The notes below the pieces were generated by a model. That model was not told the DNA's origin and did no database searches. It saw nothing but the letters and a program-made list of their open reading frames with translations. Made by a program: the position numbers and the translations under genes. Shown piece after piece: positions 1 to 64,000 of a stretch of 64,000 bases of DNA; position 1 is the first letter of the stretch; each line of letters begins with the position of its first letter. Origin of the DNA: Exiguobacterium profundum (GTDB lineage Bacteria > Bacillota > Bacilli > Exiguobacteriales > Exiguobacteriaceae). The stretch spans positions 1,799,051 to 1,863,050 of the forward strand of contig NZ_MRSV01000001.1 of NCBI RefSeq assembly GCF_001909285.1. The letters run 5' to 3'.

Positions 1-15
1 TTTTTGTGTGAATCG

Positions 16-1497
16 TTACTCTTTCTTCGCAGCTGCCAATTCAGCTTCCATTTCACCGAATTCACGGTTGATGCGTTTTTGTTCTTTCTTTCTAGTAAAG
101 TTACTGACAAGCACGATTGCCAACATACTTAAGAAGAAGCCAGGTACCATTTCATAAAGGACTGTCGAAAGTCCAGTGACGATCCAGAGAATGACGGTAA
201 TGGCACCGACGAGGATACCAGCGAGGGCACCTTGACGCGTCATCTTGCTCCAGTAAAGTGACAAGAGGATTGCTGGTCCAAATGCAGAACCGAATCCAGC
301 CCATGCATATCCGACGAGTGTGAGGATTGTACTTGATGGGTTGAGTGACATGAGCGTCGCTACAACTCCTACTAGCAAGACACCAACACGTCCGGCAAGG
401 ACCATCGTCTTCTCACTTGCATCTTTGTTGAAGAATTTACGATAGAAGTCTTCTGTCAATGCAGATGATGTGACGAGCAATTGCGACGATACCGTCGACA
501 TGACCGCAGCAAGGATAGCTGCCAATAAGAAACCAGTGATGAACGGGTGGAACAAGACTTCAGAAAATTGAATGAAGACTGTTTCCGGGTCCCCGAGTGG
601 ATTTCCTTGTCCTCGGAAATAAGCGATTCCGACGAACCCTGTCATGACGGCACCGATGATAGATACTGTCATCCAGCTCATCCCGATACGACGAGCCGTT
701 TTCAATGATTTCACATCACGGATTGCCATAAAGCGAACAATGATGTGTGGCTGACCGAAGTAACCAAGTCCCCAAGCGAGGAGACCGATAATCCCGAGTG
801 TCGTCGTCCCTTTAAAGAGGTCGAACAAATCGGCATTGATTGTCGTTGCAGAGTTGACAGCAGTGTCTACTCCACCGATATCTGTTAAAGCGACGAATGG
901 TACGAGCACGAGCGCCAAGAACATGATGACACCTTGTGCGAAGTCCGTCCAACTAACTGCCGTGAATCCACCGAAGAGGGTGTATAAGATGACGACACTA
1001 ATTGTGACAATGACACCTGTCTGATAATTTAATCCGAATGAGCTTTCAAACAACTTCCCGCCGGATACAAGTCCAGCTGACGTGTAGAACGTGAAGAAGA
1101 TGATGATGACGGATGCAGAAAGGATCCGTAGCCAGTTCGAGTGATCTCGGAACCGATTCTCTAAGAAGTCTGGAATCGTAATCGAATCGTTCGCCATCTC
1201 TGTGAAGACGCGAAGTCGTGGAGCAACTAACAAGTAGTTCAAGTAAGCTCCGATGACCAATCCAACGGCTAACCAAATTGCTGATAGTCCAGTTGCATAC
1301 ATTGCACCCGGTAGTCCCATTAACATCCAACCACTCATATCCGAAGCTCCGGCTGACATGGCTGTAACGCCTGGCCCCATTTTACGGCCACCTAACATAT
1401 AATCTGATGAATCGGTCGTTCGTTTATACGCAACATATCCGATAAGAAGCATCATCACGAGATAAAGCGCGATTGATACCCATTCTTGCCATAGCAT
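16..1497 (-). CDS. putP: Sodium/proline symporter
   Basis: A 493-residue polytopic membrane protein of the sodium:solute symporter family (SLC5/SSS) that imports proline with Na+ for nutrition or osmoprotection. Family features are visible: the N-terminal helix is followed by the DYMLGGRKMGPG segment (about residues 32-43) and the serine- and glycine-rich DMSGWMLMGLPG stretch, and the GGFTAVSWTDFAQG signature lies at about 176-189. Roughly 13 hydrophobic segments are present, as usual for PutP/OpuE. The ATG start is preceded by AGGAGG at a good distance. It is monocistronic, followed by the window edge. A TGTGTGA-N5-TCACACA palindrome lies about 55 bp upstream of the start and may be regulatory. 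PutP and the osmoregulated OpuE cannot be told apart from sequence alone. Confidence 0.93.
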   Translation of the reverse strand: MLWQEWVSIALYLVMMLLIGYVAYKRTTDSSDYMLGGRKMGPGVTAMSAGASDMSGWMLMGLPGAMYATGLSAIWLAVGLVIGAYLNYLLVAPRLRVFTEMANDSITIPDFLENRFRDHSNWLRILSASVIIIFFTFYTSAGLVSGGKLFESSFGLNYQTGVIVTISVVILYTLFGGFTAVSWTDFAQGVIMFLALVLVPFVALTDIGGVDTAVNSATTINADLFDLFKGTTTLGIIGLLAWGLGYFGQPHIIVRFMAIRDVKSLKTARRIGMSWMTVSIIGAVMTGFVGIAYFRGQGNPLGDPETVFIQFSEVLFHPFITGFLLAAILAAVMSTVSSQLLVTSSALTEDFYRKFFNKDASEKTMVLAGRVGVLLVGVVATLMSLNPSSTILTLVGYAWAGFGSAFGPAILLSLYWSKMTRQGALAGILVGAITVILWIVTGLSTVLYEMVPGFFLSMLAIVLVSNFTRKKEQKRINREFGEMEAELAAAKKE

Positions 1498-1549
1498 TGA
1501 ATTACCTCCTATTAAGTTAAAAGATCTATTTAATCAACTCGTTCGCGAT

Positions 1550-1568
1550 TGTGTGAAGACATCACACA
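1550..1568. promoter_or_regulatory. Palindrome upstream of putP
   Basis: TGTGTGA and TCACACA are perfect 7-bp inverted arms separated by 5 bp, about 55 bp before the putP start. The arms resemble CRP/FNR-type half-sites, but the spacing (TGTGA-N5-TCACA) is one base short of the usual N6. An operator is an inference; the protein that might bind is unknown. Confidence 0.35.
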
Positions 1569-1810
1569 GTTAAAAACAAAAGTTGAAAATGCGAACTTGT
1601 GCTTTACCTTACAGAACCTTTGAAATGATTGCAAACTGACACTTTTTCATAAAAACTTCTCTAAAGCCCATTATACCAACGGATGGAGGCTAAAATTTTC
1701 AGATAAAAAGTTTAAATATTCTGAATATTTGAAATGCTGAGGACTTTCCTGTGTAACATGAATGTAATATTTATGGGAAAATTTTCAGAAAACATATTTT
1801 TAATCATAAG

Positions 1811-1836
1811 AAAAAGAGCATCTTTGAATGCTCTTT
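1811..1836 (-). terminator. Terminator of the D-Ala-D-Ala carboxypeptidase gene
   Basis: AAAGAGCAT and ATGCTCTTT form a 9-bp stem with a 6-base loop directly after the stop codon. On the minus strand the stem runs into a T tract. Confidence 0.75.
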
Positions 1837-1842
1837 ACTTCT

Positions 1843-2856
1843 TTATTTGAATGCTATTTCTTCAACGAGTCGCATCGTCGGGAATGTTTGTCCAGACTTC
1901 GCCTGCATCGTAACCAAGATATAAGTTTCGGTATTATGTTTCATGATGAATACCATGGTATATCCGGATTCGTCCGTATAACCCGTCTTCGTGGCGGTCA
2001 CAAACTTGGAGTAGTTGACACTTCGTTCATTAACCGATGAACCGAGGTGATACCACCAACGACGTTTGCCGTTACCGTCTTTATCTTTAAATTCGGCTTT
2101 AAATTCATAAGTCCCGGCAATTTCAATCAACTCCGGGTATGTACTGAATGCGAAGGCGATTTTAGCCATGTCGTTCGCCGTCGTATAATGATTCGGATCC
2201 GAGTAGCCATGCGCATTTACGAAATGCGTTCCAGTCAATCCTAAAACCTTTGCTCGATCATTCATCAATTGAACGAAGGCCTCGGTCGACCCGCTCGTGT
2301 ATTCCGCAAGGCTGTTCGCAGCATCGTTTCCGGATTCAAGTAGCGTGGCGTAAAGTGCTTGACGAACTGTCAATGTATCCCCGATGGCAAGATGCGCGAT
2401 ATGGCTGTCCCATGGAATATCGAGTGTCGACTGTTGAATCGTAATGATTGGTTGGTCGAGTTCATTCGCTGCAGATGCCTTCTCATAAGCAAGCAGTGCC
2501 GTCATCAATTTGGTCGTACTGGCTGGAAACACACGATCATTGGCGTTTTTATCGATTAATATCTCTTGTTTGGTCACATTGACGAAAGTTAGTGCACCAA
2601 CAGAGATTTCCTCATCCGAAATCATCTTCGTCTCACTCGGACTCCATGAACCCATGTCGATATCCGGGAAAAGCGGACCTGTCTTCAGCGGTTCAGCTTT
2701 TGGTGTGGACGCTTCTGCTAATGTCGGTGCTTCTTTATCTTGTTTAAATCCGACCAACGTCGGGATCAGTGCGATGATTCCGAGTAAAACGACCGCGGCA
2801 ATCATTCTTCGCATGATGTACGTTCTTCTTCGGTGTCTCCTTCTACGGGTCAACAA
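1843..2856 (-). CDS. D-alanyl-D-alanine carboxypeptidase (peptidase S11, DacF/DacB type)
   Basis: A low-molecular-weight penicillin-binding protein that trims the terminal D-Ala from peptidoglycan pentapeptides outside the cell. All three active-site motifs of the S11 family are present: STTK (Ser113 nucleophile to Lys116), SGN (175-177) and KTG (290-292). The N-terminus is very basic and is followed by a single hydrophobic segment (about 15-37), fitting a membrane anchor or signal peptide. At about 337 residues it is shorter than DacA and lacks the long C-terminal beta domain and amphipathic anchor, so anchoring is probably N-terminal. The start is TTG after GGAGGG; the second TTG (2853) has even better spacing. 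It stands alone with its own terminator. Confidence 0.88.
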   Translation of the reverse strand: MLTRRRRHRRRTYIMRRMIAAVVLLGIIALIPTLVGFKQDKEAPTLAEASTPKAEPLKTGPLFPDIDMGSWSPSETKMISDEEISVGALTFVNVTKQEILIDKNANDRVFPASTTKLMTALLAYEKASAANELDQPIITIQQSTLDIPWDSHIAHLAIGDTLTVRQALYATLLESGNDAANSLAEYTSGSTEAFVQLMNDRAKVLGLTGTHFVNAHGYSDPNHYTTANDMAKIAFAFSTYPELIEIAGTYEFKAEFKDKDGNGKRRWWYHLGSSVNERSVNYSKFVTATKTGYTDESGYTMVFIMKHNTETYILVTMQAKSGQTFPTMRLVEEIAFK

Positions 2857-3013
2857 AAGTCCCTCCTTTTTTGGTTACTCTTTAAACATAATAGAAAACG
2901 CTCTTTTTTTTCGCTAATATAATAAAGAACTAGGTCAATGATTGATCGGCGATGAAAGAACTGCGTTTCGGGTATAAGAGTAAAGATGTCACTTTTAGAG
3001 AGGAGGATGCATC

Positions 3014-4546
3014 ATGCATCGTTATCCGTTCACGAACTCCATTTGGCGTCAACATGATACTGGGACGCCGTACCCATCCCTTTCCGTTTCGGAATCGACC
3101 GAAGTCGTCGTCATCGGGGCAGGGATTGCGGGACTCGTCTGCGCCTATGAACTCCAAAAGCGAGGGAAACAAGTGACGCTTCTAGAAGCGTTAGAGATTG
3201 GACATGGGACGACGGGACATACGACGGCAAAATGTTCGGTTCAACATGGGACGATTTATCAAAAGTTGATTCGTCATTTTGATGAGTCCATCGCTCGTTT
3301 ATATTACGAGTTCAACTCAGAAGCGCTCATCTATCAAAAAAAACAAATTGAAGAAGGGTTTGACTGCGATTACGCGAATGAACAATCGTTTCTTTACTCT
3401 AGGGAACCGAACGAAGAACTTACTAAAGAACTGGATGCGTATCGTCGTTTGAAGATTGACGGAGGAGAAGCGACGGAAGAAGTGAGAAAGGCTCTCCCGT
3501 TCTCGATCGAGCAGGCGTTGGTGATCCATGACCAAGCTCAATTCCATCCCGTGAAATACTTACGTGAATTAGCGGAACGTTTTGTTCGTCTCGGAGGAAA
3601 GATTTATGAAAATTCTAGAGCGATGGAAGTGAGTCAGGGACCACGTCCAGTAGTCACTACATCTAACGGTAGAAGGGTACAGGGAAATCAAGTCGTGATT
3701 GCGACCCACTATCCATTCAATGACCTGCGCGGGTTGTACGTGTCGAAGTTTTCAATAAAAAAATCGTATATCGTTGCCTGCGAAGTGGAGAGTCGACCAC
3801 TCAGAGGGATGTATTTAGAGGTTGGACAGCAAAATCGCTCGTTTCGATCCTATAGTGAAAACAAAAAAAGCTATTTACTAGTTGGAGGTGAGGGGCATAC
3901 CGCTGGGCAAGTCACAGATACGCGTCTACGATATGATCGATTGGAGAATGACGCACAGGCACATTTTGGAACGCATCGGGCATCTCATAGGTGGTCGTCC
4001 CAAGATCTTATCACCTTAGATGGACTTCCTTACGTAGGGCAAATGTTCAAGAGAGAACCAGATCTCTTTGTGGCGACTGGATTTTCGAAATGGGGGATGA
4101 CGAACGGAATCGCTGCCGGCACCTTGCTCGCGGACCAACTCACAGGTCATGCGAACCGATTCGTTGAGCTGGTCTCACCGCTCCGTCAAACGGTTAAACC
4201 TAGTGATATCAGTGCATTTCTCAAAACAAACTTAGATACTGCCGCTCAATTCACGAAAGGGACAGTAAATCGGATGCTTGAACGAAAAGATGTACAAGAC
4301 CTGCAGCTAGATGAGGGAGGGGTCGTACAAATTGATGGGAAGACCAAGGGCGTTTATCGAGATTTGGATAACCAGTGCCATGTCGTCAACCTGACCTGTA
4401 CGCACCTCGGTTGTACAGTGAAATGGAACAATGCCGAGCGGTCATGGGATTGTCCATGCCACGGCTCTCGTTTCGATGCAAAAGGGGCTGTATTAGAGGG
4501 TCCTGCCACAAAACCACTTTCCTACAGTAAGCGAGAAGATTTGTAA
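3014..4546 (+). CDS. FAD-dependent oxidoreductase with C-terminal Rieske [2Fe-2S] domain
   Basis: A 510-residue two-domain flavoprotein. The N-terminal part is a DAO-type FAD domain: the dinucleotide-binding motif VVVIGAGIAGLVCAYEL lies at about residues 32-48, and a second FAD contact region (DLFVATGFSKWGMTNG) is near 345-360. The C-terminal part is a Rieske domain with C462-T-H464-L-G-C467 and C480-P-C482-H483, so all four cluster ligands and the disulfide pair are present. Such fusions are common in Bacillales (YhfW type), and their substrate is not established. The ATG at 3014 follows AGGAGG with 7 bases spacing. The next gene starts 74 bases downstream with no clear terminator between, so co-transcription is possible. 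Confidence 0.88.
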   Translation: MHRYPFTNSIWRQHDTGTPYPSLSVSESTEVVVIGAGIAGLVCAYELQKRGKQVTLLEALEIGHGTTGHTTAKCSVQHGTIYQKLIRHFDESIARLYYEFNSEALIYQKKQIEEGFDCDYANEQSFLYSREPNEELTKELDAYRRLKIDGGEATEEVRKALPFSIEQALVIHDQAQFHPVKYLRELAERFVRLGGKIYENSRAMEVSQGPRPVVTTSNGRRVQGNQVVIATHYPFNDLRGLYVSKFSIKKSYIVACEVESRPLRGMYLEVGQQNRSFRSYSENKKSYLLVGGEGHTAGQVTDTRLRYDRLENDAQAHFGTHRASHRWSSQDLITLDGLPYVGQMFKREPDLFVATGFSKWGMTNGIAAGTLLADQLTGHANRFVELVSPLRQTVKPSDISAFLKTNLDTAAQFTKGTVNRMLERKDVQDLQLDEGGVVQIDGKTKGVYRDLDNQCHVVNLTCTHLGCTVKWNNAERSWDCPCHGSRFDAKGAVLEGPATKPLSYSKREDL

Positions 4547-4620
4547 ACTGGTGTAGGCAAAGGTTGACAGCTATAATAAAGTAGAAAGAGAACAGAATAA
4601 CACATAGGGGTGAAAGACAG

Positions 4621-6093
4621 ATGGAAGTAACAAAAGAATGGCGTGAACATTTTAAACAACTGCGTGCCTTCGATGAAGCAATCTCTCTCTTATATTGGGA
4701 CATGCGTACACAAATGCCGGAACAGTCGGCACCGCTCCGGGCAGAGACAATCGGTTATTTGTCGACCGAGGCATTCAAACGACAGACGAGCGATTCGTTC
4801 GCTTCATTACTGGAACGGATGGCGGATGAAGAGGGTCTATCTGACGTCGAGGCGCGGTCACTTGAAGTCGCGAAGACGCAATACGAACGAAATGCCAAGA
4901 TTCCGCATGATGAGTATCAAGCTTACGTAACGCTCGTCTCAGAAGCTGAGACGGCGTGGGAAAAAGCGAAAGATCAGGATGATTGGGAAGCTTTCGCTCC
5001 ATACCTTAAAAAGATTATCGGATTCCAGCAAAAATTTGCGGAATATTTCGGTTATGAGAAACATCCGTACGATGCATTGCTCTATGATTTCGAACCGGGC
5101 ATGACGGTCGAGCTCTTAGACGAATTGTTCGCCTCGCTCCGAGACGAACTAGTTCCTCTTATTCAGCAGCTACCAAAAGAATCACTCTCTATGGACTGGT
5201 CGATGCCGGCGGATGTTCAAGAAACCATTTGTCATGACTGGATGAATGTCGTCGCTTACGACTTATCACGTGGTCGATTGGATGCGACAGTGCATCCGTT
5301 CGAAATCACCATCAATCGCCGCGACGTCCGGATTACGACGAAGTATGATGAAGCAGATTTCAGAAATGCACTGTTCGGTACGATGCATGAAGCGGGGCAC
5401 GCGACGTATGAGCAGCAAATCGACCCGATGCTCGATGAACTCGGACTAGGTGGCGGTGCTTCGATGGGGATTCATGAGTCCCAGTCGCTCTTCTTTGAGA
5501 ACTTCATCGGACGAAGCGAAGCGTTCTTGCATCGCGTCTATCCGAAACTACAATCGCTTCATCCTGCATACGCTGCGATCGACTTCGACACTTTCTATCG
5601 AGGTGTGAATGAAGCGAAACCATCTCTTATTCGGATCGAGGCTGACGAATTGACATACAGTCTACACATCATCATCCGCTATGAGCTCGAGAAGGCACTT
5701 ATCCAAGGGACGTTGTCCGTCGATGAGCTTCCTGCGGCATGGAATGAAAAGTATAAAGAATATCTCGGACTCGATGTTCCGTCAAATGCCAAAGGAGTCC
5801 TTCAAGACGTCCATTGGGCAGGCGGTTCATTCGGATACTTCCCAAGCTATGCCCTCGGGTTGATTTATGCGGCCCAGTTGACGGAAACGTTGAAATCAGC
5901 CCTTCCGGAATTTGAGACGTTGATTGCAGAAGGTGAAATCGAACCAATCAAAGTGTGGCTACAGGAGAACGTTCATCAATATGGAAAACGTCTCACACCG
6001 AACGAACTCATTCAACAAGTGACAGGTCAAGCCATTTCGGTCCAACCACTCGTTCGATATTTGACCAAAAAATATCAGACAGTTGCCAAATGA
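4621..6093 (+). CDS. Carboxypeptidase M32 (thermostable carboxypeptidase Taq family)
   Basis: A cytosolic zinc carboxypeptidase of 490 residues, about the usual length for the family (roughly 500). The M32 signatures occur in order: HPF (225-227), DVRIT (235-239), the zinc motif HEAGH (256-260) and HESQ (285-288), the last supplying the third metal ligand. The family removes C-terminal residues with broad specificity. The gene is followed by a phosphodiesterase whose ATG overlaps this stop codon (ATGA), so the two are translationally coupled. Confidence 0.92.
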   Translation: MEVTKEWREHFKQLRAFDEAISLLYWDMRTQMPEQSAPLRAETIGYLSTEAFKRQTSDSFASLLERMADEEGLSDVEARSLEVAKTQYERNAKIPHDEYQAYVTLVSEAETAWEKAKDQDDWEAFAPYLKKIIGFQQKFAEYFGYEKHPYDALLYDFEPGMTVELLDELFASLRDELVPLIQQLPKESLSMDWSMPADVQETICHDWMNVVAYDLSRGRLDATVHPFEITINRRDVRITTKYDEADFRNALFGTMHEAGHATYEQQIDPMLDELGLGGGASMGIHESQSLFFENFIGRSEAFLHRVYPKLQSLHPAYAAIDFDTFYRGVNEAKPSLIRIEADELTYSLHIIIRYELEKALIQGTLSVDELPAAWNEKYKEYLGLDVPSNAKGVLQDVHWAGGSFGYFPSYALGLIYAAQLTETLKSALPEFETLIAEGEIEPIKVWLQENVHQYGKRLTPNELIQQVTGQAISVQPLVRYLTKKYQTVAK

Positions 6094-6797
6094 AACGATT
6101 TGCACATCGTGGCGTGATGGCACATCGACCGGAGAATACGATGTCGGCATTCAAGCTCGCACTCGAGGCCGGGGCAGACGGAATCGAGACGGATGTTCAC
6201 ATGACAAAGGACGGTGTCCTCGTTCTCATCCATGACGAGACGCTCGAGCGGACGACTGACGGAAGAGGACAAGTTTCACTCTATACCTATGATGAGCTCA
6301 GACAGTTTAATGCTGGAGTACGTCATGGTCTAGAAGAATACATCCCTACGCTCGAGGAGCTGTTCGACCTTGTGAATGATGAATCGGTCATTTTGAACTT
6401 AGAGGTGAAGACGGATGTCCTACGATATGAAGGAATTGAATCTCGCATCATCGATACGATCGAGTCCGCCGGGATTCATGCGTCCCGCATCCTCTTTTCC
6501 TCATTCAATCACGAAACCATTCACCGATTGAAACAGATGCGACCGGATATCGAGGCGGCTATTCTGCTTGCACAGCCGCTTTATGACATTTCAGGATATC
6601 TTCGATTAGTCGGAGCGGATTCGGTCCATCCGCACATCGATCGCATCACAGACGAAGAAGTACGCTCCTTGCAACATCGAGGGATTCCAATCAGACCATA
6701 TACGATTAAAACACAACACCAACTGGAGCGTTGTTTAGCGCTTCAAGTCGATGCCGTCTTTGTCAATGATATCGAATGGGCAAACAAAACCACTTAG
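6090..6797 (+). CDS. Glycerophosphodiester phosphodiesterase
   Basis: A 235-residue cytoplasmic-type GDPD that hydrolyses glycerophosphodiesters to glycerol-3-phosphate and an alcohol. The protein opens directly with the TIM-barrel start FAHRGVMAHRPENT, which carries the catalytic His-Arg pair and the PEN motif. It continues with the metal-binding E-T-D and IHDETLERTT segments. No signal peptide is present. An in-frame ORF extends further upstream inside the M32 gene, but the ATG at 6090 fits the family N-terminus and overlaps the previous stop by four bases. The stop codon lies inside the terminator stem. Confidence 0.92.
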   Translation: MKRFAHRGVMAHRPENTMSAFKLALEAGADGIETDVHMTKDGVLVLIHDETLERTTDGRGQVSLYTYDELRQFNAGVRHGLEEYIPTLEELFDLVNDESVILNLEVKTDVLRYEGIESRIIDTIESAGIHASRILFSSFNHETIHRLKQMRPDIEAAILLAQPLYDISGYLRLVGADSVHPHIDRITDEEVRSLQHRGIPIRPYTIKTQHQLERCLALQVDAVFVNDIEWANKTT

Positions 6798-6820
6798 TCG
6801 CAGACTGAGTGGTTTTATAT
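6786..6820 (+). terminator. Terminator of the M32-GDPD operon
   Basis: A 14-bp stem (6786-6799 with 6803-6816, one G-T pair) with a 3-base loop ends in TTTTATATTT. It includes the GDPD stop codon. Confidence 0.75.
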
Positions 6821-6949
6821 TTGGGTGGAAGGGAACTACATTTTATGTAAAGGTAGCGCTTTCGTCCGTTAGCATATTGGAGCACATTCAGGGCATAGTG
6901 TCCCCTTTACGTCATTGTCGGATTGTCTTAAGTTTAAGATGTCACCGAG

Positions 6950-6985
6950 CTACATAGCAATCAGATGTAGCACACCATGTAGCAC
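6950..6985 (+). promoter_or_regulatory. CTACAT/ATGTAG repeats upstream of the DUF4397-sortase operon
   Basis: CTACAT (6950-6955) is followed by ATGTAGCAC at 6965-6973 and again at 6977-6985, a 12-base period. The arrangement could be an operator 60-100 bases before the start codon. This is inference only. Confidence 0.25.
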
Positions 6986-7046
6986 TGCATCACATTTGTT
7001 GTATGCAAGTCGTGGGTTACCAAAGACCAAAAGGAGGAAATTTCAC

Positions 7047-7844
7047 ATGAAGAAGTTGATGTCTTTACTGGGTACTCTAGCACTGGCTTTCGCTTTCGTC
7101 TTACCGGTTAGCGCGGATGGACATGAAAATGCGATGGTCCGTGTGCTACATGCTTCACCTGATGCACCGGCAGTTGACGTGTACGTGGATGGGGAAGTCG
7201 CGGTCGAGGGAGCAGAATTCAAGGATCTCACAGACTACTTGACACTTCCTGCAGGGGATTACAACGTTGAAATCAAGCCGGCAGGTGACGCTGAAACAGT
7301 CGTCGTCGCAGCAGACCTCTCAATCGAGGCAGGCAAGTTCTATACAGCCGCTGCGATCGGTCAACTTGAAAACATCGAAATCGCTGCAATGGAAGACGAT
7401 GCAAACTTTGAAGATGGTAAATCGAAAGTTCGTGTCGCTCACTTCGCACCAGATGCACCAGCGGTTGATGTCGCACCTAAAGGTGGCGACCCACTCTTCT
7501 CAAACCTCGAGTTCAAAGCAGTAAGTGATTACGGCACACTCGATGCTGGAACGTATGACCTTGAAGTACGCCCGGCTGGAGCGACTGACGTCGTCAAAGC
7601 ACTTGACGGTGTCGCACTCGAAGGTGGCAAAAACTATACAGCATTCGCAATCGGACTCCTTGAAGGAGAACCAGCGTTTGAAGTCCTTCTCGCCGCTGAT
7701 GGTGGGGAAATGGCAATGGCTCCTGAAACAGGACAAGGTGGTCTTGCTCAAACAGCTTCAATGAACTGGTTGCTCGCAGCAGCAGTGGTTGGAGCGGCAG
7801 CAGCTGGATTCTACGTCTTTCGTCGTCAGAAGCAAGACGCTTAA
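7047..7844 (+). CDS. DUF4397-domain surface protein with APETG-type sorting signal
   Basis: A 265-residue exported protein. It begins with a signal peptide (MKKLMSLLGTLALAFAFVLPVSA). Two tandem DUF4397 repeats follow: VRVLHASPDAPAVDVYVDG and VRVAHFAPDAPAVDVAPKG open each repeat. The C-terminus is a cell-wall sorting signal: APETG, a hydrophobic helix (about 240-257) and a basic tail FRRQKQDA. The motif is APETG instead of the canonical LPxTG. The ATG follows AAGGAGGAAA with good spacing; an upstream in-frame ATG lacks a binding site and would delay the signal peptide. The sortase gene overlaps its 3' end, which strongly suggests that this protein is that sortase's substrate. Confidence 0.88.
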   Translation: MKKLMSLLGTLALAFAFVLPVSADGHENAMVRVLHASPDAPAVDVYVDGEVAVEGAEFKDLTDYLTLPAGDYNVEIKPAGDAETVVVAADLSIEAGKFYTAAAIGQLENIEIAAMEDDANFEDGKSKVRVAHFAPDAPAVDVAPKGGDPLFSNLEFKAVSDYGTLDAGTYDLEVRPAGATDVVKALDGVALEGGKNYTAFAIGLLEGEPAFEVLLAADGGEMAMAPETGQGGLAQTASMNWLLAAAVVGAAAAGFYVFRRQKQDA

Positions 7845-8433
7845 ACTGATTTTCTTAGGAACAATCACATTTCTCGTATGGAGCGCTCAAGCGGAAGCTC
7901 CTGACAAACCGTTCGTGATGCCAACTGCTGAATTTGCCGAACCGCAGGTCTTGACCTCGAAGCAGGTAGATCGACAAACGTTTCATTCGAACAGTTTCGT
8001 CCCTGCCCGGCTGATCATTCCTTCAATCGATGTTGATACATCGATTGAAGCGGTCGGGAAGGATGAGGCCGGAAGAATGGACACACCGTCTGACGTGAAT
8101 CAAGTCGGTTGGTATCAATACGGAGCCAAAGCAGGCGCAACGGGGAATGTCGTCCTATCGGGTCATCTCGATGACCTGAATGGTCCAGCTATCTTTGCGA
8201 ATCTGGATCAACTTCCGATCGGAGAACTGGTGACGCTCCAACGGAAAGACCAAGTCGCAACGTATGAAGTGGTCAGTGTGAAACAGTATCGCCTCGATCA
8301 AGTGCCGCTCGCTTCCATTTTTGCGGCGACTCTTTCAAAGCGGATTCAATTGATCACTTGTGCAGGACCGTATGACGAGAATCTAGGGTATCGGGACCGG
8401 ATCGTGGTCACGGCACACCTGATTGAAACGTAA
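7789..8433 (+). CDS. Class F-like sortase
   Basis: A membrane-anchored transpeptidase of up to 214 residues. An N-terminal hydrophobic segment (about 18-35) acts as signal anchor. The sortase fold carries the catalytic triad: His126 (SGHLDD), Cys191 (ITCAGPYD) and Arg202 (GYRDRIVV). The HLDDLNGPAIFANL and TCAGPYD surroundings resemble class F sortases. The start is uncertain: the only reasonable start is TTG at 7789, which overlaps the DUF4397 gene by 56 bases and has a poor binding site, so coupled translation is likely. Its neighbour carries a sorting signal, making this a dedicated enzyme-substrate pair. Confidence 0.82.
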   Translation: MERQQLDSTSFVVRSKTLKLIFLGTITFLVWSAQAEAPDKPFVMPTAEFAEPQVLTSKQVDRQTFHSNSFVPARLIIPSIDVDTSIEAVGKDEAGRMDTPSDVNQVGWYQYGAKAGATGNVVLSGHLDDLNGPAIFANLDQLPIGELVTLQRKDQVATYEVVSVKQYRLDQVPLASIFAATLSKRIQLITCAGPYDENLGYRDRIVVTAHLIET

Positions 8434-8439
8434 AGATGA

Positions 8440-8475
8440 AGAGATGCTGACCGATGGGTCGCATCTCTTTTTTTC
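8440..8475 (+). terminator. Terminator of the DUF4397-sortase operon
   Basis: AGAGATGC (8440-8447) pairs with GCATCTCT (8461-8468), followed by seven T residues. Confidence 0.75.
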
Positions 8476-8477
8476 GC

Positions 8478-8513
8478 AAAAAATAGCCCTTCACCTTTAC
8501 GGTGAAGGGCTAT
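8478..8513 (-). terminator. Terminator of the marR-type gene
   Basis: A perfect 13-bp stem (8483-8495 with 8501-8513) lies directly after the MarR stop codon. On the minus strand it ends in six T residues. Confidence 0.8.
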
Positions 8514-8520
8514 AGTCGGA

Positions 8521-8958
8521 TTAAGCATCCATACGATCTAATAATTTTGAAAGTAAAATAAGTTCGTCATCTGAAAAATCAGTGAAGACATCCATCAAAT
8601 ATTCAATCTTCATGCTCTCTAATGTCTCAAACAACTCACGACCTTCATCCGTTGCCTGAAGTTCAACGACACGGCGGTCACGCTCGCTGCGTTCGCGAGA
8701 AATCAACCCTTTTTTCGTCAACTCTTCGGCAAGCGCAGTGATCATAGAAGCTGAAAATTGAAACTCATTTGACAGAGCAGAGGCGATTTGAGGACTCTGT
8801 TGACAAAGAGAACGTAGAATGAAGAATTCATTGCGGGTTAAATACTGTGAGAACATCGAACGGAGATTTTTTTTCACTCCACGATAGTTCATCCGGATTC
8901 CACGTTCAGCGTCTGCGACGAGCTGTCGACGTGAAGCGGTCTGTACGGGTGTTGTCAT
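8521..8958 (-). CDS. MarR family transcriptional regulator
   Basis: A 145-residue winged-helix DNA-binding protein. The MarR core is clear: NEFFILRSLCQQSPQIASALSN leads into the recognition helix region (SASMITALAEELTKKGLISR), followed by the wing motif RSERDRRVVELQATDEG. The family binds palindromic operators as dimers and often senses phenols or oxidants. No cysteine-based sensor is evident apart from one Cys near residue 53. GGAGGT precedes the ATG at 10 bases. Its target is unknown; the gene is monocistronic and not divergent to an obvious transporter. Confidence 0.88.
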   Translation of the reverse strand: MTTPVQTASRRQLVADAERGIRMNYRGVKKNLRSMFSQYLTRNEFFILRSLCQQSPQIASALSNEFQFSASMITALAEELTKKGLISRERSERDRRVVELQATDEGRELFETLESMKIEYLMDVFTDFSDDELILLSKLLDRMDA

Positions 8959-9046
8959 CCTCGAAACTACCTCCTAGCGATAATATTATTCATATATACT
9001 TCAGAACATAGAAACATTCTACATTAAAAACATGTTGTCTGTAAAG

Positions 9047-10105
9047 TTATAGGGGCTCGTCTTTTGCTCGAATTTGCTGAATGATGTCTTCATAATGTTT
9101 CAAGTCAGGATAGAACCGTCTAAAGAAAAATTCAATCTGCGGATCGTCGCCTTCCGCTAACAGTTTAGCGAGAACGGCATAGACGACACCCATGCCTTGT
9201 CTCGGTAACAGAGAAGATGGCAACAAGGTTGCGCATTGGACGGCTTGAGTATAGTAAGTCGAAAGTGTGTCATTCAAATCTTTGAACGTACGGATATCGG
9301 CGTAATGGAACATTCTCGTCAACTCGACGATGGCAGAGAGATCCGTCTCGAGTAGCCATTCGCTCTGGAAGATCGCGTTGTCTAGTTTCTCGACCGTTTG
9401 ATCATTCGCAATATAATAGTTGAGATTATCTCGGGTAATGGCCACTTTTTCAGGAGAGTCAAGAATCTGTTCGACTGTTTCTTGTTCGAATGTTCGCAAC
9501 TGTTTTCGAATGTTCACGAACTCGGAGTCGGCAATCTCCAATAGACCAGCGACCCGGCTGAAACTTCTTTTGATTTCAGGAGGAACGGCATTCGGATTTT
9601 TGTAACCGAGGTCGTGTTCAATCTCGGCCCAGGCGTGTTGTAGGATCGAGCGGACTTGAATTTCCGCCTCTTTTTCTGCAAAACGGCGATATTCACCGAG
9701 AGCAAGTCGCTTTTCACTTAATTCCACGACATAATGGACAGACAGATATCCGAACTCATTGGAGTCGAGCAACGTCGACTTATCGATGGACTGTTCACGG
9801 TCGATGGTGAATTCATCTTCTAAAATTTGCGCAACGGCGCGTACGTCGTCATGAAAGTATGTCACGATCCGTATCCCGGCCAAGTCTTGTACGTCACGTA
9901 AGGAACGATATTGATAAGGCTTGCGTGAGAGTTTGGCATATAGACTGTCCGCTTCTTTGGCACGGGCGACGATTGAATGGAACTGGATGCCGGCTTCTGT
10001 CAACAATTCACTGAGGAGCGCTTTCAGCTTTGTGGCAAACGCTTCATAATCTTCTTTCTCGTTCAAATATTCAAGCATGATTGTATTTAAGTCTTGTTTT
10101 GGCAC
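9047..10105 (-). CDS. RelA/SpoT synthetase-domain protein
   Basis: About 352 residues with a (p)ppGpp synthetase-type nucleotidyltransferase domain in the N-terminal half: RDVQDLAGIRIVTYF, the GYLSVHYVV segment (equivalent to GYRSxH) and EIQVRSILQHAWAEIEHDLGYK. No HD hydrolase, TGS or ACT domains are present, so it is not the bifunctional Rel. The C-terminal half is alpha-helical and unassigned. It is longer than the small alarmone synthetases RelP/RelQ (about 210-230 residues). The GTG at 10105 has GGAG at 8 bases; a GTG nine bases upstream overlaps that site. It may make alarmones or another product, since relatives include toxins that pyrophosphorylate other molecules. Confidence 0.8.
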   Translation of the reverse strand: MPKQDLNTIMLEYLNEKEDYEAFATKLKALLSELLTEAGIQFHSIVARAKEADSLYAKLSRKPYQYRSLRDVQDLAGIRIVTYFHDDVRAVAQILEDEFTIDREQSIDKSTLLDSNEFGYLSVHYVVELSEKRLALGEYRRFAEKEAEIQVRSILQHAWAEIEHDLGYKNPNAVPPEIKRSFSRVAGLLEIADSEFVNIRKQLRTFEQETVEQILDSPEKVAITRDNLNYYIANDQTVEKLDNAIFQSEWLLETDLSAIVELTRMFHYADIRTFKDLNDTLSTYYTQAVQCATLLPSSLLPRQGMGVVYAVLAKLLAEGDDPQIEFFFRRFYPDLKHYEDIIQQIRAKDEPL

Positions 10106-10201
10106 AGAACTCACTCCTTTTCTCTATCCATAGTATAGCATCACACGTCAGAAACGATATGATAGCATGTATAGGGAATGAAATAGAAAGAGGTGGGATG
10201 G

Positions 10202-10426
10202 ATGCATACATTCCGTTCAGGTGAGAGAGAGAAAGTCGAAATTATCGCTGGATTATTACAACAAGCCGGATATCGCATATCTCGTATCCACACTGTCGAT
10301 TCCCAGTTCGTAGTGACCGCTCGATTAGAGGGTAGGACTCAAAGGGAAGGGGAGTACGATCGAATCGAGGGAATCGTGCAACATTTCGACATCGAAGAAT
10401 GGATCACGAACGAAGAAATGGATTGA
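10202..10426 (+). CDS. Small hypothetical protein
   Basis: An acidic-basic 74-residue protein without membrane segments (MHTFRSGEREKVEIIAGLLQ and so on, ending in EEWITNEEMD). The ATG at 10202 follows AGGTGG with 5 bases spacing. I do not recognise the family. The gene sits 80 bases upstream of the stress protein gene, which has its own sigma-B-like promoter, so the two may be transcribed separately. Confidence 0.6.
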   Translation: MHTFRSGEREKVEIIAGLLQQAGYRISRIHTVDSQFVVTARLEGRTQREGEYDRIEGIVQHFDIEEWITNEEMD

Positions 10427-10432
10427 TTGTAT

Positions 10433-10457
10433 GTTTATCACCTCATTTTTCGGGAAT
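10433..10457 (+). promoter_or_regulatory. Sigma-B-like promoter
   Basis: GTTTAT (10433-10438), a 13-bp spacer and GGGAAT (10452-10457) match the general-stress consensus GTTTAA-N12-15-GGGTAT at five of six positions in each box. The site lies 49 bases before the start of a YflT/GSP17M-type stress protein, which fits the known regulon. Confidence 0.55.
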
Positions 10458-10505
10458 AACAAAAACAGTGAATTATATGACTGTGAACGTTTAGGAGGAT
10501 GGGGC

Positions 10506-10826
10506 ATGTTAGAGACAAGAGTAGTGAATGATATGACGACGGTGGACCATGAAGTGAATGAGATGGTGTCAGGCGGATGTGTGAACGAGCACATCTACTT
10601 GTTCGCCAAAGATGAGGAATTGACCGTTCGATTGGCAGCAGAGGCTGGTGTACAACCATACCGAATCCCAGAGAAAGGGATGTTCGAGTCGTTGCTTTCG
10701 AAATTCACGAGCAATTCAGAAGATCGCATGGAACAGATGGAGAGTCTTGGACTCACAAAAGAGATGGTAGATTCACTCGAACGTGAAATCAAAGGCGGTA
10801 AAATCGTACTTGTTTGCGATAAATAA
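10506..10826 (+). CDS. General stress protein 17M-like (YflT domain)
   Basis: A 106-residue soluble protein with the YflT/GSP17M fold: an N-terminal nucleotide-like beta-alpha part (INEHIYLFAKDEE-type segment, here VNEHIYLFAKDEELTVRLAAEAGVQ) and a C-terminal helix (EEMVDSLEREIKGGKIVLVC-type ending). B. subtilis relatives are sigma-B-controlled general stress proteins of unknown biochemical role. AGGAGG precedes the ATG at 10506. The upstream sigma-B-like promoter supports the same regulation here. A shared bidirectional terminator follows. Confidence 0.8.
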   Translation: MLETRVVNDMTTVDHEVNEMVSGGCVNEHIYLFAKDEELTVRLAAEAGVQPYRIPEKGMFESLLSKFTSNSEDRMEQMESLGLTKEMVDSLEREIKGGKIVLVCDK

Positions 10827-10857
10827 AAAATGGACCGGAAAAATCGGTCCATTTTTT
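10825..10857. terminator. Bidirectional terminator
   Basis: A 13-bp stem with A and T tracts on both sides (10825-10837 with 10845-10857) separates the convergent stress protein and SDR genes and serves both. Confidence 0.8.
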
Positions 10858-11893
10858 ATTTTGCTTTGTAATAGGCATTCACGATGCGACGTAACGATTG
10901 ATGATCGAGACGGAGCGGAGCGAATCCGGCATCCTGAAGCAATTGTTTCGTGTTGTCGTCACGGAATCTAATGTCCCGATTCAAATACGGATTAAATACT
11001 TTTACCATATCATTGAACGTCTGTTCGACTGAGCTTAGTGTCGATGTGGGCGTTTCCGTGATCGTTAAATGCGGGAATGCTAGGGACTCTTTCATATAGT
11101 CGAGCATTGTTTCATTTTTTGGAGGTTTTTCGTTCGTCACGTTATAGATTGTACCCGCCTTCGCGTGCTCGATGGCAGCGAGTAGTACATCCGCTACATA
11201 ATCGACAGGGACAAGGTTAGAAGTGCCCGTCGCAGAGCCGATCAATCGAATCGATTCGAAGTCATGGCCACGACGTTCCAGTTTCCGTTTAAATAGCTCG
11301 AGCGCGCGCATGTATCCATACATCGTAAACTTCGAGTCGGCCTCTCCCGTCTTCGAGTCTCCGACGATGATGGCCGGTCGGAAGATTGAGACGTCAAGCT
11401 CATCCCGTGACTCCCAGACCGCCTGCTCGGCGTGTGCCTTGCTCTCTTCATAAGGATTTAAAAAAGACTGAGACACATCGTACAGTGTTTCCCCGCCAAC
11501 TTCTTTAGCGCCGAGCGTGTAAGCCGTACTCAAAAAGAAAAAGCGATGGCAGTCAATTAACTTAGTTAATCGAAGGGCCTCTTTCGTTCCGGTTAAATTG
11601 GTCTCGAACAATTCATCACGTAATTCTTCATCGAATTTGACGAGTGCAGCCATGTGTAGAAATAAATCAATTTTCCCTTTATGTGTCTCGATGAACTCTT
11701 CATTGGCCCCGAGCGCATGTGACGTCAAGTCGCCTGGTAACACTTCAATCGACTTTTGTTCTTCAGCGGTGAATTGTGCCTGTACCTTCTCCGGTGTTCG
11801 CGCCAACATACAGACGCGATGCCCCCGTTGAATCAATTCTTTGGCGAGTCGCCCTCCTAAAAATCCGGTTCCACCAGTCATAAAAATATACAA
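10856..11893 (-). CDS. Extended SDR / NAD(P)-dependent epimerase-reductase family protein
   Basis: A 345-residue Rossmann-fold protein of the extended SDR type. The cofactor motif TGGTGFLGG is near the N-terminus, and the catalytic Tyr-x-x-x-Lys is in the NPYEESKAHAEQAV segment. The architecture resembles thioester-reductase or fatty acyl-CoA reductase-like SDRs (Male sterility/NAD_binding_4 type), but the substrate cannot be predicted. I chose TTG at 11893, which follows GAGGGAG with 7 bases spacing; an in-frame ATG at 11917 has a weaker site and would make 353 residues. Confidence 0.78.
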   Translation of the reverse strand: MYIFMTGGTGFLGGRLAKELIQRGHRVCMLARTPEKVQAQFTAEEQKSIEVLPGDLTSHALGANEEFIETHKGKIDLFLHMAALVKFDEELRDELFETNLTGTKEALRLTKLIDCHRFFFLSTAYTLGAKEVGGETLYDVSQSFLNPYEESKAHAEQAVWESRDELDVSIFRPAIIVGDSKTGEADSKFTMYGYMRALELFKRKLERRGHDFESIRLIGSATGTSNLVPVDYVADVLLAAIEHAKAGTIYNVTNEKPPKNETMLDYMKESLAFPHLTITETPTSTLSSVEQTFNDMVKVFNPYLNRDIRFRDDNTKQLLQDAGFAPLRLDHQSLRRIVNAYYKAK

Positions 11894-12082
11894 TCGCGTT
11901 CTCCCTCTCTGTGACATTCTTTACCCATCATATCAACTCTTGTCGCATGTAGCCACTTTGCCTTTCCTGAAATTCCATGTTTAGAAAAAATCGAACTCGG
12001 TTATGAACTATAGAGAAGCGTACGAACGGTGCGTAAAGACAGCTTGCCTGTCAAATCCATTGAAGTGAGGTTTTAACGAATC

Positions 12083-13378
12083 ATGGCAAATCTATTCGGA
12101 ACAGACAAGGATGACGCAAAAAAGAAGCAACAAGATATTGAGAAAACGGTACAAGAGAAAAATATCACCCAAATCCATCTATATTTCTCAGATGTTCTCG
12201 GTGATTTAAAACTCTTGACGCTTTCGGCAAAATTGTTGCCTGAAGTCTTTGAGGGAAAAACGATGTTTGATGGTTCTTCAATCAACGGGTTCTCTTCCAT
12301 CAAAAACTCAGACTTATTCTTGAGACCGGATTTAGATCGTCCACGGTATGAGAAAGACGGCGAGGAAAATATTTTGGCATTCTTCTGTGACGTATGCACT
12401 CCGGAGGGAGAGCGATATGAATACGACCCACGTAATGTATTGAAGGATGCACTCGAACGTGCAGCACGTGATGGCTACTCGGTATTCGTCGGGGCAGAGC
12501 CGGAATTCTTCATCTTTGACGAGAACGGAGAATTTTATGACGAGGCCGGATATTTCTCGACACGTTCAGAGGATAAAGGATATGAAGTGCGACAGCACAT
12601 CGCGAACCGTCTAAGTGGTGTCGGGTTCAACATTGAGGCTGTTCACCATGAAGTCGCTCCTGCGCAACATGAGATTGGCATCAAGTACGATGACGCACTC
12701 CATACAGCGGATAACATTCAGTTTTTTAAAGAAATCGTCAAGATTGCGGCGAAGGAGAAAGGGGCATCCGTCTCATTCTTGCCAAAACCGTTGCGTGATG
12801 TGAACGGTTCTGGAATGCACTTGAACATCTCTGTCTGGAAGAATGATGAGTCCGGAAATCCGACGACCAACGCGTTCGACGAAGTCGATGCGGATTACGG
12901 ATTGTCGAAAACGGCGCGTCATTTCATCGAGGGAATCTTGAAGCATGCCCGTGCCACAGCAATCTTCACGAATCCACTACCTGAATCATACGAGCGTCTC
13001 GTTCCTGGATTCGAGGCACCTGTCAATATATGCTGGAGCCCATCGAACCGCAGTTCGATGATTCGAATTCCGGCTTCCCGTGGAAGTGCGACTCGTGTAG
13101 AGGTCCGAAACCCTGATCCGAGTGCGAACCCATATTTGGCACTTGCCGCGCTCATTTATGCCGGACTTGAAGGAATCGAGCAACAGCTCGTTCCGTCTTC
13201 TCCGAACGAGGACGACTTGTTCGAGTATTCAGCGAAGCAAATCGAGAGCCAAGGCATCGCATCACTGCCTGCGACATTCCATGAATCGATTCAGTCACTG
13301 AAACAAGACAACTTCCATGACTACTTTAACCACAATATGATTGATCGCTACTTGTCACTCATTCAAGTGCGAAAATAA
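12083..13378 (+). CDS. glnA: Glutamine synthetase, type I
   Basis: A 431-residue GS catalysing ATP-dependent condensation of glutamate and ammonia. The family motifs are in order: FDGSSINGF (beta-grasp domain), VGAEPEFFIF (metal-binding Glu), the GSGMHLN substrate/metal motif, RLVPGFEAPVNICWSPSNRSSMIRIP and RVEVRNPDPSANPYLA. It is slightly shorter than B. subtilis GlnA (444). There is no glnR gene beside it and I found no GlnR box (TGTNAN7TNACA) upstream, unlike the canonical glnRA operon. It may therefore be a second GS paralogue, or a glnA controlled differently. The binding site (GAGG) is about 13 bases from the ATG, unusually far. Confidence 0.88.
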   Translation: MANLFGTDKDDAKKKQQDIEKTVQEKNITQIHLYFSDVLGDLKLLTLSAKLLPEVFEGKTMFDGSSINGFSSIKNSDLFLRPDLDRPRYEKDGEENILAFFCDVCTPEGERYEYDPRNVLKDALERAARDGYSVFVGAEPEFFIFDENGEFYDEAGYFSTRSEDKGYEVRQHIANRLSGVGFNIEAVHHEVAPAQHEIGIKYDDALHTADNIQFFKEIVKIAAKEKGASVSFLPKPLRDVNGSGMHLNISVWKNDESGNPTTNAFDEVDADYGLSKTARHFIEGILKHARATAIFTNPLPESYERLVPGFEAPVNICWSPSNRSSMIRIPASRGSATRVEVRNPDPSANPYLALAALIYAGLEGIEQQLVPSSPNEDDLFEYSAKQIESQGIASLPATFHESIQSLKQDNFHDYFNHNMIDRYLSLIQVRK

Positions 13379-13383
13379 AAATG

Positions 13384-13415
13384 ACGCCAGCCGATTAAAT
13401 CGGCTGACGTTTTTT
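13384..13415 (+). terminator. Terminator of glutamine synthetase gene
   Basis: CAGCCGAT pairs with ATCGGCTG inside a longer imperfect stem, followed by TTTTTT. It also lies at the 3' end of the convergent transporter gene. Confidence 0.8.
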
Positions 13416-13420
13416 GATGA

Positions 13421-14914
13421 TTAATGGATACCACGCATATACACTTTGATTTTCGGTGCAAGTGCGAACAGAATCAAGCTTAAGATGATGGCGACGCCAC
13501 CAATCACGCCGAAGTAGAGCATCTCGTTCTCAGGTGTGTAGAACTTGACCAGCTGTGCGTTGATCCCTTGCGCCGCAGCGTTCGATAAGAACCAGAGCGA
13601 CATCGTTTGAGCGGAGAAGGCAGCTGGTGCGAGTTTAGTCGTTGCCGACAACCCGACCGGTGACAAACTTAGTTCTCCCAGAACGACGATGAAATAACTT
13701 AAGACGAGCCAGAGTGGGCTGACGAGGGCATCCGGACCACTGAAGTATGCTGGGAGCAGGATGACCAAGAAACTGATTCCGGCAAATAAGATCCCGAAAG
13801 CAAACTTCGTCGGAATGCTCGGTTCGCGGTCACCAAGTCGGACCCATAACCAAGCGAAGACCGGTGCCAGTAAGATGATGAACAGTGGGTTCAGTGATTG
13901 GAACCATGCTGGTGACAACGTGAATCCAAAGAACTCTAAGTCAGTCCGTGTATCAGCATAGCTCGCCAAAATCGTTGCACCCTGCTCTTGGATCGCCCAG
14001 AACATGACGGAGGCGATGAAGAGCGGAATGTAGGCGATGATTCGCGAGCGCTCGACCTCAGTCGTTTTCGGACTACGATACATGATGATGAAGTAAATCG
14101 TCGGAATCGCGATACCGAACACCCCGACGAGTGAGATGAACGTATTGATCGTGAACCATCCGAGTGGAATCAAAATCGCAAGCAAAATGGCAATTCCGAT
14201 GGTAACAATGCTGACGATTTTTATCGTTTTCTTTTTCTCATCAGGCTTCAACGGATTCGGTACATACGAACCAGCTAAGCCGAGGTTCGTTTTTCGTGTC
14301 AATACGAAGACGACGAGTCCAACGAACATCCCGATTGCCGCGAGCGCAAAGCCCCAGTGGAATCCATAGTCTTTTTGCACTTGACCTACGATGAGTGGTG
14401 AAATGAATGCCCCTAAGTTGATACCCATGTAGAAGATACTGAATCCAGCGTCACGACGGCGATCCGTCTCGCTGTACATGTCTCCGACGATACTTGATAC
14501 GTTTGGTTTCAATAATCCGGTACCAATGACGATCAACGCCATGGAGATGAACAAGAAGACGACACTACCTGGAATCGAGAGGACGATGTGTCCGAGCATG
14601 ATGAACACACCACCGTAGAATACCGCGCGAGACGTCCCGAAAATCCGGTCTGCAAGCCATCCCCCAATGACCCCAGACATATAAACGAGCGCGCCATAGA
14701 CGGACATGATTGAGAGTGCGACGTTTCGGTCTAGACCGAGTCCTCCCTCAGAGACTTCATAGTACATATAGAATACGAGGATGGCCCGCATGCCATAGTA
14801 CGAGAAACGTTCCCAAAACTCAGTGAAGAATAAAGTGAACAACCCTTTCGGTTGTCCGAAGAAGCCTTTTTGTGGAACACTGTCCACGATTGTCTGTTTA
14901 TCGATCCTTTCCAT
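13421..14914 (-). CDS. POT-family proton-dependent oligopeptide transporter
   Basis: A 497-residue membrane transporter (12-14 hydrophobic segments) importing di- and tripeptides with protons. The POT/PTR2 signature FFTEFWERFSYYGMRAIL (ExxERFxYYG motif) is close to the N-terminus, and the second PTR2 region (GLLKPNVSSIVGDMY ... DAGFSIFYMGINLGA) follows in the middle. This matches DtpT-type proteins in length. The ATG at 14914 follows GGAGGGA; an in-frame ATG 25 codons upstream has no binding site. Confidence 0.92.
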   Translation of the reverse strand: MERIDKQTIVDSVPQKGFFGQPKGLFTLFFTEFWERFSYYGMRAILVFYMYYEVSEGGLGLDRNVALSIMSVYGALVYMSGVIGGWLADRIFGTSRAVFYGGVFIMLGHIVLSIPGSVVFLFISMALIVIGTGLLKPNVSSIVGDMYSETDRRRDAGFSIFYMGINLGAFISPLIVGQVQKDYGFHWGFALAAIGMFVGLVVFVLTRKTNLGLAGSYVPNPLKPDEKKKTIKIVSIVTIGIAILLAILIPLGWFTINTFISLVGVFGIAIPTIYFIIMYRSPKTTEVERSRIIAYIPLFIASVMFWAIQEQGATILASYADTRTDLEFFGFTLSPAWFQSLNPLFIILLAPVFAWLWVRLGDREPSIPTKFAFGILFAGISFLVILLPAYFSGPDALVSPLWLVLSYFIVVLGELSLSPVGLSATTKLAPAAFSAQTMSLWFLSNAAAQGINAQLVKFYTPENEMLYFGVIGGVAIILSLILFALAPKIKVYMRGIH

Positions 14915-15057
14915 GAAAGATCCCTCCTTAACCGTTTTATCATAAAAAGGATTATTATGATTGTAAAGTGAATTGAATGATAATTTCAAATTTTAATAAA
15001 GATGAAAAGAATGAAAAGACCACACTTCCGAAATCAGAGAGTGTGGTCAATGAGCGG

Positions 15058-16302
15058 TTAAGCCGTCTTTTGCTTTGCTTCCGTCGCTTGGACATGACGT
15101 CCGAGCTGCCAATAGATGATGCCTGATAAACAACTCGCTCCACCGATGAGGATCAAAGCGATGTGTCCGGCACGATTGTCAAAAAAGACACTTGCGATGA
15201 TTGGTGCCGTGACACCGCCGATCAGCCATTGGATACTCGCTGCGCCGTTATAGGCACCACGCATATTCTCCGGTGCGATCAAGGCGATGAATGTCTGCTG
15301 AACAGGGGACATGATCATCTCACCTAACGTATAAAACGCATATACGGCGAGTAAGATCCCGACGAGTGGCACGTAAGGGGTATCGAGTGCGAACAAGGCT
15401 CTAGGCACAATCGCAAGCAAGATCATACCGATACCAAATACGGTCGCTCCTGCTAACATGACCTTACCGAACGGCTTGTTCCCGAGTTTTGAAGCAATCG
15501 GGAACTGGAAAAGAACTACCATGATTCCATTCAGTGCTAACAGATACGGAAATGGGTTCTGTTGTGCGGTATACGTCGGGAGCGATTCTTTTAAAAAGAG
15601 TGGTAGCATGCTCTCGACGACGGAGAATCCCATTGATATGAATATACCCGCAAAGATGAAGACGAGAAACACGCGATCGTTATAAAAGACGCGCAACACT
15701 TCCCGGTTGCTTGGAGTCTCATCTTCCGTAAACTCGGGCAACGACTCATGTATGAACGTGCCGAGCGCAATCGCATATAGTCCAAAGACGAATGCCGCCG
15801 CAAAGAAGATGAGCTCGCGGTCGATGAACAGCACCGCACTACCAAGAAGTGGACCGAATGCAGCGCCGATGTTATGTCCCATCCGTAAAAGTCCGAACGC
15901 TTCGTTCATATGCTCTGGCTCCGTGACATCGGCGACCATCGCGCTTGCGGCAGGGTGGAAGAGCGAGTTCGTCAGTCCGAGCATCGCGTTCAATAAAAGA
16001 AGCGGCCAGAACGAGTCGGCGAACGCAAATCCGATGAGGGCAAGTGCGTCCCCAATGATTGCGATCATCATGATTGGTTTTCGACCATACAGGTCTGCTA
16101 GACGTCCTCCGATCATCGAACCGAGGAGCGCCATGATTGGGCCAGTCGCCATGATGATTCCGACTTGAAGGTAGCTATCTAACTGGTCACTATAGTAGAG
16201 AACAAGGAATGGGGCAATCATGAACATCATAATTCCCGTAATCGTTTCCCCTAAAAAACGAATCCAAATGTTGCGGTCGAGCCGCTTGAGTGATTGAAAC
16301 AT
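15058..16302 (-). CDS. MFS drug exporter behind an attenuator
   Basis: A 414-residue major facilitator with 12 predicted helices. The loop 2-3 motif GGRLADLYGRKPIMM (MFS motif A) is present, and the organisation is that of the DHA1/MdrP-YttB-type multidrug exporters. The ATG at 16302 has AGGTGA five bases upstream; a GTG nine bases earlier overlaps that site. Expression is probably controlled by the 230-base leader upstream, which encodes a short peptide and mutually exclusive hairpins. This strongly suggests induction by a ribosome-targeting antibiotic that the pump exports. The substrate itself is not predictable. Confidence 0.85.
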   Translation of the reverse strand: MFQSLKRLDRNIWIRFLGETITGIMMFMIAPFLVLYYSDQLDSYLQVGIIMATGPIMALLGSMIGGRLADLYGRKPIMMIAIIGDALALIGFAFADSFWPLLLLNAMLGLTNSLFHPAASAMVADVTEPEHMNEAFGLLRMGHNIGAAFGPLLGSAVLFIDRELIFFAAAFVFGLYAIALGTFIHESLPEFTEDETPSNREVLRVFYNDRVFLVFIFAGIFISMGFSVVESMLPLFLKESLPTYTAQQNPFPYLLALNGIMVVLFQFPIASKLGNKPFGKVMLAGATVFGIGMILLAIVPRALFALDTPYVPLVGILLAVYAFYTLGEMIMSPVQQTFIALIAPENMRGAYNGAASIQWLIGGVTAPIIASVFFDNRAGHIALILIGGASCLSGIIYWQLGRHVQATEAKQKTA

Positions 16303-16334
16303 ACAGGTCACCTGCTTTATTTAATTTTAGACAC

Positions 16335-16372
16335 AAAAGGGACGTCATATGCATGAAGGCATACGACGTCCC
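16335..16372 (-). terminator. Attenuator terminator before the MFS gene
   Basis: GGGACGTC-ATATGC and GCATAC-GACGTCCC (plus-strand 16339-16352 and 16359-16372) form a 14-bp stem with one mismatch. On the minus strand it ends in TTTTGTGT. It lies between the leader peptide and the exporter, so it terminates the leader transcript. Its 5' arm can alternatively pair with an upstream segment. Confidence 0.75.
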
Positions 16373-16383
16373 ACGTTGTTTAT

Positions 16384-16438
16384 GCATGCCTCGATAGGCA
16401 GGCGTCTTAGATATGAATCAATCGAAGAGGTGCCTGCC
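16384..16438 (-). promoter_or_regulatory. Competing RNA segments of the attenuator
   Basis: Read on the minus strand, segment 1 (GGCAGGC, in the leader codons, plus 16432-16438) pairs with segment 2a (GCCTGCC, plus 16397-16403). Segment 2b (GAGGCATGC, plus 16384-16392) can pair over nine positions with GTATGCCTT (plus 16356-16364), the 5' arm of the terminator. A ribosome held on segment 1 would free segment 2 and disrupt the terminator. The pairings are read from sequence; the mechanism is inferred by analogy with erm and bmr-type leaders. Confidence 0.65.
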
Positions 16439-16484
16439 AATCAGTATGAACTTGAGTGAATGGTTTCGAAGATACTACTGACAT
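16407..16484 (-). CDS. Leader peptide of the MFS exporter
   Basis: A 25-codon ORF: MSVVSSKPFTQV then HTDWQAPLRLIHI and a TAA stop. It has a very strong binding site (AAGGAGAGG, 8 bases before the ATG), stronger than that of the exporter. Its last third covers RNA segment 1 of the attenuator, the right place for a stalled ribosome to act. A canonical R-x-R macrolide arrest motif is not present; the LRLIHI end is only reminiscent. The peptide itself is unlikely to have another role. Confidence 0.7.
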   Translation of the reverse strand: MSVVSSKPFTQVHTDWQAPLRLIHI

Positions 16485-16523
16485 GGGAACCTCTCCTTTC
16501 TGTTAATTGTGTTCTTCTCCTCA

Positions 16524-16553
16524 ACTGTATGACACATTTCCTCAATGTGTCAA
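16524..16553 (-). promoter_or_regulatory. Promoter of the leader-MFS transcript
   Basis: On the minus strand a perfect TTGACA (16553-16548), an 18-bp spacer and TACAGT (16529-16524) precede the leader peptide by about 40 bases. This suggests constitutive initiation with regulation by attenuation. Confidence 0.6.
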
Positions 16554-16570
16554 CAAATTTATGAGGTGAA

Positions 16571-17671
16571 TCAAAGTAATTCGTTTAGATTTTTTCGGTT
16601 CATTCTATAATCGATGAGGCGAGACAAGACGACTTGAATCATGGCCGTGATCGGCACGCTCACGAACATCCCGATGAGGCCGAACAGGCTTCCTCCGATG
16701 ATAATCGATGTGATGACCCAAAATGGTGTGATGCCGACACTATCTCCGAGAATCTTCGGTCCGAGCCACAATCCGTCAAACTGCTGTAACAAGAAGATGA
16801 ACAAGAGTACCAATACGGCGGTGAACGGATCATAGAAATAGGTGATGATAAACGCTGGGATCATCCCGAGTAGCGGTCCGACGTAGGGGATGAAGTTTAA
16901 GACGCCGACGATGACTCCGAGAAGTAGGGCATATGGGGCCCCGATGATCAAGAGTCCAATGACTGCTAGCACTCCAATGATCAGACAGTCGAGTGACTTT
17001 CCGATAATATATCGTTTGAAGATATAATCCATCTCTTGAAAAATGTCGATTGTCGTCTTTGCAGTGCCGACAGGTAAAAGCGCATAGAGAAGACGCTTGA
17101 ACATACGGGCAAAGACTTCTTTGTCCTTTAAGAGATAGATGGAGATCACAATTCCGATCAAGAAGTTAATCAGGGTCATCGTGAAGCTGGAGACGTAACT
17201 GACGGATGAAAGTACAGCCGTCTCGACCCAACCTGAGTATCGTGCTTCGAATTGAGCAAAATCAATTGCTTTGGCGATGGTCGCATTATAATCTTTCAAA
17301 TAATTGTTCACTTCTCCAAGAAATGCATCAATTTGTCGAATGTAGACCGGTAGTTCTTCAATCAACGATGCGAGACTTGAGTAAATCCGCGGGAACAACG
17401 TAACGACCGAAATCGCCAAGAGGCCGATGAACGTGATATAGACGATGAGTAATCCTTGATACCGTTTCAAATGGAACCGTTCTTCAATGTAAGAGAGTAC
17501 GGTATTGAGTAACAAGGCGATGGCGATCCCCATAATGACGGGGGTCAGTAACTGAAACGTGTATTGTAAGACACGTGAGATGGTATCTGGTTCACTGATG
17601 ACACGCCATAAGACGAGTAAAATCAGTCCGATTACACTCAGTTTCCAAATAAGTTGACGATTAAGCTCCAA
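16571..17671 (-). CDS. AI-2E family transporter (PerM/YubA-like permease)
   Basis: A 366-residue membrane protein with about eight hydrophobic segments: two at the N-terminus (12-60), one at 72-92, then a long soluble loop and a C-terminal cluster. This is the typical pattern of the UPF0118/AI-2E exporter family. Conserved features include the NFIPYVGPLLGMIPAF segment. Members have been linked to export of autoinducer-2, peptides or ions; the function of this copy is unknown. The start is TTG, preceded by GAGGGG. Confidence 0.85.
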   Translation of the reverse strand: MELNRQLIWKLSVIGLILLVLWRVISEPDTISRVLQYTFQLLTPVIMGIAIALLLNTVLSYIEERFHLKRYQGLLIVYITFIGLLAISVVTLFPRIYSSLASLIEELPVYIRQIDAFLGEVNNYLKDYNATIAKAIDFAQFEARYSGWVETAVLSSVSYVSSFTMTLINFLIGIVISIYLLKDKEVFARMFKRLLYALLPVGTAKTTIDIFQEMDYIFKRYIIGKSLDCLIIGVLAVIGLLIIGAPYALLLGVIVGVLNFIPYVGPLLGMIPAFIITYFYDPFTAVLVLLFIFLLQQFDGLWLGPKILGDSVGITPFWVITSIIIGGSLFGLIGMFVSVPITAMIQVVLSRLIDYRMNRKNLNELL

Positions 17672-17766
17672 TGCTCTATCCCCTCATACAAATATAATTT
17701 TTCTACTCTTTTACTATGAATGTTTTTTGAAAAGGATTCAATAGATGTTCACCTTGAAAAAAAAGT

Positions 17767-17796
17767 TTGACACCGTTGGGAATGTCTGGTTAACTT
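17767..17796 (+). promoter_or_regulatory. Promoter of the first SAM riboswitch operon
   Basis: TTGACA (17767-17772), an 18-bp spacer and a weak -10 (TAACTT) precede the riboswitch by about 30 bases. The -35 is perfect; the -10 is poor. Confidence 0.4.
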
Positions 17797-17828
17797 AGGG
17801 ACATACAAAAATTACATAACGAATGACA

Positions 17829-17930
17829 CTTTCTATCAAGAGAAGCGGAGGGACTGGCCCGATGAAGCTTCAGCAACAGATTGCAAAATACTGTGCTAAT
17901 TCCAGCAAGGTGACCTTGAGAGATGGAAAG
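17829..17930 (+). ncRNA. SAM-I riboswitch (S-box leader)
   Basis: The conserved S-box core is visible: ATCAAGAGAAGCGGAGGGAC, CTGGCCCGATGAAGC, CAGCAAC, GTGCTAATTCC and TTGAGAGATGGA. Helix P1 pairs 17829-17837 with 17922-17930 (one wobble). The 3' strand of P1 (GGAAAGG) can also pair with CCTTTCC in the following terminator, giving the usual anti-terminator switch. High SAM should stop transcription of the aminotransferase and dehydrogenase genes. Confidence 0.93.
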
Positions 17931-17958
17931 GTGGTTGACTACATACGTCTGTATCGAG

Positions 17959-17988
17959 CACCCCTTTCCTCAGAAAGGGGTGTTTTTT
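17959..17988 (+). terminator. Riboswitch-controlled terminator
   Basis: CACCCCTTTC (17959-17968) pairs with GAAAGGGGTG (17973-17982), followed by six T residues, immediately before the aminotransferase gene. Confidence 0.85.
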
Positions 17989-18007
17989 CGTATTAGTTTG
18001 ATCCATC

Positions 18008-19183
18008 ATGTCAGACAGACGTTCCAAGTTATTAAAATCGTTACCGACACAACACTTTGTCGGATTAGCAGAAGAAGTCGCGGCAGTCGAGGCGAGTGGC
18101 AAGACCGTCATCCGACTCGGACAAGGCACACCCGACTTACCGACACCAGCTCCAATTTGTGAAGCGCTTGAACGAGCATTGACAGACCCGACGACCCATC
18201 AATACGGACCGTTCCGAGGACAGACTCGACTAAAAGAAGCCGTGGCCGCATTCTATCAACGTGAATACGGAGTCGACCTCGACCCAGCAAAAGAAGTTGC
18301 GATTTTGATTGGCAGCAAATCGGGTCTCATCACTTTGCCTCAGTGTCTTCTTGAGCCGGGTGAAGGCATCTTGCTCCCGAACCCTGGCTATCCCGATTAT
18401 ATCTCGGGAGCGCGTCTCGCCGGAGCGGACATCATCGATTTGACGTTGAAGGAAGAGCACGGCTATCTCCCGGATTACGCCACGCTCGATCCGCTTCATG
18501 CACGACTTATGTATTTGAACTACCCGAGCAATCCGACCGGCGCTGTCGCGACGCCAGCCTTCTTTGAGGAGACGGTTGAATTCGCCACAAACCATAATCT
18601 GATGGTCGTACATGACTTCGCCTATGGAAGTATTGGCTTTGATGGGCATGTCCCGCCAAGTTTTCTCCAAGCCGAAGGGGCGAAAGAAATTGGGATTGAG
18701 GTATATACGATGTCGAAGGCGTTCAACATGTCGGGATGGCGTGTCGCGTTCGCAGTCGGGAACGCAGATATCATCGAGGCGATCAATACGTACCAAGATC
18801 ATGTCCACGTATCCGTGTTTTCTGCCATTCAAGAGGCGGCCATCGTGGCGTTAGAATCGCCGCGTGACTTACGTGACAATCTAGCCTCACTTTACGAAAC
18901 AAGACGAAACCGATTGATTGACGGGTTACGCCGGGCAGGGTGGGAGATTGAGGCACCGAAAGGTTCTTTCTTTGTATGGGCGAGAGTACCTGAAGGCGAT
19001 GCAAAATCATTCTCGACGAAGTTACTTCAAGAGGCTGGCGTCGCCGTCACACCGGGCTACTTCTTTGGAACGGAGGGGGAGCACCACATCCGGTTTGGCC
19101 TCGTATCATCTGAACAGAAGATTGATGAAGCGGTAGAACGGATTGAAAGACTGTTTGCAGCCTACGAGGAGGTCCATCAATGA
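18008..19183 (+). CDS. Class I aminotransferase, probable methionine/ketomethiobutyrate transaminase
   Basis: A 391-residue PLP enzyme of fold type I. Visible residues: NYPSNPTG (171-178), Asp203 (VVHDFAYG) contacting the pyridine ring, Lys237 in YTMSKAFNMSGWR forming the Schiff base, and the substrate carboxylate Arg near the C-terminus. The gene lies directly behind a SAM riboswitch, so its role is in methionine or sulfur metabolism. The best fit is transamination of 2-keto-4-methylthiobutyrate to methionine (MtnE or E. coli YbdL type). The next gene overlaps the stop by four bases and is an HcxA/YbdH homologue, repeating the E. coli ybdL-ybdH pairing. Confidence 0.88.
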   Translation: MSDRRSKLLKSLPTQHFVGLAEEVAAVEASGKTVIRLGQGTPDLPTPAPICEALERALTDPTTHQYGPFRGQTRLKEAVAAFYQREYGVDLDPAKEVAILIGSKSGLITLPQCLLEPGEGILLPNPGYPDYISGARLAGADIIDLTLKEEHGYLPDYATLDPLHARLMYLNYPSNPTGAVATPAFFEETVEFATNHNLMVVHDFAYGSIGFDGHVPPSFLQAEGAKEIGIEVYTMSKAFNMSGWRVAFAVGNADIIEAINTYQDHVHVSVFSAIQEAAIVALESPRDLRDNLASLYETRRNRLIDGLRRAGWEIEAPKGSFFVWARVPEGDAKSFSTKLLQEAGVAVTPGYFFGTEGEHHIRFGLVSSEQKIDEAVERIERLFAAYEEVHQ

Positions 19184-20196
19184 TTCGACAAGCGGTGCTG
19201 GAATACGACCATTCGAACGATGCACTCAATAAACTTTATTCTTTGATTGGGAATCGGGAGGCACTCGTTTTGAAAGGAATTAACGGATACGATGAAGCGG
19301 TTCGCGTGTCCCCTCGTCTAGCAGAAGTTCCGAATGTACGATTCAACGGGGAATGTTCAGACGAAGAACTCAAACGATTAAAAGCGTATCGACCTGACGT
19401 ATGGATTGCCGTCGGTGGCGGTAAATTGATTGATACGGCGAAGCGGATTGCATTTACCCAGTCGGTCCCGCTCATCGTCGTTCCAACACTTGTGTCAAAC
19501 TGTGCCGCCTTCACCCCGCTCAGCGTGATCTATGGAGAAGACGGTACATATTTACGATATGATACGTTCCCCGTCGTCATCGAGCGCGTCATCGTGGACA
19601 CACGATTGTTACGTGACTCACCTTATGACTATTTCAGAGCCGGTGTGATTGATACGGTCGCGAAGTGGTTCGAAGCCCGATATATTAGCGGAACAACATC
19701 AAGGGACGCAGGGATTCAGTCGGGGCTTTCGCTTGCGGCACAGTGTGGAGCGTTGATGGATTTGTCCATTCGTGAAGATGACTTCCGCCGTTATGACACG
19801 GACATCCGATATATCGTTGATCATGTCCTCGCCATCGGAGGTGCCGTCGGTGGGTTCGGCGATGCCGGCACTCGTGTCGCCGTCGCCCATGCAGTGCATA
19901 ATGCGCTCAGTCGTTTTGATTCGACGCATCACTGGTTGCACGGGGATAAAGTAGGCTTTGGGCTGATCGTTCAAGAACAATTGGCTTCATCCAAAGACGC
20001 CTCATTCCTCGAGAATTGGCTACACGCCATCGCTGCTCCAACGTCACTCGAACAACTTGGCATTCGCTTTGATCAAGTCGATGAATTGGTCGACTATGTC
20101 ATCGAAGAAATGTCGATTCAAGGCATACGCAAAATCGAAGATGCTGAACGATTAAAAGATTTTTTCAGAAATCTTCAAGAAACGGTTTACAAATAA
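19180..20196 (+). CDS. Iron-containing alcohol dehydrogenase family, HcxA/YbdH-like hydroxycarboxylate dehydrogenase
   Basis: A 338-residue NAD(P)-dependent dehydrogenase of the glycerol dehydrogenase-like group III family. The nucleotide motif VGGGKLIDTAK is at 78-88. Likely metal ligands are Asp158 (GVIDTVAKWFEA), a His in AHAVHNAL (237 or 240) and His254 (HWLHGDKVGFG). Segments such as CAAFTPLSVIY and AVGGFGDAGTRVAVAHAVHN resemble E. coli YbdH, a 2-oxoacid/hydroxyacid dehydrogenase. The 4-base overlap and shared SAM riboswitch suggest that it reduces or produces a 2-oxo acid linked to methionine, such as ketomethiobutyrate. This substrate is inferred. Confidence 0.82.
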   Translation: MIRQAVLEYDHSNDALNKLYSLIGNREALVLKGINGYDEAVRVSPRLAEVPNVRFNGECSDEELKRLKAYRPDVWIAVGGGKLIDTAKRIAFTQSVPLIVVPTLVSNCAAFTPLSVIYGEDGTYLRYDTFPVVIERVIVDTRLLRDSPYDYFRAGVIDTVAKWFEARYISGTTSRDAGIQSGLSLAAQCGALMDLSIREDDFRRYDTDIRYIVDHVLAIGGAVGGFGDAGTRVAVAHAVHNALSRFDSTHHWLHGDKVGFGLIVQEQLASSKDASFLENWLHAIAAPTSLEQLGIRFDQVDELVDYVIEEMSIQGIRKIEDAERLKDFFRNLQETVYK

Positions 20197-20238
20197 TTCT
20201 TTTATCAGTAATATAATAACAAAATAATAGAACCGATT

Positions 20239-20341
20239 GCTTATCAAGAGTGGTGGAGGGACTGGCCCGATGAAACCCGGCAACCAGATCAGAAATGATC
20301 ATGGTGCTAATTCCAACAGACGAGACGTCTGGGAGATGAGC
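20239..20341 (+). ncRNA. SAM-I riboswitch upstream of metQNP
   Basis: A second S-box leader: TATCAAGAGTGGTGGAGGGA, CTGGCCCGATGAAACCCGGC, AACCAG, GGTGCTAATTCC and GGGAGATGAG. P1 pairs GCTTATC (20239-20245) with GATGAGC (20335-20341). A terminator follows before metQ. It should repress methionine uptake when SAM is high. Confidence 0.95.
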
Positions 20342-20364
20342 GTGTCCGACTTTCACGTGTCGTG

Positions 20365-20395
20365 CCCGCCGCTCTTTTTGAGTAGCGGGTTTTTC
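20365..20395 (+). terminator. Riboswitch-controlled terminator before metQ
   Basis: CCCGC...CTC pairs with GAG...GCGGG around a five-T loop, followed by TTTTT. It is positioned between the aptamer and the metQ binding site. Confidence 0.8.
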
Positions 20396-20415
20396 ATTTG
20401 GAGGAGGAATCATTC

Positions 20416-21237
20416 ATGAACATTAAACAAAAAACAATTTTGGCAGGTACATCTATCCTTGCGGCCATCGCACTCTCAGCGTGCGGACAATCCGAGGCGA
20501 GCGAGACGCTAAGCACGAAAGAGCTAACGATCGGCGTGACTGGTGGACCACACGAGCAAATCGCCGAGAAAGTACAGGAGCTCGCAAAAGAAGATGGGCT
20601 CGAAATCGATATCAAAGTATTTAATGATTACAACACCCCGAACACCGCTCTCGACGAAGGAAGTCTCGACGTGAACAGCTATCAGACGCTCTCGTTCCTC
20701 GAACAACAAAAATCGGACAAGGGATATAAGATTGACGACGTCTTCAAGACGGTCGCTTTCCCGATGGGGCTCTATTCAGAGAAGTTGACGGATATCAAGG
20801 ACTTAAAGGAAGGCGATAAAGTAGCCGTCCCGAATGACCCGGCGAACGAGCTCCGTGCGCTACGATTATACGAAACGGCCGGACTCATCACGTTAAAAGA
20901 AGGATTGACGGATAAAGCGACGAAGCGCGACATTGCTGAGAATCCGCTCAACCTCGAATTCATTGAACTTGAAGCATCCCAACTGCCGACGCAACTCCCG
21001 GAAGTGGCACTCGCGGCCATCAACACGAACTTCGCGATGGGAGCGGGTCTATCCATTAATGAAGATGCCCTCTTCCATGAAGATACGGTCGACAACCCAT
21101 ATCCGAACTACGTCGTCGTCCGTTCGGCCAATAAAGAAGATGAAGTCGTAAAGACACTGAAGTCTTACTATCATTCAGATGAAGTACGTGCCTTCATCGA
21201 AGAAGAATTCAATGGTTCGGTCGTGCCGGCATTCTAA
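20416..21237 (+). CDS. metQ: Methionine ABC transporter substrate-binding lipoprotein
   Basis: A 273-residue extracytoplasmic binding protein of the NlpA/MetQ family. The signal peptide ends in the lipobox LSAC (Cys23). Typical MetQ segments follow: LTIGVTGGPHEQIAEKVQ, FNDYNTPNTALDEGSLDVNSYQ and VAVPNDPANELRALRLYE. It binds methionine and delivers it to MetNP. GAGGAGG precedes the ATG. It is the first gene of a SAM riboswitch-controlled operon. Confidence 0.95.
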   Translation: MNIKQKTILAGTSILAAIALSACGQSEASETLSTKELTIGVTGGPHEQIAEKVQELAKEDGLEIDIKVFNDYNTPNTALDEGSLDVNSYQTLSFLEQQKSDKGYKIDDVFKTVAFPMGLYSEKLTDIKDLKEGDKVAVPNDPANELRALRLYETAGLITLKEGLTDKATKRDIAENPLNLEFIELEASQLPTQLPEVALAAINTNFAMGAGLSINEDALFHEDTVDNPYPNYVVVRSANKEDEVVKTLKSYYHSDEVRAFIEEEFNGSVVPAF

Positions 21238-21248
21238 GGAGGGGTCTT

Positions 21249-22283
21249 ATGATTGAACTGAAACAAATCACCAAGGAGTTCAAGGTCAACGGAGACACGA
21301 TCACGGCACTCGATGATGTCTCCCTCACGATTGAGAGAGGGGAAATCTTCGGAATCATCGGGCGAAGTGGTGCCGGTAAGAGTACGCTCATCCGGATGAT
21401 CAATCTTTTGGAGCGTCCCACATCAGGCGTAGTCGAGATTGAAGGACAAGATATTACACTAAAAAAAAAAAAAGGGTTGTCGACGTTACGTCAGCGAATC
21501 GGTATGATCTTTCAGCACTACAACTTGCTGAAAACCGCGACCGTCGAAGAGAATGTCGCCATCCCGCTTCGTCTCGAAGGTCTGGAAAAACAGGTCATCC
21601 GCGAACGGGTCGACCGCTATCTCCAAATCGTCGGACTGAGCGAACATCGGAACCATTACCCTGAACAATTGTCGGGTGGACAGAAACAACGTGTCGCCAT
21701 TGCGCGAGCGCTCGCCCACGAGCCTGATATTCTACTCAGTGATGAAGCGACAAGTGCACTCGACCCTGAGACGACCGAGTCGATTTTAGAGTTGCTGCTC
21801 GAAATCAATCGCGAGCTCGGATTGACGATTTTCTTGATCACACATGAGATGGAAGTCATCGAACGAATCTGTGACCGGGTCGCCGTCATCGATCGTGGCC
21901 AAATCGTTGAACAAGGACACGTACTAGACGTCTTCTCCAATCCGTCACACGAGACGACCCAGAAGTTTCTTAAGACAAACCTCGACGTGCCGGAAGAAGT
22001 CGTCTCAGAACTCCAGACCCGGGGAACGCTCGTCCACTTGTCGTTCATCGGCAGTCAGACGGAACAAGCAGTCCTGGCACAATTGACCAAGCGGTTCGGC
22101 ATCCTACCGAACATCATTGGAGGCGGGATTAAAAAGTTAAAGGCGGGTCTTGTCGGAAACTTGCTCGTTCATCTCGATGGAGATCATGATCAAACGGAAC
22201 TAGCCGTCCGTTATTTGAAGACGAGCGGCGTACATGTGAGGGAGGTGTCAAACCATGCAACAGTTTTGGACAGACTGGGGTGA
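21249..22283 (+). CDS. metN: Methionine ABC transporter ATP-binding protein
   Basis: A 344-residue ATPase. Walker A is GRSGAGKST (about 38-46), the ABC signature LSGGQKQR (about 140-147) and Walker B is ILLSDEATSALD. The C-terminal domain (about 265-340) is the NIL/ACT-like regulatory domain that binds methionine in MetN proteins. A 12-base A run (21461-21472) occurs in the coding sequence, a potential slippage site. The metP start lies inside its 3' end. Confidence 0.95.
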   Translation: MIELKQITKEFKVNGDTITALDDVSLTIERGEIFGIIGRSGAGKSTLIRMINLLERPTSGVVEIEGQDITLKKKKGLSTLRQRIGMIFQHYNLLKTATVEENVAIPLRLEGLEKQVIRERVDRYLQIVGLSEHRNHYPEQLSGGQKQRVAIARALAHEPDILLSDEATSALDPETTESILELLLEINRELGLTIFLITHEMEVIERICDRVAVIDRGQIVEQGHVLDVFSNPSHETTQKFLKTNLDVPEEVVSELQTRGTLVHLSFIGSQTEQAVLAQLTKRFGILPNIIGGGIKKLKAGLVGNLLVHLDGDHDQTELAVRYLKTSGVHVREVSNHATVLDRLG

Positions 22284-22917
22284 TTTAATATGGACGGGAA
22301 CGGTTCAAACGTTGACGATGACGAGCATCGCGCTTTTGATCTCGACCTTGATCGGATTGCCGCTCGGGACGTTGCTCGTTTTGACGAGACCGAATGGCAG
22401 ACTCGCAAACCGATTCGTCTATGGTGGCTTGTCGAGCGTTATCAACGTCATCCGTTCCATCCCGTTCATCATTCTGTTGTTCTTCATCTTACCGTTCACA
22501 CGGTTCATCATGGGGACGACAATCGGCGTGCAGGGCGTCTTGCTCCCCTTGATCGTCTTCACCGCTCCGTATATCGCTCGACTCATGGAGTCTGCACTAC
22601 TCGAAGTCGACCGCGGGGTCATCGAGGCGTATGAGGCAATGGGAATCTCGACGAGAAAAATCATCTGGTATGTCCTCATTCGAGAAGCTCGGTCTTCCAT
22701 CGTTCTCGGATTGACGATTGCGACGATTGGGTTGATTGGAGCGACGGCCATGGCCGGACTCGTCGGAGCAGGTGGGCTAGGTGATATCGCCTATCAATAC
22801 GGACATCTCCGTTTCGAACCGGAAGTCATGTACGTGACCATTTTCGTCCTCATCCTCCTCGTTCAATCCATCCAATCCTTCGGGAATCGACTGGCGGCAA
22901 AATTAAAAAAGGCATAA
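22255..22917 (+). CDS. metP: Methionine ABC transporter permease
   Basis: A 220-residue integral membrane protein with five hydrophobic helices and the MetI-type EAA loop (VDRGVIEAYEAMGISTRKIIWYVLIREARSS, read in parts). It forms the translocation channel with MetN. Translation begins at ATG 22255 with GGGAGGTG upstream, 29 bases inside metN in another frame, so the two are coupled. It is the last gene of the metQNP operon. Confidence 0.94.
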   Translation: MQQFWTDWGDLIWTGTVQTLTMTSIALLISTLIGLPLGTLLVLTRPNGRLANRFVYGGLSSVINVIRSIPFIILLFFILPFTRFIMGTTIGVQGVLLPLIVFTAPYIARLMESALLEVDRGVIEAYEAMGISTRKIIWYVLIREARSSIVLGLTIATIGLIGATAMAGLVGAGGLGDIAYQYGHLRFEPEVMYVTIFVLILLVQSIQSFGNRLAAKLKKA

Positions 22918-22921
22918 AAAG

Positions 22922-22948
22922 AATCGTGTCGCGAAAGCGACACGATTT
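22922..22948. terminator. Bidirectional terminator between metP and the Spx-like gene
   Basis: An 11-bp perfect stem with a GAAA tetraloop (22922-22932 with 22937-22947). The minus strand continues into T5. The stop codon of the convergent gene overlaps the stem. Confidence 0.7.
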
Positions 22949-23342
22949 ATGCGTTATGGAGCAGACGTTTCAGTTCGGCGATGCGGTCATGTCTCGGGAT
23001 GAACGTCCGAATCTCTTTCTCACTGAAACCGACCTGGATGCGATGATGATCGAAGACGATCGGACTTTTCAGGATTTGAGGATTCGAGGCGACGAAGCTA
23101 TATAGCTCACGAATCGACATCTCGTCAAGTTTCTCTGCCGCTTGTTTATAGACACTCTTTTGGACCGACAACAAATCGGTCGTCCCATTTTCCGTCAGGC
23201 TCAACATCTCTTTGAATTCTCCGAAGGATAAACCTTGGTCTGTCAATTTCTTTTCGATGAAGGGAATTTTTTGTTCCCGTTTCCAATCAATCGTTTTTCT
23301 GGAAGAACTGCAGCTTGTATGCGTGAATACCGTGACCGTCAC
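22947..23342 (-). CDS. Spx/ArsC-family regulator paralogue with CxxS motif
   Basis: A 131-residue protein, exactly the size of Spx. The thioredoxin-like ArsC fold is recognisable: FTHTSCSSSRKTIDW at the N-terminus, LTENGTTDLLSVQKSVYKQ in the middle, and SPIVFDHHRIQVGFSEKEIRTFIPR near the C-terminus, all close to Spx/MgsR. Spx binds the RNA polymerase alpha C-terminal domain and senses disulfide stress through CxxC. Here the second cysteine is Ser (C11-S-S-S14), so an intramolecular disulfide switch is not possible. The GTG at 23342 fits AAAGGAGAAG at 11 bases; GTG 23351 is only 2 bases from it. Confidence 0.82.
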   Translation of the reverse strand: MTVTVFTHTSCSSSRKTIDWKREQKIPFIEKKLTDQGLSFGEFKEMLSLTENGTTDLLSVQKSVYKQAAEKLDEMSIRELYSFVASNPQILKSPIVFDHHRIQVGFSEKEIRTFIPRHDRIAELKRLLHNA

Positions 23343-23503
23343 GACAACCACTTCTCCTTTACATCAGTTTGGTTCTAACTATTATCTCCTTTTATACGTT
23401 CGAGTTCGTGATTATGTTTCAAATCACATACAGTTTCTTTTTGATTGAGGATCACTTCGTTCGGGTACAGATTCCATGAGTAACCACATAAGGAGGAATG
23501 AAG

Positions 23504-23887
23504 ATGTTTGACTATACCGTACAATCCGACCGTACCGTGGATGATGTTGTCGTTCGTCTCGGAGAAGCATTGAAAGAAGAATCATTCGGGGTGCTGTGGG
23601 ACTTTGATTTGAGTGAGACGCTTGAGAAAAAGGGACAGGGGATTGATGGGAAGTATCGCATCTTAGAAGTATGCAATCCGAAGGCGGCAAAAGAAGTGCT
23701 GTCGAAACAGTTAGAAGGGGGCTATTTCCTTCCATGTAAAATCGCGGTGTTCAAAAAAGAAGACCATACCCAAATTGGTATGCCGAGACCGACTGAATTA
23801 ATTCGCCTCATCGATGACGAATCGTTACAAGCCGTCGCGTTAGACGTCGAGTCCCGATTGCAACGTGCCATCGACCAAAGTAAATGA
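23504..23887 (+). CDS. DUF302 domain-containing protein
   Basis: A 127-residue soluble protein covering a single DUF302 domain: FDYTVQSDRTVDDVVVRLGEALKEESFGVLWDFD at the start (read in parts) and the conserved LEVCNPKAAKEVL and LPCKIAVFKKE segments. Structures of this family show a beta-alpha fold with a possible metal or ligand site around the conserved Cys residues of CNP and PC; the function is unknown. The ATG at 23504 is 7 bases from AGGAGG; an ATG two codons earlier is too close. Confidence 0.85.
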   Translation: MFDYTVQSDRTVDDVVVRLGEALKEESFGVLWDFDLSETLEKKGQGIDGKYRILEVCNPKAAKEVLSKQLEGGYFLPCKIAVFKKEDHTQIGMPRPTELIRLIDDESLQAVALDVESRLQRAIDQSK

Positions 23888-23898
23888 TTGTTCTACCA

Positions 23899-23928
23899 TC
23901 CGCTCATGAAACGTGAGCGGATTTTTTT
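23899..23928 (+). terminator. Terminator of the DUF302 gene
   Basis: TCCGCTCA pairs with TGAGCGGA around a short loop, followed by TTTTTTT. Confidence 0.75.
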
Positions 23929-23986
23929 CGTATAGGATAGTTAGATAATGGTAAAATTGGATGATGAGATTATAGGAGGGGATATT

Positions 23987-25285
23987 TTGTACAAAAGAGG
24001 AATCATGATGTTACTTAGTGCTTCATTTTTAAGCGCTTGTGGGGCATCTAATATAGAAGTCATTCAACTAGATTACATAGAGGATCAATGGAACGTGGAA
24101 AGCTATTCAAAAGAAGGAGAGATGATTAAAGTTCATGAGTCAAAAGAAGTATTGGCTGCATGCGAAGGGGAGCGTGCAACCGAATTAAAGGGTGACATCA
24201 CGGTATATCAAACGGCGATTGCAGAGAGAACCGAGCCTGTTTCAGCAATGACCCCATATACGATGAAAGTCGTGACGTACTTAGAAGGTGACGAACGGTA
24301 TGCCGTATGTCGTGAAAGCTACACCAATCAACTGATGGCGGAAGCGATTGACTCGTTTCCAGACTTTGTGAATACAAGTGACGGAATTCGACTTCCACGA
24401 CTCCCTCGTATTCATCAGACATCTTCTGCGTTACAAGACAAGTTGGTGGAAGCAGAAGGATTGGATTTTGACGGGAATTCCATCACCTCGTTCCCGCATA
24501 CGTTACTGGAAATCGAACCGGCGCTCTACGGCGAACTTGAAATGAAACTCGGTGGCAAGGTGATTCGTTATCCGATTGCGCAGTTCGAGCCGCGAGGATT
24601 TGAGATGCCGAATCAACAGATTGCCATCGGATATGATAAAAAGACGTTTCGTCCATATATTCTCTACTCGTTTGACGGTCAATTTTTCATGCCTCTTCCG
24701 ATTGAGTTCGATGAGTTAGAGGACCCGGAGTCAAAAGAGAATACGGTCTTTTCCGAGTTAGAGATCAAGACTGTCGCGACAGCTCGTGAACTGAACGAAG
24801 AAGAGGAAACTCCGTTCTATACTTTCTCGTATCTGAAAAACGGGAAACATGTGACCGAAACGATGACGATTCGATTCGCACCTGGCTTGTTTCTAAAAGA
24901 AGGAGAAGAACCAGATCCGATGTTTGAGGATTGGTTGCCTGTTGAAGAAGCCGGGCCAAAGGTCATCGTCCATCGCAAACCATACGATGGAGGGGCGATG
25001 GAATTCGCAGAGTATAGTGAGGCCACGAAAGAGGAAGCGAAAGAATTGTTCGACATCATCAATGAGGCAGACCCCGTCGATCGCCGCGGAGAAGATTCAG
25101 AATATCGATATTTGACTTTAACAGACGGTTGGAAGGGTCAAGAGTTCGAAATCAGCTATCAAAAACGTTCGAAAAAAATTGATATCTATTTAACGGACCC
25201 GCTCCGCGATCAAACATTTAAATTATCGAGCGAAGGAGCGGAATCGTTCTTAGACATATTTCCGCGCCTAAGGGAAACATTATGA
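23987..25285 (+). CDS. Lipoprotein of unknown function, tandem paralogue 1
   Basis: A 432-residue exported lipoprotein. The signal peptide (YKRGIMMLLSASF) ends in the lipobox LSAC. I do not recognise the family. It shares with the next two genes an N-terminal IQLDYIEDQWNV-like motif, two cysteines in the first 120 residues (ACEGE and VCRES) and a C-terminal block ending LTDPLRDQTFKLSS. The start is TTG at 23987, with AGGAGGGG 5 bases upstream, rather than an upstream ATG that lacks a site. The 3' end overlaps the second paralogue by 4 bases. The operon probably encodes a surface-exposed set. Confidence 0.75.
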   Translation: MYKRGIMMLLSASFLSACGASNIEVIQLDYIEDQWNVESYSKEGEMIKVHESKEVLAACEGERATELKGDITVYQTAIAERTEPVSAMTPYTMKVVTYLEGDERYAVCRESYTNQLMAEAIDSFPDFVNTSDGIRLPRLPRIHQTSSALQDKLVEAEGLDFDGNSITSFPHTLLEIEPALYGELEMKLGGKVIRYPIAQFEPRGFEMPNQQIAIGYDKKTFRPYILYSFDGQFFMPLPIEFDELEDPESKENTVFSELEIKTVATARELNEEEETPFYTFSYLKNGKHVTETMTIRFAPGLFLKEGEEPDPMFEDWLPVEEAGPKVIVHRKPYDGGAMEFAEYSEATKEEAKELFDIINEADPVDRRGEDSEYRYLTLTDGWKGQEFEISYQKRSKKIDIYLTDPLRDQTFKLSSEGAESFLDIFPRLRETL

Positions 25286-26538
25286 AGCGAATCCTTATAT
25301 TCATTTGCTGTATTGGTTTGATGACAGGTTGTGATGATGAACAGATGGATGTCGTAAAGCTAGATTACATATCGGAGCATTGGAATGTGAAAGATCTTCA
25401 ATCAGGTCATATGGATGCCAAGTCGGTGAAGTGGACTCCTGATTTACTCGATACGTGTTCCGGGAATGCAATTTCACGAATCGAAGAGGACGTCACCGTC
25501 TATCGCTCGTATGAATTGAATCGAAAATTCGATGATGCACATAAAATCGTGATGTATATGGAAGGAAATCAACCATACGCTGTTTGCTATGACAGTGCTT
25601 CTGAACAAATCAGGGCGGAAGAGATAGATGAATTCCCTTACTTCGTTCATACGGAAGAAGGGACCGACATCTTGAGTACGCCAACGATTCGCACGGGTAC
25701 ACATGAAGAATTGAAACAAATGGAACAGAAAGACCAAGGTCATTACTATCCTATGCCCGTCCGTCTCCTCGAGGGGACGATGATTCATGTGACACCCTCA
25801 TTATATGGCCAAATCGATTTAACGATTGGAGATCAACAAGGACTGTTCCCCATTTCACATTTAGAGCCATTTAGTGCCCAATCGGAAGAAGTAGGAATCG
25901 CGCTTGGGTATGACGAACAATCGAAAGAAGCGTATTTTTATTATGAGAAAGAAGATGGATTGACGACCATACTTCCTTTAGTCGTGTGGAATGAAAAAGA
26001 ACATAAACACATGTCGATTCAATTCGAAGGGCTACAAGTAGAACAGGTACTTCGGGAAGACATTCTTAAACCTGGTGTCAAGACGCCTCTCTACACGTTC
26101 TCCTTCATTGAAGATGGGAAACGTGTGAATGAGGAGATCAGTTTAACTTATTTGAATGGTGAATTTTCGACACATGATCCTGTTCAAAACGCTAGCCATT
26201 CAAATGGTCCATTCGTTTATGTTCATGAGAAGCCATTAAACGGTGCGCTCGATATTCAGTACCCAAACGTGCTAATGGCTGAAGAGAACGACATATCAGA
26301 TCTGATGAATGCGATTGATGACGCAATACCTGTCAAACGTGCTGGAGATGTGACTGACTATTCGCGTCTCACGATCATCGATGGTTGGGGTGCTCAAGAA
26401 TTTCAGTTAAGTTTCAAGGAACGAAACAAAAAAATCGATGTCTATCTGACGGACCCGCTCCGCGATCAAACATTCAAATTATCAAGCAAAGGAGCGGAAC
26501 GGTTCTTGGATCTATTTCCGGAGGTGAAAGAGTCATGA
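25282..26538 (+). CDS. Lipoprotein of unknown function, tandem paralogue 2
   Basis: A 418-residue lipoprotein with signal peptide and lipobox LMTGC (Cys17). It is clearly homologous to both neighbours: VVKLDYISEHWNVKDL near the N-terminus, the paired cysteines (DTCSGN, AVCYDS), a central PLYTFSF-like strand and the C-terminal GWGAQEFQLSF and LTDPLRDQTFKLSS blocks. Twenty-six bases near the 3' end are identical to paralogue 1 (25193-25218 and 26449-26474), suggesting recent duplication or gene conversion. The start overlaps the previous stop and the stop overlaps the next start. Confidence 0.78.
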   Translation: MKRILIFICCIGLMTGCDDEQMDVVKLDYISEHWNVKDLQSGHMDAKSVKWTPDLLDTCSGNAISRIEEDVTVYRSYELNRKFDDAHKIVMYMEGNQPYAVCYDSASEQIRAEEIDEFPYFVHTEEGTDILSTPTIRTGTHEELKQMEQKDQGHYYPMPVRLLEGTMIHVTPSLYGQIDLTIGDQQGLFPISHLEPFSAQSEEVGIALGYDEQSKEAYFYYEKEDGLTTILPLVVWNEKEHKHMSIQFEGLQVEQVLREDILKPGVKTPLYTFSFIEDGKRVNEEISLTYLNGEFSTHDPVQNASHSNGPFVYVHEKPLNGALDIQYPNVLMAEENDISDLMNAIDDAIPVKRAGDVTDYSRLTIIDGWGAQEFQLSFKERNKKIDVYLTDPLRDQTFKLSSKGAERFLDLFPEVKES

Positions 26539-27836
26539 TGAAACGAATGCTATTGATGTTAAGCACAGTCGGGATTTTGTCGGGTTGTGCTGGAGAACAG
26601 ATGGATGTCGTAAAGTTGGACTATATGCCTGAGCAATGGAACGTGGGCGATTTGTATTCGAATCAGATGGATGCCGAGTCGGAGACGTGGTCGACTGCAA
26701 TTCTCGGCGCTTGTACGGGTGAACCGCTCACTCAGATCGAGGGGGATGTAACGGTTTTCAATTCATATGCGGTGAATCGGAAAGTCATGATATCAGATTA
26801 TGATCCGAGCTCATATAAATTGGTGACTTTCTTGAAAGGAAAAGAAAACTACACCATTTGCTATGATGGAGACTATTCCAACATGAAATTAGGGAAGATT
26901 GATGAACTACCGGACTTCCTCGATTTATCAGCGGGTATCAAAGTCCCGAGCGTCCCGAAGATGAAAGCGGGTACGAAAGAGGAAGAACACGTCGCAGAAC
27001 AGAGTGACCCATCCGAGTACCTTGGGATGCCCATCAACCTGTTCGAAGACACGATGATTCATTTGACCTCTCCTTTGAATGGCGCGATTGCGTTAACAGT
27101 AGGTGAACAGGAAGGAATCTTTCCCATCTCGACCATTGAACCATATAATGCGCAAATGGGAACCGCAAAGATTGCACTCGGATATAATGACAAATTGAAA
27201 GCCGCTCACTTTTACTTCGAAACTACGAACGGTACGACATCTATTCAACCTTTCCTTGTATGGGATGAGAAAGACGGCGCACATGTCCCCATCCAGTTCG
27301 AAGGATTACAAGTCGAACGGGTCCTCCAGACGGATACATTAGAGCCGGGGGTTAAGACACCTCTTTACATATTCTCATACAAAAAAAATGGGAAGCGTGT
27401 GAAAGAAGAAGTCAGCTTGACGTACACGAAGGGCGAGTTTGCCACGAAAGATTCCATTAAAGAATCCACTGAAGCAGGACTCATTGCAAATCCTTCCGTT
27501 CCGCGAGGTCCGTTTTTCTTTCTCCATAAAAAACCGTTAGATGCGGAGGCCACATTGAATTATCCGGATACATTGCGTGCGGCTGGCATCGACATGTCTG
27601 ATTTGATGAACGCATTTAAGGAGGCAGAACCGGTGGATCGAGCTGGAGAAGTGGGGGACTATCCCCTTCTCACCATCATAGATGGATGGAAAGGGCAAGA
27701 ATTTCAGTTAAGCTTCCAGAAACGGTAAAAAAAAGTAGATGTCTATGTGACGGATGAAACACGAAACCAAACGTTCAAACTGAGCAGTGCAGGGGCGGAA
27801 ACGTTTTTCTCCTATTTCCCTGATTTAGATGAGTGA
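26535..27836 (+). pseudogene. Lipoprotein paralogue 3, interrupted by an in-frame TAA
   Basis: Homologous to the two preceding genes along its length, with signal peptide, lipobox LSGC and the motif VVKLDYMPEQWNV. Translation stops at TAA 27726-27728, directly after SFQKR. The same frame continues without shift through KKVDVYVTDETRNQTFKLSS to a second stop at 27834-27836, which is the C-terminal block present in the paralogues. The stop replaces Ser or Asn in the relatives. The product lacks about 36 residues. Either the gene is newly truncated or the base is wrong; the tail shows no further damage. Confidence 0.8.
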
Positions 27837-27859
27837 AAGGCGCCCCTCGGCGTCTTTTT
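27836..27859 (+). terminator. Terminator of the lipoprotein operon
   Basis: AAAGGCGCC pairs with GGCGTCTTT around CCTC and is followed by T residues. It lies after the second (full-length) stop codon of paralogue 3. Confidence 0.7.
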
Positions 27860-27994
27860 ATTTGGTAAATACTTCAAACCCAAGATATTGACCTTCTGTA
27901 TAAAAAGAGAGTAATGGAATGTTATGGGATACGTTACACTGAAATTCACGATTTAGTACGAACATCCTAAGAATAAGAAAGGTTGCTATCTATA

Positions 27995-28900
27995 ATGAGT
28001 ACTTTGAACCAAAAAGGAATTCAATCTGCAGACGTTTTTCAATCCTTTGTAACGAATATGGCGATGATTCGATTCGACCGTCAACGCCGGGTCGTCGATG
28101 TGAACGATACGTTTGCGAAAGCAATGAAATATAGACGCGAGGAGATGATTGGCATGCAGCATCACTTGTTCTGCCCTTCTTCCTTTGTCAATAGTCCAGA
28201 GTATTCGGCATTTTGGGAGAAATTATGGAATGGTTTCAGTTTCTCGGATAAAGTGGAGCGTGAGAATGCAAAAGGGGAAACCATTTGGCTCGAGGCGACG
28301 TATATGCCGATTTTTGAAGGAGATGATGTCATCGGTGTCGTCAAGATCGCATCGGACATCACCGCACGGCAACAAGTGATTGAGGATTATGCGTATCGCT
28401 TTAAATCGATGACCGATGTGCTCGACGAACGGGCAAAGACAGGCATGCAAGACACGAAAGTATTGAATGAAACGATTGAAAAGCTTGCAAAAGATGCCGC
28501 GGACAACCTCCATGCCCTTCAGAACTTGCGTCGTCAAGCCGATGACATCGCGAAAATTGCCTCGTCGATCAAAGAGATTGCGGCACAAACGAATCTATTG
28601 TCCCTGAATGCTGCCATCGAAGCGGCACGAGCAGGTGAACACGGGCTTGGATTTAATGTGGTTGCGACTGAGGTCCGCAACCTCTCCCGTATGGTTGAAC
28701 GTGCGGTCATCGACGTCAACTCGAACACGGAAGGGATGAACGTCGAGCTTCGGAAAATTGTAGAAGGTGTCACTGCGTCCAATCAAGAGATTCAGTTAAG
28801 TGCAAAAACGATGGAACAGACGATGGAGCGATTCCATACGTTCGAGCAGGCAGCAGCCGAGTTACATGATACGGCCGACACATTTACATCCAACCTGTGA
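27995..28900 (+). CDS. Soluble PAS-domain methyl-accepting chemotaxis transducer
   Basis: A 301-residue cytosolic receptor. The N-terminal half is a PAS domain ([20 protein letters not shown] ... [16 protein letters not shown]). The C-terminal half is a coiled-coil MCP signalling domain with the hairpin tip [22 protein letters not shown], the site of CheA/CheW contact. There are no membrane segments or HAMP domain, and the signalling helices are short compared with classical MCPs. PAS suggests sensing of redox, energy state or a small ligand inside the cell. ATG 27995 is preferred over an upstream TTG that touches the binding site. Confidence 0.88.
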
Positions 28901-28936
28901 ACCGATTGACCCTACACGGGGTCAGTCGGTTTTTTT
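28901..28936 (+). terminator. Terminator of the PAS-MCP gene
   Basis: ACCGATTGACCC pairs with the GGGTCAGTCGGT arm (one wobble/mismatch), followed by seven T residues. The convergent gene stops within it. Confidence 0.75.
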
Positions 28937-29575
28937 GAGTCGTAACGTATGTCCGTGTCGTTTCAACCAATCTTTCGCTGTAGCGGTATTCGGATAGATC
29001 GTTTGTAACGTGCTCCAAAAAGAAGGGGAGTGATCGAAGTGAACGAGATGCACCCATTCGTGAGCGATGACGTAGTCCATCATCTCTTTTGGCGCCAGCA
29101 TGAGGCGAACATTAATGGAGATGGTTCCATTCGAACTACATGATCCCCAGCGTGTCTTTTGGTGACCGATACGAATCTTTTTCGCTTTAACGCCTAAGAT
29201 CTTTTCATAAATTGGTGCCCGCTCGATCGCATAGTGTAAGGCACGTTCACGAAGCCAAATCTCATACTGTTTCCAGAGTGTAGCGTCGTCCCATGCTTCC
29301 GGAACCCAAAAAGACGTGCCGTCATGCCGAAGCGTCCGCCCGCTGTCTCTTCTGACCGGGTAATGCTCTCCGTGAAGCACAAGTCCGCGATCAAGAACGG
29401 ACATCTGTTGAGGAAGATTCTGCAACGTCTCACGAATCCATGTGTCGTGCTCTTCTAGTGCGCGGTCGACGAGACGTTTTGGTAATCGAGCCGGGACTCG
29501 GAGTTCGATTCCTTCCGGTGTGACATAAAAGGCAGCTCTTTTTCTTCGTTTGTTTCGAATGACGGTAACACGCAT
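28922..29575 (-). CDS. YgjP-type M48 metallopeptidase (DUF45)
   Basis: A 217-residue protein of the YgjP/WLM-like zinc peptidase family. The metal motif HEWVH lies in MMDYVIAHEWVHLVHFDHSPSFW and is followed by a downstream His/Asp pair. The conserved RWGSCSSNGTISINVRLMLAP block precedes it, as in YgjP. No signal peptide is present. E. coli YgjP has been linked to phosphatase or peptidase activity, but its substrate is unclear. AAAGGAGG precedes the ATG at 29575; upstream in-frame starts lack such a site. Confidence 0.87.
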   Translation of the reverse strand: MRVTVIRNKRRKRAAFYVTPEGIELRVPARLPKRLVDRALEEHDTWIRETLQNLPQQMSVLDRGLVLHGEHYPVRRDSGRTLRHDGTSFWVPEAWDDATLWKQYEIWLRERALHYAIERAPIYEKILGVKAKKIRIGHQKTRWGSCSSNGTISINVRLMLAPKEMMDYVIAHEWVHLVHFDHSPSFWSTLQTIYPNTATAKDWLKRHGHTLRLKKTD

Positions 29576-29691
29576 TGATGTGCCTCCTTTCTTATCTCGA
29601 TAGAGTATAACGAAGTCGGCAAAAAACTGCCATGCTTTTTTTGGCACGTAGTCGAATCAACTTTGATACAGTAAGAGTAGGAGGGATGAAC

Positions 29692-30864
29692 ATGAAATCA
29701 ATTTTACAACAACAACTTGAACGTAAAGGTACGAATTCAGTGAAGTGGGATGGGTTGGAGCGATGGTTCCATTTGTCAGAAGATATGTTACCGCTATGGG
29801 TAGCGGATATCGACATCCGTACTGCACCGTCCATCTCCGAGGCGCTCGCTATAAAAGCCGCTCAAGGGGAATTCGGGTATACATTGTTCGCAGCTGAAGC
29901 GCAAACAGCGGTGAGCGATTGGTACGGCCGACGTCACGATTTAATTGTTGACCCGAACCATGTGTTATTCTCTAGCGGTGTCGTGCCTGCTTTGACGCAT
30001 ATCGTCGAGGCGTTGACTGAAGTCGGAGATGGCGTCGTCATCCAGTCACCTGTCTATCCACCATTCCACGAACTCGTTGTCGGTTCCAAGCGACAAGTGT
30101 TCGATGCCCCGTTGAAAAAAATTGACGAGCGCTACGAGATGGATTTTGTCGCACTCGAGGAAGCGATGAAACAAGCGAAACTCTTCCTACTCTGTTCCCC
30201 ACATAATCCAGTTGGGCGTGTCTGGACGAGAGCGGAACTAGAAAAGGTCGTAGCACTCGCGGATCAATATGAGGTGATTGTCGTCGCTGACGAGATTCAT
30301 GCAGATTTGACATTCCCGTCTCATAAACATACCGCAATCGGCACACTCGACTCGCGTATCATCACGGTAAGTGCGCCCTCAAAAGCATTTAACATCGCCG
30401 GATTATTTGCGTCCTACATCATTTGTCCGGTCGATGAGTGGCGGAAGCAAATCACGAAAGTACAGAACAAACATCATGTGCTCCCGACACCGTTCGCGAA
30501 CACGGCTATCATCGCCGCGTATACCGATAACCGCGCGGAACGTTGGCTCGACCAGTTGCGAGAAGAATTGGAGCAACAAATGAATGACGTGATCGATTCC
30601 ATCGAATCAAACCTTCCGATGCTCCATACGAGCCGTCCGGAAGCGAGTTATCTGCTTTGGCTCGATTTCTCGGAGTTACCGATGTCTGCCGAGGAGCGGA
30701 AGTCATGGCTTCATCATGAGGTTCGGATCTTCTTGTCACCGGGTGGTCCGTTCGGTCCTCAAGGTGAAGCGTTCGAACGGATGAATATCGGGACTCGTCG
30801 TGAACTGTTGGACGAGGCGATTCATCGGCTGAGCGCGCAAATGAAGCGAAAAGCGTTTGTGTAA
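29692..30864 (+). CDS. PatB/MalY-type cystathionine beta-lyase / C-S lyase
   Basis: A 390-residue fold-type I PLP enzyme. The MalY/PatB hallmarks are present: LPLWVADIDIRTAPSI near the N-terminus, FSSGVVPALTHIV, LCSPHNPVGRVW, DEIHADL and the Schiff-base Lys in SAPSKAFNIAGL. The family cleaves C-S bonds of cystathionine or related cysteine conjugates, releasing homocysteine or thiols, pyruvate and ammonia. It is not linked to a SAM riboswitch here, unlike the transaminase near 18 kb. AGGAGGG lies 6 bases before the ATG at 29692. Confidence 0.9.
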   Translation: MKSILQQQLERKGTNSVKWDGLERWFHLSEDMLPLWVADIDIRTAPSISEALAIKAAQGEFGYTLFAAEAQTAVSDWYGRRHDLIVDPNHVLFSSGVVPALTHIVEALTEVGDGVVIQSPVYPPFHELVVGSKRQVFDAPLKKIDERYEMDFVALEEAMKQAKLFLLCSPHNPVGRVWTRAELEKVVALADQYEVIVVADEIHADLTFPSHKHTAIGTLDSRIITVSAPSKAFNIAGLFASYIICPVDEWRKQITKVQNKHHVLPTPFANTAIIAAYTDNRAERWLDQLREELEQQMNDVIDSIESNLPMLHTSRPEASYLLWLDFSELPMSAEERKSWLHHEVRIFLSPGGPFGPQGEAFERMNIGTRRELLDEAIHRLSAQMKRKAFV

Positions 30865-30919
30865 AACGAGAATCGGGAAAAATTCACAATGAGATGATGA
30901 AAGAAAGTGAGTGGATGGG

Positions 30920-32131
30920 ATGGAGACGATCAACTGGAAGAAAAAGATGGAGGAACAGTTAAGGCGTAGCGGCTTCACCTTGCAAGTCGAAAACATGTCC
31001 AATATCCGCTTGACTGAGATTCTTGCGAGTTCTTCTCCATTGATCTCTTATCCGCTCCGAGTCCGTTTATATGAGCGGATGGGTTGGCTCATGTGTACGG
31101 TCGATTCGCCAACGCTCGATCGGAATGAAGACCATCCGTTATTTGAACGAATGGTGACCGCCGTCTTTGAACGGATTGTGCGTCACCTTTATAACGGATA
31201 TGGTTTTCATATCTTGACGTTTATCGGGGATACGGGAAATTACATCGCCCCGAAAGATTCGGAGACAGGGGAGGTCGTGCGTCTCGTCGCCCACCTTTGG
31301 AATGACCGGTCGTACATTCACCTTGACACCTTTGAAGAGTATCCAGCCTTATACGTGACGCCGCCATGGGCACATCAAGCCTATGCCATCGAAAGCACAG
31401 AGGATGAGTGGGTTATATACGCAGGGAGAGGGGGGAGGCCGTCGACCGATTATCGTGCGGACGGTGTCGAATTGAAACCTCATCGTCTATCGGATGGTGA
31501 GCTCTTCTTCCCGGTGGATCGGATTTCGAAAGAGAAAGGAACCCTCGCCCTGGCCGAATGGCTTCGACTCGAAAGGCGAGAAGTCGAGGACTTTATGATG
31601 TCCTTCATGCAGACAATCCGGAAGTTCGATCCGTCGTTTGGATTCGCATGGGGTGGGACCGAAACCTTTTTTCATGGTGTATCGGTTGAACCGTACGCGC
31701 AGGTGCTCAGGCTCGAAAGTGGGAAACGTCGCTATCGCGTCATGAACAATACGGCAAAACGACTATTTGCCGCCTCGGACGACCCGAACGAGTGTCTGAA
31801 GGAAGTGAGTCGAACACTAGGGACAATCACGCTCCCTGAACGGCGTGTCTCAGCCCTCGGTCAATTGATCATGGGGATCTGGCAACAGTTTGAGACCGAT
31901 GAAGAGACGTACATTCAAGAAGTCGCGTTTCGTGACATCTCCAAATTCCAAATGGAAGAAAAGATTGGACATGCTCTCGCGAATCAACAACGGATTCGCT
32001 GGATCGACAAGAATCATCCGCATCAGGATGTGATTGAATATGCTCATCTTCGTATCACGTTCCCGAAACGACCACCTGGGCTTGTTACAGTCGAACCCGC
32101 TGAATCCGGACAAGAGAGAGGTGCTTTATGA
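30920..32131 (+). CDS. Hypothetical protein
   Basis: A 403-residue soluble protein rich in charged and aromatic residues, without signal peptide or membrane helices. I do not recognise the family. Features such as DNNTAKRLFAA-like and GFAWGGTETFFHGVSVEPYA segments do not match a domain I know. Start assignment is uncertain between GTG 30911 and ATG 30920; the latter has better spacing from GTGAG. The gene overlaps the next unknown gene by 4 bases (ATGA), so they act as a coupled pair. Confidence 0.65.
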   Translation: METINWKKKMEEQLRRSGFTLQVENMSNIRLTEILASSSPLISYPLRVRLYERMGWLMCTVDSPTLDRNEDHPLFERMVTAVFERIVRHLYNGYGFHILTFIGDTGNYIAPKDSETGEVVRLVAHLWNDRSYIHLDTFEEYPALYVTPPWAHQAYAIESTEDEWVIYAGRGGRPSTDYRADGVELKPHRLSDGELFFPVDRISKEKGTLALAEWLRLERREVEDFMMSFMQTIRKFDPSFGFAWGGTETFFHGVSVEPYAQVLRLESGKRRYRVMNNTAKRLFAASDDPNECLKEVSRTLGTITLPERRVSALGQLIMGIWQQFETDEETYIQEVAFRDISKFQMEEKIGHALANQQRIRWIDKNHPHQDVIEYAHLRITFPKRPPGLVTVEPAESGQERGAL

Positions 32132-33267
32132 GAATCGTTGATGCACGAGCCATGCCAATCGATCATGAAGATGTGATCGCCATTACCCCTTCCTCTGTCT
32201 ACTATCGCGAGAAGATGGATCGAACGACATTCTCGCTCTATCGCTTTGACGAAGAGGACGGTGTGATCACACAATTGAACCGAAGGGAGTACGCGGATTA
32301 TGGTTATCCCAAGCTTTTCGTCGATGGAGACATCGTCTACTTTATAAATGAGGTTCCAGACGGTGAAGGGGTAGTCAAGACAGAATTGATTGCCTTCTCT
32401 TACAAGTCAGGCACCGAAGAAGTTGTCACGACGTTTGAGAAGCGTGGGAATAGCACATTGTTCTGGGTATTGGATCATCGTTACTTCCTCTTTTTGACGG
32501 CTTTTTAATCATCGGATGAAGCATGGCTTTATGACCGGGTGACCAATCAACGGGAGCGTATTCGAGATGAGCGCCTCGTCGGTAAGACGGAACGATTCCG
32601 AGAATTATATTTGTTTACGACCACATTCGCTGGTGCTCCATACATCGTCTGTAACGCAAGACTCGATGAGTTTGACTATTATAATGCACTCGATGATGGG
32701 CGCATCTCTCCTGACGACCCGATTGACCATTCCGAGGCACTATTGATTTGCCCACTTGAAGAGGCAGTCGAGGCGATATGGGATCATCGGGACGAATTGC
32801 CATTCGATGATGTCCTTCGTCTTCAAGGGGAAGGGGACACGGTTCAATATCTCGGAGAAAATGAAGGGACGCTTCGATTCTCCGCTTTTGTTGACTCGTT
32901 AAATAAGGAAGTCATCTATGATTTGACGGCTCCCGATGTCTTGCATGAAGTATCGGTCGTCGATTGGGGTGCCTATGAACCGATTGATTTCACATACGAT
33001 GATATTAGTTCGACGATTTTCATCAAAGTCGATGAGACTGATATGCACTCAGAAGTCATCGACCTAGCAACCGGTGCGCGTTATATCGACGTGGAACCGT
33101 TCGAACGCGTCATCGGTCACCGCTATCTCGTCCATGAATATTCGGAAGGGCTAACGAGCGGTGTCGTGATCTTCGATTTAGAATCGGAAGAACGTCTCAC
33201 TTATGACAATGCCTATTTTATGGTCATCGATGATGCCATATTGATATTGTCAATGTCTAGCATATAA
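32128..33267 (+). pseudogene. Hypothetical protein gene interrupted by an in-frame TAA
   Basis: Translation from ATG 32128 stops at TAA 32506-32508 after FLLFLTAF, and the same frame reopens immediately (SSDEAWLYDRVTNQRERI...) to 33267 with normal codon use. The whole frame would give 379 residues, an acidic beta-rich protein with repeated YxxD and DLxxxE strands that could be beta-propeller-like. No family is recognised. The only damage is the single stop. It is coupled to the preceding unknown gene. Confidence 0.7.
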
Positions 33268-33305
33268 ATATAACCACCACCCATCATATAGGTGGTGGTT
33301 ATATT
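33267..33305. terminator. Strong bidirectional hairpin left of the recombinase module
   Basis: A perfect 15-bp inverted repeat (33267-33281 and 33291-33305) with a 9-base loop. It terminates the unknown gene pair and sits 9 bases left of the recombination site, insulating the module. Confidence 0.7.
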
Positions 33306-33314
33306 TGGTTATAT

Positions 33315-33342
33315 AGTTTACATAACATATTATTGTAAACCT
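33315..33342 (-). repeat. dif-like recombination site A
   Basis: Read on the minus strand: left arm AGGTTTACAAT, 6-bp core AATATG, right arm TTATGTAAACT. The right arm is identical to the corresponding arm of the B. subtilis dif site as I recall it, and the two arms form an inverted repeat (GTTTACA/TGTAAAC). The TAA stop of the recombinase gene lies within it. It matches site B at 23 of 28 positions in inverted orientation. Confidence 0.65.
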
Positions 33343-34343
33343 GATATTGCGTGTTTTTTCCGTTCGTCTCCGATATGGGCATAGACTTGTGTCGTTGCTA
33401 CAGATTCATGTCCGAGAAGCTGCTGAATCGTGAGCACATCGACCCCACCCATCGCGAGACGTGAGGCGAAGGTGTGACGCAACTTATGCGGCGTCACCTG
33501 CTTATAGCTCAAGAACGGAAGGTAATGCTTCAAACGGTCAATATGACCTTTCAACATATGTTGAACCGTTCGTACAGCGATTCGATTTCCCTTCTCATTT
33601 TGGAACACCGCACCTTCGCTCGACGCGTGGCGATATTCAGAGAGGAGCGGAAGAAGTGGCTTTGCAATTGGGATCAATCGTTCCTTGTTCCCTTTACCGA
33701 TGACCCGAATCGTCCCGGTCTCGAGATTGATATCGGACCAATTGAGTCCGACAAGCTCGGATACGCGCATACCTGTTAGTCCGAGTAACTGTATGATTAA
33801 AAAATCACGTGCACGATTCAGTTCGTACCAACTCGACTCGCGATTCGTCATGCCGACGTTGCTACGTACAAGCGTCGAGAAATCGAGCCATTCCGATTCC
33901 GTCAAATAAACGGGATTCCGTTTGCCGCGCTTCGGACGTTCCACGGTTTGAAAGGGATTCACCGTCGCTTGATTGGTCTCGATTAAGTAATTGAAGAGTG
34001 ACTGTAACGTTGAGAGCTTCCGATTGATGACGCTTGGAGCGTTTTCGAGATCGAGGGCAAGATAAGTCGCATACGCTTCTGCACCGGCATGGTCAATCTC
34101 TGTGAATGATGCCAAGTCAATCGTTTCAGACTCTAACTCGGTACCGCTCACGCGCTCGACCCAACGAAAGAAATCTAAAACATCATACACATAGCGTTGG
34201 GCCGTCTGTTTGGAGTAGTGCTTTGCTGCAAAAAAATGAAAAAACTGTTGGATGAATGCGGGTAGTCGGTGCAACCCGTTCAACTCGAAGCGTTTCGTCG
34301 TCGTCGGTGTCTGCCGCTGTCCAAGTTGACCGAAAATACTCAT
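33330..34343 (-). CDS. Tyrosine recombinase (XerC/D/S-like)
   Basis: A 337-residue site-specific recombinase. The N-terminal SAM-like core-binding domain covers about 28-125 and the catalytic domain 145-337. All catalytic residues are present: Arg193 (GMRVSEL), Lys217 (GKGNKERL), His286 and Arg289 (HKLRHTF), His312 (LLGHES) and the nucleophile Tyr321 (TQVYAH). It is longer than XerC/XerD (about 300) and nearer XerS in size. The stop codon lies within dif-like site A. It starts 15 bases after the diguanylate cyclase gene, AAAGGGG upstream, so both are co-transcribed. It likely acts on the flanking sites A and B. Confidence 0.88.
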   Translation of the reverse strand: MSIFGQLGQRQTPTTTKRFELNGLHRLPAFIQQFFHFFAAKHYSKQTAQRYVYDVLDFFRWVERVSGTELESETIDLASFTEIDHAGAEAYATYLALDLENAPSVINRKLSTLQSLFNYLIETNQATVNPFQTVERPKRGKRNPVYLTESEWLDFSTLVRSNVGMTNRESSWYELNRARDFLIIQLLGLTGMRVSELVGLNWSDINLETGTIRVIGKGNKERLIPIAKPLLPLLSEYRHASSEGAVFQNEKGNRIAVRTVQHMLKGHIDRLKHYLPFLSYKQVTPHKLRHTFASRLAMGGVDVLTIQQLLGHESVATTQVYAHIGDERKKHAISGLQ

Positions 34344-34358
34344 GGAATGCCCCTTTCT

Positions 34359-35402
34359 TCATGTGGTTCTCACTTGATTCTTTCCGTTGCGCTTCCCTTC
34401 ACGAAGGAAGTCATCTGCCTCTTTTATAATCTCTTCTACCGTATCGTGACCAGTACGAACCGCAAGTCCGAATGTCATTGTGACCTGAAGTCTTTCCCCT
34501 GCGTAATAGAGAGGGATTGATTCGATTTGCTGTCTCAATTGTTCGGCGATTGTAAGGAAGTTATCGCATGGACTCGAAAAGAAAATCAGGAATTCCTCGC
34601 CTCCCCATCGGACTACAATGCCGTCGACGTCGGATAGGATGCTGGCGACTTGTTGTAGCACCCGGTCCCCACAATCATGTCCGTAAGTCTCGTTAAATGA
34701 TTTGAATCGATCAATGTCACCGAGGACGAGTGCGTATGGAATGCCTTCATGAGCGGCTTTGTCGATTGCTTTGGAAACCTGTTCATGCCCGACTTTTCGG
34801 TTCAATAGTCCGGTCAATCCATCCGTCGAGGCGAGAATTTGCAACCGCTCATTAGATTGTTCGAGTTCATCTGTCACTTCGACAACGGCTGACTCAAAGA
34901 CAAAGGAGAGCCCTGCAATCATCATCACGGTCGATAGGATACAAAAGAGTCCGAGCGCTTGTTCTATCTGTATCGGTAAGGTCTCGATGCCGTCAGATAC
35001 ATAGATGAATAGAAGGCTATAAATCAGCATGGCAATGGCCGTGGTGAAGATGCGTTGGCCTCTTGATACGCTTGGCATGAAAAAGACACCGTATGCCATC
35101 ATGAGGATAAAATAATGCATGTTGATCTCCCAGCCGAGTATAACGGTCGAGATGACGGCGTTGTAAACGACTTCGATAAAAAGTCCGGCAAAGAAAATTC
35201 CGTACCACCTTTTATGTACAAAATAGAATGAAATCGTGTAGTAGATCACACTCAAGCCATTTGATAGGAATAAGAGAGTCAAATCCAGACGATAAAACAA
35301 GATGCAAAATAGGAAGTGAACCAACCAGGCGATAACGTTGCCGTAAAAAGTAATACGTTCATTATATAGTGTTCCTCGACGAGTTTCATAGGTTGTTCCC
35401 AT
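34359..35402 (-). CDS. Membrane-bound diguanylate cyclase (GGDEF)
   Basis: A 347-residue protein with about six N-terminal membrane helices (20-185), a short coiled linker (FESAVVEVTDELEQSNERLQ) and a C-terminal GGDEF domain (about 190-345). The active site reads RWGGEEF, so catalysis is expected; the DIDRFKSFNETYGHDCGD segment carries the metal and substrate residues. It makes c-di-GMP from GTP, with the membrane part as likely sensor. AAAGGAGGTG precedes the ATG at 35402. It is the first gene of an operon with a tyrosine recombinase, an unusual pairing. Confidence 0.9.
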   Translation of the reverse strand: MGTTYETRRGTLYNERITFYGNVIAWLVHFLFCILFYRLDLTLLFLSNGLSVIYYTISFYFVHKRWYGIFFAGLFIEVVYNAVISTVILGWEINMHYFILMMAYGVFFMPSVSRGQRIFTTAIAMLIYSLLFIYVSDGIETLPIQIEQALGLFCILSTVMMIAGLSFVFESAVVEVTDELEQSNERLQILASTDGLTGLLNRKVGHEQVSKAIDKAAHEGIPYALVLGDIDRFKSFNETYGHDCGDRVLQQVASILSDVDGIVVRWGGEEFLIFFSSPCDNFLTIAEQLRQQIESIPLYYAGERLQVTMTFGLAVRTGHDTVEEIIKEADDFLREGKRNGKNQVRTT

Positions 35403-35499
35403 CGCACACCTCCTTTCTTTTAGTATAACGAAACAATGAACAAATTTATATAAATGTCCGAAAAACGGATTCAAAAAACGCTCTTATCTCGTATGTATT

Positions 35500-35527
35500 A
35501 TTGCGTGAAATAGATATTTCACGCAAT
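35500..35527. repeat. 28-bp perfect palindrome upstream of the diguanylate cyclase
   Basis: ATTGCGTGAAATA and TATTTCACGCAAT are perfect 13-bp arms around GA. A further ATTGCGTG occurs at 35536-35543, and another at 33346-33353 just inside site A. It lies about 100 bp upstream of the cyclase start, outside any gene, and could be an operator or accessory protein site. It has no T tract on either side, so it is not a typical terminator. Confidence 0.6.
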
Positions 35528-35596
35528 GTACATGAATTGCGTGATTGTATCTCAATCGAGTGGTTAATCGACCGATTGATTTTATAGCAAAATAAA

Positions 35597-35624
35597 TGGT
35601 AGACAATAATTTGTTATGTAAACC
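35597..35624 (+). repeat. dif-like recombination site B
   Basis: Left arm TGGTAGACAAT, core AATTTG, right arm TTATGTAAACC. It matches site A in 23 of 28 positions (core 5/6, right arm 10/11) but in the opposite orientation, so the right arms of A and B point away from the recombinase-cyclase segment. Recombination between them would invert about 2.3 kb. Confidence 0.6.
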
Positions 35625-35637
35625 ATATTGGTTTGTC

Positions 35638-35666
35638 TTGAAATTGTAATGTTGAGTCATTATACC
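35638..35666 (+). promoter_or_regulatory. Promoter of the CoA-binding protein gene
   Basis: TTGAAA (35638-35643), 17 bp and TATACC (35661-35666) form a plausible sigma-A promoter. It starts 14 bases right of site B, outside the potentially invertible segment. Confidence 0.5.
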
Positions 35667-35742
35667 TTATGATGAAAATAAGACTTGAAACAGGAAGGAA
35701 GGTAACGTTACACTGTAAACGTAAACCAAAGGGGGATTTTGG

Positions 35743-36147
35743 ATGGATGATCAGCGTTTGAAGCAACTTTTGTCTGAAGCGAAGACCATCGCGGTCGTCG
35801 GTGTGTCCGACAACCCGAACAAGACGGCCAACCAGATTGCGGAGTATTTGCTTCGTGTCGGGTATACCGTCATCCCTGTCAACCCGATGCTCGAGGAGTG
35901 GAACGGCCGTAAGGCGTATCCGTCCGTCGAGAGCATCCCGGGTAGAATCGATATCGTCGACGTGTTCCGTCGCAGCGAATTTTTAGCGGGCGTCGCGGAA
36001 GATGCGGTACGACATGGGGATGTCGGGCTCGTCTTCAACCAGCTCGGTCTCTCAAGTGCTGAGGCGGAGCAAATCGTGCGTGACGCCGGGCTCGATTATA
36101 TCGAGAACCGCTGCCTGTACGTGGAGCATGCTCGTCTACTCGGATAA
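35743..36147 (+). CDS. CoA-binding protein (YccU/CoA_binding_2 family)
   Basis: A 134-residue Rossmann-like protein: IAVVGVSDNPNKTANQIAEYL near the N-terminus is the CoA/nucleotide-binding loop, followed by GYTVIPVNPMLEEWNGRKAYPSV (read in parts) and the C-terminal GLDYIENRCLYVEHARLL with a conserved Cys. The family is related to the CoA-binding domain of succinyl-CoA synthetase; its role is unknown. AAAGGGGG lies upstream of the ATG. It is monocistronic, with its own promoter and terminator, as a neighbour of parE. Confidence 0.88.
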   Translation: MDDQRLKQLLSEAKTIAVVGVSDNPNKTANQIAEYLLRVGYTVIPVNPMLEEWNGRKAYPSVESIPGRIDIVDVFRRSEFLAGVAEDAVRHGDVGLVFNQLGLSSAEAEQIVRDAGLDYIENRCLYVEHARLLG

Positions 36148-36178
36148 GACCTACCTCCTTGGTAGGTCTCCTTTTTTT
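36147..36178 (+). terminator. Terminator of the CoA-binding protein gene
   Basis: AGACCTACC pairs with GGTAGGTCT around TCCTT and is followed by CCTTTTTTT. Confidence 0.8.
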
Positions 36179-36201
36179 CAGCGATGGCTGACAAGGGAGG
36201 C

Positions 36202-36230
36202 TTGCCAGAATCGATGAACAGCTATACAAT
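36202..36230 (+). promoter_or_regulatory. Promoter of parE-parC
   Basis: TTGCCA (36202-36207), a 17-bp spacer and TACAAT (36225-36230) lie 44 bases before the parE start codon. Confidence 0.6.
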
Positions 36231-36273
36231 AAAAAAGAAAAACGAACGTGTGTTCGAAATTGAGGTGACTGCT

Positions 36274-38241
36274 ATGTCAACAGATCTATTTAATTACAAT
36301 GAAGACGCCATCCAGGTGCTCGAAGGACTCACGGCCGTGCGGAAACGACCGGGGATGTACATCGGGTCAACCGACCATCGCGGACTTCACCATCTCGTCT
36401 ATGAGATCGTCGACAACGCAATCGATGAGGCGCTCGCCGGGTTCGGCGGTCAAATCGATGTGACGATTCATAAGGACGATGCCATCACGGTCCGTGACCA
36501 CGGCCGCGGGATGCCGACAGGAATGCACGCCTCTGGAAAGCCTACCCCAGAAGTCATTTTTACGGTCCTTCACGCTGGAGGAAAGTTCGGACAAGGCGGA
36601 TACAAGACGTCTGGTGGACTCCACGGCGTCGGTGCTTCGGTCGTCAACGCCCTATCAAGCAAGGTCGTCGTGACGATTTATCGTGACGGAAAAGTGTTCG
36701 AACAGACCTTTGCAGACGGCGGTGTGCCTCAAACGACACTGATTGAGACAGGCAAGACACGCCAAACCGGCACGAGTGTCTATTTCAAACCGGATGCGAC
36801 CATCTTCTCAACGACGACGTATAACTATGACACGCTCGCCGAACGCCTCCGTGAATCGGCTTTCCTCTTAAAAGGATTGACGATCACGCTCACTGATGAG
36901 CGTACGGAGAAGCAAGAGACGTTCCATTACGAGGAAGGGATTGCCGAGTTCGTCCAATACTTGAACGACGATAAGGCGACACTCCACCCAATCGTCTATT
37001 TCGAAGGGGTCGAGAATGAGATCGAGATCGAACTCGCGTTTCAGTTCACGGACGCCTATTCCGAAAATGTGCTCTCGTTCGTCAACAACGTCCGGACACG
37101 CGATGGTGGAACGCACGAGGTCGGTGCCAAGACGGCGATGACCCGAATCATGAACGAATATGCACGGAAGAACGGTTTACTCAAAGAGAAAGATAAAAAT
37201 CTCGACGGCGGCGACGTCCGTGAGGGACTCACGCTCATCGTGTCGGTCCGGATCCCGGAGGAATTCCTCCAGTTCGAGGGGCAGACGAAGTCGAAACTCG
37301 GGTCACCGGAGGCACGTGCGAGCGCTGACAGCGTCATGGCGAAACAGTTGACGATCTTCCTAGAAGAGAACCCTCAGATGGCAACGATGCTCATCAAGAA
37401 GGCGATTCGTGCGGCACAGGCTCGCGAGGCGGCCCGCAAGGCACGGGAAGAGGCCCGTAACGGGAAGAAAAAGAAACGTTCGAGCATCTTGAACGGAAAA
37501 TTGACGCCTGCGACGTCAAAGAATGCAGCTAAGAACGAGCTCTTTCTCGTCGAGGGTGACTCGGCCGGTGGTTCAGCCAAACAAGGGCGGGACCGTACGT
37601 TCCAGGCTATCCTGCCGTTGCGCGGGAAGGTCATCAACTCGGAGAAGTCGAAACTCCAGGACATCATGAAAAACGAAGAGATCAACACGATCATCCATGC
37701 AATCGGCGCCGGGGTCGGTCACGATTTTGATTTGGACGACTGCAACTTCGACAAGGTCATCATCATGACGGATGCCGACACGGACGGTGCACACATCCAG
37801 GTGCTCCTCCTCACGTTCTTCTTCCGTTATATGCGACCGCTCGTCGAGGCAGGCCGCGTGTTCGTTGCCTTGCCACCGCTCTATCGCATCTCAAAAGGGA
37901 AGGGCAAGTCCGAACAGTTCGACTATGCCTGGGACGAAGAGGCACTCGAGAAGCTCGTCAAAGTGTATAAGAAAGGCTATATCCTCCAACGCTACAAAGG
38001 TCTTGGCGAGATGAACGCGGACCAGTTATGGGAGACGACGATGAACCCGGACACTCGTACACTCATCCGTGTCACAGTCGACGATGCGGCCGTTGCGGAT
38101 AAGCGTGTGTCTGTCCTGATGGGCGACAATGTCACGCACCGTCGTGAATGGATTGAGGAGAACGTCGCCTTCGGACTCCAAGAAGATGATTCGATCATCG
38201 CCAATGAACATGTGACTAAAGCGATTGAGGAAGTGATGTAA
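36274..38241 (+). CDS. parE: DNA topoisomerase IV subunit B
   Basis: A 655-residue GHKL ATPase/TOPRIM subunit. N-terminal features: VLEGLTAVRKRPGMYIGS, the Bergerat fold residues in EIVDNAIDEALAG and the GGLHGVGASVVNALS loop. TOPRIM motifs follow: LVEGDSAGGSAKQGRDR and the metal-binding MTDADTDGAH. The length and the ParC partner immediately downstream identify ParE rather than GyrB. It decatenates chromosomes and relaxes supercoils. ATG 36274 follows GAGGTG; an in-frame upstream ATG at 36184 overlaps the promoter and is unlikely. The stop is 2 bases before parC. Confidence 0.96.
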   Translation: MSTDLFNYNEDAIQVLEGLTAVRKRPGMYIGSTDHRGLHHLVYEIVDNAIDEALAGFGGQIDVTIHKDDAITVRDHGRGMPTGMHASGKPTPEVIFTVLHAGGKFGQGGYKTSGGLHGVGASVVNALSSKVVVTIYRDGKVFEQTFADGGVPQTTLIETGKTRQTGTSVYFKPDATIFSTTTYNYDTLAERLRESAFLLKGLTITLTDERTEKQETFHYEEGIAEFVQYLNDDKATLHPIVYFEGVENEIEIELAFQFTDAYSENVLSFVNNVRTRDGGTHEVGAKTAMTRIMNEYARKNGLLKEKDKNLDGGDVREGLTLIVSVRIPEEFLQFEGQTKSKLGSPEARASADSVMAKQLTIFLEENPQMATMLIKKAIRAAQAREAARKAREEARNGKKKKRSSILNGKLTPATSKNAAKNELFLVEGDSAGGSAKQGRDRTFQAILPLRGKVINSEKSKLQDIMKNEEINTIIHAIGAGVGHDFDLDDCNFDKVIIMTDADTDGAHIQVLLLTFFFRYMRPLVEAGRVFVALPPLYRISKGKGKSEQFDYAWDEEALEKLVKVYKKGYILQRYKGLGEMNADQLWETTMNPDTRTLIRVTVDDAAVADKRVSVLMGDNVTHRREWIEENVAFGLQEDDSIIANEHVTKAIEEVM

Positions 38242-38243
38242 CG

Positions 38244-40649
38244 ATGTCGACGATTCAACACATTTTAAACCTATCTCTCGAACAGGTCGTTGGAGACCGG
38301 TTCGGGCGTTACTCAAAATATATCATCCAAGACCGTGCCTTACCGGACGCACGTGACGGACTCAAGCCTGTACAGCGCAGGATTCTATATGCGATGCACC
38401 ACGAGGGGAATACGAACGATAAGCCCTATCGGAAGTCTGCGAAGACGGTCGGGAACGTCATCGGGAACTATCACCCGCACGGTGACTCGTCCGTCTATGA
38501 GGCGATGGTACGTCTCTCACAAGATTGGAAACTCCGGTATCCGCTCATCGACATGCATGGGAACAACGGATCGATGGATGGTGACCCGGCGGCGGCCATG
38601 CGTTACACGGAAGCCCGTCTCTCGAAGATTGCGGGTGTCATGTTGACGTCAATCGCGAAGAATACGGTCGATTACACGCCGAACTTTGACGATTCAACGG
38701 AAGAACCGCTCGTCTTGCCGTCGCTCCTCCCGAACCTGCTCATGAACGGAACGACAGGGATTTCAGCCGGTTATGCGACGGAGATCCCACCGCATAACTT
38801 GACAGAAGTCCTCAACCTTGCCATCGCACGTTTGAAAGGTCAGGTCGATACCGCTAAAGATGCACTCGAGTATGTCACGGGTCCTGACTTCCCGACCGGG
38901 GGGACGGTCATGGGTAAAGACGGTATCCTAAAGGCGTTCGAGACCGGTAAAGGGAAGGTCATCATCCGGGCGAAGTCCGAGATTGAGCAATTAAAAGGTG
39001 GCCGTGAACAGATCACGATCACAGAACTTCCGTATGAAGTGAATAAGGCGAACCTCGTCAAAAAGATGGAAGAGCTCCGCCTCGATAAAAAGGTTGAAGG
39101 CGTCGCAGAAGTCCGTGACGAAACAGATCGGACGGGACTTCGAGTCGTCATCGAATTGAAGAAAGAGGCCGACGCAGAAGGTGTGCTTCACTTCTTTTTG
39201 AAGCATACGGACTTGCAACTCGCCTATAACTATAATATGGTCTCCATCGTGAACCGGACGCCGAAGCAGATGGGAATCATCCCGATCATCGATGCTTACT
39301 TGAAGCATGTCGAAGAGGTCGTGACGCGCAGGACGACGTTCGAGCTCGAGCAGGCGAAGAAACGCGCTGAAATCGTCGATGCCTTAGAACAAGCCATCTC
39401 GGTCCTCGATGAGACACTTGAATTGATCCGTTCCGCCAAAGACAAGGCGGACGCGAAGAAGAAACTGATGGAGCGGTTCTCATTCACGGAACGACAAGCC
39501 GAAGCCGTCGTCATGCTCCAATTGTATCGACTCACGAATACGGACATCGTCGAGTTGCAAAAAGAGGCAAAGGCGCTCCAAAAAGAGATTGCCCGCCTCT
39601 CAAACATCCTCGACGTGGACGCGACAAAACGGAAGTTGATCGTGAAAGAACTTACGGCATTGCGTGACGAGTTCGGAGATGACCGTCGTTCGGTCATCGA
39701 GTCGGAAGTTGAGGAATTAAAACTGAAGACGGAAGTTATGATTGCTGTCGAAGAGACGATGGTATTCGTCAGCCGTGACGGGTACGTCAAACGTGCCTCG
39801 ATGCGTTCGTATGGAGCGTCGAGTGACGTTTTACCGGAGATGAAAGAAAAGGATCGTCCACTCCTTACGACACAAGCCATGACGACGGACCACTTGCTCG
39901 TCTGGACGAACAAGGGCAGCTACCTCCTCATCCCGATCCATCAGATTCCAGAATCGAAGTGGAAGGATGCCGGACAACACGTGGCCAACCTCGTTCCGAT
40001 TGAAGGGGAACAGGTTATCTCGGCAGACGTCGTCTCGACGTTTGATACGGACGCCCATTGCCTCTTCGTGACGAAAGACGGGATGGTCAAACGTACACCG
40101 TTACGCGACTACGACGCGCAGCGGAAATCGAAACCACTCATGGCCTTGAAGCTGAAAGGTGACGACGAGGTCGTCTTCGCCGGGATCAGTGACGGTCCAG
40201 GGCAGTTGTTCCTTGTTTCAGAGCGTGGATACGGGCTCTGGTTCAAAGAGGATGATGTCCCTGTCGTCGGACAGCGGGCAGCCGGTGTGAAGGCGATGAA
40301 CCTGAAAGACGGTGACCTCGTCGCCGATGCCTTCTCCTTCTTCACGCCACCATTATTCGTTCTCGTGACGCAACGGGGAGCGGTCAAGAAGATGAAGCTC
40401 GAGGACCAGTTCGACTGTACGAACCGCAACCTTCGGGGGACGATGCTCATTCGTGAGGTCAAATCAAAACCGCACCAAATCCGTCGTGTGCTTCCGGTGC
40501 ATGGGGATGAGACGCTTCATATCGTCGGAAAAGAAAAAGCAAAACAAGTAAAGACAAAAACCCTTACGCTACTCGATCGCTATGCCAACGGCTCGTTCGT
40601 CTTTGACGAAGACTCGTTCGGTGAAATCGAGGACGTGTATCTCGATTAA
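38244..40649 (+). CDS. parC: DNA topoisomerase IV subunit A
   Basis: An 801-residue cleavage-rejoining subunit. The active-site tyrosine is Tyr121 (AMRYTEARLS). The quinolone-resistance region reads HPHGDSSVYEAM (77-88): the positions equivalent to S. aureus GrlA Ser80 and Glu84 are Ser82 and Glu86, so the wild-type, susceptible residues are present. The C-terminal half forms a degenerate beta-pinwheel (repeats such as LFVTKDGMVKRTPLRDY). The length is typical of Bacillales ParC. It is co-transcribed with parE. Confidence 0.96.
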   Translation: MSTIQHILNLSLEQVVGDRFGRYSKYIIQDRALPDARDGLKPVQRRILYAMHHEGNTNDKPYRKSAKTVGNVIGNYHPHGDSSVYEAMVRLSQDWKLRYPLIDMHGNNGSMDGDPAAAMRYTEARLSKIAGVMLTSIAKNTVDYTPNFDDSTEEPLVLPSLLPNLLMNGTTGISAGYATEIPPHNLTEVLNLAIARLKGQVDTAKDALEYVTGPDFPTGGTVMGKDGILKAFETGKGKVIIRAKSEIEQLKGGREQITITELPYEVNKANLVKKMEELRLDKKVEGVAEVRDETDRTGLRVVIELKKEADAEGVLHFFLKHTDLQLAYNYNMVSIVNRTPKQMGIIPIIDAYLKHVEEVVTRRTTFELEQAKKRAEIVDALEQAISVLDETLELIRSAKDKADAKKKLMERFSFTERQAEAVVMLQLYRLTNTDIVELQKEAKALQKEIARLSNILDVDATKRKLIVKELTALRDEFGDDRRSVIESEVEELKLKTEVMIAVEETMVFVSRDGYVKRASMRSYGASSDVLPEMKEKDRPLLTTQAMTTDHLLVWTNKGSYLLIPIHQIPESKWKDAGQHVANLVPIEGEQVISADVVSTFDTDAHCLFVTKDGMVKRTPLRDYDAQRKSKPLMALKLKGDDEVVFAGISDGPGQLFLVSERGYGLWFKEDDVPVVGQRAAGVKAMNLKDGDLVADAFSFFTPPLFVLVTQRGAVKKMKLEDQFDCTNRNLRGTMLIREVKSKPHQIRRVLPVHGDETLHIVGKEKAKQVKTKTLTLLDRYANGSFVFDEDSFGEIEDVYLD

Positions 40650-40651
40650 TC

Positions 40652-40695
40652 AAAAGACCTGTGATTTGGCTGATTCGCCGTTCACAGGTCTTTTT
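40652..40695. terminator. Bidirectional terminator after parC
   Basis: AAAAGACCTGTGA (40652-40664) pairs with TCACAGGTCTTTT (40682-40694) across a 17-base loop, with T and A tracts on the two sides. It serves parC and the convergent DinB-type gene. Confidence 0.75.
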
Positions 40696-41194
40696 GTCGT
40701 AGCCATGTCTCTAGATCGTGTTGTTGTCGTCGATGGTGCCGCGTGTGCATCTCGATGAGGTTGAACCATTCTCTCGCATTCAGCCAGCCGAACCCACCGT
40801 GAAGCGTCTTTCGATTGTCATCTGCATCGTTCAAACGGGATTCCAACGTATCCATCTTTGAGATTAAGATGGTCATGCGTTCTCGCAATCGATCTTTCGA
40901 GTCAGTATTGTTCGGTGGTTGATTCATCTCAGGTGGGAGCTCGATTTTTATCGGTGGAAAGTCTCCCCGTTCGAACAACTTTTCTCCAAAAGACGTTTTC
41001 TCTCCACCGAGTTCACCCTCACCACGTAGGCAGCGGTCGGCCTCTTCTAAATACTCCTCTGCGACCAAAATGAGATGGTCAAACATTTGGCCTATGGACC
41101 AGATGCTCGGGGCATGCTTGTATCGCAAGTCGGACATGGTATAACGTGCGAGATCTTTTCTGAATCTGATTAATTCATAGCGTATCCTCAACAT
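40682..41194 (-). CDS. DinB-like four-helix-bundle protein
   Basis: A 170-residue DinB/YfiT-type protein. The family pattern of three metal-binding histidines is visible: His in MFDHLILVAEEYLEEA, then the HTRHHRRQQHDLETWL C-terminal motif with HxxxH. Such proteins act as metal-dependent thiol (bacillithiol or mycothiol) S-transferases or are of unknown function. The start is assigned as ATG with GGAGGTGAG upstream. It overlaps the parC terminator at its 3' end. Confidence 0.82.
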   Translation of the reverse strand: MLRIRYELIRFRKDLARYTMSDLRYKHAPSIWSIGQMFDHLILVAEEYLEEADRCLRGEGELGGEKTSFGEKLFERGDFPPIKIELPPEMNQPPNNTDSKDRLRERMTILISKMDTLESRLNDADDNRKTLHGGFGWLNAREWFNLIEMHTRHHRRQQHDLETWLRQKDL

Positions 41195-41318
41195 CTCACC
41201 TCCATTTTCTTTTAGTATACGTGATTGAAAACTGATGTCAGAGAATGTGAGTTATGAAAAGGAAGAATGCATCAATTTGCCGAAAAAGACATGTAGGACA
41301 AAAGATAGGGGGATCTAT

Positions 41319-41936
41319 ATGTCTCAATGGCTGACGTGGGCGAAACGGATTCAGGCGCTGTCTCAGGCCGGTCTGACGTTCACGCGTGATCAATATGATC
41401 GAGAACGGTACGAAGAGTTACAAGAAATCGTAAGAGAGATGTATGAACGGCACTCGGACTTATCGAACGAGGCCATCTTACAACTCGTTCATGTAAACGG
41501 TTATCCGACTCCGAAACTTGATGTGCGAGGCGTCATCTTCAAAGATGACCGAATCCTGCTCGTGAAGGAGCGGTCAGATGGGTTGTGGACCTTACCCGGC
41601 GGTTTCTGTGAAGTGAATCGCTCTCCTGCCTCGAATATCATCAAAGAAGTAGAGGAAGAGGCTGGCCTGGATGTGATTCCAGTACGGTTGCTCGCCTTGT
41701 TCGATATGCATGAACATCCACACCCACCTCTCTCGGAGCATTATTACAAACTTTTCATCGAGTGTGCACTGATTGGTGACGGGGAGGGGGGCGCCGGCGT
41801 GGAGACGAGTGACGTCGGTTTCTTTGAACGAGACGATTTACCTGATCTCTCCCTTGCCCGCAATACGATCGAACAGATTCATATGTGCTTTGACGCACAT
41901 TGGCAAGAAGAAGACTGGACCACTTTATTCGACTAG
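41319..41936 (+). CDS. NUDIX hydrolase with N-terminal NUDIX-associated domain
   Basis: A 205-residue protein. Residues 1-60 form the helical NUDIX N-terminal domain (MSQWLTWAKRIQALSQAGLTF...), and the catalytic domain follows with the Nudix box GGFCEVNRSPASNIIKEVEEEAGL (read in parts). Lys replaces the usual Arg of the REUxEExGU core; the three metal-binding Glu residues remain. Relatives hydrolyse ADP-ribose or nucleotide sugars. ATG 41319 has ATAGGGGGATC upstream; earlier in-frame starts lack a site. The next gene is 8 bases downstream. Confidence 0.88.
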   Translation: MSQWLTWAKRIQALSQAGLTFTRDQYDRERYEELQEIVREMYERHSDLSNEAILQLVHVNGYPTPKLDVRGVIFKDDRILLVKERSDGLWTLPGGFCEVNRSPASNIIKEVEEEAGLDVIPVRLLALFDMHEHPHPPLSEHYYKLFIECALIGDGEGGAGVETSDVGFFERDDLPDLSLARNTIEQIHMCFDAHWQEEDWTTLFD

Positions 41937-41944
41937 GAGGCTCA

Positions 41945-42661
41945 ATGATGCAAGTAAGACGATATGGACATATCCATCAACTGACCTTTTACGCTCCCGT
42001 ACTGCCAATCAACGTTCAACTGTTTGAGCATGAGCTCGGACTCGTCTTGATCGACACGGCGCTGAAGCGGAACGCGACCGATATCCTGTCGTATATCGCC
42101 GAACTCGACAAGCCACTCCTCGCGATATTGTTAACGCATGCTCATGGGGATCATATCGGTGGGGTAGACGCGATCAAAGCAGAACATCCGCTCGCTGAAC
42201 TCTTCATCTCCCGACGTGATGCCCGCCTCTTATCGGGAGATTGGTCGCTAGAGGAAGAAGAGCAGAACAAGATTCGTGGTTCTTTGCCGACGATTCGTTC
42301 TACACCGGATGCGGTACTAGATATTGGTGAGCGGTTATTCGGTTTACGTGTCCTAGATGCAGCGGGTCATACACCAGGGTCGATTGCGTACTATGACGAG
42401 GTAAATCGGGTATTATTTGCAGGTGACGCTTTTCAAACTCAGGGAGGGGCAGCGGTGGCGGGAGATGTTCGGCCGTTATTCCCATTACCAGGACTCGCGA
42501 CATGGAATCGGTCCGTTGCCGTCGAGAGCGCGGAGCGCCTAGTGGACTTGTCACCACTCCTTACCTTCGTAGGGCATGGTCCGCCACTCAAAGGGACACA
42601 CCGGCTCTATTTGGCGTTGAAACGGGCGAAACGGAAGCAGGCGAGAAAGTTTATCCGTTAA
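41945..42661 (+). CDS. MBL-fold metallohydrolase
   Basis: A 238-residue metallo-beta-lactamase-fold protein. Metal ligands are in THAHGDHIGG (HxHxDH), a His in DAAGHTPGS, an Asp in LFAGDAF and a C-terminal GHGPP. No signal peptide is present, so it acts in the cytosol; substrates in the family range from thioesters to lactones and nucleic acids. AGGAGG precedes two ATG codons (41945 and 41948). It is the middle gene of a NUDIX-MBL-GNAT operon. Confidence 0.88.
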   Translation: MMQVRRYGHIHQLTFYAPVLPINVQLFEHELGLVLIDTALKRNATDILSYIAELDKPLLAILLTHAHGDHIGGVDAIKAEHPLAELFISRRDARLLSGDWSLEEEEQNKIRGSLPTIRSTPDAVLDIGERLFGLRVLDAAGHTPGSIAYYDEVNRVLFAGDAFQTQGGAAVAGDVRPLFPLPGLATWNRSVAVESAERLVDLSPLLTFVGHGPPLKGTHRLYLALKRAKRKQARKFIR

Positions 42662-42676
42662 CGGGAGGGTTGCACC

Positions 42677-43129
42677 ATGCAGCTGAAAGAAGTTGCCATT
42701 CATCAATTTGAGCAAGCCCAACAGATGCTCGAGATTCAACGTAACGCTTATGCGGTCGAAGCGGAACTGCTCGGGTTTGACGAAATCCCAGCGCGCTATG
42801 AGACGATTGATGTCATTCAAAACTTACCAGGCACGAGTTATGGCTTATATATCGAGGAGCGGTTGATTGGGTTTGTAACGGTGGAAGCATCTGAGAAAAC
42901 TGTTGAAATCACGAAACTATGTATCGACCCGACATACTTTCGGGCGAGACTGGCGACGACGTTACTCGAACACATATTGAGCATTCACAAAGGAAAGTTG
43001 ATTTACGTGCATACGGGCAAGCATAACGGACCGGCGAAGCGTCTGTATACGAAACTTGGATTTGAACCGAGTGCCGAATTCGAACCAGAACATGGCGTCA
43101 CATTGATCCGGTATACGCATACGTCTTAA
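42677..43129 (+). CDS. GNAT family N-acetyltransferase
   Basis: A 150-residue acetyltransferase. The central beta strands and the acetyl-CoA loop can be followed: ERLIGFVTVEASEKTVEITKLCIDPTYFRARLATTLLEHIL (in parts), ending in GPAKRLYTKLGFEP, the typical GNAT C-terminal motif. The pyrophosphate loop is degenerate (RARLAT in place of RGxGxA). The substrate is unknown. It is the last gene of the NUDIX-MBL-GNAT operon. Confidence 0.82.
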   Translation: MQLKEVAIHQFEQAQQMLEIQRNAYAVEAELLGFDEIPARYETIDVIQNLPGTSYGLYIEERLIGFVTVEASEKTVEITKLCIDPTYFRARLATTLLEHILSIHKGKLIYVHTGKHNGPAKRLYTKLGFEPSAEFEPEHGVTLIRYTHTS

Positions 43130-43135
43130 ATTCAA

Positions 43136-43223
<88 letters not shown>

Positions 43224-43254
43224 TAGAGCGATTTTTTCTTTTTTTTAAAGTTCC

Positions 43255-43794
43255 CTATTCCTTAAAAATCTTGTACCAGTACAAGGTCAACTCTATTTGT
43301 GGATTCGCGTATTGTTTGATCGAGTCGACGCCTCCGAGTTGAAATCCCTCTTTTCTATAAAAGCGACATGCAATCAAGTTATCGTTCTGCGCTTCAAGCG
43401 ATAAGCCGATCAGCCGTTTTTCTTTTGCCTTCTGTTCGGCTGTTTCAAGCAAAAGCTTTCCGATTCCACGCTTACGATATGTTTGACGGATCGCGATATT
43501 TTCAATGTATGCAAAGCGACTCCAATCCTTCACGAGTCGGATTTGTCCGACACATTCATCAGCTTCCATCGCTATAAAGACGATTCGATTGTCATGTTCG
43601 ATATACTGCGTCCAATCAATCCGGTCTTCTGGAAATGAGGTTTCTTTCGTCACGACATCTAGCTCTTCAACATAAGACCATTGACCATTTATGTAACTGG
43701 GAACTATCCGTCCGATGATTGGAAAAGGATCATTTGCATCATTCACAATGTGAACATGCGCCTCATCTAGGGCTCTGATTCGAATCATACTCAT
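43255..43794 (-). CDS. GNAT family N-acetyltransferase
   Basis: A 179-residue acetyltransferase with the acetyl-CoA loop RQTYRKRGIGKLLLETAEQKA (in parts; Q/RxxGxG/A motif intact) and the C-terminal NLIACRFYRKEGFQLGG motif. The middle strand FAYIENIAI precedes the loop. It resembles streptothricin or small-molecule acetyltransferases of the SatA type, but the substrate is not determined. GAGGAGG precedes the ATG. It is convergent to the upstream GNAT operon across the dif-like site. Confidence 0.83.
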   Translation of the reverse strand: MSMIRIRALDEAHVHIVNDANDPFPIIGRIVPSYINGQWSYVEELDVVTKETSFPEDRIDWTQYIEHDNRIVFIAMEADECVGQIRLVKDWSRFAYIENIAIRQTYRKRGIGKLLLETAEQKAKEKRLIGLSLEAQNDNLIACRFYRKEGFQLGGVDSIKQYANPQIELTLYWYKIFKE

Positions 43795-44058
43795 CCGCTC
43801 CGCCTCCTCTATCGCGTATTAGTTCTTCATTCATCTCATTTTACTTTCCAGAATGTAATATAAGGCTCATCGATTCTGTCTCAATTTAATTTTACTTCTG
43901 TATCATTGTTGTGAATTTAGCATTCACCGGAATGATAACGCTTTATGAATAAACGTTTCAAATTTTAAATTCACCTGTTTAAACTATGTTTCACAGTTGC
44001 TAGACCGCTGAAGTCATGCTATTTTTAGACAGATGAACCATCTTAAGGAGGAATTCTT

Positions 44059-44907
44059 GTGAAACGAACGACTAAAGGTTTGGCAGCAACTTTATTTTTT
44101 GCAATCCCTCTTGCCGCTTGTGGTGATGATAGCACGAATCAAGCAGATACGACACGCTGGGAAGAGATTCAAGAAGAAGGCACATTGACGGTCGGAACTG
44201 CCGGCACCCTCTACCCCGCTTCTTTCCGTGAAGAAGAGAGCGATACGTTAACAGGTTTCGATGTCGAACTCATGAAAGAAGTCGCCAAACGCCTTGATCT
44301 CGAAATCGAGTTCAAAGAAATGGCATTTGACAACATGTTAACGAGTGTTCAGAACGGTCAAATCGACATCGCTGCAAATGATATCTCGGTAACAGAAGAC
44401 CGTAAAGAGAAGTTCGCCTTTTCAAAACCGTATAAATACACTTACGGGACTGCTATCGTTCGCAAGAGCGACCTCTCTGGAATTGAATCACTCGAGGATT
44501 TGAAAGGCAAGAAAGCCGCTGGTGAGGCGACGACTGTCTTCATGGATGTGGCTCGAAAGTATGGAGCAGAAGAAGTCATCTATGACAACGCCACGAACGA
44601 CCAGTACTTGCGCGACGTTTCAACGGGACGGACCGATGTCATCTTGAACGACTATTATCTTCAAACGTTGGCACTTGCATTCTTCCCTGAGTTCGATATC
44701 ACGATTCATCCGGATATCGCCTATAACCCGCAAGAAGTAGCATTTTTGATGGATAAAGAAAATGACGAGCTCCAGGAGAACATCGATCGTGTACTAGATG
44801 AAATGCTTGAAGATGGTACAGTCAAAGAACTATCTGAGCAATTCTATAATGGTGCCGATGTTTCGGTAGAACCTGACGTAGACGCAACAATCGTCGAAAC
44901 GAAGTAA
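44059..44907 (+). CDS. Amino-acid ABC transporter substrate-binding lipoprotein (family 3)
   Basis: A 282-residue binding protein. The signal peptide ends in the lipobox LAAC (about Cys21). The SBP family 3 fold is evident: LTVGTAGTLYPASFREEESDTLTGFDVELMKEVAKRLDLEIEFKEMAFDNMLTSVQNGQIDIAANDISVTEDRKEKFAFSKPY, quoted here only as the N-terminal lobe. It starts with GTG after AAGGAGGA. The permease gene follows 7 bases downstream. The substrate is probably a polar amino acid or cystine, which cannot be decided by sequence. Confidence 0.88.
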   Translation: MKRTTKGLAATLFFAIPLAACGDDSTNQADTTRWEEIQEEGTLTVGTAGTLYPASFREEESDTLTGFDVELMKEVAKRLDLEIEFKEMAFDNMLTSVQNGQIDIAANDISVTEDRKEKFAFSKPYKYTYGTAIVRKSDLSGIESLEDLKGKKAAGEATTVFMDVARKYGAEEVIYDNATNDQYLRDVSTGRTDVILNDYYLQTLALAFFPEFDITIHPDIAYNPQEVAFLMDKENDELQENIDRVLDEMLEDGTVKELSEQFYNGADVSVEPDVDATIVETK

Positions 44908-44914
44908 TGTTGGC

Positions 44915-45613
44915 ATGTCGTTCTCAGATGTCAAATGGGACGCCATCTTTGACGTAGACCTGGCGATCCAATCGTTTCCTTACCTGTTGGGCGGGTTACC
45001 GAATACGCTTTGGATCTCGTTCATCAGCATGTTTTTTGGTCTCCTGCTTGGTCTTTTGCTGGCGCTCGGGAAGTTGTCTCCGACACGACTCCTTCGCTAT
45101 CCGTCGACTTTCTATATCTCGTTCATGCGTGGAGTCCCCATCTTGATCATTCTGTTCATCCTCTATTCGGGATTCCCGTTCATCGGAATCGAGTTCGCCG
45201 CTTTGACGGCAGCCATTCTCGGATTTAGTCTGAATTCTGCCGCCTATATCGCTGAGATCATCCGCTCCTCGATTCGTGCGGTTGATGACGGACAGGTTGA
45301 GGCGGCTCGTTCACTCGGGATGGGGAAATGGTTGACATTGAAGGGAGTCGTCCTACCGCAGGCGACACGGATTGCCCTTCCGCCGCTCTCGAACGTTTTT
45401 CTCGATCTGATTAAAGCGAGTTCGCTCGCTGCGATGATCACGGTACCTGAGATATTTAACAAGGCCAAGATTGTCGGTGGACGAGAGTTCGACTACATGA
45501 CAGTGTATATCGTCGTGGCGTTGATCTACTGGGCAATCTGTACGTTCATGTCCTTTTTCCAAGAATGGCTCGAACGTCATTTTGAACGATACTTGGATTC
45601 TCCAAAACGTTGA
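44915..45613 (+). CDS. Amino-acid ABC transporter permease
   Basis: A 232-residue HisM/GlnP-type permease with about five helices and the EAA loop (VEAARSLGMGKWLTLKGVVLPQATRIALPP in parts). It pairs with the preceding binding protein. No good ribosome binding site precedes the ATG, so translation is probably coupled. No ATP-binding protein gene follows; the next gene is MoxR after a terminator. The ATPase must be encoded elsewhere or be shared. Confidence 0.88.
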   Translation: MSFSDVKWDAIFDVDLAIQSFPYLLGGLPNTLWISFISMFFGLLLGLLLALGKLSPTRLLRYPSTFYISFMRGVPILIILFILYSGFPFIGIEFAALTAAILGFSLNSAAYIAEIIRSSIRAVDDGQVEAARSLGMGKWLTLKGVVLPQATRIALPPLSNVFLDLIKASSLAAMITVPEIFNKAKIVGGREFDYMTVYIVVALIYWAICTFMSFFQEWLERHFERYLDSPKR

Positions 45614-45643
45614 CTGACTGGCTTATGCCGGTCGGTCTTTTTT
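45612..45643 (+). terminator. Terminator of the amino-acid ABC operon
   Basis: An 11-bp stem (45612-45622 with 45627-45637, two wobbles) with a TTAT loop is followed by TTTTTT. Confidence 0.8.
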
Positions 45644-45681
45644 AGTGAAATGGATTTTTGATACATCTCCTGAACCGATTA

Positions 45682-45690
45682 TGCTATGAT
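45682..45690 (+). promoter_or_regulatory. Extended -10 element before moxR
   Basis: TGCTATGAT is an extended -10 motif 37 bases before the MoxR start. No good -35 lies at the right distance. Confidence 0.35.
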
Positions 45691-45726
45691 TTTCTTAATT
45701 ATCAGAAAAATATAGGGGGATTTTGA

Positions 45727-46635
45727 ATGAACCATCCATGGGTTTCACATTTGAATGATCAAGTCATTGGTCAATCGAAAGCCATCAAGCTCGCTTCGAT
45801 TGCATTACTATCAGGAGGTCACGTTTTACTCGAGGACCGTCCCGGTACTGGGAAGACTACACTTGCCCGTAGTTTGGCAAGTTCGATATCAGCGACATTT
45901 CAGCGTGTACAGTGTACCCCGGATACATTGCCAAGTGATATTTTAGGAATGGAGTTATTCAATCCGACGACCGGAGCGTTCGAACGTCGGACGGGTCCGA
46001 TTTTCACATCGATTCTACTTGTCGATGAGATTAACCGGACGACGCCACGTACACAATCTGCGTTGCTTGAGGCGATGCAGGAACGTCAAGTGACACTCGG
46101 GGAAGTGTCGCTTAAGCTACCGGAACCATTCTTTATGATTGCCACTCAAAACCCATTCGATGGACAAGGGACGTTTCCGCTCCCGCAGGCTCAATTGGAC
46201 CGTTTCTTATTCAAATTGACACTCGCTCCCCTCTCGCGAGATTCCGAACGACGACTGATTCGCAATGAGCACCTCGCTTCAGAATCTTTCTCTCTGCAAC
46301 AGGACGAATTGTTGAAGATGCAACAAGAGGTACGAGATGTCCGATTCCACGAGGCGATGGAGGATTACTTACTGGATTTGATGGAGTCACTTCGTCATCA
46401 TCGTGACATCGAGGTTGGACCAAGTCCACGTGCGACGCTCGCGTATACGATGGCGGCTCGGGCTCATGCCTATATGGAAGGACGCGACTATGTCTCACCA
46501 GAAGATATTCGGGCACTCGCGCTTCCGATTTTAGGGCATCGAATCGTCTTGACGGTCGAAGCGTCGCTGAAGACGAAGCCGTCAAAGTTGATCAAATCTG
46601 TACTCGAGACCATCCCGGTCCCCTCAGAGGTGTAA
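45727..46635 (+). CDS. MoxR family AAA+ ATPase
   Basis: A 302-residue AAA+ protein. Walker A is RPGTGKTTLARS (about 38-49), Walker B is LLVDEINR, and the sensor and arginine finger region follows in QAQLDRFLFKL. It acts as a chaperone-like ATPase, typically inserting metals or assembling complexes with VWA/DUF58 partners at the membrane. It is the first gene of a three-gene operon with DUF58 and a membrane protein. The ATG follows AGGGGGA. Confidence 0.9.
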   Translation: MNHPWVSHLNDQVIGQSKAIKLASIALLSGGHVLLEDRPGTGKTTLARSLASSISATFQRVQCTPDTLPSDILGMELFNPTTGAFERRTGPIFTSILLVDEINRTTPRTQSALLEAMQERQVTLGEVSLKLPEPFFMIATQNPFDGQGTFPLPQAQLDRFLFKLTLAPLSRDSERRLIRNEHLASESFSLQQDELLKMQQEVRDVRFHEAMEDYLLDLMESLRHHRDIEVGPSPRATLAYTMAARAHAYMEGRDYVSPEDIRALALPILGHRIVLTVEASLKTKPSKLIKSVLETIPVPSEV

Positions 46636-46636
46636 G

Positions 46637-47665
46637 ATGCAGTTAGTCAGCCCACGCTATCTCGAGTCCGGCTATATGTGGCTCCTGTTCGTCGTCGGGG
46701 TCTTCACGGCACTTTATGGGAACGTCTTGATTGCCAGTCTATTGATTGGATTCAGTCTCTATGCACTGGTCATGCCATCTTTTATGTTTCGATTGGCAGA
46801 ACAAATCCATGTCGACCTCACTGAGGAGATGAAACTCTTTCCGAATGACGAGGCCGTCTATGTCTTGAAACTTGTGTCGACGGCAAAAGTCCCGCTTGGC
46901 GTTGTCCGCCTATCCGGCTATTTGCATCCCACCGTGGAATCAGAAGGACATGCGTTTTGGCGGCAGGAGAACTTTGTCGAGACGAATGCGACTGTCGACT
47001 TCACAATCCCGCTCCATGCGAAGAAGCGAGGTCCTATCCGCCTTGAGGCTATCGGGATGGAAATTCGGGATCCGTTACGCATGTTCTCGCTCTATAAAGA
47101 GGACTCACTCCCACGCATCGGCTATGTCTTCCCAGAGTTTTCGCCCTATCCGATTCCGAAACGTCCCCCTACTCTCCCAGGTGAGGAGATGGTTCGTCAT
47201 AGTGCCTATCGTGACCCGGAGACGTTCCAATCGGTCACTCCATATCATGGGCAACCGATGCGACAGCTATATTGGTCTGCCTATGCGAAGACGGGCGAAC
47301 TGCTGGCCCGTACCGAGCAACCGGTACAAGCAAATGAATATGTCATCGTCCTCGACTTGTTGACGAAGGATGGGCGTGCCCTCACCTATCAGATGGAGCG
47401 CCTCATCTCGCAAGCTGCCGCATTATGCCGTGATTTCGAGAAAGAAAATGCGAGTTACGGTCTGATTGTCCCGACGCTTACGAAGGATGGAATCACGTAT
47501 GACCTTCAACCGGGAAGTGGTGAGGTACATTTTCGGAAGATTATGACGACGTTCGCTTGTCTGTCCGAGAGTGATTTTCCGCTTGCTCGCTCCTTGTTTG
47601 AACGAAAGGTCGCCAAATACAGTGGGAATCAGTCGATTCTCCGCTTGGGGGGTGACGGTCAATGA
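46637..47665 (+). CDS. DUF58 domain-containing membrane protein
   Basis: A 342-residue protein with two N-terminal helices (about 14-50) and a cytosolic or exported beta-rich part, ending in the DUF58/VWA-like domain (DPETFQSVTPYHGQPMRQLYWSAYAKTGELLARTEQP in parts). The family works with MoxR ATPases. One base separates it from moxR. Its last codons overlap the next gene by 4 bases. A second MoxR-DUF58 set lies at the right end of the window. Confidence 0.87.
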   Translation: MQLVSPRYLESGYMWLLFVVGVFTALYGNVLIASLLIGFSLYALVMPSFMFRLAEQIHVDLTEEMKLFPNDEAVYVLKLVSTAKVPLGVVRLSGYLHPTVESEGHAFWRQENFVETNATVDFTIPLHAKKRGPIRLEAIGMEIRDPLRMFSLYKEDSLPRIGYVFPEFSPYPIPKRPPTLPGEEMVRHSAYRDPETFQSVTPYHGQPMRQLYWSAYAKTGELLARTEQPVQANEYVIVLDLLTKDGRALTYQMERLISQAAALCRDFEKENASYGLIVPTLTKDGITYDLQPGSGEVHFRKIMTTFACLSESDFPLARSLFERKVAKYSGNQSILRLGGDGQ

Positions 47666-48639
47666 GAAGGTTATGGTGGGTCTTCGCAGCATTTTACATC
47701 GGGCACGTGTTTCCATTGCTCTTCTTATTGACACTTCGTCTCCCTCGGAATACACAACTGATTGTACAGACGTTCCTGAGCGTCGGTGCCCTTTATTTCT
47801 CTTATGAGATGAGCATCATGCTTTTGATATTCACATACGTTCATGCCTTCATACGGACGTTGGATTGGACGGACCGTTACGCGATGGCGAGCGTATTGTT
47901 TTTGGTGGCGGACTGGTTATTCCCCCCGGCATCGCAATCGCTCGCGATGGTGCTCTTTCCGTTCATCTTTTTGATTTGGCATCGAAACCTGTATTACCGT
48001 CGCGACTACAAGCGGATGGTGACGATGTTGACCGTCGGCCTAGGCATCGGGCTGATTGTCTCTCTTATCATTCGTACGATTAAAGAGCTATTGTTTGGTA
48101 ATGTCGTCGCCTGGATCACTCCTTTCTTTTTGTGGATTGGTAGCTGGTTTGATGGAATCGTACTCGACCCGAATGATCGCGTAAACCGCTTCCTCGTACC
48201 GGATAACCCGAACCTAGATGCGGAGACAGTGGCGCAAGAGACATTGCTCGCGTCCGCATCGAATAACTCGCTGTTCTATATTGGAGTGTTTGTAATGATC
48301 TTGCTTCTTGGGGTAGGATTGTTCTTCTACTTGCAGAAGCGAAAAGACATCCAGGAAGATGGAATGATTCCTAGGAGTATTCACCACCCGACACTCTCAG
48401 ATAAGCGGATCGTCCGCTCGCCTCGCCAGATTCGCCTTCTTGAGACGGGACGAAAGTTAGAACAGCATCACCCACGTCATCGAGAGGAGACGGTGGCTGA
48501 TTGGTTGCAGCGAATCGAGTTCACGGACCACAGGCTTTATGCAGATTGGTTAGAGGCCGCAGAGTATGGTGACAAGGAAGCGCCACAAGCAATCAGTGAT
48601 TCATTCGAACGACTCGTTGAACAAGTGAATAAACGCTAA
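47662..48639 (+). CDS. Polytopic membrane protein of the MoxR operon
   Basis: A 325-residue protein with about six N-terminal helices (5-25, 32-52, 60-80, 90-120, 130-160), one further helix at about 220-245 and a charged cytosolic C-terminus of about 80 residues. In many Firmicutes the third gene of this operon is a transglutaminase with a DUF4129 tail; here the membrane part and C-terminal region remain but no transglutaminase Cys-His-Asp domain is seen. It may be the scaffold of the complex. It overlaps the DUF58 gene by 4 bases. Confidence 0.78.
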   Translation: MRRLWWVFAAFYIGHVFPLLFLLTLRLPRNTQLIVQTFLSVGALYFSYEMSIMLLIFTYVHAFIRTLDWTDRYAMASVLFLVADWLFPPASQSLAMVLFPFIFLIWHRNLYYRRDYKRMVTMLTVGLGIGLIVSLIIRTIKELLFGNVVAWITPFFLWIGSWFDGIVLDPNDRVNRFLVPDNPNLDAETVAQETLLASASNNSLFYIGVFVMILLLGVGLFFYLQKRKDIQEDGMIPRSIHHPTLSDKRIVRSPRQIRLLETGRKLEQHHPRHREETVADWLQRIEFTDHRLYADWLEAAEYGDKEAPQAISDSFERLVEQVNKR

Positions 48640-48680
48640 AAAACATCCGGCAGAGGAGTTCCTTCTGACCGGATGTTTTT
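48639..48680. terminator. Bidirectional terminator after the MoxR operon
   Basis: AAAAACATCCGG (48639-48650) pairs with CCGGATGTTTTT (48669-48680); the loop contains a second short stem. It serves also the convergent cardiolipin synthase gene. Confidence 0.75.
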
Positions 48681-48682
48681 CA

Positions 48683-50149
48683 TTATAAAATTGGACTGAG
48701 AAGGCGGGACACGCTCTCTTTGAAGCGAATCCAACGTGTCCTCGATTCATATCGTTCGATCGTTAACCGCTCAGCGCGTGCCTCGTCTCGCTCGAACGCA
48801 TCGATGACGGACTGAGCGACGTCTTTGTCGAAGACGAGCGCTGAAATTTCAAAGTTGAGGCGGAAACTTCGGGCGTCGATGTTCGTCGTCCCAATTGATG
48901 CGACTTCTCCGTCAATGACGAGTGTTTTCGCATGAAGGAATCCTTCCTCATACGTGAACACTTCTGCCCCGTAACGTACGAGCTCCGCAGCGTTCGCATA
49001 GGTCGCCCAGTAGACAAACATATGGTCGGGCTTGTTCGGGATCATCAGTTTGATCTTAGTACCCGCCATCAGGGCGATTCGACAGGCATCAAGAAAACTT
49101 GCATCCGGGATGAAGTAGGGAGTCTGGATATAGATACATTCTTTCGACTGGGTGATCATTTTGACGAGCATATTCTTTAAATGCTCCGTCGACGAGTTTG
49201 GACCCGATGTCACGATTTGAACCGGGGACGCATGACGAGCAATCCCTTCGATTGGCCAAACAAAGTCGTCTTTCTGTGCCTTCGTTCGTGTCGGGACAGA
49301 GCGATTCCAATCCAGGATGAATCGTTCGAGCAATTCCTTAACGGCGTCGCCTGAAATTCGTAAGTGAACATCTCGCCAATAACCGAAATGCTCATCCTTT
49401 CCGAGATACTCATCCCCGACGTTGAAGCCGCCGATATAACCAAGTTCTCCGTCAACGACGCAGAGCTTTCGGTGATTTCGATTATTGACGCGGAAGTTGA
49501 TACCGAGTTTGGACGGAAAGAACGATTTGACTTCCCCACCGTGGGCCAGCAGGTCCTTAAAGTGTTTGTGCCTCAGTCCCCTCGAGCCTACCGCATCGTA
49601 GAGGAGTCGGACACGTAATCCTTGTTTTGCCTTTTCGGTCAATAAGCGAATTAACGATTGACCCAGCGCATCGTTTTGGATGATGTAATATTGAATGTTC
49701 ACTTCTTTCGTCGCCTGTTCGATATCTCGAAACAGTCGATCAAACTTCTCTTTTCCGTCGTGAAGTACGTCGATATCGTTCTGGAAAGACATCATCGCAT
49801 TCGTCGATACGAGATTCAATCGTGCGAGTCGTCGGTGCTTCAATAGAAGTGGATGATTGAACGGTGCCATGGATTGGTCCAATTGGTCAAGTTGCTCCGC
49901 CACATGATGATGATACGCTTCACGTTTCTCTTCTTCGACTTCATAAAAGTTTTGAGATTTGATCAATCGACCGAAGAAGATGTAGACGAAGAATCCGATG
50001 AGAGGCAAGAAGAAGAGGACGAGTAACCACGCCCAAGTCGTTCCAATGTCACGCCTTTCAAAAAAGATAATGGTGATTGCAAACGTGAGGTTAAGCAATA
50101 AGATGAGCCAAGTCATGATGACGATAATGAGTCCGATAGTCACTTCCAT
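48683..50149 (-). CDS. cls: Cardiolipin synthase
   Basis: A 488-residue membrane enzyme that condenses two phosphatidylglycerols. Two N-terminal helices (about 8-30 and 38-58) are followed by two PLD domains, each with an HKD motif: HRKLCVVDGELGYIGG (about 227) and HAKTLVIDGEVASIGTTN (about 405). Length and domain layout match Bacillus ClsA. GGAGGGA precedes the ATG at 50149. Confidence 0.94.
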   Translation of the reverse strand: MEVTIGLIIVIMTWLILLLNLTFAITIIFFERRDIGTTWAWLLVLFFLPLIGFFVYIFFGRLIKSQNFYEVEEEKREAYHHHVAEQLDQLDQSMAPFNHPLLLKHRRLARLNLVSTNAMMSFQNDIDVLHDGKEKFDRLFRDIEQATKEVNIQYYIIQNDALGQSLIRLLTEKAKQGLRVRLLYDAVGSRGLRHKHFKDLLAHGGEVKSFFPSKLGINFRVNNRNHRKLCVVDGELGYIGGFNVGDEYLGKDEHFGYWRDVHLRISGDAVKELLERFILDWNRSVPTRTKAQKDDFVWPIEGIARHASPVQIVTSGPNSSTEHLKNMLVKMITQSKECIYIQTPYFIPDASFLDACRIALMAGTKIKLMIPNKPDHMFVYWATYANAAELVRYGAEVFTYEEGFLHAKTLVIDGEVASIGTTNIDARSFRLNFEISALVFDKDVAQSVIDAFERDEARAERLTIERYESRTRWIRFKESVSRLLSPIL

Positions 50150-50259
50150 GGTATCCCTCCCTTTCTTTCAATTCTTACCCGAAATCAAACAATCTTAGCA
50201 AATGTTTTTCCTGATTTGGGTATACATTAATGAAGAAGTGAAGAATCGGGGGGAAGCTT

Positions 50260-51531
50260 ATGGAAGACATGATGATTGGGTTCAGCTTACTTGTCCTCAT
50301 CGGTGCACTTTCGCAGTTACTCGCTTGGCGATTTGACTTTCCAGCCATCTTGATTATGACGGTTGCAGGGATTCTAGTCGGACCGATTTTCGGTTGGTTG
50401 GAGCCGGATCGGATACTCGGTGAGCTTTATAGCCCACTCATCTCCATCGCGGTGGCGCTCATCCTGTTTGAAGGAAGCCTCAGTCTCGAATTCAGGGAGA
50501 TTGACGATTTGCGGAGATCAATCTTTCGTCTCGTCACGGTCGGGGTATTCGTTTCTTTTATCTTGACCTCGATTTTGCTCATCATGGTTGGAGATTTTCA
50601 TTGGTTGCCAGCATTTACGCTCGGTGCCATCTTTGTCGTGACCGGACCGACCGTCATCATTCCGTTACTTCGACAAGCTAACTTGTCCGCACGCCCAGCT
50701 AAAGTCTTGAAATGGGAAGGGATCATCGTCGATCCTCTTGGCGCCTTGATTGGACTCTTTGTCGTTCGAGTGGGATTCATCTTCTATCAAAACGACGGGC
50801 TCGCGAGCCACTTGCCATTTTTTTGTTTTTGTTTCGTCGCGGTCGCCTTTGGGATTGCCGTTGGACATCTATTAATTCGTTTGTTCGGGAATGAGAAAGT
50901 CCCTGAATATTTAAGAACAACCCTCACGTTCTCTGGGGTCCTCCTCGTATATTCAATCAGTGAATGGGTCATGAGCGAGGTCGGGCTATTGGCTGTAACG
51001 GCAATGGGATTGACGATGGCAAATTCAAAGCATGGACATATGCATATTCTGAAACAGCTTCGTGAGTTTAAAGAGAACATTTCGATTTTACTGGTTTCGA
51101 CAGTCTTTATCATTCTGACGGCAAGTTTGACACGTGATAGTTTACTCGCCATTTTCGATTGGCCTCTCCTCTTGTCGATTCTCGGAATCTTATTTTTTGT
51201 CCGACCGATCTCGGTGCAGACGTCGCTCCTCGGTTCTCCACTATCCGCTCAAGAACGGGCACTCATCAGCTGGATTGCCCCTCGAGGTATTGTTGCGATG
51301 ACGGTGACCGGTTTCTTTGCACAAGAGATTGCCGAACTGGGAATTGAAGATGCGGAACGGATGTTGCCAATCACACTCGGTTTAGTCGTAACGTCTGTCG
51401 CCCTACATGGATTGACGATTAAACCACTCGCGAAGCGACTCGGACTGACGAAAGTGAAGAATCCTTGGGAGAAGGTAAAGACAAAAAAAAGACACCGCCC
51501 AATGGCAGTGTCTTTGATCAGCTTGAATTAG
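50260..51531 (+). CDS. CPA1/NhaP-type cation:proton antiporter
   Basis: A 423-residue transporter with about 12 helices. The Na+/H+ exchanger signature FEGSLSLEF and the ion-binding WEGIIVDPLGALIGLFVVR (Asp in the DP pair) are present. It exports Na+ or K+ for protons. The C-terminal tail (VKTKKRHRPMAVSLISLN) is encoded by DNA that also contains the terminator hairpin of the convergent LysM gene; the stop codon overlaps that gene's stop by 3 bases. The tail is therefore likely not under protein-level selection. Confidence 0.9.
   Translation: MEDMMIGFSLLVLIGALSQLLAWRFDFPAILIMTVAGILVGPIFGWLEPDRILGELYSPLISIAVALILFEGSLSLEFREIDDLRRSIFRLVTVGVFVSFILTSILLIMVGDFHWLPAFTLGAIFVVTGPTVIIPLLRQANLSARPAKVLKWEGIIVDPLGALIGLFVVRVGFIFYQNDGLASHLPFFCFCFVAVAFGIAVGHLLIRLFGNEKVPEYLRTTLTFSGVLLVYSISEWVMSEVGLLAVTAMGLTMANSKHGHMHILKQLREFKENISILLVSTVFIILTASLTRDSLLAIFDWPLLLSILGILFFVRPISVQTSLLGSPLSAQERALISWIAPRGIVAMTVTGFFAQEIAELGIEDAERMLPITLGLVVTSVALHGLTIKPLAKRLGLTKVKNPWEKVKTKKRHRPMAVSLISLN
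51480..51515 (-). terminator. Terminator of the LysM-3D gene, inside the antiporter reading frame
   Basis: AAAGACAC (51488-51495) pairs with GTGTCTTT (51508-51515) with a GCC/GGC inner stem; on the minus strand it runs into T8. It lies within the last 17 codons of the antiporter gene. Confidence 0.7.
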
Positions 51532-52316
51532 TTCAAGACTTTGATTGTGATTGATTGGCGACCGAAAGCAAGTGCTTGCTCTTGTGTCGGCATCAAGATA
51601 TCGATTTTGTTTCCTTTGATGGCACCACCAGTGTCTCCTGCGATGGCTTCTCCGTATCCTTCAACCCATACTTTAGAGCCGAGCGGAATGACAGAAGGGT
51701 CAACCGCGATGACTTTTTGGTTCGGGTTCTAACGAACGTCGATTCCTGTCGCTGTGATACCAGAACATCCTGCACAATATGGTGTATAAGCTGTCGCTTC
51801 AACTGTCATTGTCTGACCTGAAGCCGGAGCTTGGGTTTGCGTTGTAGACGATGCAGTTTTTGTTACAGGTTCTGATGTCGATGTCTTCGGTGCTGTTGTC
51901 TTCGCATCGTTCGCTACAGATGCAGCGGCTGCACCTTTCACGGCGAACTCTTGCCCAGGGAAAATAAGATCTGAATCAAGACCGTTCCAAGTCATCAATT
52001 GATTGACAGAGATCCCGTGGTTCAATGCGATACGATAAAGTGTATCACCTGATTTAACTGTATACGTTTTAGATGCAGTAGAAGCTTGTGATTTTGCTTC
52101 TGCCTTTCCAAGTTTCAAGACTTGGTTCGGATAAATCATATTTGAGTTTAAGCCGTTCGCTTGTTTGATGTCGTTTACAGAGACGTTGTTGTTCACGGCG
52201 ATACGATAGAGTGTATCTCCAGACTGAACTGTGTGTGTTGATGCTGCCGAAGCTGGAGCAGCGACTCCTAAACTAAGGCCAGCGAGTGCCGTTAGTGTCA
52301 ATAGTGGTTTTTTCAT
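51528..52316 (-). pseudogene. LysM-LysM-3D cell wall protein (YocH-like), interrupted by an in-frame TAG
   Basis: The protein has a signal peptide (KPLLTLTALAGLSLGVAAPASA), two LysM peptidoglycan-binding repeats (HTVQSGDTLYRIAVNNNV and YTVKSGDTLYRIALNHGI), a Ser/Thr linker and a C-terminal 3D domain. Translation stops at TAG 51729-51731 after GIDVR, in the middle of the 3D domain. The same frame then continues NPNQKVIAVDPSVIPLGS to FGRQSITIKVLN and a TAA at 51528. The 3D domain needs the second Asp (GDTGGAIKGNKIDI) which is beyond the stop. One base substitution explains the break. Confidence 0.85.
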
Positions 52317-52397
52317 AAGAATTTTCCTCCCTTTTCTAACGCCCCCTTACTGTAACACCTGTATATTTCACAGCGATTACAGGACGATATGAGAGTG

Positions 52398-52414
52398 TTA
52401 TCAGTTCATTTACA
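52398..52414 (-). promoter_or_regulatory. Possible WalR box upstream of the LysM-3D gene
   Basis: On the minus strand TGTAAA-N5-TGATAA matches the WalR (YycF) consensus TGTWAH-N5-TGTWAH at 11 of 12 positions, about 85 bases before the start. yocH of B. subtilis is a known WalR target, so the location is apt. Confidence 0.4.
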
Positions 52415-52524
52415 GAACAATTCACGAGGATGAGAGGTTTCTGAAAATTGTTTCAATCTATTGAAACGGCTTCACAGAGCCAATTTAAGATATACTATAG
52501 AGAGAAAAAAGGAGGTTTTGGTCT

Positions 52525-52785
52525 TTGGAACTATTACTGCTATATTACATTGTGACTAATTTACTAGCGTTTGTGTCATATTTTGTCGATAAACGACGGT
52601 CTCGCATTGGGGCTTGGCGTATTTCTGAGCGGACATTGTTGACGATGGCATGGATCGGTGGAGCGTTCGGTGCCTATTTGGCGATGCGCGTCTTTCGTCA
52701 TAAGACGCTAAAACCGAAATTCCGAATCGGAGTGCCTGTTGCAATTCTCGTGCATGCTGCGTTTACCGGTTGGCTGATTTTTTAA
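52525..52785 (+). CDS. DUF1294 membrane protein
   Basis: An 86-residue protein with two or three hydrophobic helices and the family pattern FVDKRRSRIGAWRISERTLLTMAWIGGAFGAYLAMRVFRHKT (in parts). The role is unknown. The start is TTG, 8 bases after AAGGAGG. It is monocistronic. Confidence 0.85.
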   Translation: MELLLLYYIVTNLLAFVSYFVDKRRSRIGAWRISERTLLTMAWIGGAFGAYLAMRVFRHKTLKPKFRIGVPVAILVHAAFTGWLIF

Positions 52786-52937
52786 ACTCTTATATAGAAG
52801 AAACTCGATTGTATCTTTTAATGAACGATGATTAAAAATGTCAGATTCGTCCCAGTTCATGCTCATTTCAAAGTGTTTCTCCGTGAACAATCGAAATGAA
52901 ATGTCGGGAAATTTCCGAAACGAGGAGGATGGCTCTT

Positions 52938-53732
52938 TTGAAGAGTATCGAGATGATTCGTCACGGATCATTGACATTAAAGGTGACTGATCACTTCACT
53001 GTTCTTTTTTGCAAGTCTTTTATGTCCGTGATTCGAGTGAACGGAGTAAGCCTCACCCTTCATCCAAGAGAAGCCGTTCTCTTGGCACGAGGATAAAGTG
53101 TCATGGTTGAGAAAATCGAGGAAGCGTCACCAATGAGGTTACTCGAATTTGATCCGACTGCTTTGTTCCATCCCGAGTTGGCGAAGCGATATGTGACGCC
53201 ATATCTAAATACTGAAAAGTCCATACATATGATAAAACCGGAACGAGGTCATCAATCTATTATTCAGACGATTGAACGGGCCGTTCAACATTTATCTGCG
53301 GACGGTCCACTCGCATTGATGGATGCGACACTTCAATGTACAGTCATCTGGCGCTACTGGATTCAGCAAGAGACTGAAACGATGAAGAATGAGAACAAAC
53401 GGGAAAGTCTTCGTCATATGCTTGCTTATGTCGACGCTCATATAGAGGACAGACCGACATTAGCCCAAATCGCTCATGCGGGCAGTGTGAGTCGAAGTGA
53501 GTGCTCTCGTTTGTTTTTATTCTTTGGAGACACATCTCCTATTGCGTATGTACAGATGAAGCGAATGGAGCGGGCCGCCACTTTATTAGAAGATTTGACG
53601 GAAGGTATCGCAGACATCGCCAATCGCCTGAGCTACTCAAGTGTCAGTCACTTCGTACAGACATTCAAAGCACATCATGCAATCACCCCGCTCGCCTATC
53701 GAAAACAATACCAAAAGAAAAGAGCCGAATAA
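52938..53732 (+). pseudogene. AraC-family transcriptional regulator interrupted by an in-frame TAA
   Basis: The frame encodes a cupin-like N-terminal domain (SVIRVNGVSLTLHPREAVLLARG), then stops at TAA 53094-53096, and continues in the same frame (SVMVEKIEEASPMRLLEFD...) to an AraC-type double HTH: LAYVDAHIEDRPTLAQIAHAGSVSRSECSRLF and DIANRLSYSSVSHFVQTFKAHHAITPLAYRK (in parts). The start is TTG 52938, 9 bases after AGGAGG. A shorter product from ATG 53103 could be made and would retain the DNA-binding domain, but no good binding site precedes it. Confidence 0.78.
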
Positions 53733-53746
53733 CCGGCTCTTTTCTT
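53717..53746. terminator. Bidirectional terminator between the AraC and SDR genes
   Basis: GAAAAGAGCCG (53717-53727) pairs with CGGCTCTTTTC (53734-53744), with T-rich flanks on both strands. Confidence 0.8.
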
Positions 53747-54505
53747 TTATCTTGCGGTCCACCCACCATCGGCTTTCAAAACATCTCCATTCACGAAGCT
53801 CGAATCATCCGATGCTAAAAAGAGGGCGACGTTCGCGATTTGCTCTGGTTCTCCCATCGGGGCTTCCCCCGCCCCTTGAATGGCGCGCATCCCAAGTTCG
53901 CTCGGTGCTGTGATGGTTGACCCAATATTCGTATTGACGCCACCCGGTGCGATGGCGTTTGCTCGAATCTTACCGAGCGTGCCATGTGTCGCCGCGATGT
54001 TCTTCGTCAATCCGATTAACGCATGTTTTGAGGCCACATACGCTGCACCACCTCGTGTACCGAATAATCCTCCGACCGATGCATTGTTGATGATGACGCC
54101 ACCCCGGTTCTGCTTCTCCATCACTTGGATGGCGGCACGTGAAAGTTTCATCGGTCCGGTCAAATTGACGCCAAGGACACGGTCCCATAATTCATCCGTC
54201 ACTTCTCCCACCGTCATGAAGTTGTCCATGATTCCCGCGTTATTGACGAGAATGTCGACCGAGCCGAACGTTTCTTTCGCCGCATCGACGAGTTTGTCAA
54301 TATCCGTTTGATTCGTCACGTTACCAGCAATGCCAAGAACTTCCCCACCCGCTGCTTTGATTTCATCAACTACCGCCTGCACAGCATCTTCATTCAAGTC
54401 GAAGGCGACGACTCGTGCGCCTTCTTCCGCAAACAGTTTGGCGATGGCCCGCCCCATGCCTGAACCTGCGCCAGTGACAATTGCCGTTTTTCCTGAAAGC
54501 TTCAT
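53747..54505 (-). CDS. SDR family oxidoreductase (FabG-like)
   Basis: A 252-residue classical SDR. The cofactor motif TGAGSGMGRAIA is at 12-23, NNAG at about 87-90, the catalytic Ser in NNASVGG and Tyr-x-x-x-Lys in AAYVASKHALIG. The acidic residue after beta-2 (FDLNEDAV) suggests NAD preference. It resembles glucose or 3-oxoacyl-ACP dehydrogenases; the substrate is unknown. AAAGGAGGAATG covers the start. Confidence 0.9.
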   Translation of the reverse strand: MKLSGKTAIVTGAGSGMGRAIAKLFAEEGARVVAFDLNEDAVQAVVDEIKAAGGEVLGIAGNVTNQTDIDKLVDAAKETFGSVDILVNNAGIMDNFMTVGEVTDELWDRVLGVNLTGPMKLSRAAIQVMEKQNRGGVIINNASVGGLFGTRGGAAYVASKHALIGLTKNIAATHGTLGKIRANAIAPGGVNTNIGSTITAPSELGMRAIQGAGEAPMGEPEQIANVALFLASDDSSFVNGDVLKADGGWTAR

Positions 54506-54690
54506 TCCTCATTCCTCCTTTGAAAGGTCAGAACGTATACGATGTGTGATGACAGTAATCTGCCTGTCACTATGTTATACCCACATTTGGTTGCGAGCCT
54601 CCTGAGAAACATGGCGATTTTTCTTCAATTGACTCCCAGCAATCTTTATACTTGAATGGAAAGCACTCCATTATATAAAGGAGAGATGAC

Positions 54691-55527
54691 GTGAGACAAT
54701 TCCATGCAACCGTCCATGGTCGAGGTGAACCTGTACTTTTCCTTCCCGGTGGAGGATTCACTGGGTCACAAGGCCAATTATTTGCCGAAGCATTACATAA
54801 CGATTTCGAAGTTCACCTGTTAGATCTACCTGGATTTGGTGAAAGTGAGGGACTACATACATTCGCCACGTCCAAAGTACTCGCGGACTGGGTCGAGACG
54901 TATCGAATCTCACGACACCTTGAATCGGTTCGACTAATCGGTCATTCGATGGGAGGTGCCATCGCCCTGGCTTATGCAGTCCATTATCCAGACCAAGTCA
55001 GGCATTTGATACTTCTCGACCAAGGACATAAACCGAACGCTATGCTACCATATCGGGAATATGGCATCTTCGGATTCGCCTTACCGCTTTTACGTCTACT
55101 GTATCACCATTCACCACGACGCCTCTTGAACTGGATTGAAACGAAAGTGAATAAGAATGACCCCACGTTTTCTGAAGAGCGGTTCCAACTGTTCTGTCGA
55201 CGAATCGGGGTCGAGCCGACGTTATCGATTCGTTCAGCTGTCGAGCAATCGGCCCGTCTTTCGACCGGTGGCTTACACTTGTTGTTTGGTTATGATGGAT
55301 TGGATTTTAAGGACTTGTTACGACGCGTCCAAGTCCCGACGCACCTGTATTATGCGGATTTCACGGGAATTGATTTGAAGGAGGCGAAGCGAACGCTCCA
55401 TCATGTCAAACGAGCGGAACGACTGCTTCATCCTTCTGTACAATTGATTGCCGTACCAGGTGGACACTTCGTTCAATGGAGCCGTCATTTCTCGATGGAA
55501 AACGTTGAGCGGTTCTTACATACATAA
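54691..55527 (+). CDS. Alpha/beta hydrolase
   Basis: A 278-residue cytosolic hydrolase. The oxyanion region is LFLPGGGFTGSQG, the nucleophile elbow is GHSMGG (Ser about 89) and the C-terminal catalytic His is in VPGGHFVQWSR. The family includes esterases, lipases and C-C hydrolases. The start is GTG at 54691, preceded by AAGGAGAGATGAC. It is convergent to another hydrolase gene across a palindromic terminator. Confidence 0.88.
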   Translation: MRQFHATVHGRGEPVLFLPGGGFTGSQGQLFAEALHNDFEVHLLDLPGFGESEGLHTFATSKVLADWVETYRISRHLESVRLIGHSMGGAIALAYAVHYPDQVRHLILLDQGHKPNAMLPYREYGIFGFALPLLRLLYHHSPRRLLNWIETKVNKNDPTFSEERFQLFCRRIGVEPTLSIRSAVEQSARLSTGGLHLLFGYDGLDFKDLLRRVQVPTHLYYADFTGIDLKEAKRTLHHVKRAERLLHPSVQLIAVPGGHFVQWSRHFSMENVERFLHT

Positions 55528-55561
55528 AACAAGACAGCGGAGAGGTTTCCGCTGTCTTGTT
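55528..55561. terminator. Bidirectional hairpin between two hydrolase genes
   Basis: AACAAGACAGCGG and CCGCTGTCTTGTT form a perfect 13-bp stem. T tracts are weak on both strands, so termination efficiency may be moderate. Confidence 0.6.
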
Positions 55562-55563
55562 CG

Positions 55564-56520
55564 TCATGATGCCCAGTCGTGGCGCTTTAGCCATTCGTGA
55601 AGTTGATGCTGTAGCTCAGGATGGAGCGGTTCACTGAGTTGTGAACGATATTGTTTTTTCACGTCCAAAATACTCATCTCACCATCGAAATGTTTCAACA
55701 TATGGTCCATGTCCTTAATCTTTTGTACCTCGATATGCTCTACGTGAAGTGCAGCGAGCTCATCTAGATGCTCGACGTCCGTTTGAACGTCCCGGTCTCC
55801 TGTCAGTGCGAGCGTCGGAATGTTCAATTGAACCAATCGTTCTCGAAGTGACACGTCTGTGTGTGCAAGATGCTCCCGTAACCATTTGGCAGGGAACTTC
55901 ATCAGCTGGATCCGCATCGTATCCTGATCCGTTGCTGTGACGCGCTCGAACAGTTTTTGTTGTTTTTTTACGACCGACTTCTCATTCAAGCTAAAGCGAA
56001 GCAGTTTACCCTTGATCCCTTTCGTACGTTTCACTTCATCGAGTAAGGCATGCGCCTGTTCCTGCATGCTCGTCTTCAAGGCGACACCGGCACCAGACAA
56101 CAGGATGAGACCAGAAACGGATTCACGTTCTGCTGCGAGTGTCGCGACGATACATCCTTCGCTATGGCCGAGCAATAAAACGTCTTGTGAGACATGGTCA
56201 TGAGATTTCAGATAACGGACGACCGCCGACACGTCATCAACGAGTCCTGTCAGACCGACGCTATGTCGATTGCCACCACTCTTGCCAATCCCCCGTTTGT
56301 CATAGCGTAATGTGATGAATCCTTGGATCGTCAGCCATTCTGCTAAGTCTTTATACAAGTTTGACTTGAAGCCGGTACCGTTTCCGTCACGGTCCAATCC
56401 TCCCGTCCCTCCGATGAGGACGATGGCTGGAAAGGACGACCGTTCCTGATCGGGTGTCGTTATGGTGGCAGCAATGGTTGTTTCCCCTTGAATCAACACA
56501 TTTTCTTGTTTATACATCAT
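55564..56520 (-). CDS. Alpha/beta hydrolase
   Basis: A 318-residue dienelactone-hydrolase or peptidase-S9-like protein. The oxyanion loop is VLIGGTGGLDRDGNG, the nucleophile elbow GHSEGC (Ser about 121), Asp in LTGDRDVQ and a His near DMDHMLKHFDG. Relatives (YhdR/Est-like, DUF1749) are esterases. It overlaps the upstream regulator gene by 11 bases and is probably controlled by it. Confidence 0.88.
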   Translation of the reverse strand: MMYKQENVLIQGETTIAATITTPDQERSSFPAIVLIGGTGGLDRDGNGTGFKSNLYKDLAEWLTIQGFITLRYDKRGIGKSGGNRHSVGLTGLVDDVSAVVRYLKSHDHVSQDVLLLGHSEGCIVATLAAERESVSGLILLSGAGVALKTSMQEQAHALLDEVKRTKGIKGKLLRFSLNEKSVVKKQQKLFERVTATDQDTMRIQLMKFPAKWLREHLAHTDVSLRERLVQLNIPTLALTGDRDVQTDVEHLDELAALHVEHIEVQKIKDMDHMLKHFDGEMSILDVKKQYRSQLSEPLHPELQHQLHEWLKRHDWAS

Positions 56521-57067
56521 CCATCTCCTCCTTTTCTTCTACCGGCATGAACGCGTAGGAGAATTTCCGCAACGTACGTTCTTCAGATGGTTCATGCTCG
56601 AGCACTCCCTCTAAGAGATCGTAGAGACCTCTTAGGAATCGATCACTCTCGGCATCAGACAGATAAAGTGGGATACTCCGAAAGCCGACCTTGTCTCCTT
56701 GAAGGTCGATTTTGTCCCGCTTTAAATAGTCTCCGAAATCCATGAGCAGTGACATCGCGAACGTGTAACATATTTTATATAGTTGTTCACGATCTTCCTC
56801 TTCGACGACTTGATTGACAGCGGTCAATGGATTGTTTTGAATCGCGTACACTTTTTCATACACTCCACGTACTTTGTTCTCACTTGCGACAGATAAAATC
56901 TCGTCTTGTACCATCTTGTTGATATGGCGATAGAGGCTCGCTTGGGGCACATCGGGAAGCAACTTTGCCAACTCTCCGGTCGTCACTTGCTCGTTCATGA
57001 GAACGTGCTGAAAAATTTTCATGCGAATCGGGTTTAACAGACTTTTTAAAACGTCTTGATTCATCAT
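56510..57067 (-). CDS. ArsR-like winged-helix transcriptional regulator
   Basis: A 185-residue regulator with an N-terminal winged helix: LLNPIRMKIFQHVLMNEQVTTGELAKLLPDVPQASLYRHINKMV (in parts) resembles PadR/ArsR-like HTH_20 proteins. The C-terminal half is helical and acidic. GAGGTG lies 5 bases from ATG 57067 and 8 from 57064. It forms a coupled pair with the hydrolase. Two palindromes (57079-57098 and 57108-57120) lie directly upstream and are its likely operators, consistent with autoregulation. Confidence 0.82.
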   Translation of the reverse strand: MMNQDVLKSLLNPIRMKIFQHVLMNEQVTTGELAKLLPDVPQASLYRHINKMVQDEILSVASENKVRGVYEKVYAIQNNPLTAVNQVVEEEDREQLYKICYTFAMSLLMDFGDYLKRDKIDLQGDKVGFRSIPLYLSDAESDRFLRGLYDLLEGVLEHEPSEERTLRKFSYAFMPVEEKEEMDDV

Positions 57068-57078
57068 CTTCACCTCAT

Positions 57079-57098
57079 TATTATCATATTTGATAATA
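57079..57098 (-). promoter_or_regulatory. Operator-like palindrome upstream of the ArsR-like regulator
   Basis: TATTATCA and TGATAATA are perfect 8-bp inverted arms with a 4-bp spacer, 12 bases before the start codon. A related site lies at 57108-57120. Confidence 0.55.
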
Positions 57099-57107
57099 TT
57101 ATTACTT

Positions 57108-57120
57108 ATGATAATATCAT
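57108..57120 (-). promoter_or_regulatory. Second operator-like palindrome
   Basis: ATGATA-A-TATCAT is a 13-base palindrome sharing the TGATA/TATCA core with the neighbouring site at 57079-57098. Confidence 0.45.
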
Positions 57121-57148
57121 GCGTCCGAATATGTGTCTATGTCCATAT

Positions 57149-57172
57149 AAAAAGCCGCCCTCATTGGCGGCT
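57149..57172 (-). terminator. Terminator of the excalibur protein gene
   Basis: AGCCGCC (57153-57159) pairs with GGCGGCT (57166-57172); the minus strand continues into T5. Confidence 0.75.
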
Positions 57173-57184
57173 ATATACATGTTC

Positions 57185-57448
57185 TTATCTCTCACAGGCG
57201 ATTCCATCTTTGTCGCGATCACGTGCTTTGTTCGCGTCATATAGTGCTTTACTTACATATGGCGTGTAACGTGTCTTACCACCTTTATTTTTCGTCGTCT
57301 TTTACTTGGCTACACCACCTTTATACGTTTTGTTTAACTCTGTACAGTTTTTAAATGTCTTGACCGCTGCATCTACTGATTTTGTCGGTGTTGAAGACAA
57401 TCCGATGACTAGAATGAATGTTGAAAGTGCTAGCATGACTTTTTTCAT
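57185..57448 (-). pseudogene. Excalibur calcium-binding domain protein, interrupted by an in-frame TAA
   Basis: An 87-codon frame. The signal peptide is KKVMLALSTFILVIGLSSTP, followed by VKTFKNCTELNKTYKGGVAK, a TAA at 57302-57304, and then, in the same frame, KTTKNKGGKTRYTPYVSK and DANKARDRDKDGIACER. The last segment is the excalibur motif DxDxDGxxCE. Related proteins typically have Ser where the stop lies (GGVAKS). AGGAGGGA precedes the ATG. One substitution restores the gene. Confidence 0.8.
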
Positions 57449-57514
57449 GAAATCCCTCCTCTTAGATGGTATATCGGGTAATTTTGTGTGAGTTGAATCA
57501 TTCTCAAAACAACA

Positions 57515-57554
57515 TAAAAAATCCTTCTCATTTTATATAGAAAACAAAAAGGAT
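57515..57554 (-). terminator. Terminator of the SDR gene
   Basis: ATCCTTCTCATTTT (57521-57534) and AAAACAAAAAGGAT (57541-57554) form an A/T-rich stem with several wobbles, followed by T6 on the minus strand. Confidence 0.5.
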
Positions 57555-57562
57555 ATGATTCA

Positions 57563-58387
57563 TTATTTCTTTTCAACGACACCTCGGACAATCGCGAAGA
57601 ATACCCGGTTCGGAAGATAACGCTTGAGGGCAATCAAAAGGCCCGCTTGTTTACCTGCTGGATAACGGAGTCGTTTCTTCCGTTCGGTCGCGGCTCGCCA
57701 AATCGTCTCAGCGACAACGTCTGGACCTTCGGCGTTCGCACCAGCGGCATTCGTGTTATGGAGCGCAACCTCTGTGTAGCCATCATATACATCGAGCGGT
57801 TGGTCACGGACGAGTTCTTGGGAACGACCGTAAAAGTCTGTCTTAATCGGTCCCGGCTCAATCAATTTCATGTCGATATTGAAAGGTGCCAACTCGAACT
57901 GGAGCGATTCGATGAATCCTTCAATCGCCCATTTTGAACTGTGATACAAGCTGTAAATTGGGAATGTGATCTGTCCACCGACGGAGGAGACGGTCACGAT
58001 CCGTCCGCTCCGCTGTTTACGAAAGTATGGCAGTGCTGTCCGGATCACATTCATGACCCCGAATACGTTCGTATCAAATTGCCGTTGAATCTGTTCGGGA
58101 GAGGCTTCCTCGAAAATCCCTACCGCTCCATACCCAGCATTGTTCAACAACACATCCATCGTTCCGTGATCCGAGACGATTTGTTTAAATGCCTCTCGGA
58201 TACTCGTCTCGTTCGTCACATCTAGCTGATAGAGAGACACCCCTTTTAGGTGAGACAGTTCTTGATGATCTTCAGGTCTTCGCATCGTAGCGGCGACATG
58301 CCAGCCTCGTTTGCTGAACAGTTCGACCGTCGCTCGGCCAATTCCGCTCGATGCTCCTGTGATGACAATCGTTTGTTTTTGGTTCAT
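57563..58387 (-). CDS. SDR family oxidoreductase
   Basis: A 274-residue classical SDR. Features: TGASSGIGRATVELF cofactor loop, NNAGYGAVG, catalytic Ser in VTVSSVGG and Tyr-x-x-x-Lys in YSLYHSSKWAIEGF. It resembles the retinol dehydrogenase-like SDRs of Bacillales. ATG 58387 has AAGGGG at 7 bases. It lies downstream of the ArsR gene, and its promoter region contains the same 16-bp operator as the arsR-type gene, so it is the likely regulated target. Confidence 0.88.
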   Translation of the reverse strand: MNQKQTIVITGASSGIGRATVELFSKRGWHVAATMRRPEDHQELSHLKGVSLYQLDVTNETSIREAFKQIVSDHGTMDVLLNNAGYGAVGIFEEASPEQIQRQFDTNVFGVMNVIRTALPYFRKQRSGRIVTVSSVGGQITFPIYSLYHSSKWAIEGFIESLQFELAPFNIDMKLIEPGPIKTDFYGRSQELVRDQPLDVYDGYTEVALHNTNAAGANAEGPDVVAETIWRAATERKKRLRYPAGKQAGLLIALKRYLPNRVFFAIVRGVVEKK

Positions 58388-58412
58388 ATTCATTCCCCTT
58401 TAATGTTTATAT

Positions 58413-58428
58413 GTTTAAACTTTTAAAC
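58413..58428. promoter_or_regulatory. Shared operator upstream of the SDR gene
   Basis: The 16-mer GTTTAAACTTTTAAAC is 26 bases before the SDR start. Its exact reverse complement occurs at 58811-58826 before the ArsR gene. It is a likely ArsR-family operator. Confidence 0.65.
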
Positions 58429-58474
58429 TCATTGGTGAAAAAGAAGCCTTTCTCCCTGTTTCCAAAAAGAAAGG

Positions 58475-58798
58475 TCAAAGGATGCATTCGTCTTCTATCG
58501 CTCGTGTCAGTGCCTTCAGCAGTCCGACCGCATTCTCGAGCGTCAGGAAGTAAAAGTTCTCTGTCCCGACTTTCTCTGATGAGACGATGCCCGCTTGTCG
58601 AAGTAGTTTGAGATGATGCGAGATGGCCGGTCGAGACAACTCAATCTTCTCATCAATCTGATTGACGTTTAAGCGTTCATGTTTGGCGATCTCGACGATG
58701 ATGCGTTGACGATTGACGTCGGCTAATACTTGGAACAATGGAATCGCATCTTCAAATAAAGATAACGAGACTTCGGGTGTGGCATCTGGTTGTTTCAT
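58475..58798 (-). CDS. ArsR family transcriptional regulator
   Basis: A 107-residue winged-helix repressor: LFQVLADVNRQRIIVEIAKHERLNVNQIDEKIELSRPAISHHLKLLRQAGIVSSEKVG (in parts). The recognition helix SRPAISHHLKLL is typical of ArsR/SmtB. The metal motif ELCVCDL in alpha-3 is absent, so it is not a classical metal sensor. ATG 58798 has GGAG at 8 bases. The SDR gene follows after 87 bases that contain the shared operator. Confidence 0.85.
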   Translation of the reverse strand: MKQPDATPEVSLSLFEDAIPLFQVLADVNRQRIIVEIAKHERLNVNQIDEKIELSRPAISHHLKLLRQAGIVSSEKVGTENFYFLTLENAVGLLKALTRAIEDECIL

Positions 58799-58810
58799 AT
58801 TCATCACTCC

Positions 58811-58826
58811 GTTTAAAAGTTTAAAC
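58811..58826. promoter_or_regulatory. Shared operator upstream of the ArsR gene
   Basis: GTTTAAAAGTTTAAAC, the exact reverse complement of the site at 58413-58428, lies 12 bases before the ArsR start. It suggests autoregulation. Confidence 0.65.
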
Positions 58827-58867
58827 GTTTAATCCTGTACTAAGAATACTAGGTGATCCGCCTTCTG

Positions 58868-59680
58868 TCAACGAAGTTGTTCGTACACTTCACGTAGAAT
58901 GCTTGCAATCATGTGTCTCGAGTCATAATCCCGCTTGGAGATTTTGACGAGCGGCGATGGTTCGGGGAAGAGCTGGGCATTGATGTCGTCAATGTTGTAG
59001 CCCGCTGCAGTTTTTGTTATCACGTTATCAGTCAAACGTTCTAGATAATCGAGCTTTTTGGTCAGTTTTTCCCTTCCCTGTTTGAGATGCCCGGCGTGTT
59101 GGCAATAAACTTCCTCGAAATTAAGACTCAGAACACGTTTGAGAGAACGAATCTGTTCAGGTACCGACTCCTCCGGAATCATCACCTTCGGATAAGGATG
59201 GACGAACAAATCACCCGAGAACAGCCGACCGTTCTCCTCGTCGTATAAGACGACGTGATTCGGTTCATGACCAGGTGTATGGATTACCTGATAAGTATGA
59301 TGTTCTGATGTGATCTGATTGTCATAATAGGCAATCGGCTGAAACGGTTCGGGGTCTCCTGAAAAGCGTGCCCGATAATCTGGGATGTCTAGCCCCGTCC
59401 GGCACATGTCCCTGGCGGATTCTCGTATGTAAATTGGGACACCGTATGTCCGTTCAAGCCAGGCTGCCGTTCCGATATGGTCTTCATGGGGGTGCGTGAT
59501 GCTGACAAGATCGATTGGAACCGACTCATAAAACGGTTGAAGTTCGGGTAGCATCGTGCGTGTTCCCGTATCGATGAGCATCCCGTCGATATAATACACA
59601 TACATCGACATCTCGAATGGACCGTTCTTTACGTTGGCACAAACAGCCGTCACCGGTCCATAGTTCTTTATTTGCATCAT
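58868..59680 (-). CDS. MBL-fold metallohydrolase
   Basis: A 270-residue glyoxalase II-like metallohydrolase. Ligands are THPHEDHIG (HxHxDH), His in HTPGHEPNHV, Asp in LFSGDLFVH and His in CQHAGH. It is cytosolic. GGAGGG precedes two ATG codons (59680 and 59677), the second with better spacing. The substrate is unknown; the C-terminal helical part (about 200-270) is longer than in simple glyoxalases. Confidence 0.87.
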   Translation of the reverse strand: MMQIKNYGPVTAVCANVKNGPFEMSMYVYYIDGMLIDTGTRTMLPELQPFYESVPIDLVSITHPHEDHIGTAAWLERTYGVPIYIRESARDMCRTGLDIPDYRARFSGDPEPFQPIAYYDNQITSEHHTYQVIHTPGHEPNHVVLYDEENGRLFSGDLFVHPYPKVMIPEESVPEQIRSLKRVLSLNFEEVYCQHAGHLKQGREKLTKKLDYLERLTDNVITKTAAGYNIDDINAQLFPEPSPLVKISKRDYDSRHMIASILREVYEQLR

Positions 59681-59716
59681 GCGTCCCTCCAATTTTTCAC
59701 TTTTCTTCATTATATC

Positions 59717-59759
59717 GAAAAAGAGCAAAGACCTGCAGACATTTCACAGTTCTTTGCTC
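59717..59759 (-). terminator. Terminator of the 6-phospho-beta-glucosidase gene
   Basis: GAGCAAAGA (59723-59731) pairs with TCTTTGCTC (59751-59759); the minus strand ends in T5. It lies 8 bases after the stop codon. Confidence 0.7.
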
Positions 59760-59766
59760 ATCTTAT

Positions 59767-61281
<1,515 letters not shown>

Positions 61282-61299
61282 TTACTTTTGTTTTATTCA

Positions 61300-61308
61300 T
61301 GATATAAT
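61300..61308 (+). promoter_or_regulatory. Extended -10 promoter element of the GntR gene
   Basis: TGATATAAT is a perfect extended -10 (TGnTATAAT) 31 bases before the regulator start; the -35 is weak, as usual for such promoters. Confidence 0.5.
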
Positions 61309-61339
61309 AGAACCAGTGACGAAAAAGTGAGGAATGACC

Positions 61340-62050
61340 ATGCTAAAATACCAACAAATCGCGAATGAAATCGAACAATACATCCACGAACAAAACTTAA
61401 AACAAGGCGATAAGCTCCCTGTCCTTGAGCAGATGATGAATCAATATGGAGTGAGCAAGAGCACTATCACGAAAGCTTTAGAGCTGCTCGAACGAAAGGG
61501 TGTCATTTTTCAACTGCGAGGAAGCGGCATTTTCGTCAGACGACATAATCGACCTGGCTATATGAGCCTCTTCTCGACCCAAGGTTTCAAGAGCAATCTC
61601 GGAGACCGTGTCTTGACATCTGATGTGATTGATGTGTCTGTCGTGAAGCCAGACTCGACGGTTGCAGAGAATCTCGGGATTGACGTGTCGGACGATGTAT
61701 ATCGGGTCGAACGGGTAAGGTATGTGGATGGAGAGGTGCTCTGTCACGAGGAATCCTATTATGTGAAAGCTATCGTCCCCTATTTGAATCGCGAAATTGT
61801 GGCAGACTCTATTTTCGATTATGTCCAAAGCGCGCTCGGCGTCACGATTGGATTTTCTGACATGTATCTACAGGTCGGGCGATTGACGGAAAGTGAAGCG
61901 GAACACCTCGGATTGCAAGAGAATGATCCGACACTTCGCATCGAGACGATCTTCCATCTCACGAATGGGAAACCATTTGACTATTCCCGCATCACCTATC
62001 ATTACACACATTCACAGTTCGTCATTCAGGCGAACGGGCCCTATATGTAA
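61340..62050 (+). CDS. GntR/HutC-family regulator with UTRA domain
   Basis: A 236-residue regulator. The N-terminal winged helix (KYQQIANEIEQYIHEQNLKQGDKLPVLEQMMNQYGVSKSTITKALELLERKGVIFQLRGSGIFV in parts) is followed by a UTRA ligand-binding domain (about 75-235). This subgroup (TreR, BglR, YydK) senses phosphorylated sugars. ATG 61340 is 7 bases after GTGAGG. It is divergent to the phospho-beta-glucosidase gene and probably represses it through the 24-bp palindrome. Confidence 0.9.
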   Translation: MLKYQQIANEIEQYIHEQNLKQGDKLPVLEQMMNQYGVSKSTITKALELLERKGVIFQLRGSGIFVRRHNRPGYMSLFSTQGFKSNLGDRVLTSDVIDVSVVKPDSTVAENLGIDVSDDVYRVERVRYVDGEVLCHEESYYVKAIVPYLNREIVADSIFDYVQSALGVTIGFSDMYLQVGRLTESEAEHLGLQENDPTLRIETIFHLTNGKPFDYSRITYHYTHSQFVIQANGPYM

Positions 62051-62052
62051 AG

Positions 62053-62085
62053 ACAACCCCTCATGCGCGCATGAGGGGTTGTTTA
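62053..62085. terminator. Bidirectional terminator after the GntR gene
   Basis: A perfect 15+15 palindrome (62053-62067 and 62068-62082) ends in TTT. It separates the convergent GntR gene and the unknown membrane protein gene. Confidence 0.75.
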
Positions 62086-62086
62086 A

Positions 62087-62818
62087 TCATTTACTATGCC
62101 TCTTTTTAGTCCGTCGATACGTCCAATATCCGAATGGCAACATCGCTAACACCGCAATGCCAATCAATCGATTGGTGCTCGATGTTGGCTTGTTTGACTC
62201 TTCCTCATCCGAATAGCCATCCGCTCCATCCATCATCCCTTCTTCGGCATTCCCTTCAATACTTTCATGCTCTTCAATCAATAAGGTTTGAAACGCCTCA
62301 GTTGAAATCGCATCTCCGCTAATCATCTGTTTTGAATTAGATGTCAACGCTGTCAACATGTCCCCATCATAATCAAACCACGCCGATTCTTCTGTGTACT
62401 TCACGAGATCGCCTTTAACGTTCATCAACGCTTTCGGAGTTTCTTTGTCAGAACCGAACGTTGAGAACGCATATGTATTTGCGGATTGTTCATACGTTCC
62501 GATCACGTTGACCGGTTCATCATCTTGAAAGACGGTCGCCACAAATTCTTTTATTGGGACGAACGTACACGTTTCCCCCGTTTTGTAGCAAGAGGATGAC
62601 GGAATATACGTCTCCAACAACGGACCGAACGTGATGTTCTCGCTGTCGTTCATATGATAGTAGGTCGGGTCATCTCCCTGGATATGATCCACAACAATGT
62701 CATAAAAATGTTCATCCGCAAAACGTTCCGCCGAAGATTCGGTCATCTCGGCTGATACGGTTGTCGTACTCGCAAGTAGTCCGATACAACATATGAATAA
62801 GCTCGTCATTCGTTGCAT
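62087..62818 (-). CDS. Exported membrane-anchored protein of unknown function
   Basis: A 243-residue protein with a signal peptide (TSLFICCIGLLASTTTVSA), an extracytoplasmic part of about 180 residues with two cysteines (SSCYKTGETC) and a C-terminal helix (LIGIAVLAMLPFGYWTY) with a basic tail. I do not recognise the family. It follows the DUF58 gene by 15 bases and is probably part of the second MoxR operon, taking the position of the membrane partner. Confidence 0.7.
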   Translation of the reverse strand: MQRMTSLFICCIGLLASTTTVSAEMTESSAERFADEHFYDIVVDHIQGDDPTYYHMNDSENITFGPLLETYIPSSSCYKTGETCTFVPIKEFVATVFQDDEPVNVIGTYEQSANTYAFSTFGSDKETPKALMNVKGDLVKYTEESAWFDYDGDMLTALTSNSKQMISGDAISTEAFQTLLIEEHESIEGNAEEGMMDGADGYSDEEESNKPTSSTNRLIGIAVLAMLPFGYWTYRRTKKRHSK

Positions 62819-62833
62819 GTGTTTCTCCTTTCA

Positions 62834-63895
62834 TCATCCTGAAGATTTCAAAAACATCGCGTAATTGATGTGAATCAATTCGGCATGCGGTTGCTTGTGA
62901 CGACTGACATATGACGTGAATCGTGATGACGCGACAAATGCATTTGATTCATGGATCATCGCCAGTCGTACGAGAATCAGGCGTAATTGTTTTCGTCCTT
63001 CTCCAAGTACAATATGGTCGATTTGCTTGTGTTTGTCGAGTCGGTTGATCAAGAGCTCTACTTTGCAGTCTTCTTTGATTAAATATGAGACCCAATACGC
63101 CGTCTGTTGAATCAAGTCTTCATATTGCGCATGGAGCCCATTGCCGAGCGGCCCGCTCAAATCGAGAGAGATCGTGAACGTGTCGAGGTTTTGTCGCTCG
63201 TAGACTTTTGCCTGGACATGGCCGGTCTTTGAAGTGGCGACCCAGTCAATCTGTTTGGCCGGCTCTTTCTCATATCGTTTCGCGCTTTGAATCATCAAAG
63301 GGTCTTTCAGCGGAGAATGTTTGACGATGCGGTCACCCATCCGAATCATGCGCGATTCGGATATCGGCGATTTCGTGATGGCGGGCAACACGATCCATGA
63401 GGGAAGCGTTATCCCCTCATCCGTGAAGAAGAGGGTTCCCAAGTGAAACGGTAAGGTGACACGCATGACACATGTATGAATCGAAGCGGGTCCTCGCTTC
63501 ACAACAGAGACGGACACATGATGAATGTCTTCTTCAATCCGTGAATCATATGCGCCTGACCCGTTCTCGAAAGACATCCGTTCATCCCCCTCCAATCGAA
63601 TCGATAGCGGGACGCCGAGGGCAATGATTCGCTCATACCCATCAATGTGAATGACACATGTCGTCTTATCGTCGATGAACAAGAGGTCTTCTTTCTGCCG
63701 GATGGAAAATGAGACTTCGTTTGAAAGTGTTCGAATAATTCGTTTCCGGATGAACATGACGATTAATAATGCTCCGCATACATAAGCGATGGGCCATATA
63801 TAAGGCATCCACATGGTGAGGAGGCCGAGACTGACATAAGCCGGCCAAAGTTGGTCTTGTAAGATGGATGGTGTACTGATTTCGACCTGTCGCAT
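62834..63895 (-). CDS. DUF58 domain-containing membrane protein (second copy)
   Basis: A 353-residue paralogue of the protein at 46637: two N-terminal helices, a beta-rich middle and a DUF58 C-terminal domain (HSPLKDPLMIQSAKRYEKEPAKQIDWVATSKTGHVQAKVYERQ in parts). It starts 2 bases after the partial MoxR gene stop and is followed by the unknown exported protein. The set is a second MoxR-DUF58 locus. Confidence 0.85.
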   Translation of the reverse strand: MRQVEISTPSILQDQLWPAYVSLGLLTMWMPYIWPIAYVCGALLIVMFIRKRIIRTLSNEVSFSIRQKEDLLFIDDKTTCVIHIDGYERIIALGVPLSIRLEGDERMSFENGSGAYDSRIEEDIHHVSVSVVKRGPASIHTCVMRVTLPFHLGTLFFTDEGITLPSWIVLPAITKSPISESRMIRMGDRIVKHSPLKDPLMIQSAKRYEKEPAKQIDWVATSKTGHVQAKVYERQNLDTFTISLDLSGPLGNGLHAQYEDLIQQTAYWVSYLIKEDCKVELLINRLDKHKQIDHIVLGEGRKQLRLILVRLAMIHESNAFVASSRFTSYVSRHKQPHAELIHINYAMFLKSSG

Positions 63896-63897
63896 CG

Positions 63898-64000
63898 TTA
63901 CACCTTTTCGACGGGGACAGTTACGGATTCGAGTACGTCCACCAACACTTGTCGCTTCGTCGATTTGATATTCCCTTCAAGGGTGAGGGTCAATCGGTGC
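63898..64000 (-). CDS. MoxR family ATPase, 3' end only
   Basis: The window edge cuts this gene; 33 full codons and the stop remain. The C-terminal sequence HRLTLTLEGNIKSTKRQVLV then DVLESVTVPVEKV matches the MoxR C-terminus at 46635 (HRIVLTVEASLKTKPSKLIK then SVLETIPVPSEV). It is therefore the ATPase partner of the DUF58 protein. Confidence 0.8.
   Translation of the reverse strand, partial: HRLTLTLEGNIKSTKRQVLVDVLESVTVPVEKV

Follow-up and report, generated by a model that had tools for sequence, protein, structure and literature searches.

The prevailing view of dimer resolution is that a chromosome has one Xer system, with XerS or XerH replacing XerCD. The known single-Xer modules are XerS, XerH and XerL. 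XerH/difH, found in Campylobacter and Helicobacter, is a gene-linked module of a single recombinase. Passages on XerS/difSL of streptococci and lactococci describe one recombinase whose site lies in its own promoter region, at the terminus (PMC5357621, PMC2731167), and passages on XerL/dif of Legionellales describe a single recombinase with long uninterrupted inverted repeats that are exploited by a mobile element (PMC9765430). In Lactobacillus helveticus, XerC, XerD and XerS occur together in one strain, a possible evolutionary intermediate according to the passages on that strain (PMC3025954).

We analysed a 64,000-nucleotide stretch of Exiguobacterium profundum DNA (the window), comparing it with 38 genomes of the family and with 41 genomes of a second Bacilli family. 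The window holds a locus that we consider likely to be a single-recombinase Xer module at the terminus, laid out like XerS/difSL and standing beside an intact XerCD/dif system. Its features, by position in the window, are:

33315-33342, minus strand: site A, a dif-like imperfect palindrome over the recombinase stop codon, its position kept in 38 of 38 family genomes
33330-34343, minus strand: third Xer-type tyrosine recombinase, 337 amino acids, with its catalytic residues, present in 38 of 38 family genomes and in a clade of its own
34359-35402, minus strand: GGDEF diguanylate cyclase gene with a hydrophobic N-terminal half, between the palindrome and the recombinase
35501-35526, unstranded: 26-bp palindrome TTGCGTGAAAT-AGAT-ATTTCACGCAA, proposed cognate site of the recombinase, 5' of the operon
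35597-35624, plus strand: site B, a second dif-like site, 5' of the CoA-binding gene
35743-36147, plus strand: CoA-binding-domain protein, a conserved neighbour
36274-40649, plus strand: parE and parC, encoding topoisomerase IV, conserved neighbours that separate the module from dif
43186-43213, plus strand: canonical dif (TTTACTGATAA TATATG TTATGTAAACT), the presumed XerCD site, one per genome in 38 of 38

Alignment of the recombinase to XerD placed a complete residue set (R193, K217, H286, R289, H312 and Y321), the same catalytic set as in XerCD/dif of Bacilli, and the motif of the adjacent GGDEF gene is intact (GGEEF); the original prediction, made from the window's letters, was right on both enzymes. 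The protein, however, scored below the cut-offs of the XerC and XerD models (194 and 180 bits against 335 and 330) and lies in a separate clade, which rules it out as either. It reached 161.8 bits with the XerS model, whose cut-off is 267, and its sequence similarity to XerH was weak (56 bits). Two maximum-likelihood trees, whose long branches make the deeper order unsure, united the recombinases of both families (98/95 and 100/98) and separated them from XerS (100/99 and 100/100) as well as from the XerC+XerD group. Orthology with XerS is ruled out by the score and the two trees. The nearest named relatives of the window's protein are from Exiguobacterium species, and orthologs of ~40-45% identity are present in 18 of the 41 genomes of the second family.

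Elsewhere in its genome, the window's organism encodes an XerD, which at 364 bits exceeds the curated cut-off and lies beside what is presumably a phosphopentomutase gene, and an XerC-type protein, best matched by XerC at 298 bits (cut-off 335), whose gene adjoins what we take, from sequence, to be hslVU. The recombinase is therefore a third Xer-type protein; the XerC and XerD genes were checked in the window's own genome, and dif in 38 genomes. Directly 5' of the xerD gene of G000 there is a dif-type half site with one mismatch (C1:1650459-1650474, L011). XerS-family proteins above the cut-off are common in other Bacilli. A third Xer group, from other Bacilli families, consists of L130, L133 and L239, which form one clade (100/100); the gene is preceded by a palindrome of 26-30 bp, whose outer arms are of the TTGCGTGT type in two cases. 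In L133 the upstream palindrome is TTGCGTGTAATGTATCTTACACGCAA, with the same outer arms, and a dif-like palindrome follows the stop codon.

As far as the passages on XerS/difSL go, the locus shares with that system one Xer-type recombinase of similar size, a terminal position and a candidate site 5' of its own gene or operon. This adjacency extends to all 38 family genomes, where the palindrome is 5' of the recombinase or of the GGDEF-recombinase operon, and to the second family; the palindrome would be the cognate site. Unlike difSL, which is 31 bp long with an 11-bp centre, the Exiguobacterium site is a near-perfect 26-bp palindrome, and unlike XerS, which replaces XerCD, the recombinase belongs to a separate, supported clade and has XerC, XerD and dif in the same genome. 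XerH likewise replaces XerCD, and differs from the recombinase in sequence. With XerL/dif, as described in passages of PMC9765430, the locus has in common the single recombinase, the long inverted repeats and the use by mobile elements; XerL, however, is there the sole dimer-resolution enzyme, lies far from its site in L. pneumophila and belongs to a different phylum. The passages on L. helveticus offer the parallel of two systems per genome and a single-Xer gene near the skew shift, but report one strain, with no XerS site found (PMC3025954), whereas here the coexistence is family-wide and both sites are identified.

The window is the replication terminus. GC skew, sampled in 20-kb stretches of the window's genome, is positive between ~0.5 and 1.78 Mb and negative from 1.90 Mb onwards, having changed sign inside the window. 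The original prediction had passed over both the 26-bp palindrome and the real dif (TTTACTGATAATATATGTTATGTAAACT), which lies in an intergenic gap 7.7 kb from the palindrome. Each of 38 genomes has the dif core a single time, on that side of the module where parC lies; with this better and unique match in all genomes, A and B were dropped as candidates for the chromosome's dif. Throughout the family the locus belongs to the core genome and keeps its synteny with parE-parC; in 38 of 38 genomes the recombinase is encoded on the other strand from the CoA-binding gene and these two. In most of the 18 second-family genomes the 20-kb recombinase loci also include CoA-binding, parE and parC homologs, and a dif-type match lies ~9-90 kb from the recombinase wherever both can be placed on one contig. 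This synteny speaks, for the present, against the mobile module that had been suggested. One second-family genome, G425, has two exact copies of the dif core plus right half 3.8 kb apart (C91:125786 and 129578), which suggests an element integrated at dif.

Sites A and B proved to lie where they had been predicted. They are identical at 23 of 28 bases by direct reading, and the right arm TTATGTAAAC is common to both and matches dif; a repeat search of the window returned their region as a 38-bp inverted pair, 82% complementary and 2242 bp apart. The predicted 11-bp arms around a 6-bp core, the plan of a 28-bp XerCD site, did not hold up. Where dif has N6, the spacing of A and B is N4 (ATAA-N4-TTAT) in Exiguobacterium and N5 in its sister genus; A and B are therefore not copies of dif. 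We searched 38 whole family genomes for the motif GTnnACnATAAn4TTATGTAAAC, allowing two mismatches at most. Exactly two copies per genome lay beside the recombinase in 19 of 19 Exiguobacterium species, with a few scattered two-mismatch strays elsewhere, and a reversed-pattern control gave 0-1 matches in the Exiguobacterium genomes; the pair at the recombinase is thus more than chance.

Our favoured guess is that A and B, as conserved accessory elements, serve as binding sites with an accessory or regulatory role. XerC/XerD or the third Xer are predicted to bind them without strand exchange, thereby organising the terminus or modulating recombination or expression; this is compatible with a single-Xer module at the locus. 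A conserved XerD-type arm joined to a spacing unlike that of dif favours such a role, as does the conserved position at the stop codon, where our computation found a dif-like palindrome for XerS also. Site B, however, varies in the sister genus, and we hold this account of the two sites tentatively, as one with nearly even prospects.

The palindrome at xerS is an observation in its own right. Among 17 streptococcal-type genomes, assigned by their XerS and difSL sequences, 15 have ACATAA-N6-TTATGT no more than 8 bp from the xerS stop codon (L193-L208), and we found no mention of it in the literature passages on XerS/difSL. In L151, L156 and L164 (and L152), a dif-like palindrome (AGTTAACATAATAAATAATTATGTTAACT or similar) lies within the recombinase coding sequence, where it encodes VNIINNYVNS-like residues; in other relatives it lies shortly 3' of the gene.

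The 26-bp palindrome (TTGCGTGAAATAGATATTTCACGCAA; core TGAAAT-N4-ATTTCA) is present with intact arms at the recombinase locus in all 38 family genomes, and the reversed-pattern control gave no match in any of them. All 26 columns are invariant across the 19 Exiguobacterium species, against a mean of 0.735 for the rest of the intergenic alignment, and no other 26-bp block of that region is fully invariant. There is one palindrome per chromosome, at the terminus, and a few genomes have extra copies with 2-3 mismatches on other, mostly small contigs. A chromosome contig of G032 carries a second palindrome with three mismatches, of the plasmid class (L192 10052-10077), possibly in an integrated plasmid-like element. 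In the second family, a related palindrome with the same core and different outer arms (GTTCnnTGAAATn4ATTTCACAGAAC) occurs in exactly those 18 genomes that have the recombinase, the other 23 lacking both, and always directly 5' of the recombinase start. Palindromes of this type were sought 5' of ordinary XerC/XerD-type matches, and none was found. The co-occurrence, together with the plasmid copies described below, points to the palindrome as the putative crossover site of the recombinase.

Copies of the palindrome also occur on mobile elements. Several family genomes have, on 4-5-kb contigs, variants in which one arm is intact and the other matches at 9/11. A 30-nt query against the 7.3 Gb of plasmid sequence in PLSDB matched six plasmids, all from Exiguobacterium and mostly 4-5-kb circles, with one site each (pEXIG01, pMC3, pEspA, pEprTSS-3, a 4.3-kb plasmid of E. 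mexicanum and a 184-kb plasmid); the sites fall into two recurring sequence classes. A scan of the 2.9 million viral contigs of IMG/VR returned one perfect palindrome, on a phage-like contig of 121 kb that has DNA in common with Exiguobacterium plasmids (L229 969-994). This contig also has a further tyrosine recombinase gene, plus a weak second match, and because of that gene it may be an Exiguobacterium phage-plasmid.

The palindrome could instead be a transcriptional operator, bound by the recombinase or another regulator, while the recombinase acts elsewhere, for example at A and B. In most second-family genomes a -35/-10 pair, TTCACA-N17-TAAA(C/A)T, begins in the right arm of the palindrome, which thus overlaps the recombinase promoter there, and A and B are specific to the recombinase locus. 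On plasmids and on the phage-like contig, however, the palindrome stands as a single intergenic copy with no such operon; these single copies resemble multimer-resolution sites for a host recombinase, and the operator of a chromosomal operon is not expected on plasmids. The plasmid search found no A/B-type sites on Exiguobacterium plasmids, and the perfect co-occurrence of palindrome and recombinase likewise tells against a purely regulatory site, which we consider unlikely. The single-Xer module has points to answer as well: besides the possibility of an operator, one arm is degenerate (9/11 matches) in most plasmid sites, and the window's palindrome lies ~100 bp 5' of the first gene, outside any obvious promoter. 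The presence of XerCD/dif further implies that the function of the module may be redundant or mainly directed at plasmids.

Alternatively, XerCD may long ago have integrated the module at dif, in the manner of an IMEX; the module would since have become fixed, with A and B as scars. Dif-type right arms on both sides, a dif nearby and a direct orientation of the two sites in most species would fit such an origin. The arm spacing, however, is 4-5 bp rather than 6, the left arm of site A is coding sequence (the recombinase codons G-L-Q-stop), the right arms remain conserved, which is unexpected of scars, and a similar palindrome lies at the 3' end of streptococcal xerS. Nor does the module show the patchy presence and dif-compatible direct repeats of an IMEX, being universal and syntenic in the family with a dif-incompatible spacing. 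An origin by integration is improbable on this evidence.

The original prediction had drawn A and B pointing outwards around the operon, as sites of a possible invertible switch linked to c-di-GMP. The sites are indeed inverted in the window, and in 7 of the 19 Exiguobacterium species overall, but B is direct relative to A in the other 12. Any link to c-di-GMP is confined to Exiguobacterium proper, the one genus in which the GGDEF gene is found at the locus; in the sister genus the recombinase directly follows the palindrome. It is at most a genus-level addition, and we rejected the idea that c-di-GMP control lies at the heart of the system. The comparison of the locus among relatives that had been proposed found gene orientation fixed in 38 of 38 genomes, yet the A/B sites conserved. 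A phase switch in which recombination between A and B inverts (or excises) the 2.3-kb GGDEF-recombinase segment is thus scarcely credible, for all that the two sites are alike, conserved and flank the module: the invariant gene orientation and the 12 of 19 species with direct sites exclude inversion as a conserved function, and the sister genus has no GGDEF gene to switch.

For the single-Xer module we propose the following mechanism, predicted from sequence. The recombinase would bind the palindrome as two identical subunits, each on its own TTGCGTGAAAT arm, and would without a partner enzyme recombine two palindrome copies across their short centre. The single chromosomal palindrome lies near the skew change, and this position points to a putative role in resolving dimers at the terminus, alongside the action of XerCD at dif, 7.7 kb away. 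On the plasmids and the phage-like element, with one copy each, the host recombinase would resolve multimers. Occupancy of the palindrome would probably also shut down the recombinase's own promoter, as the -35 overlap in the second family suggests. The self-contained recombination unit of the original prediction is in this respect well supported, although its site would be the palindrome and not the A/B pair.

In open-licence papers we found nothing on XerC/XerD or dif of Exiguobacterium or on a third Xer, nor did the open-licence literature yield a separate clade of single Xer enzymes that has a site of its own, is kept family-wide beside intact XerCD/dif and is used by plasmids. We suggest, with some reserve and as something that could fall either way, that the whole family keeps two independent dimer-resolution systems at its terminus, that mobile elements use the second, and that the layout recurs in L130, L133 and L239. 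Since these three loci have the same arrangement of gene and upstream palindrome, second Xer systems may be common and overlooked. The short, distinct palindrome is a potential new recombination tool, and could help to assign plasmids to the host Xer on which they depend. Stable coexistence of two systems at one terminus throughout a family would challenge the picture of one system per chromosome, and would make a division of labour testable, whether between chromosome and plasmid, by cell-cycle stage or by dependence on FtsK.
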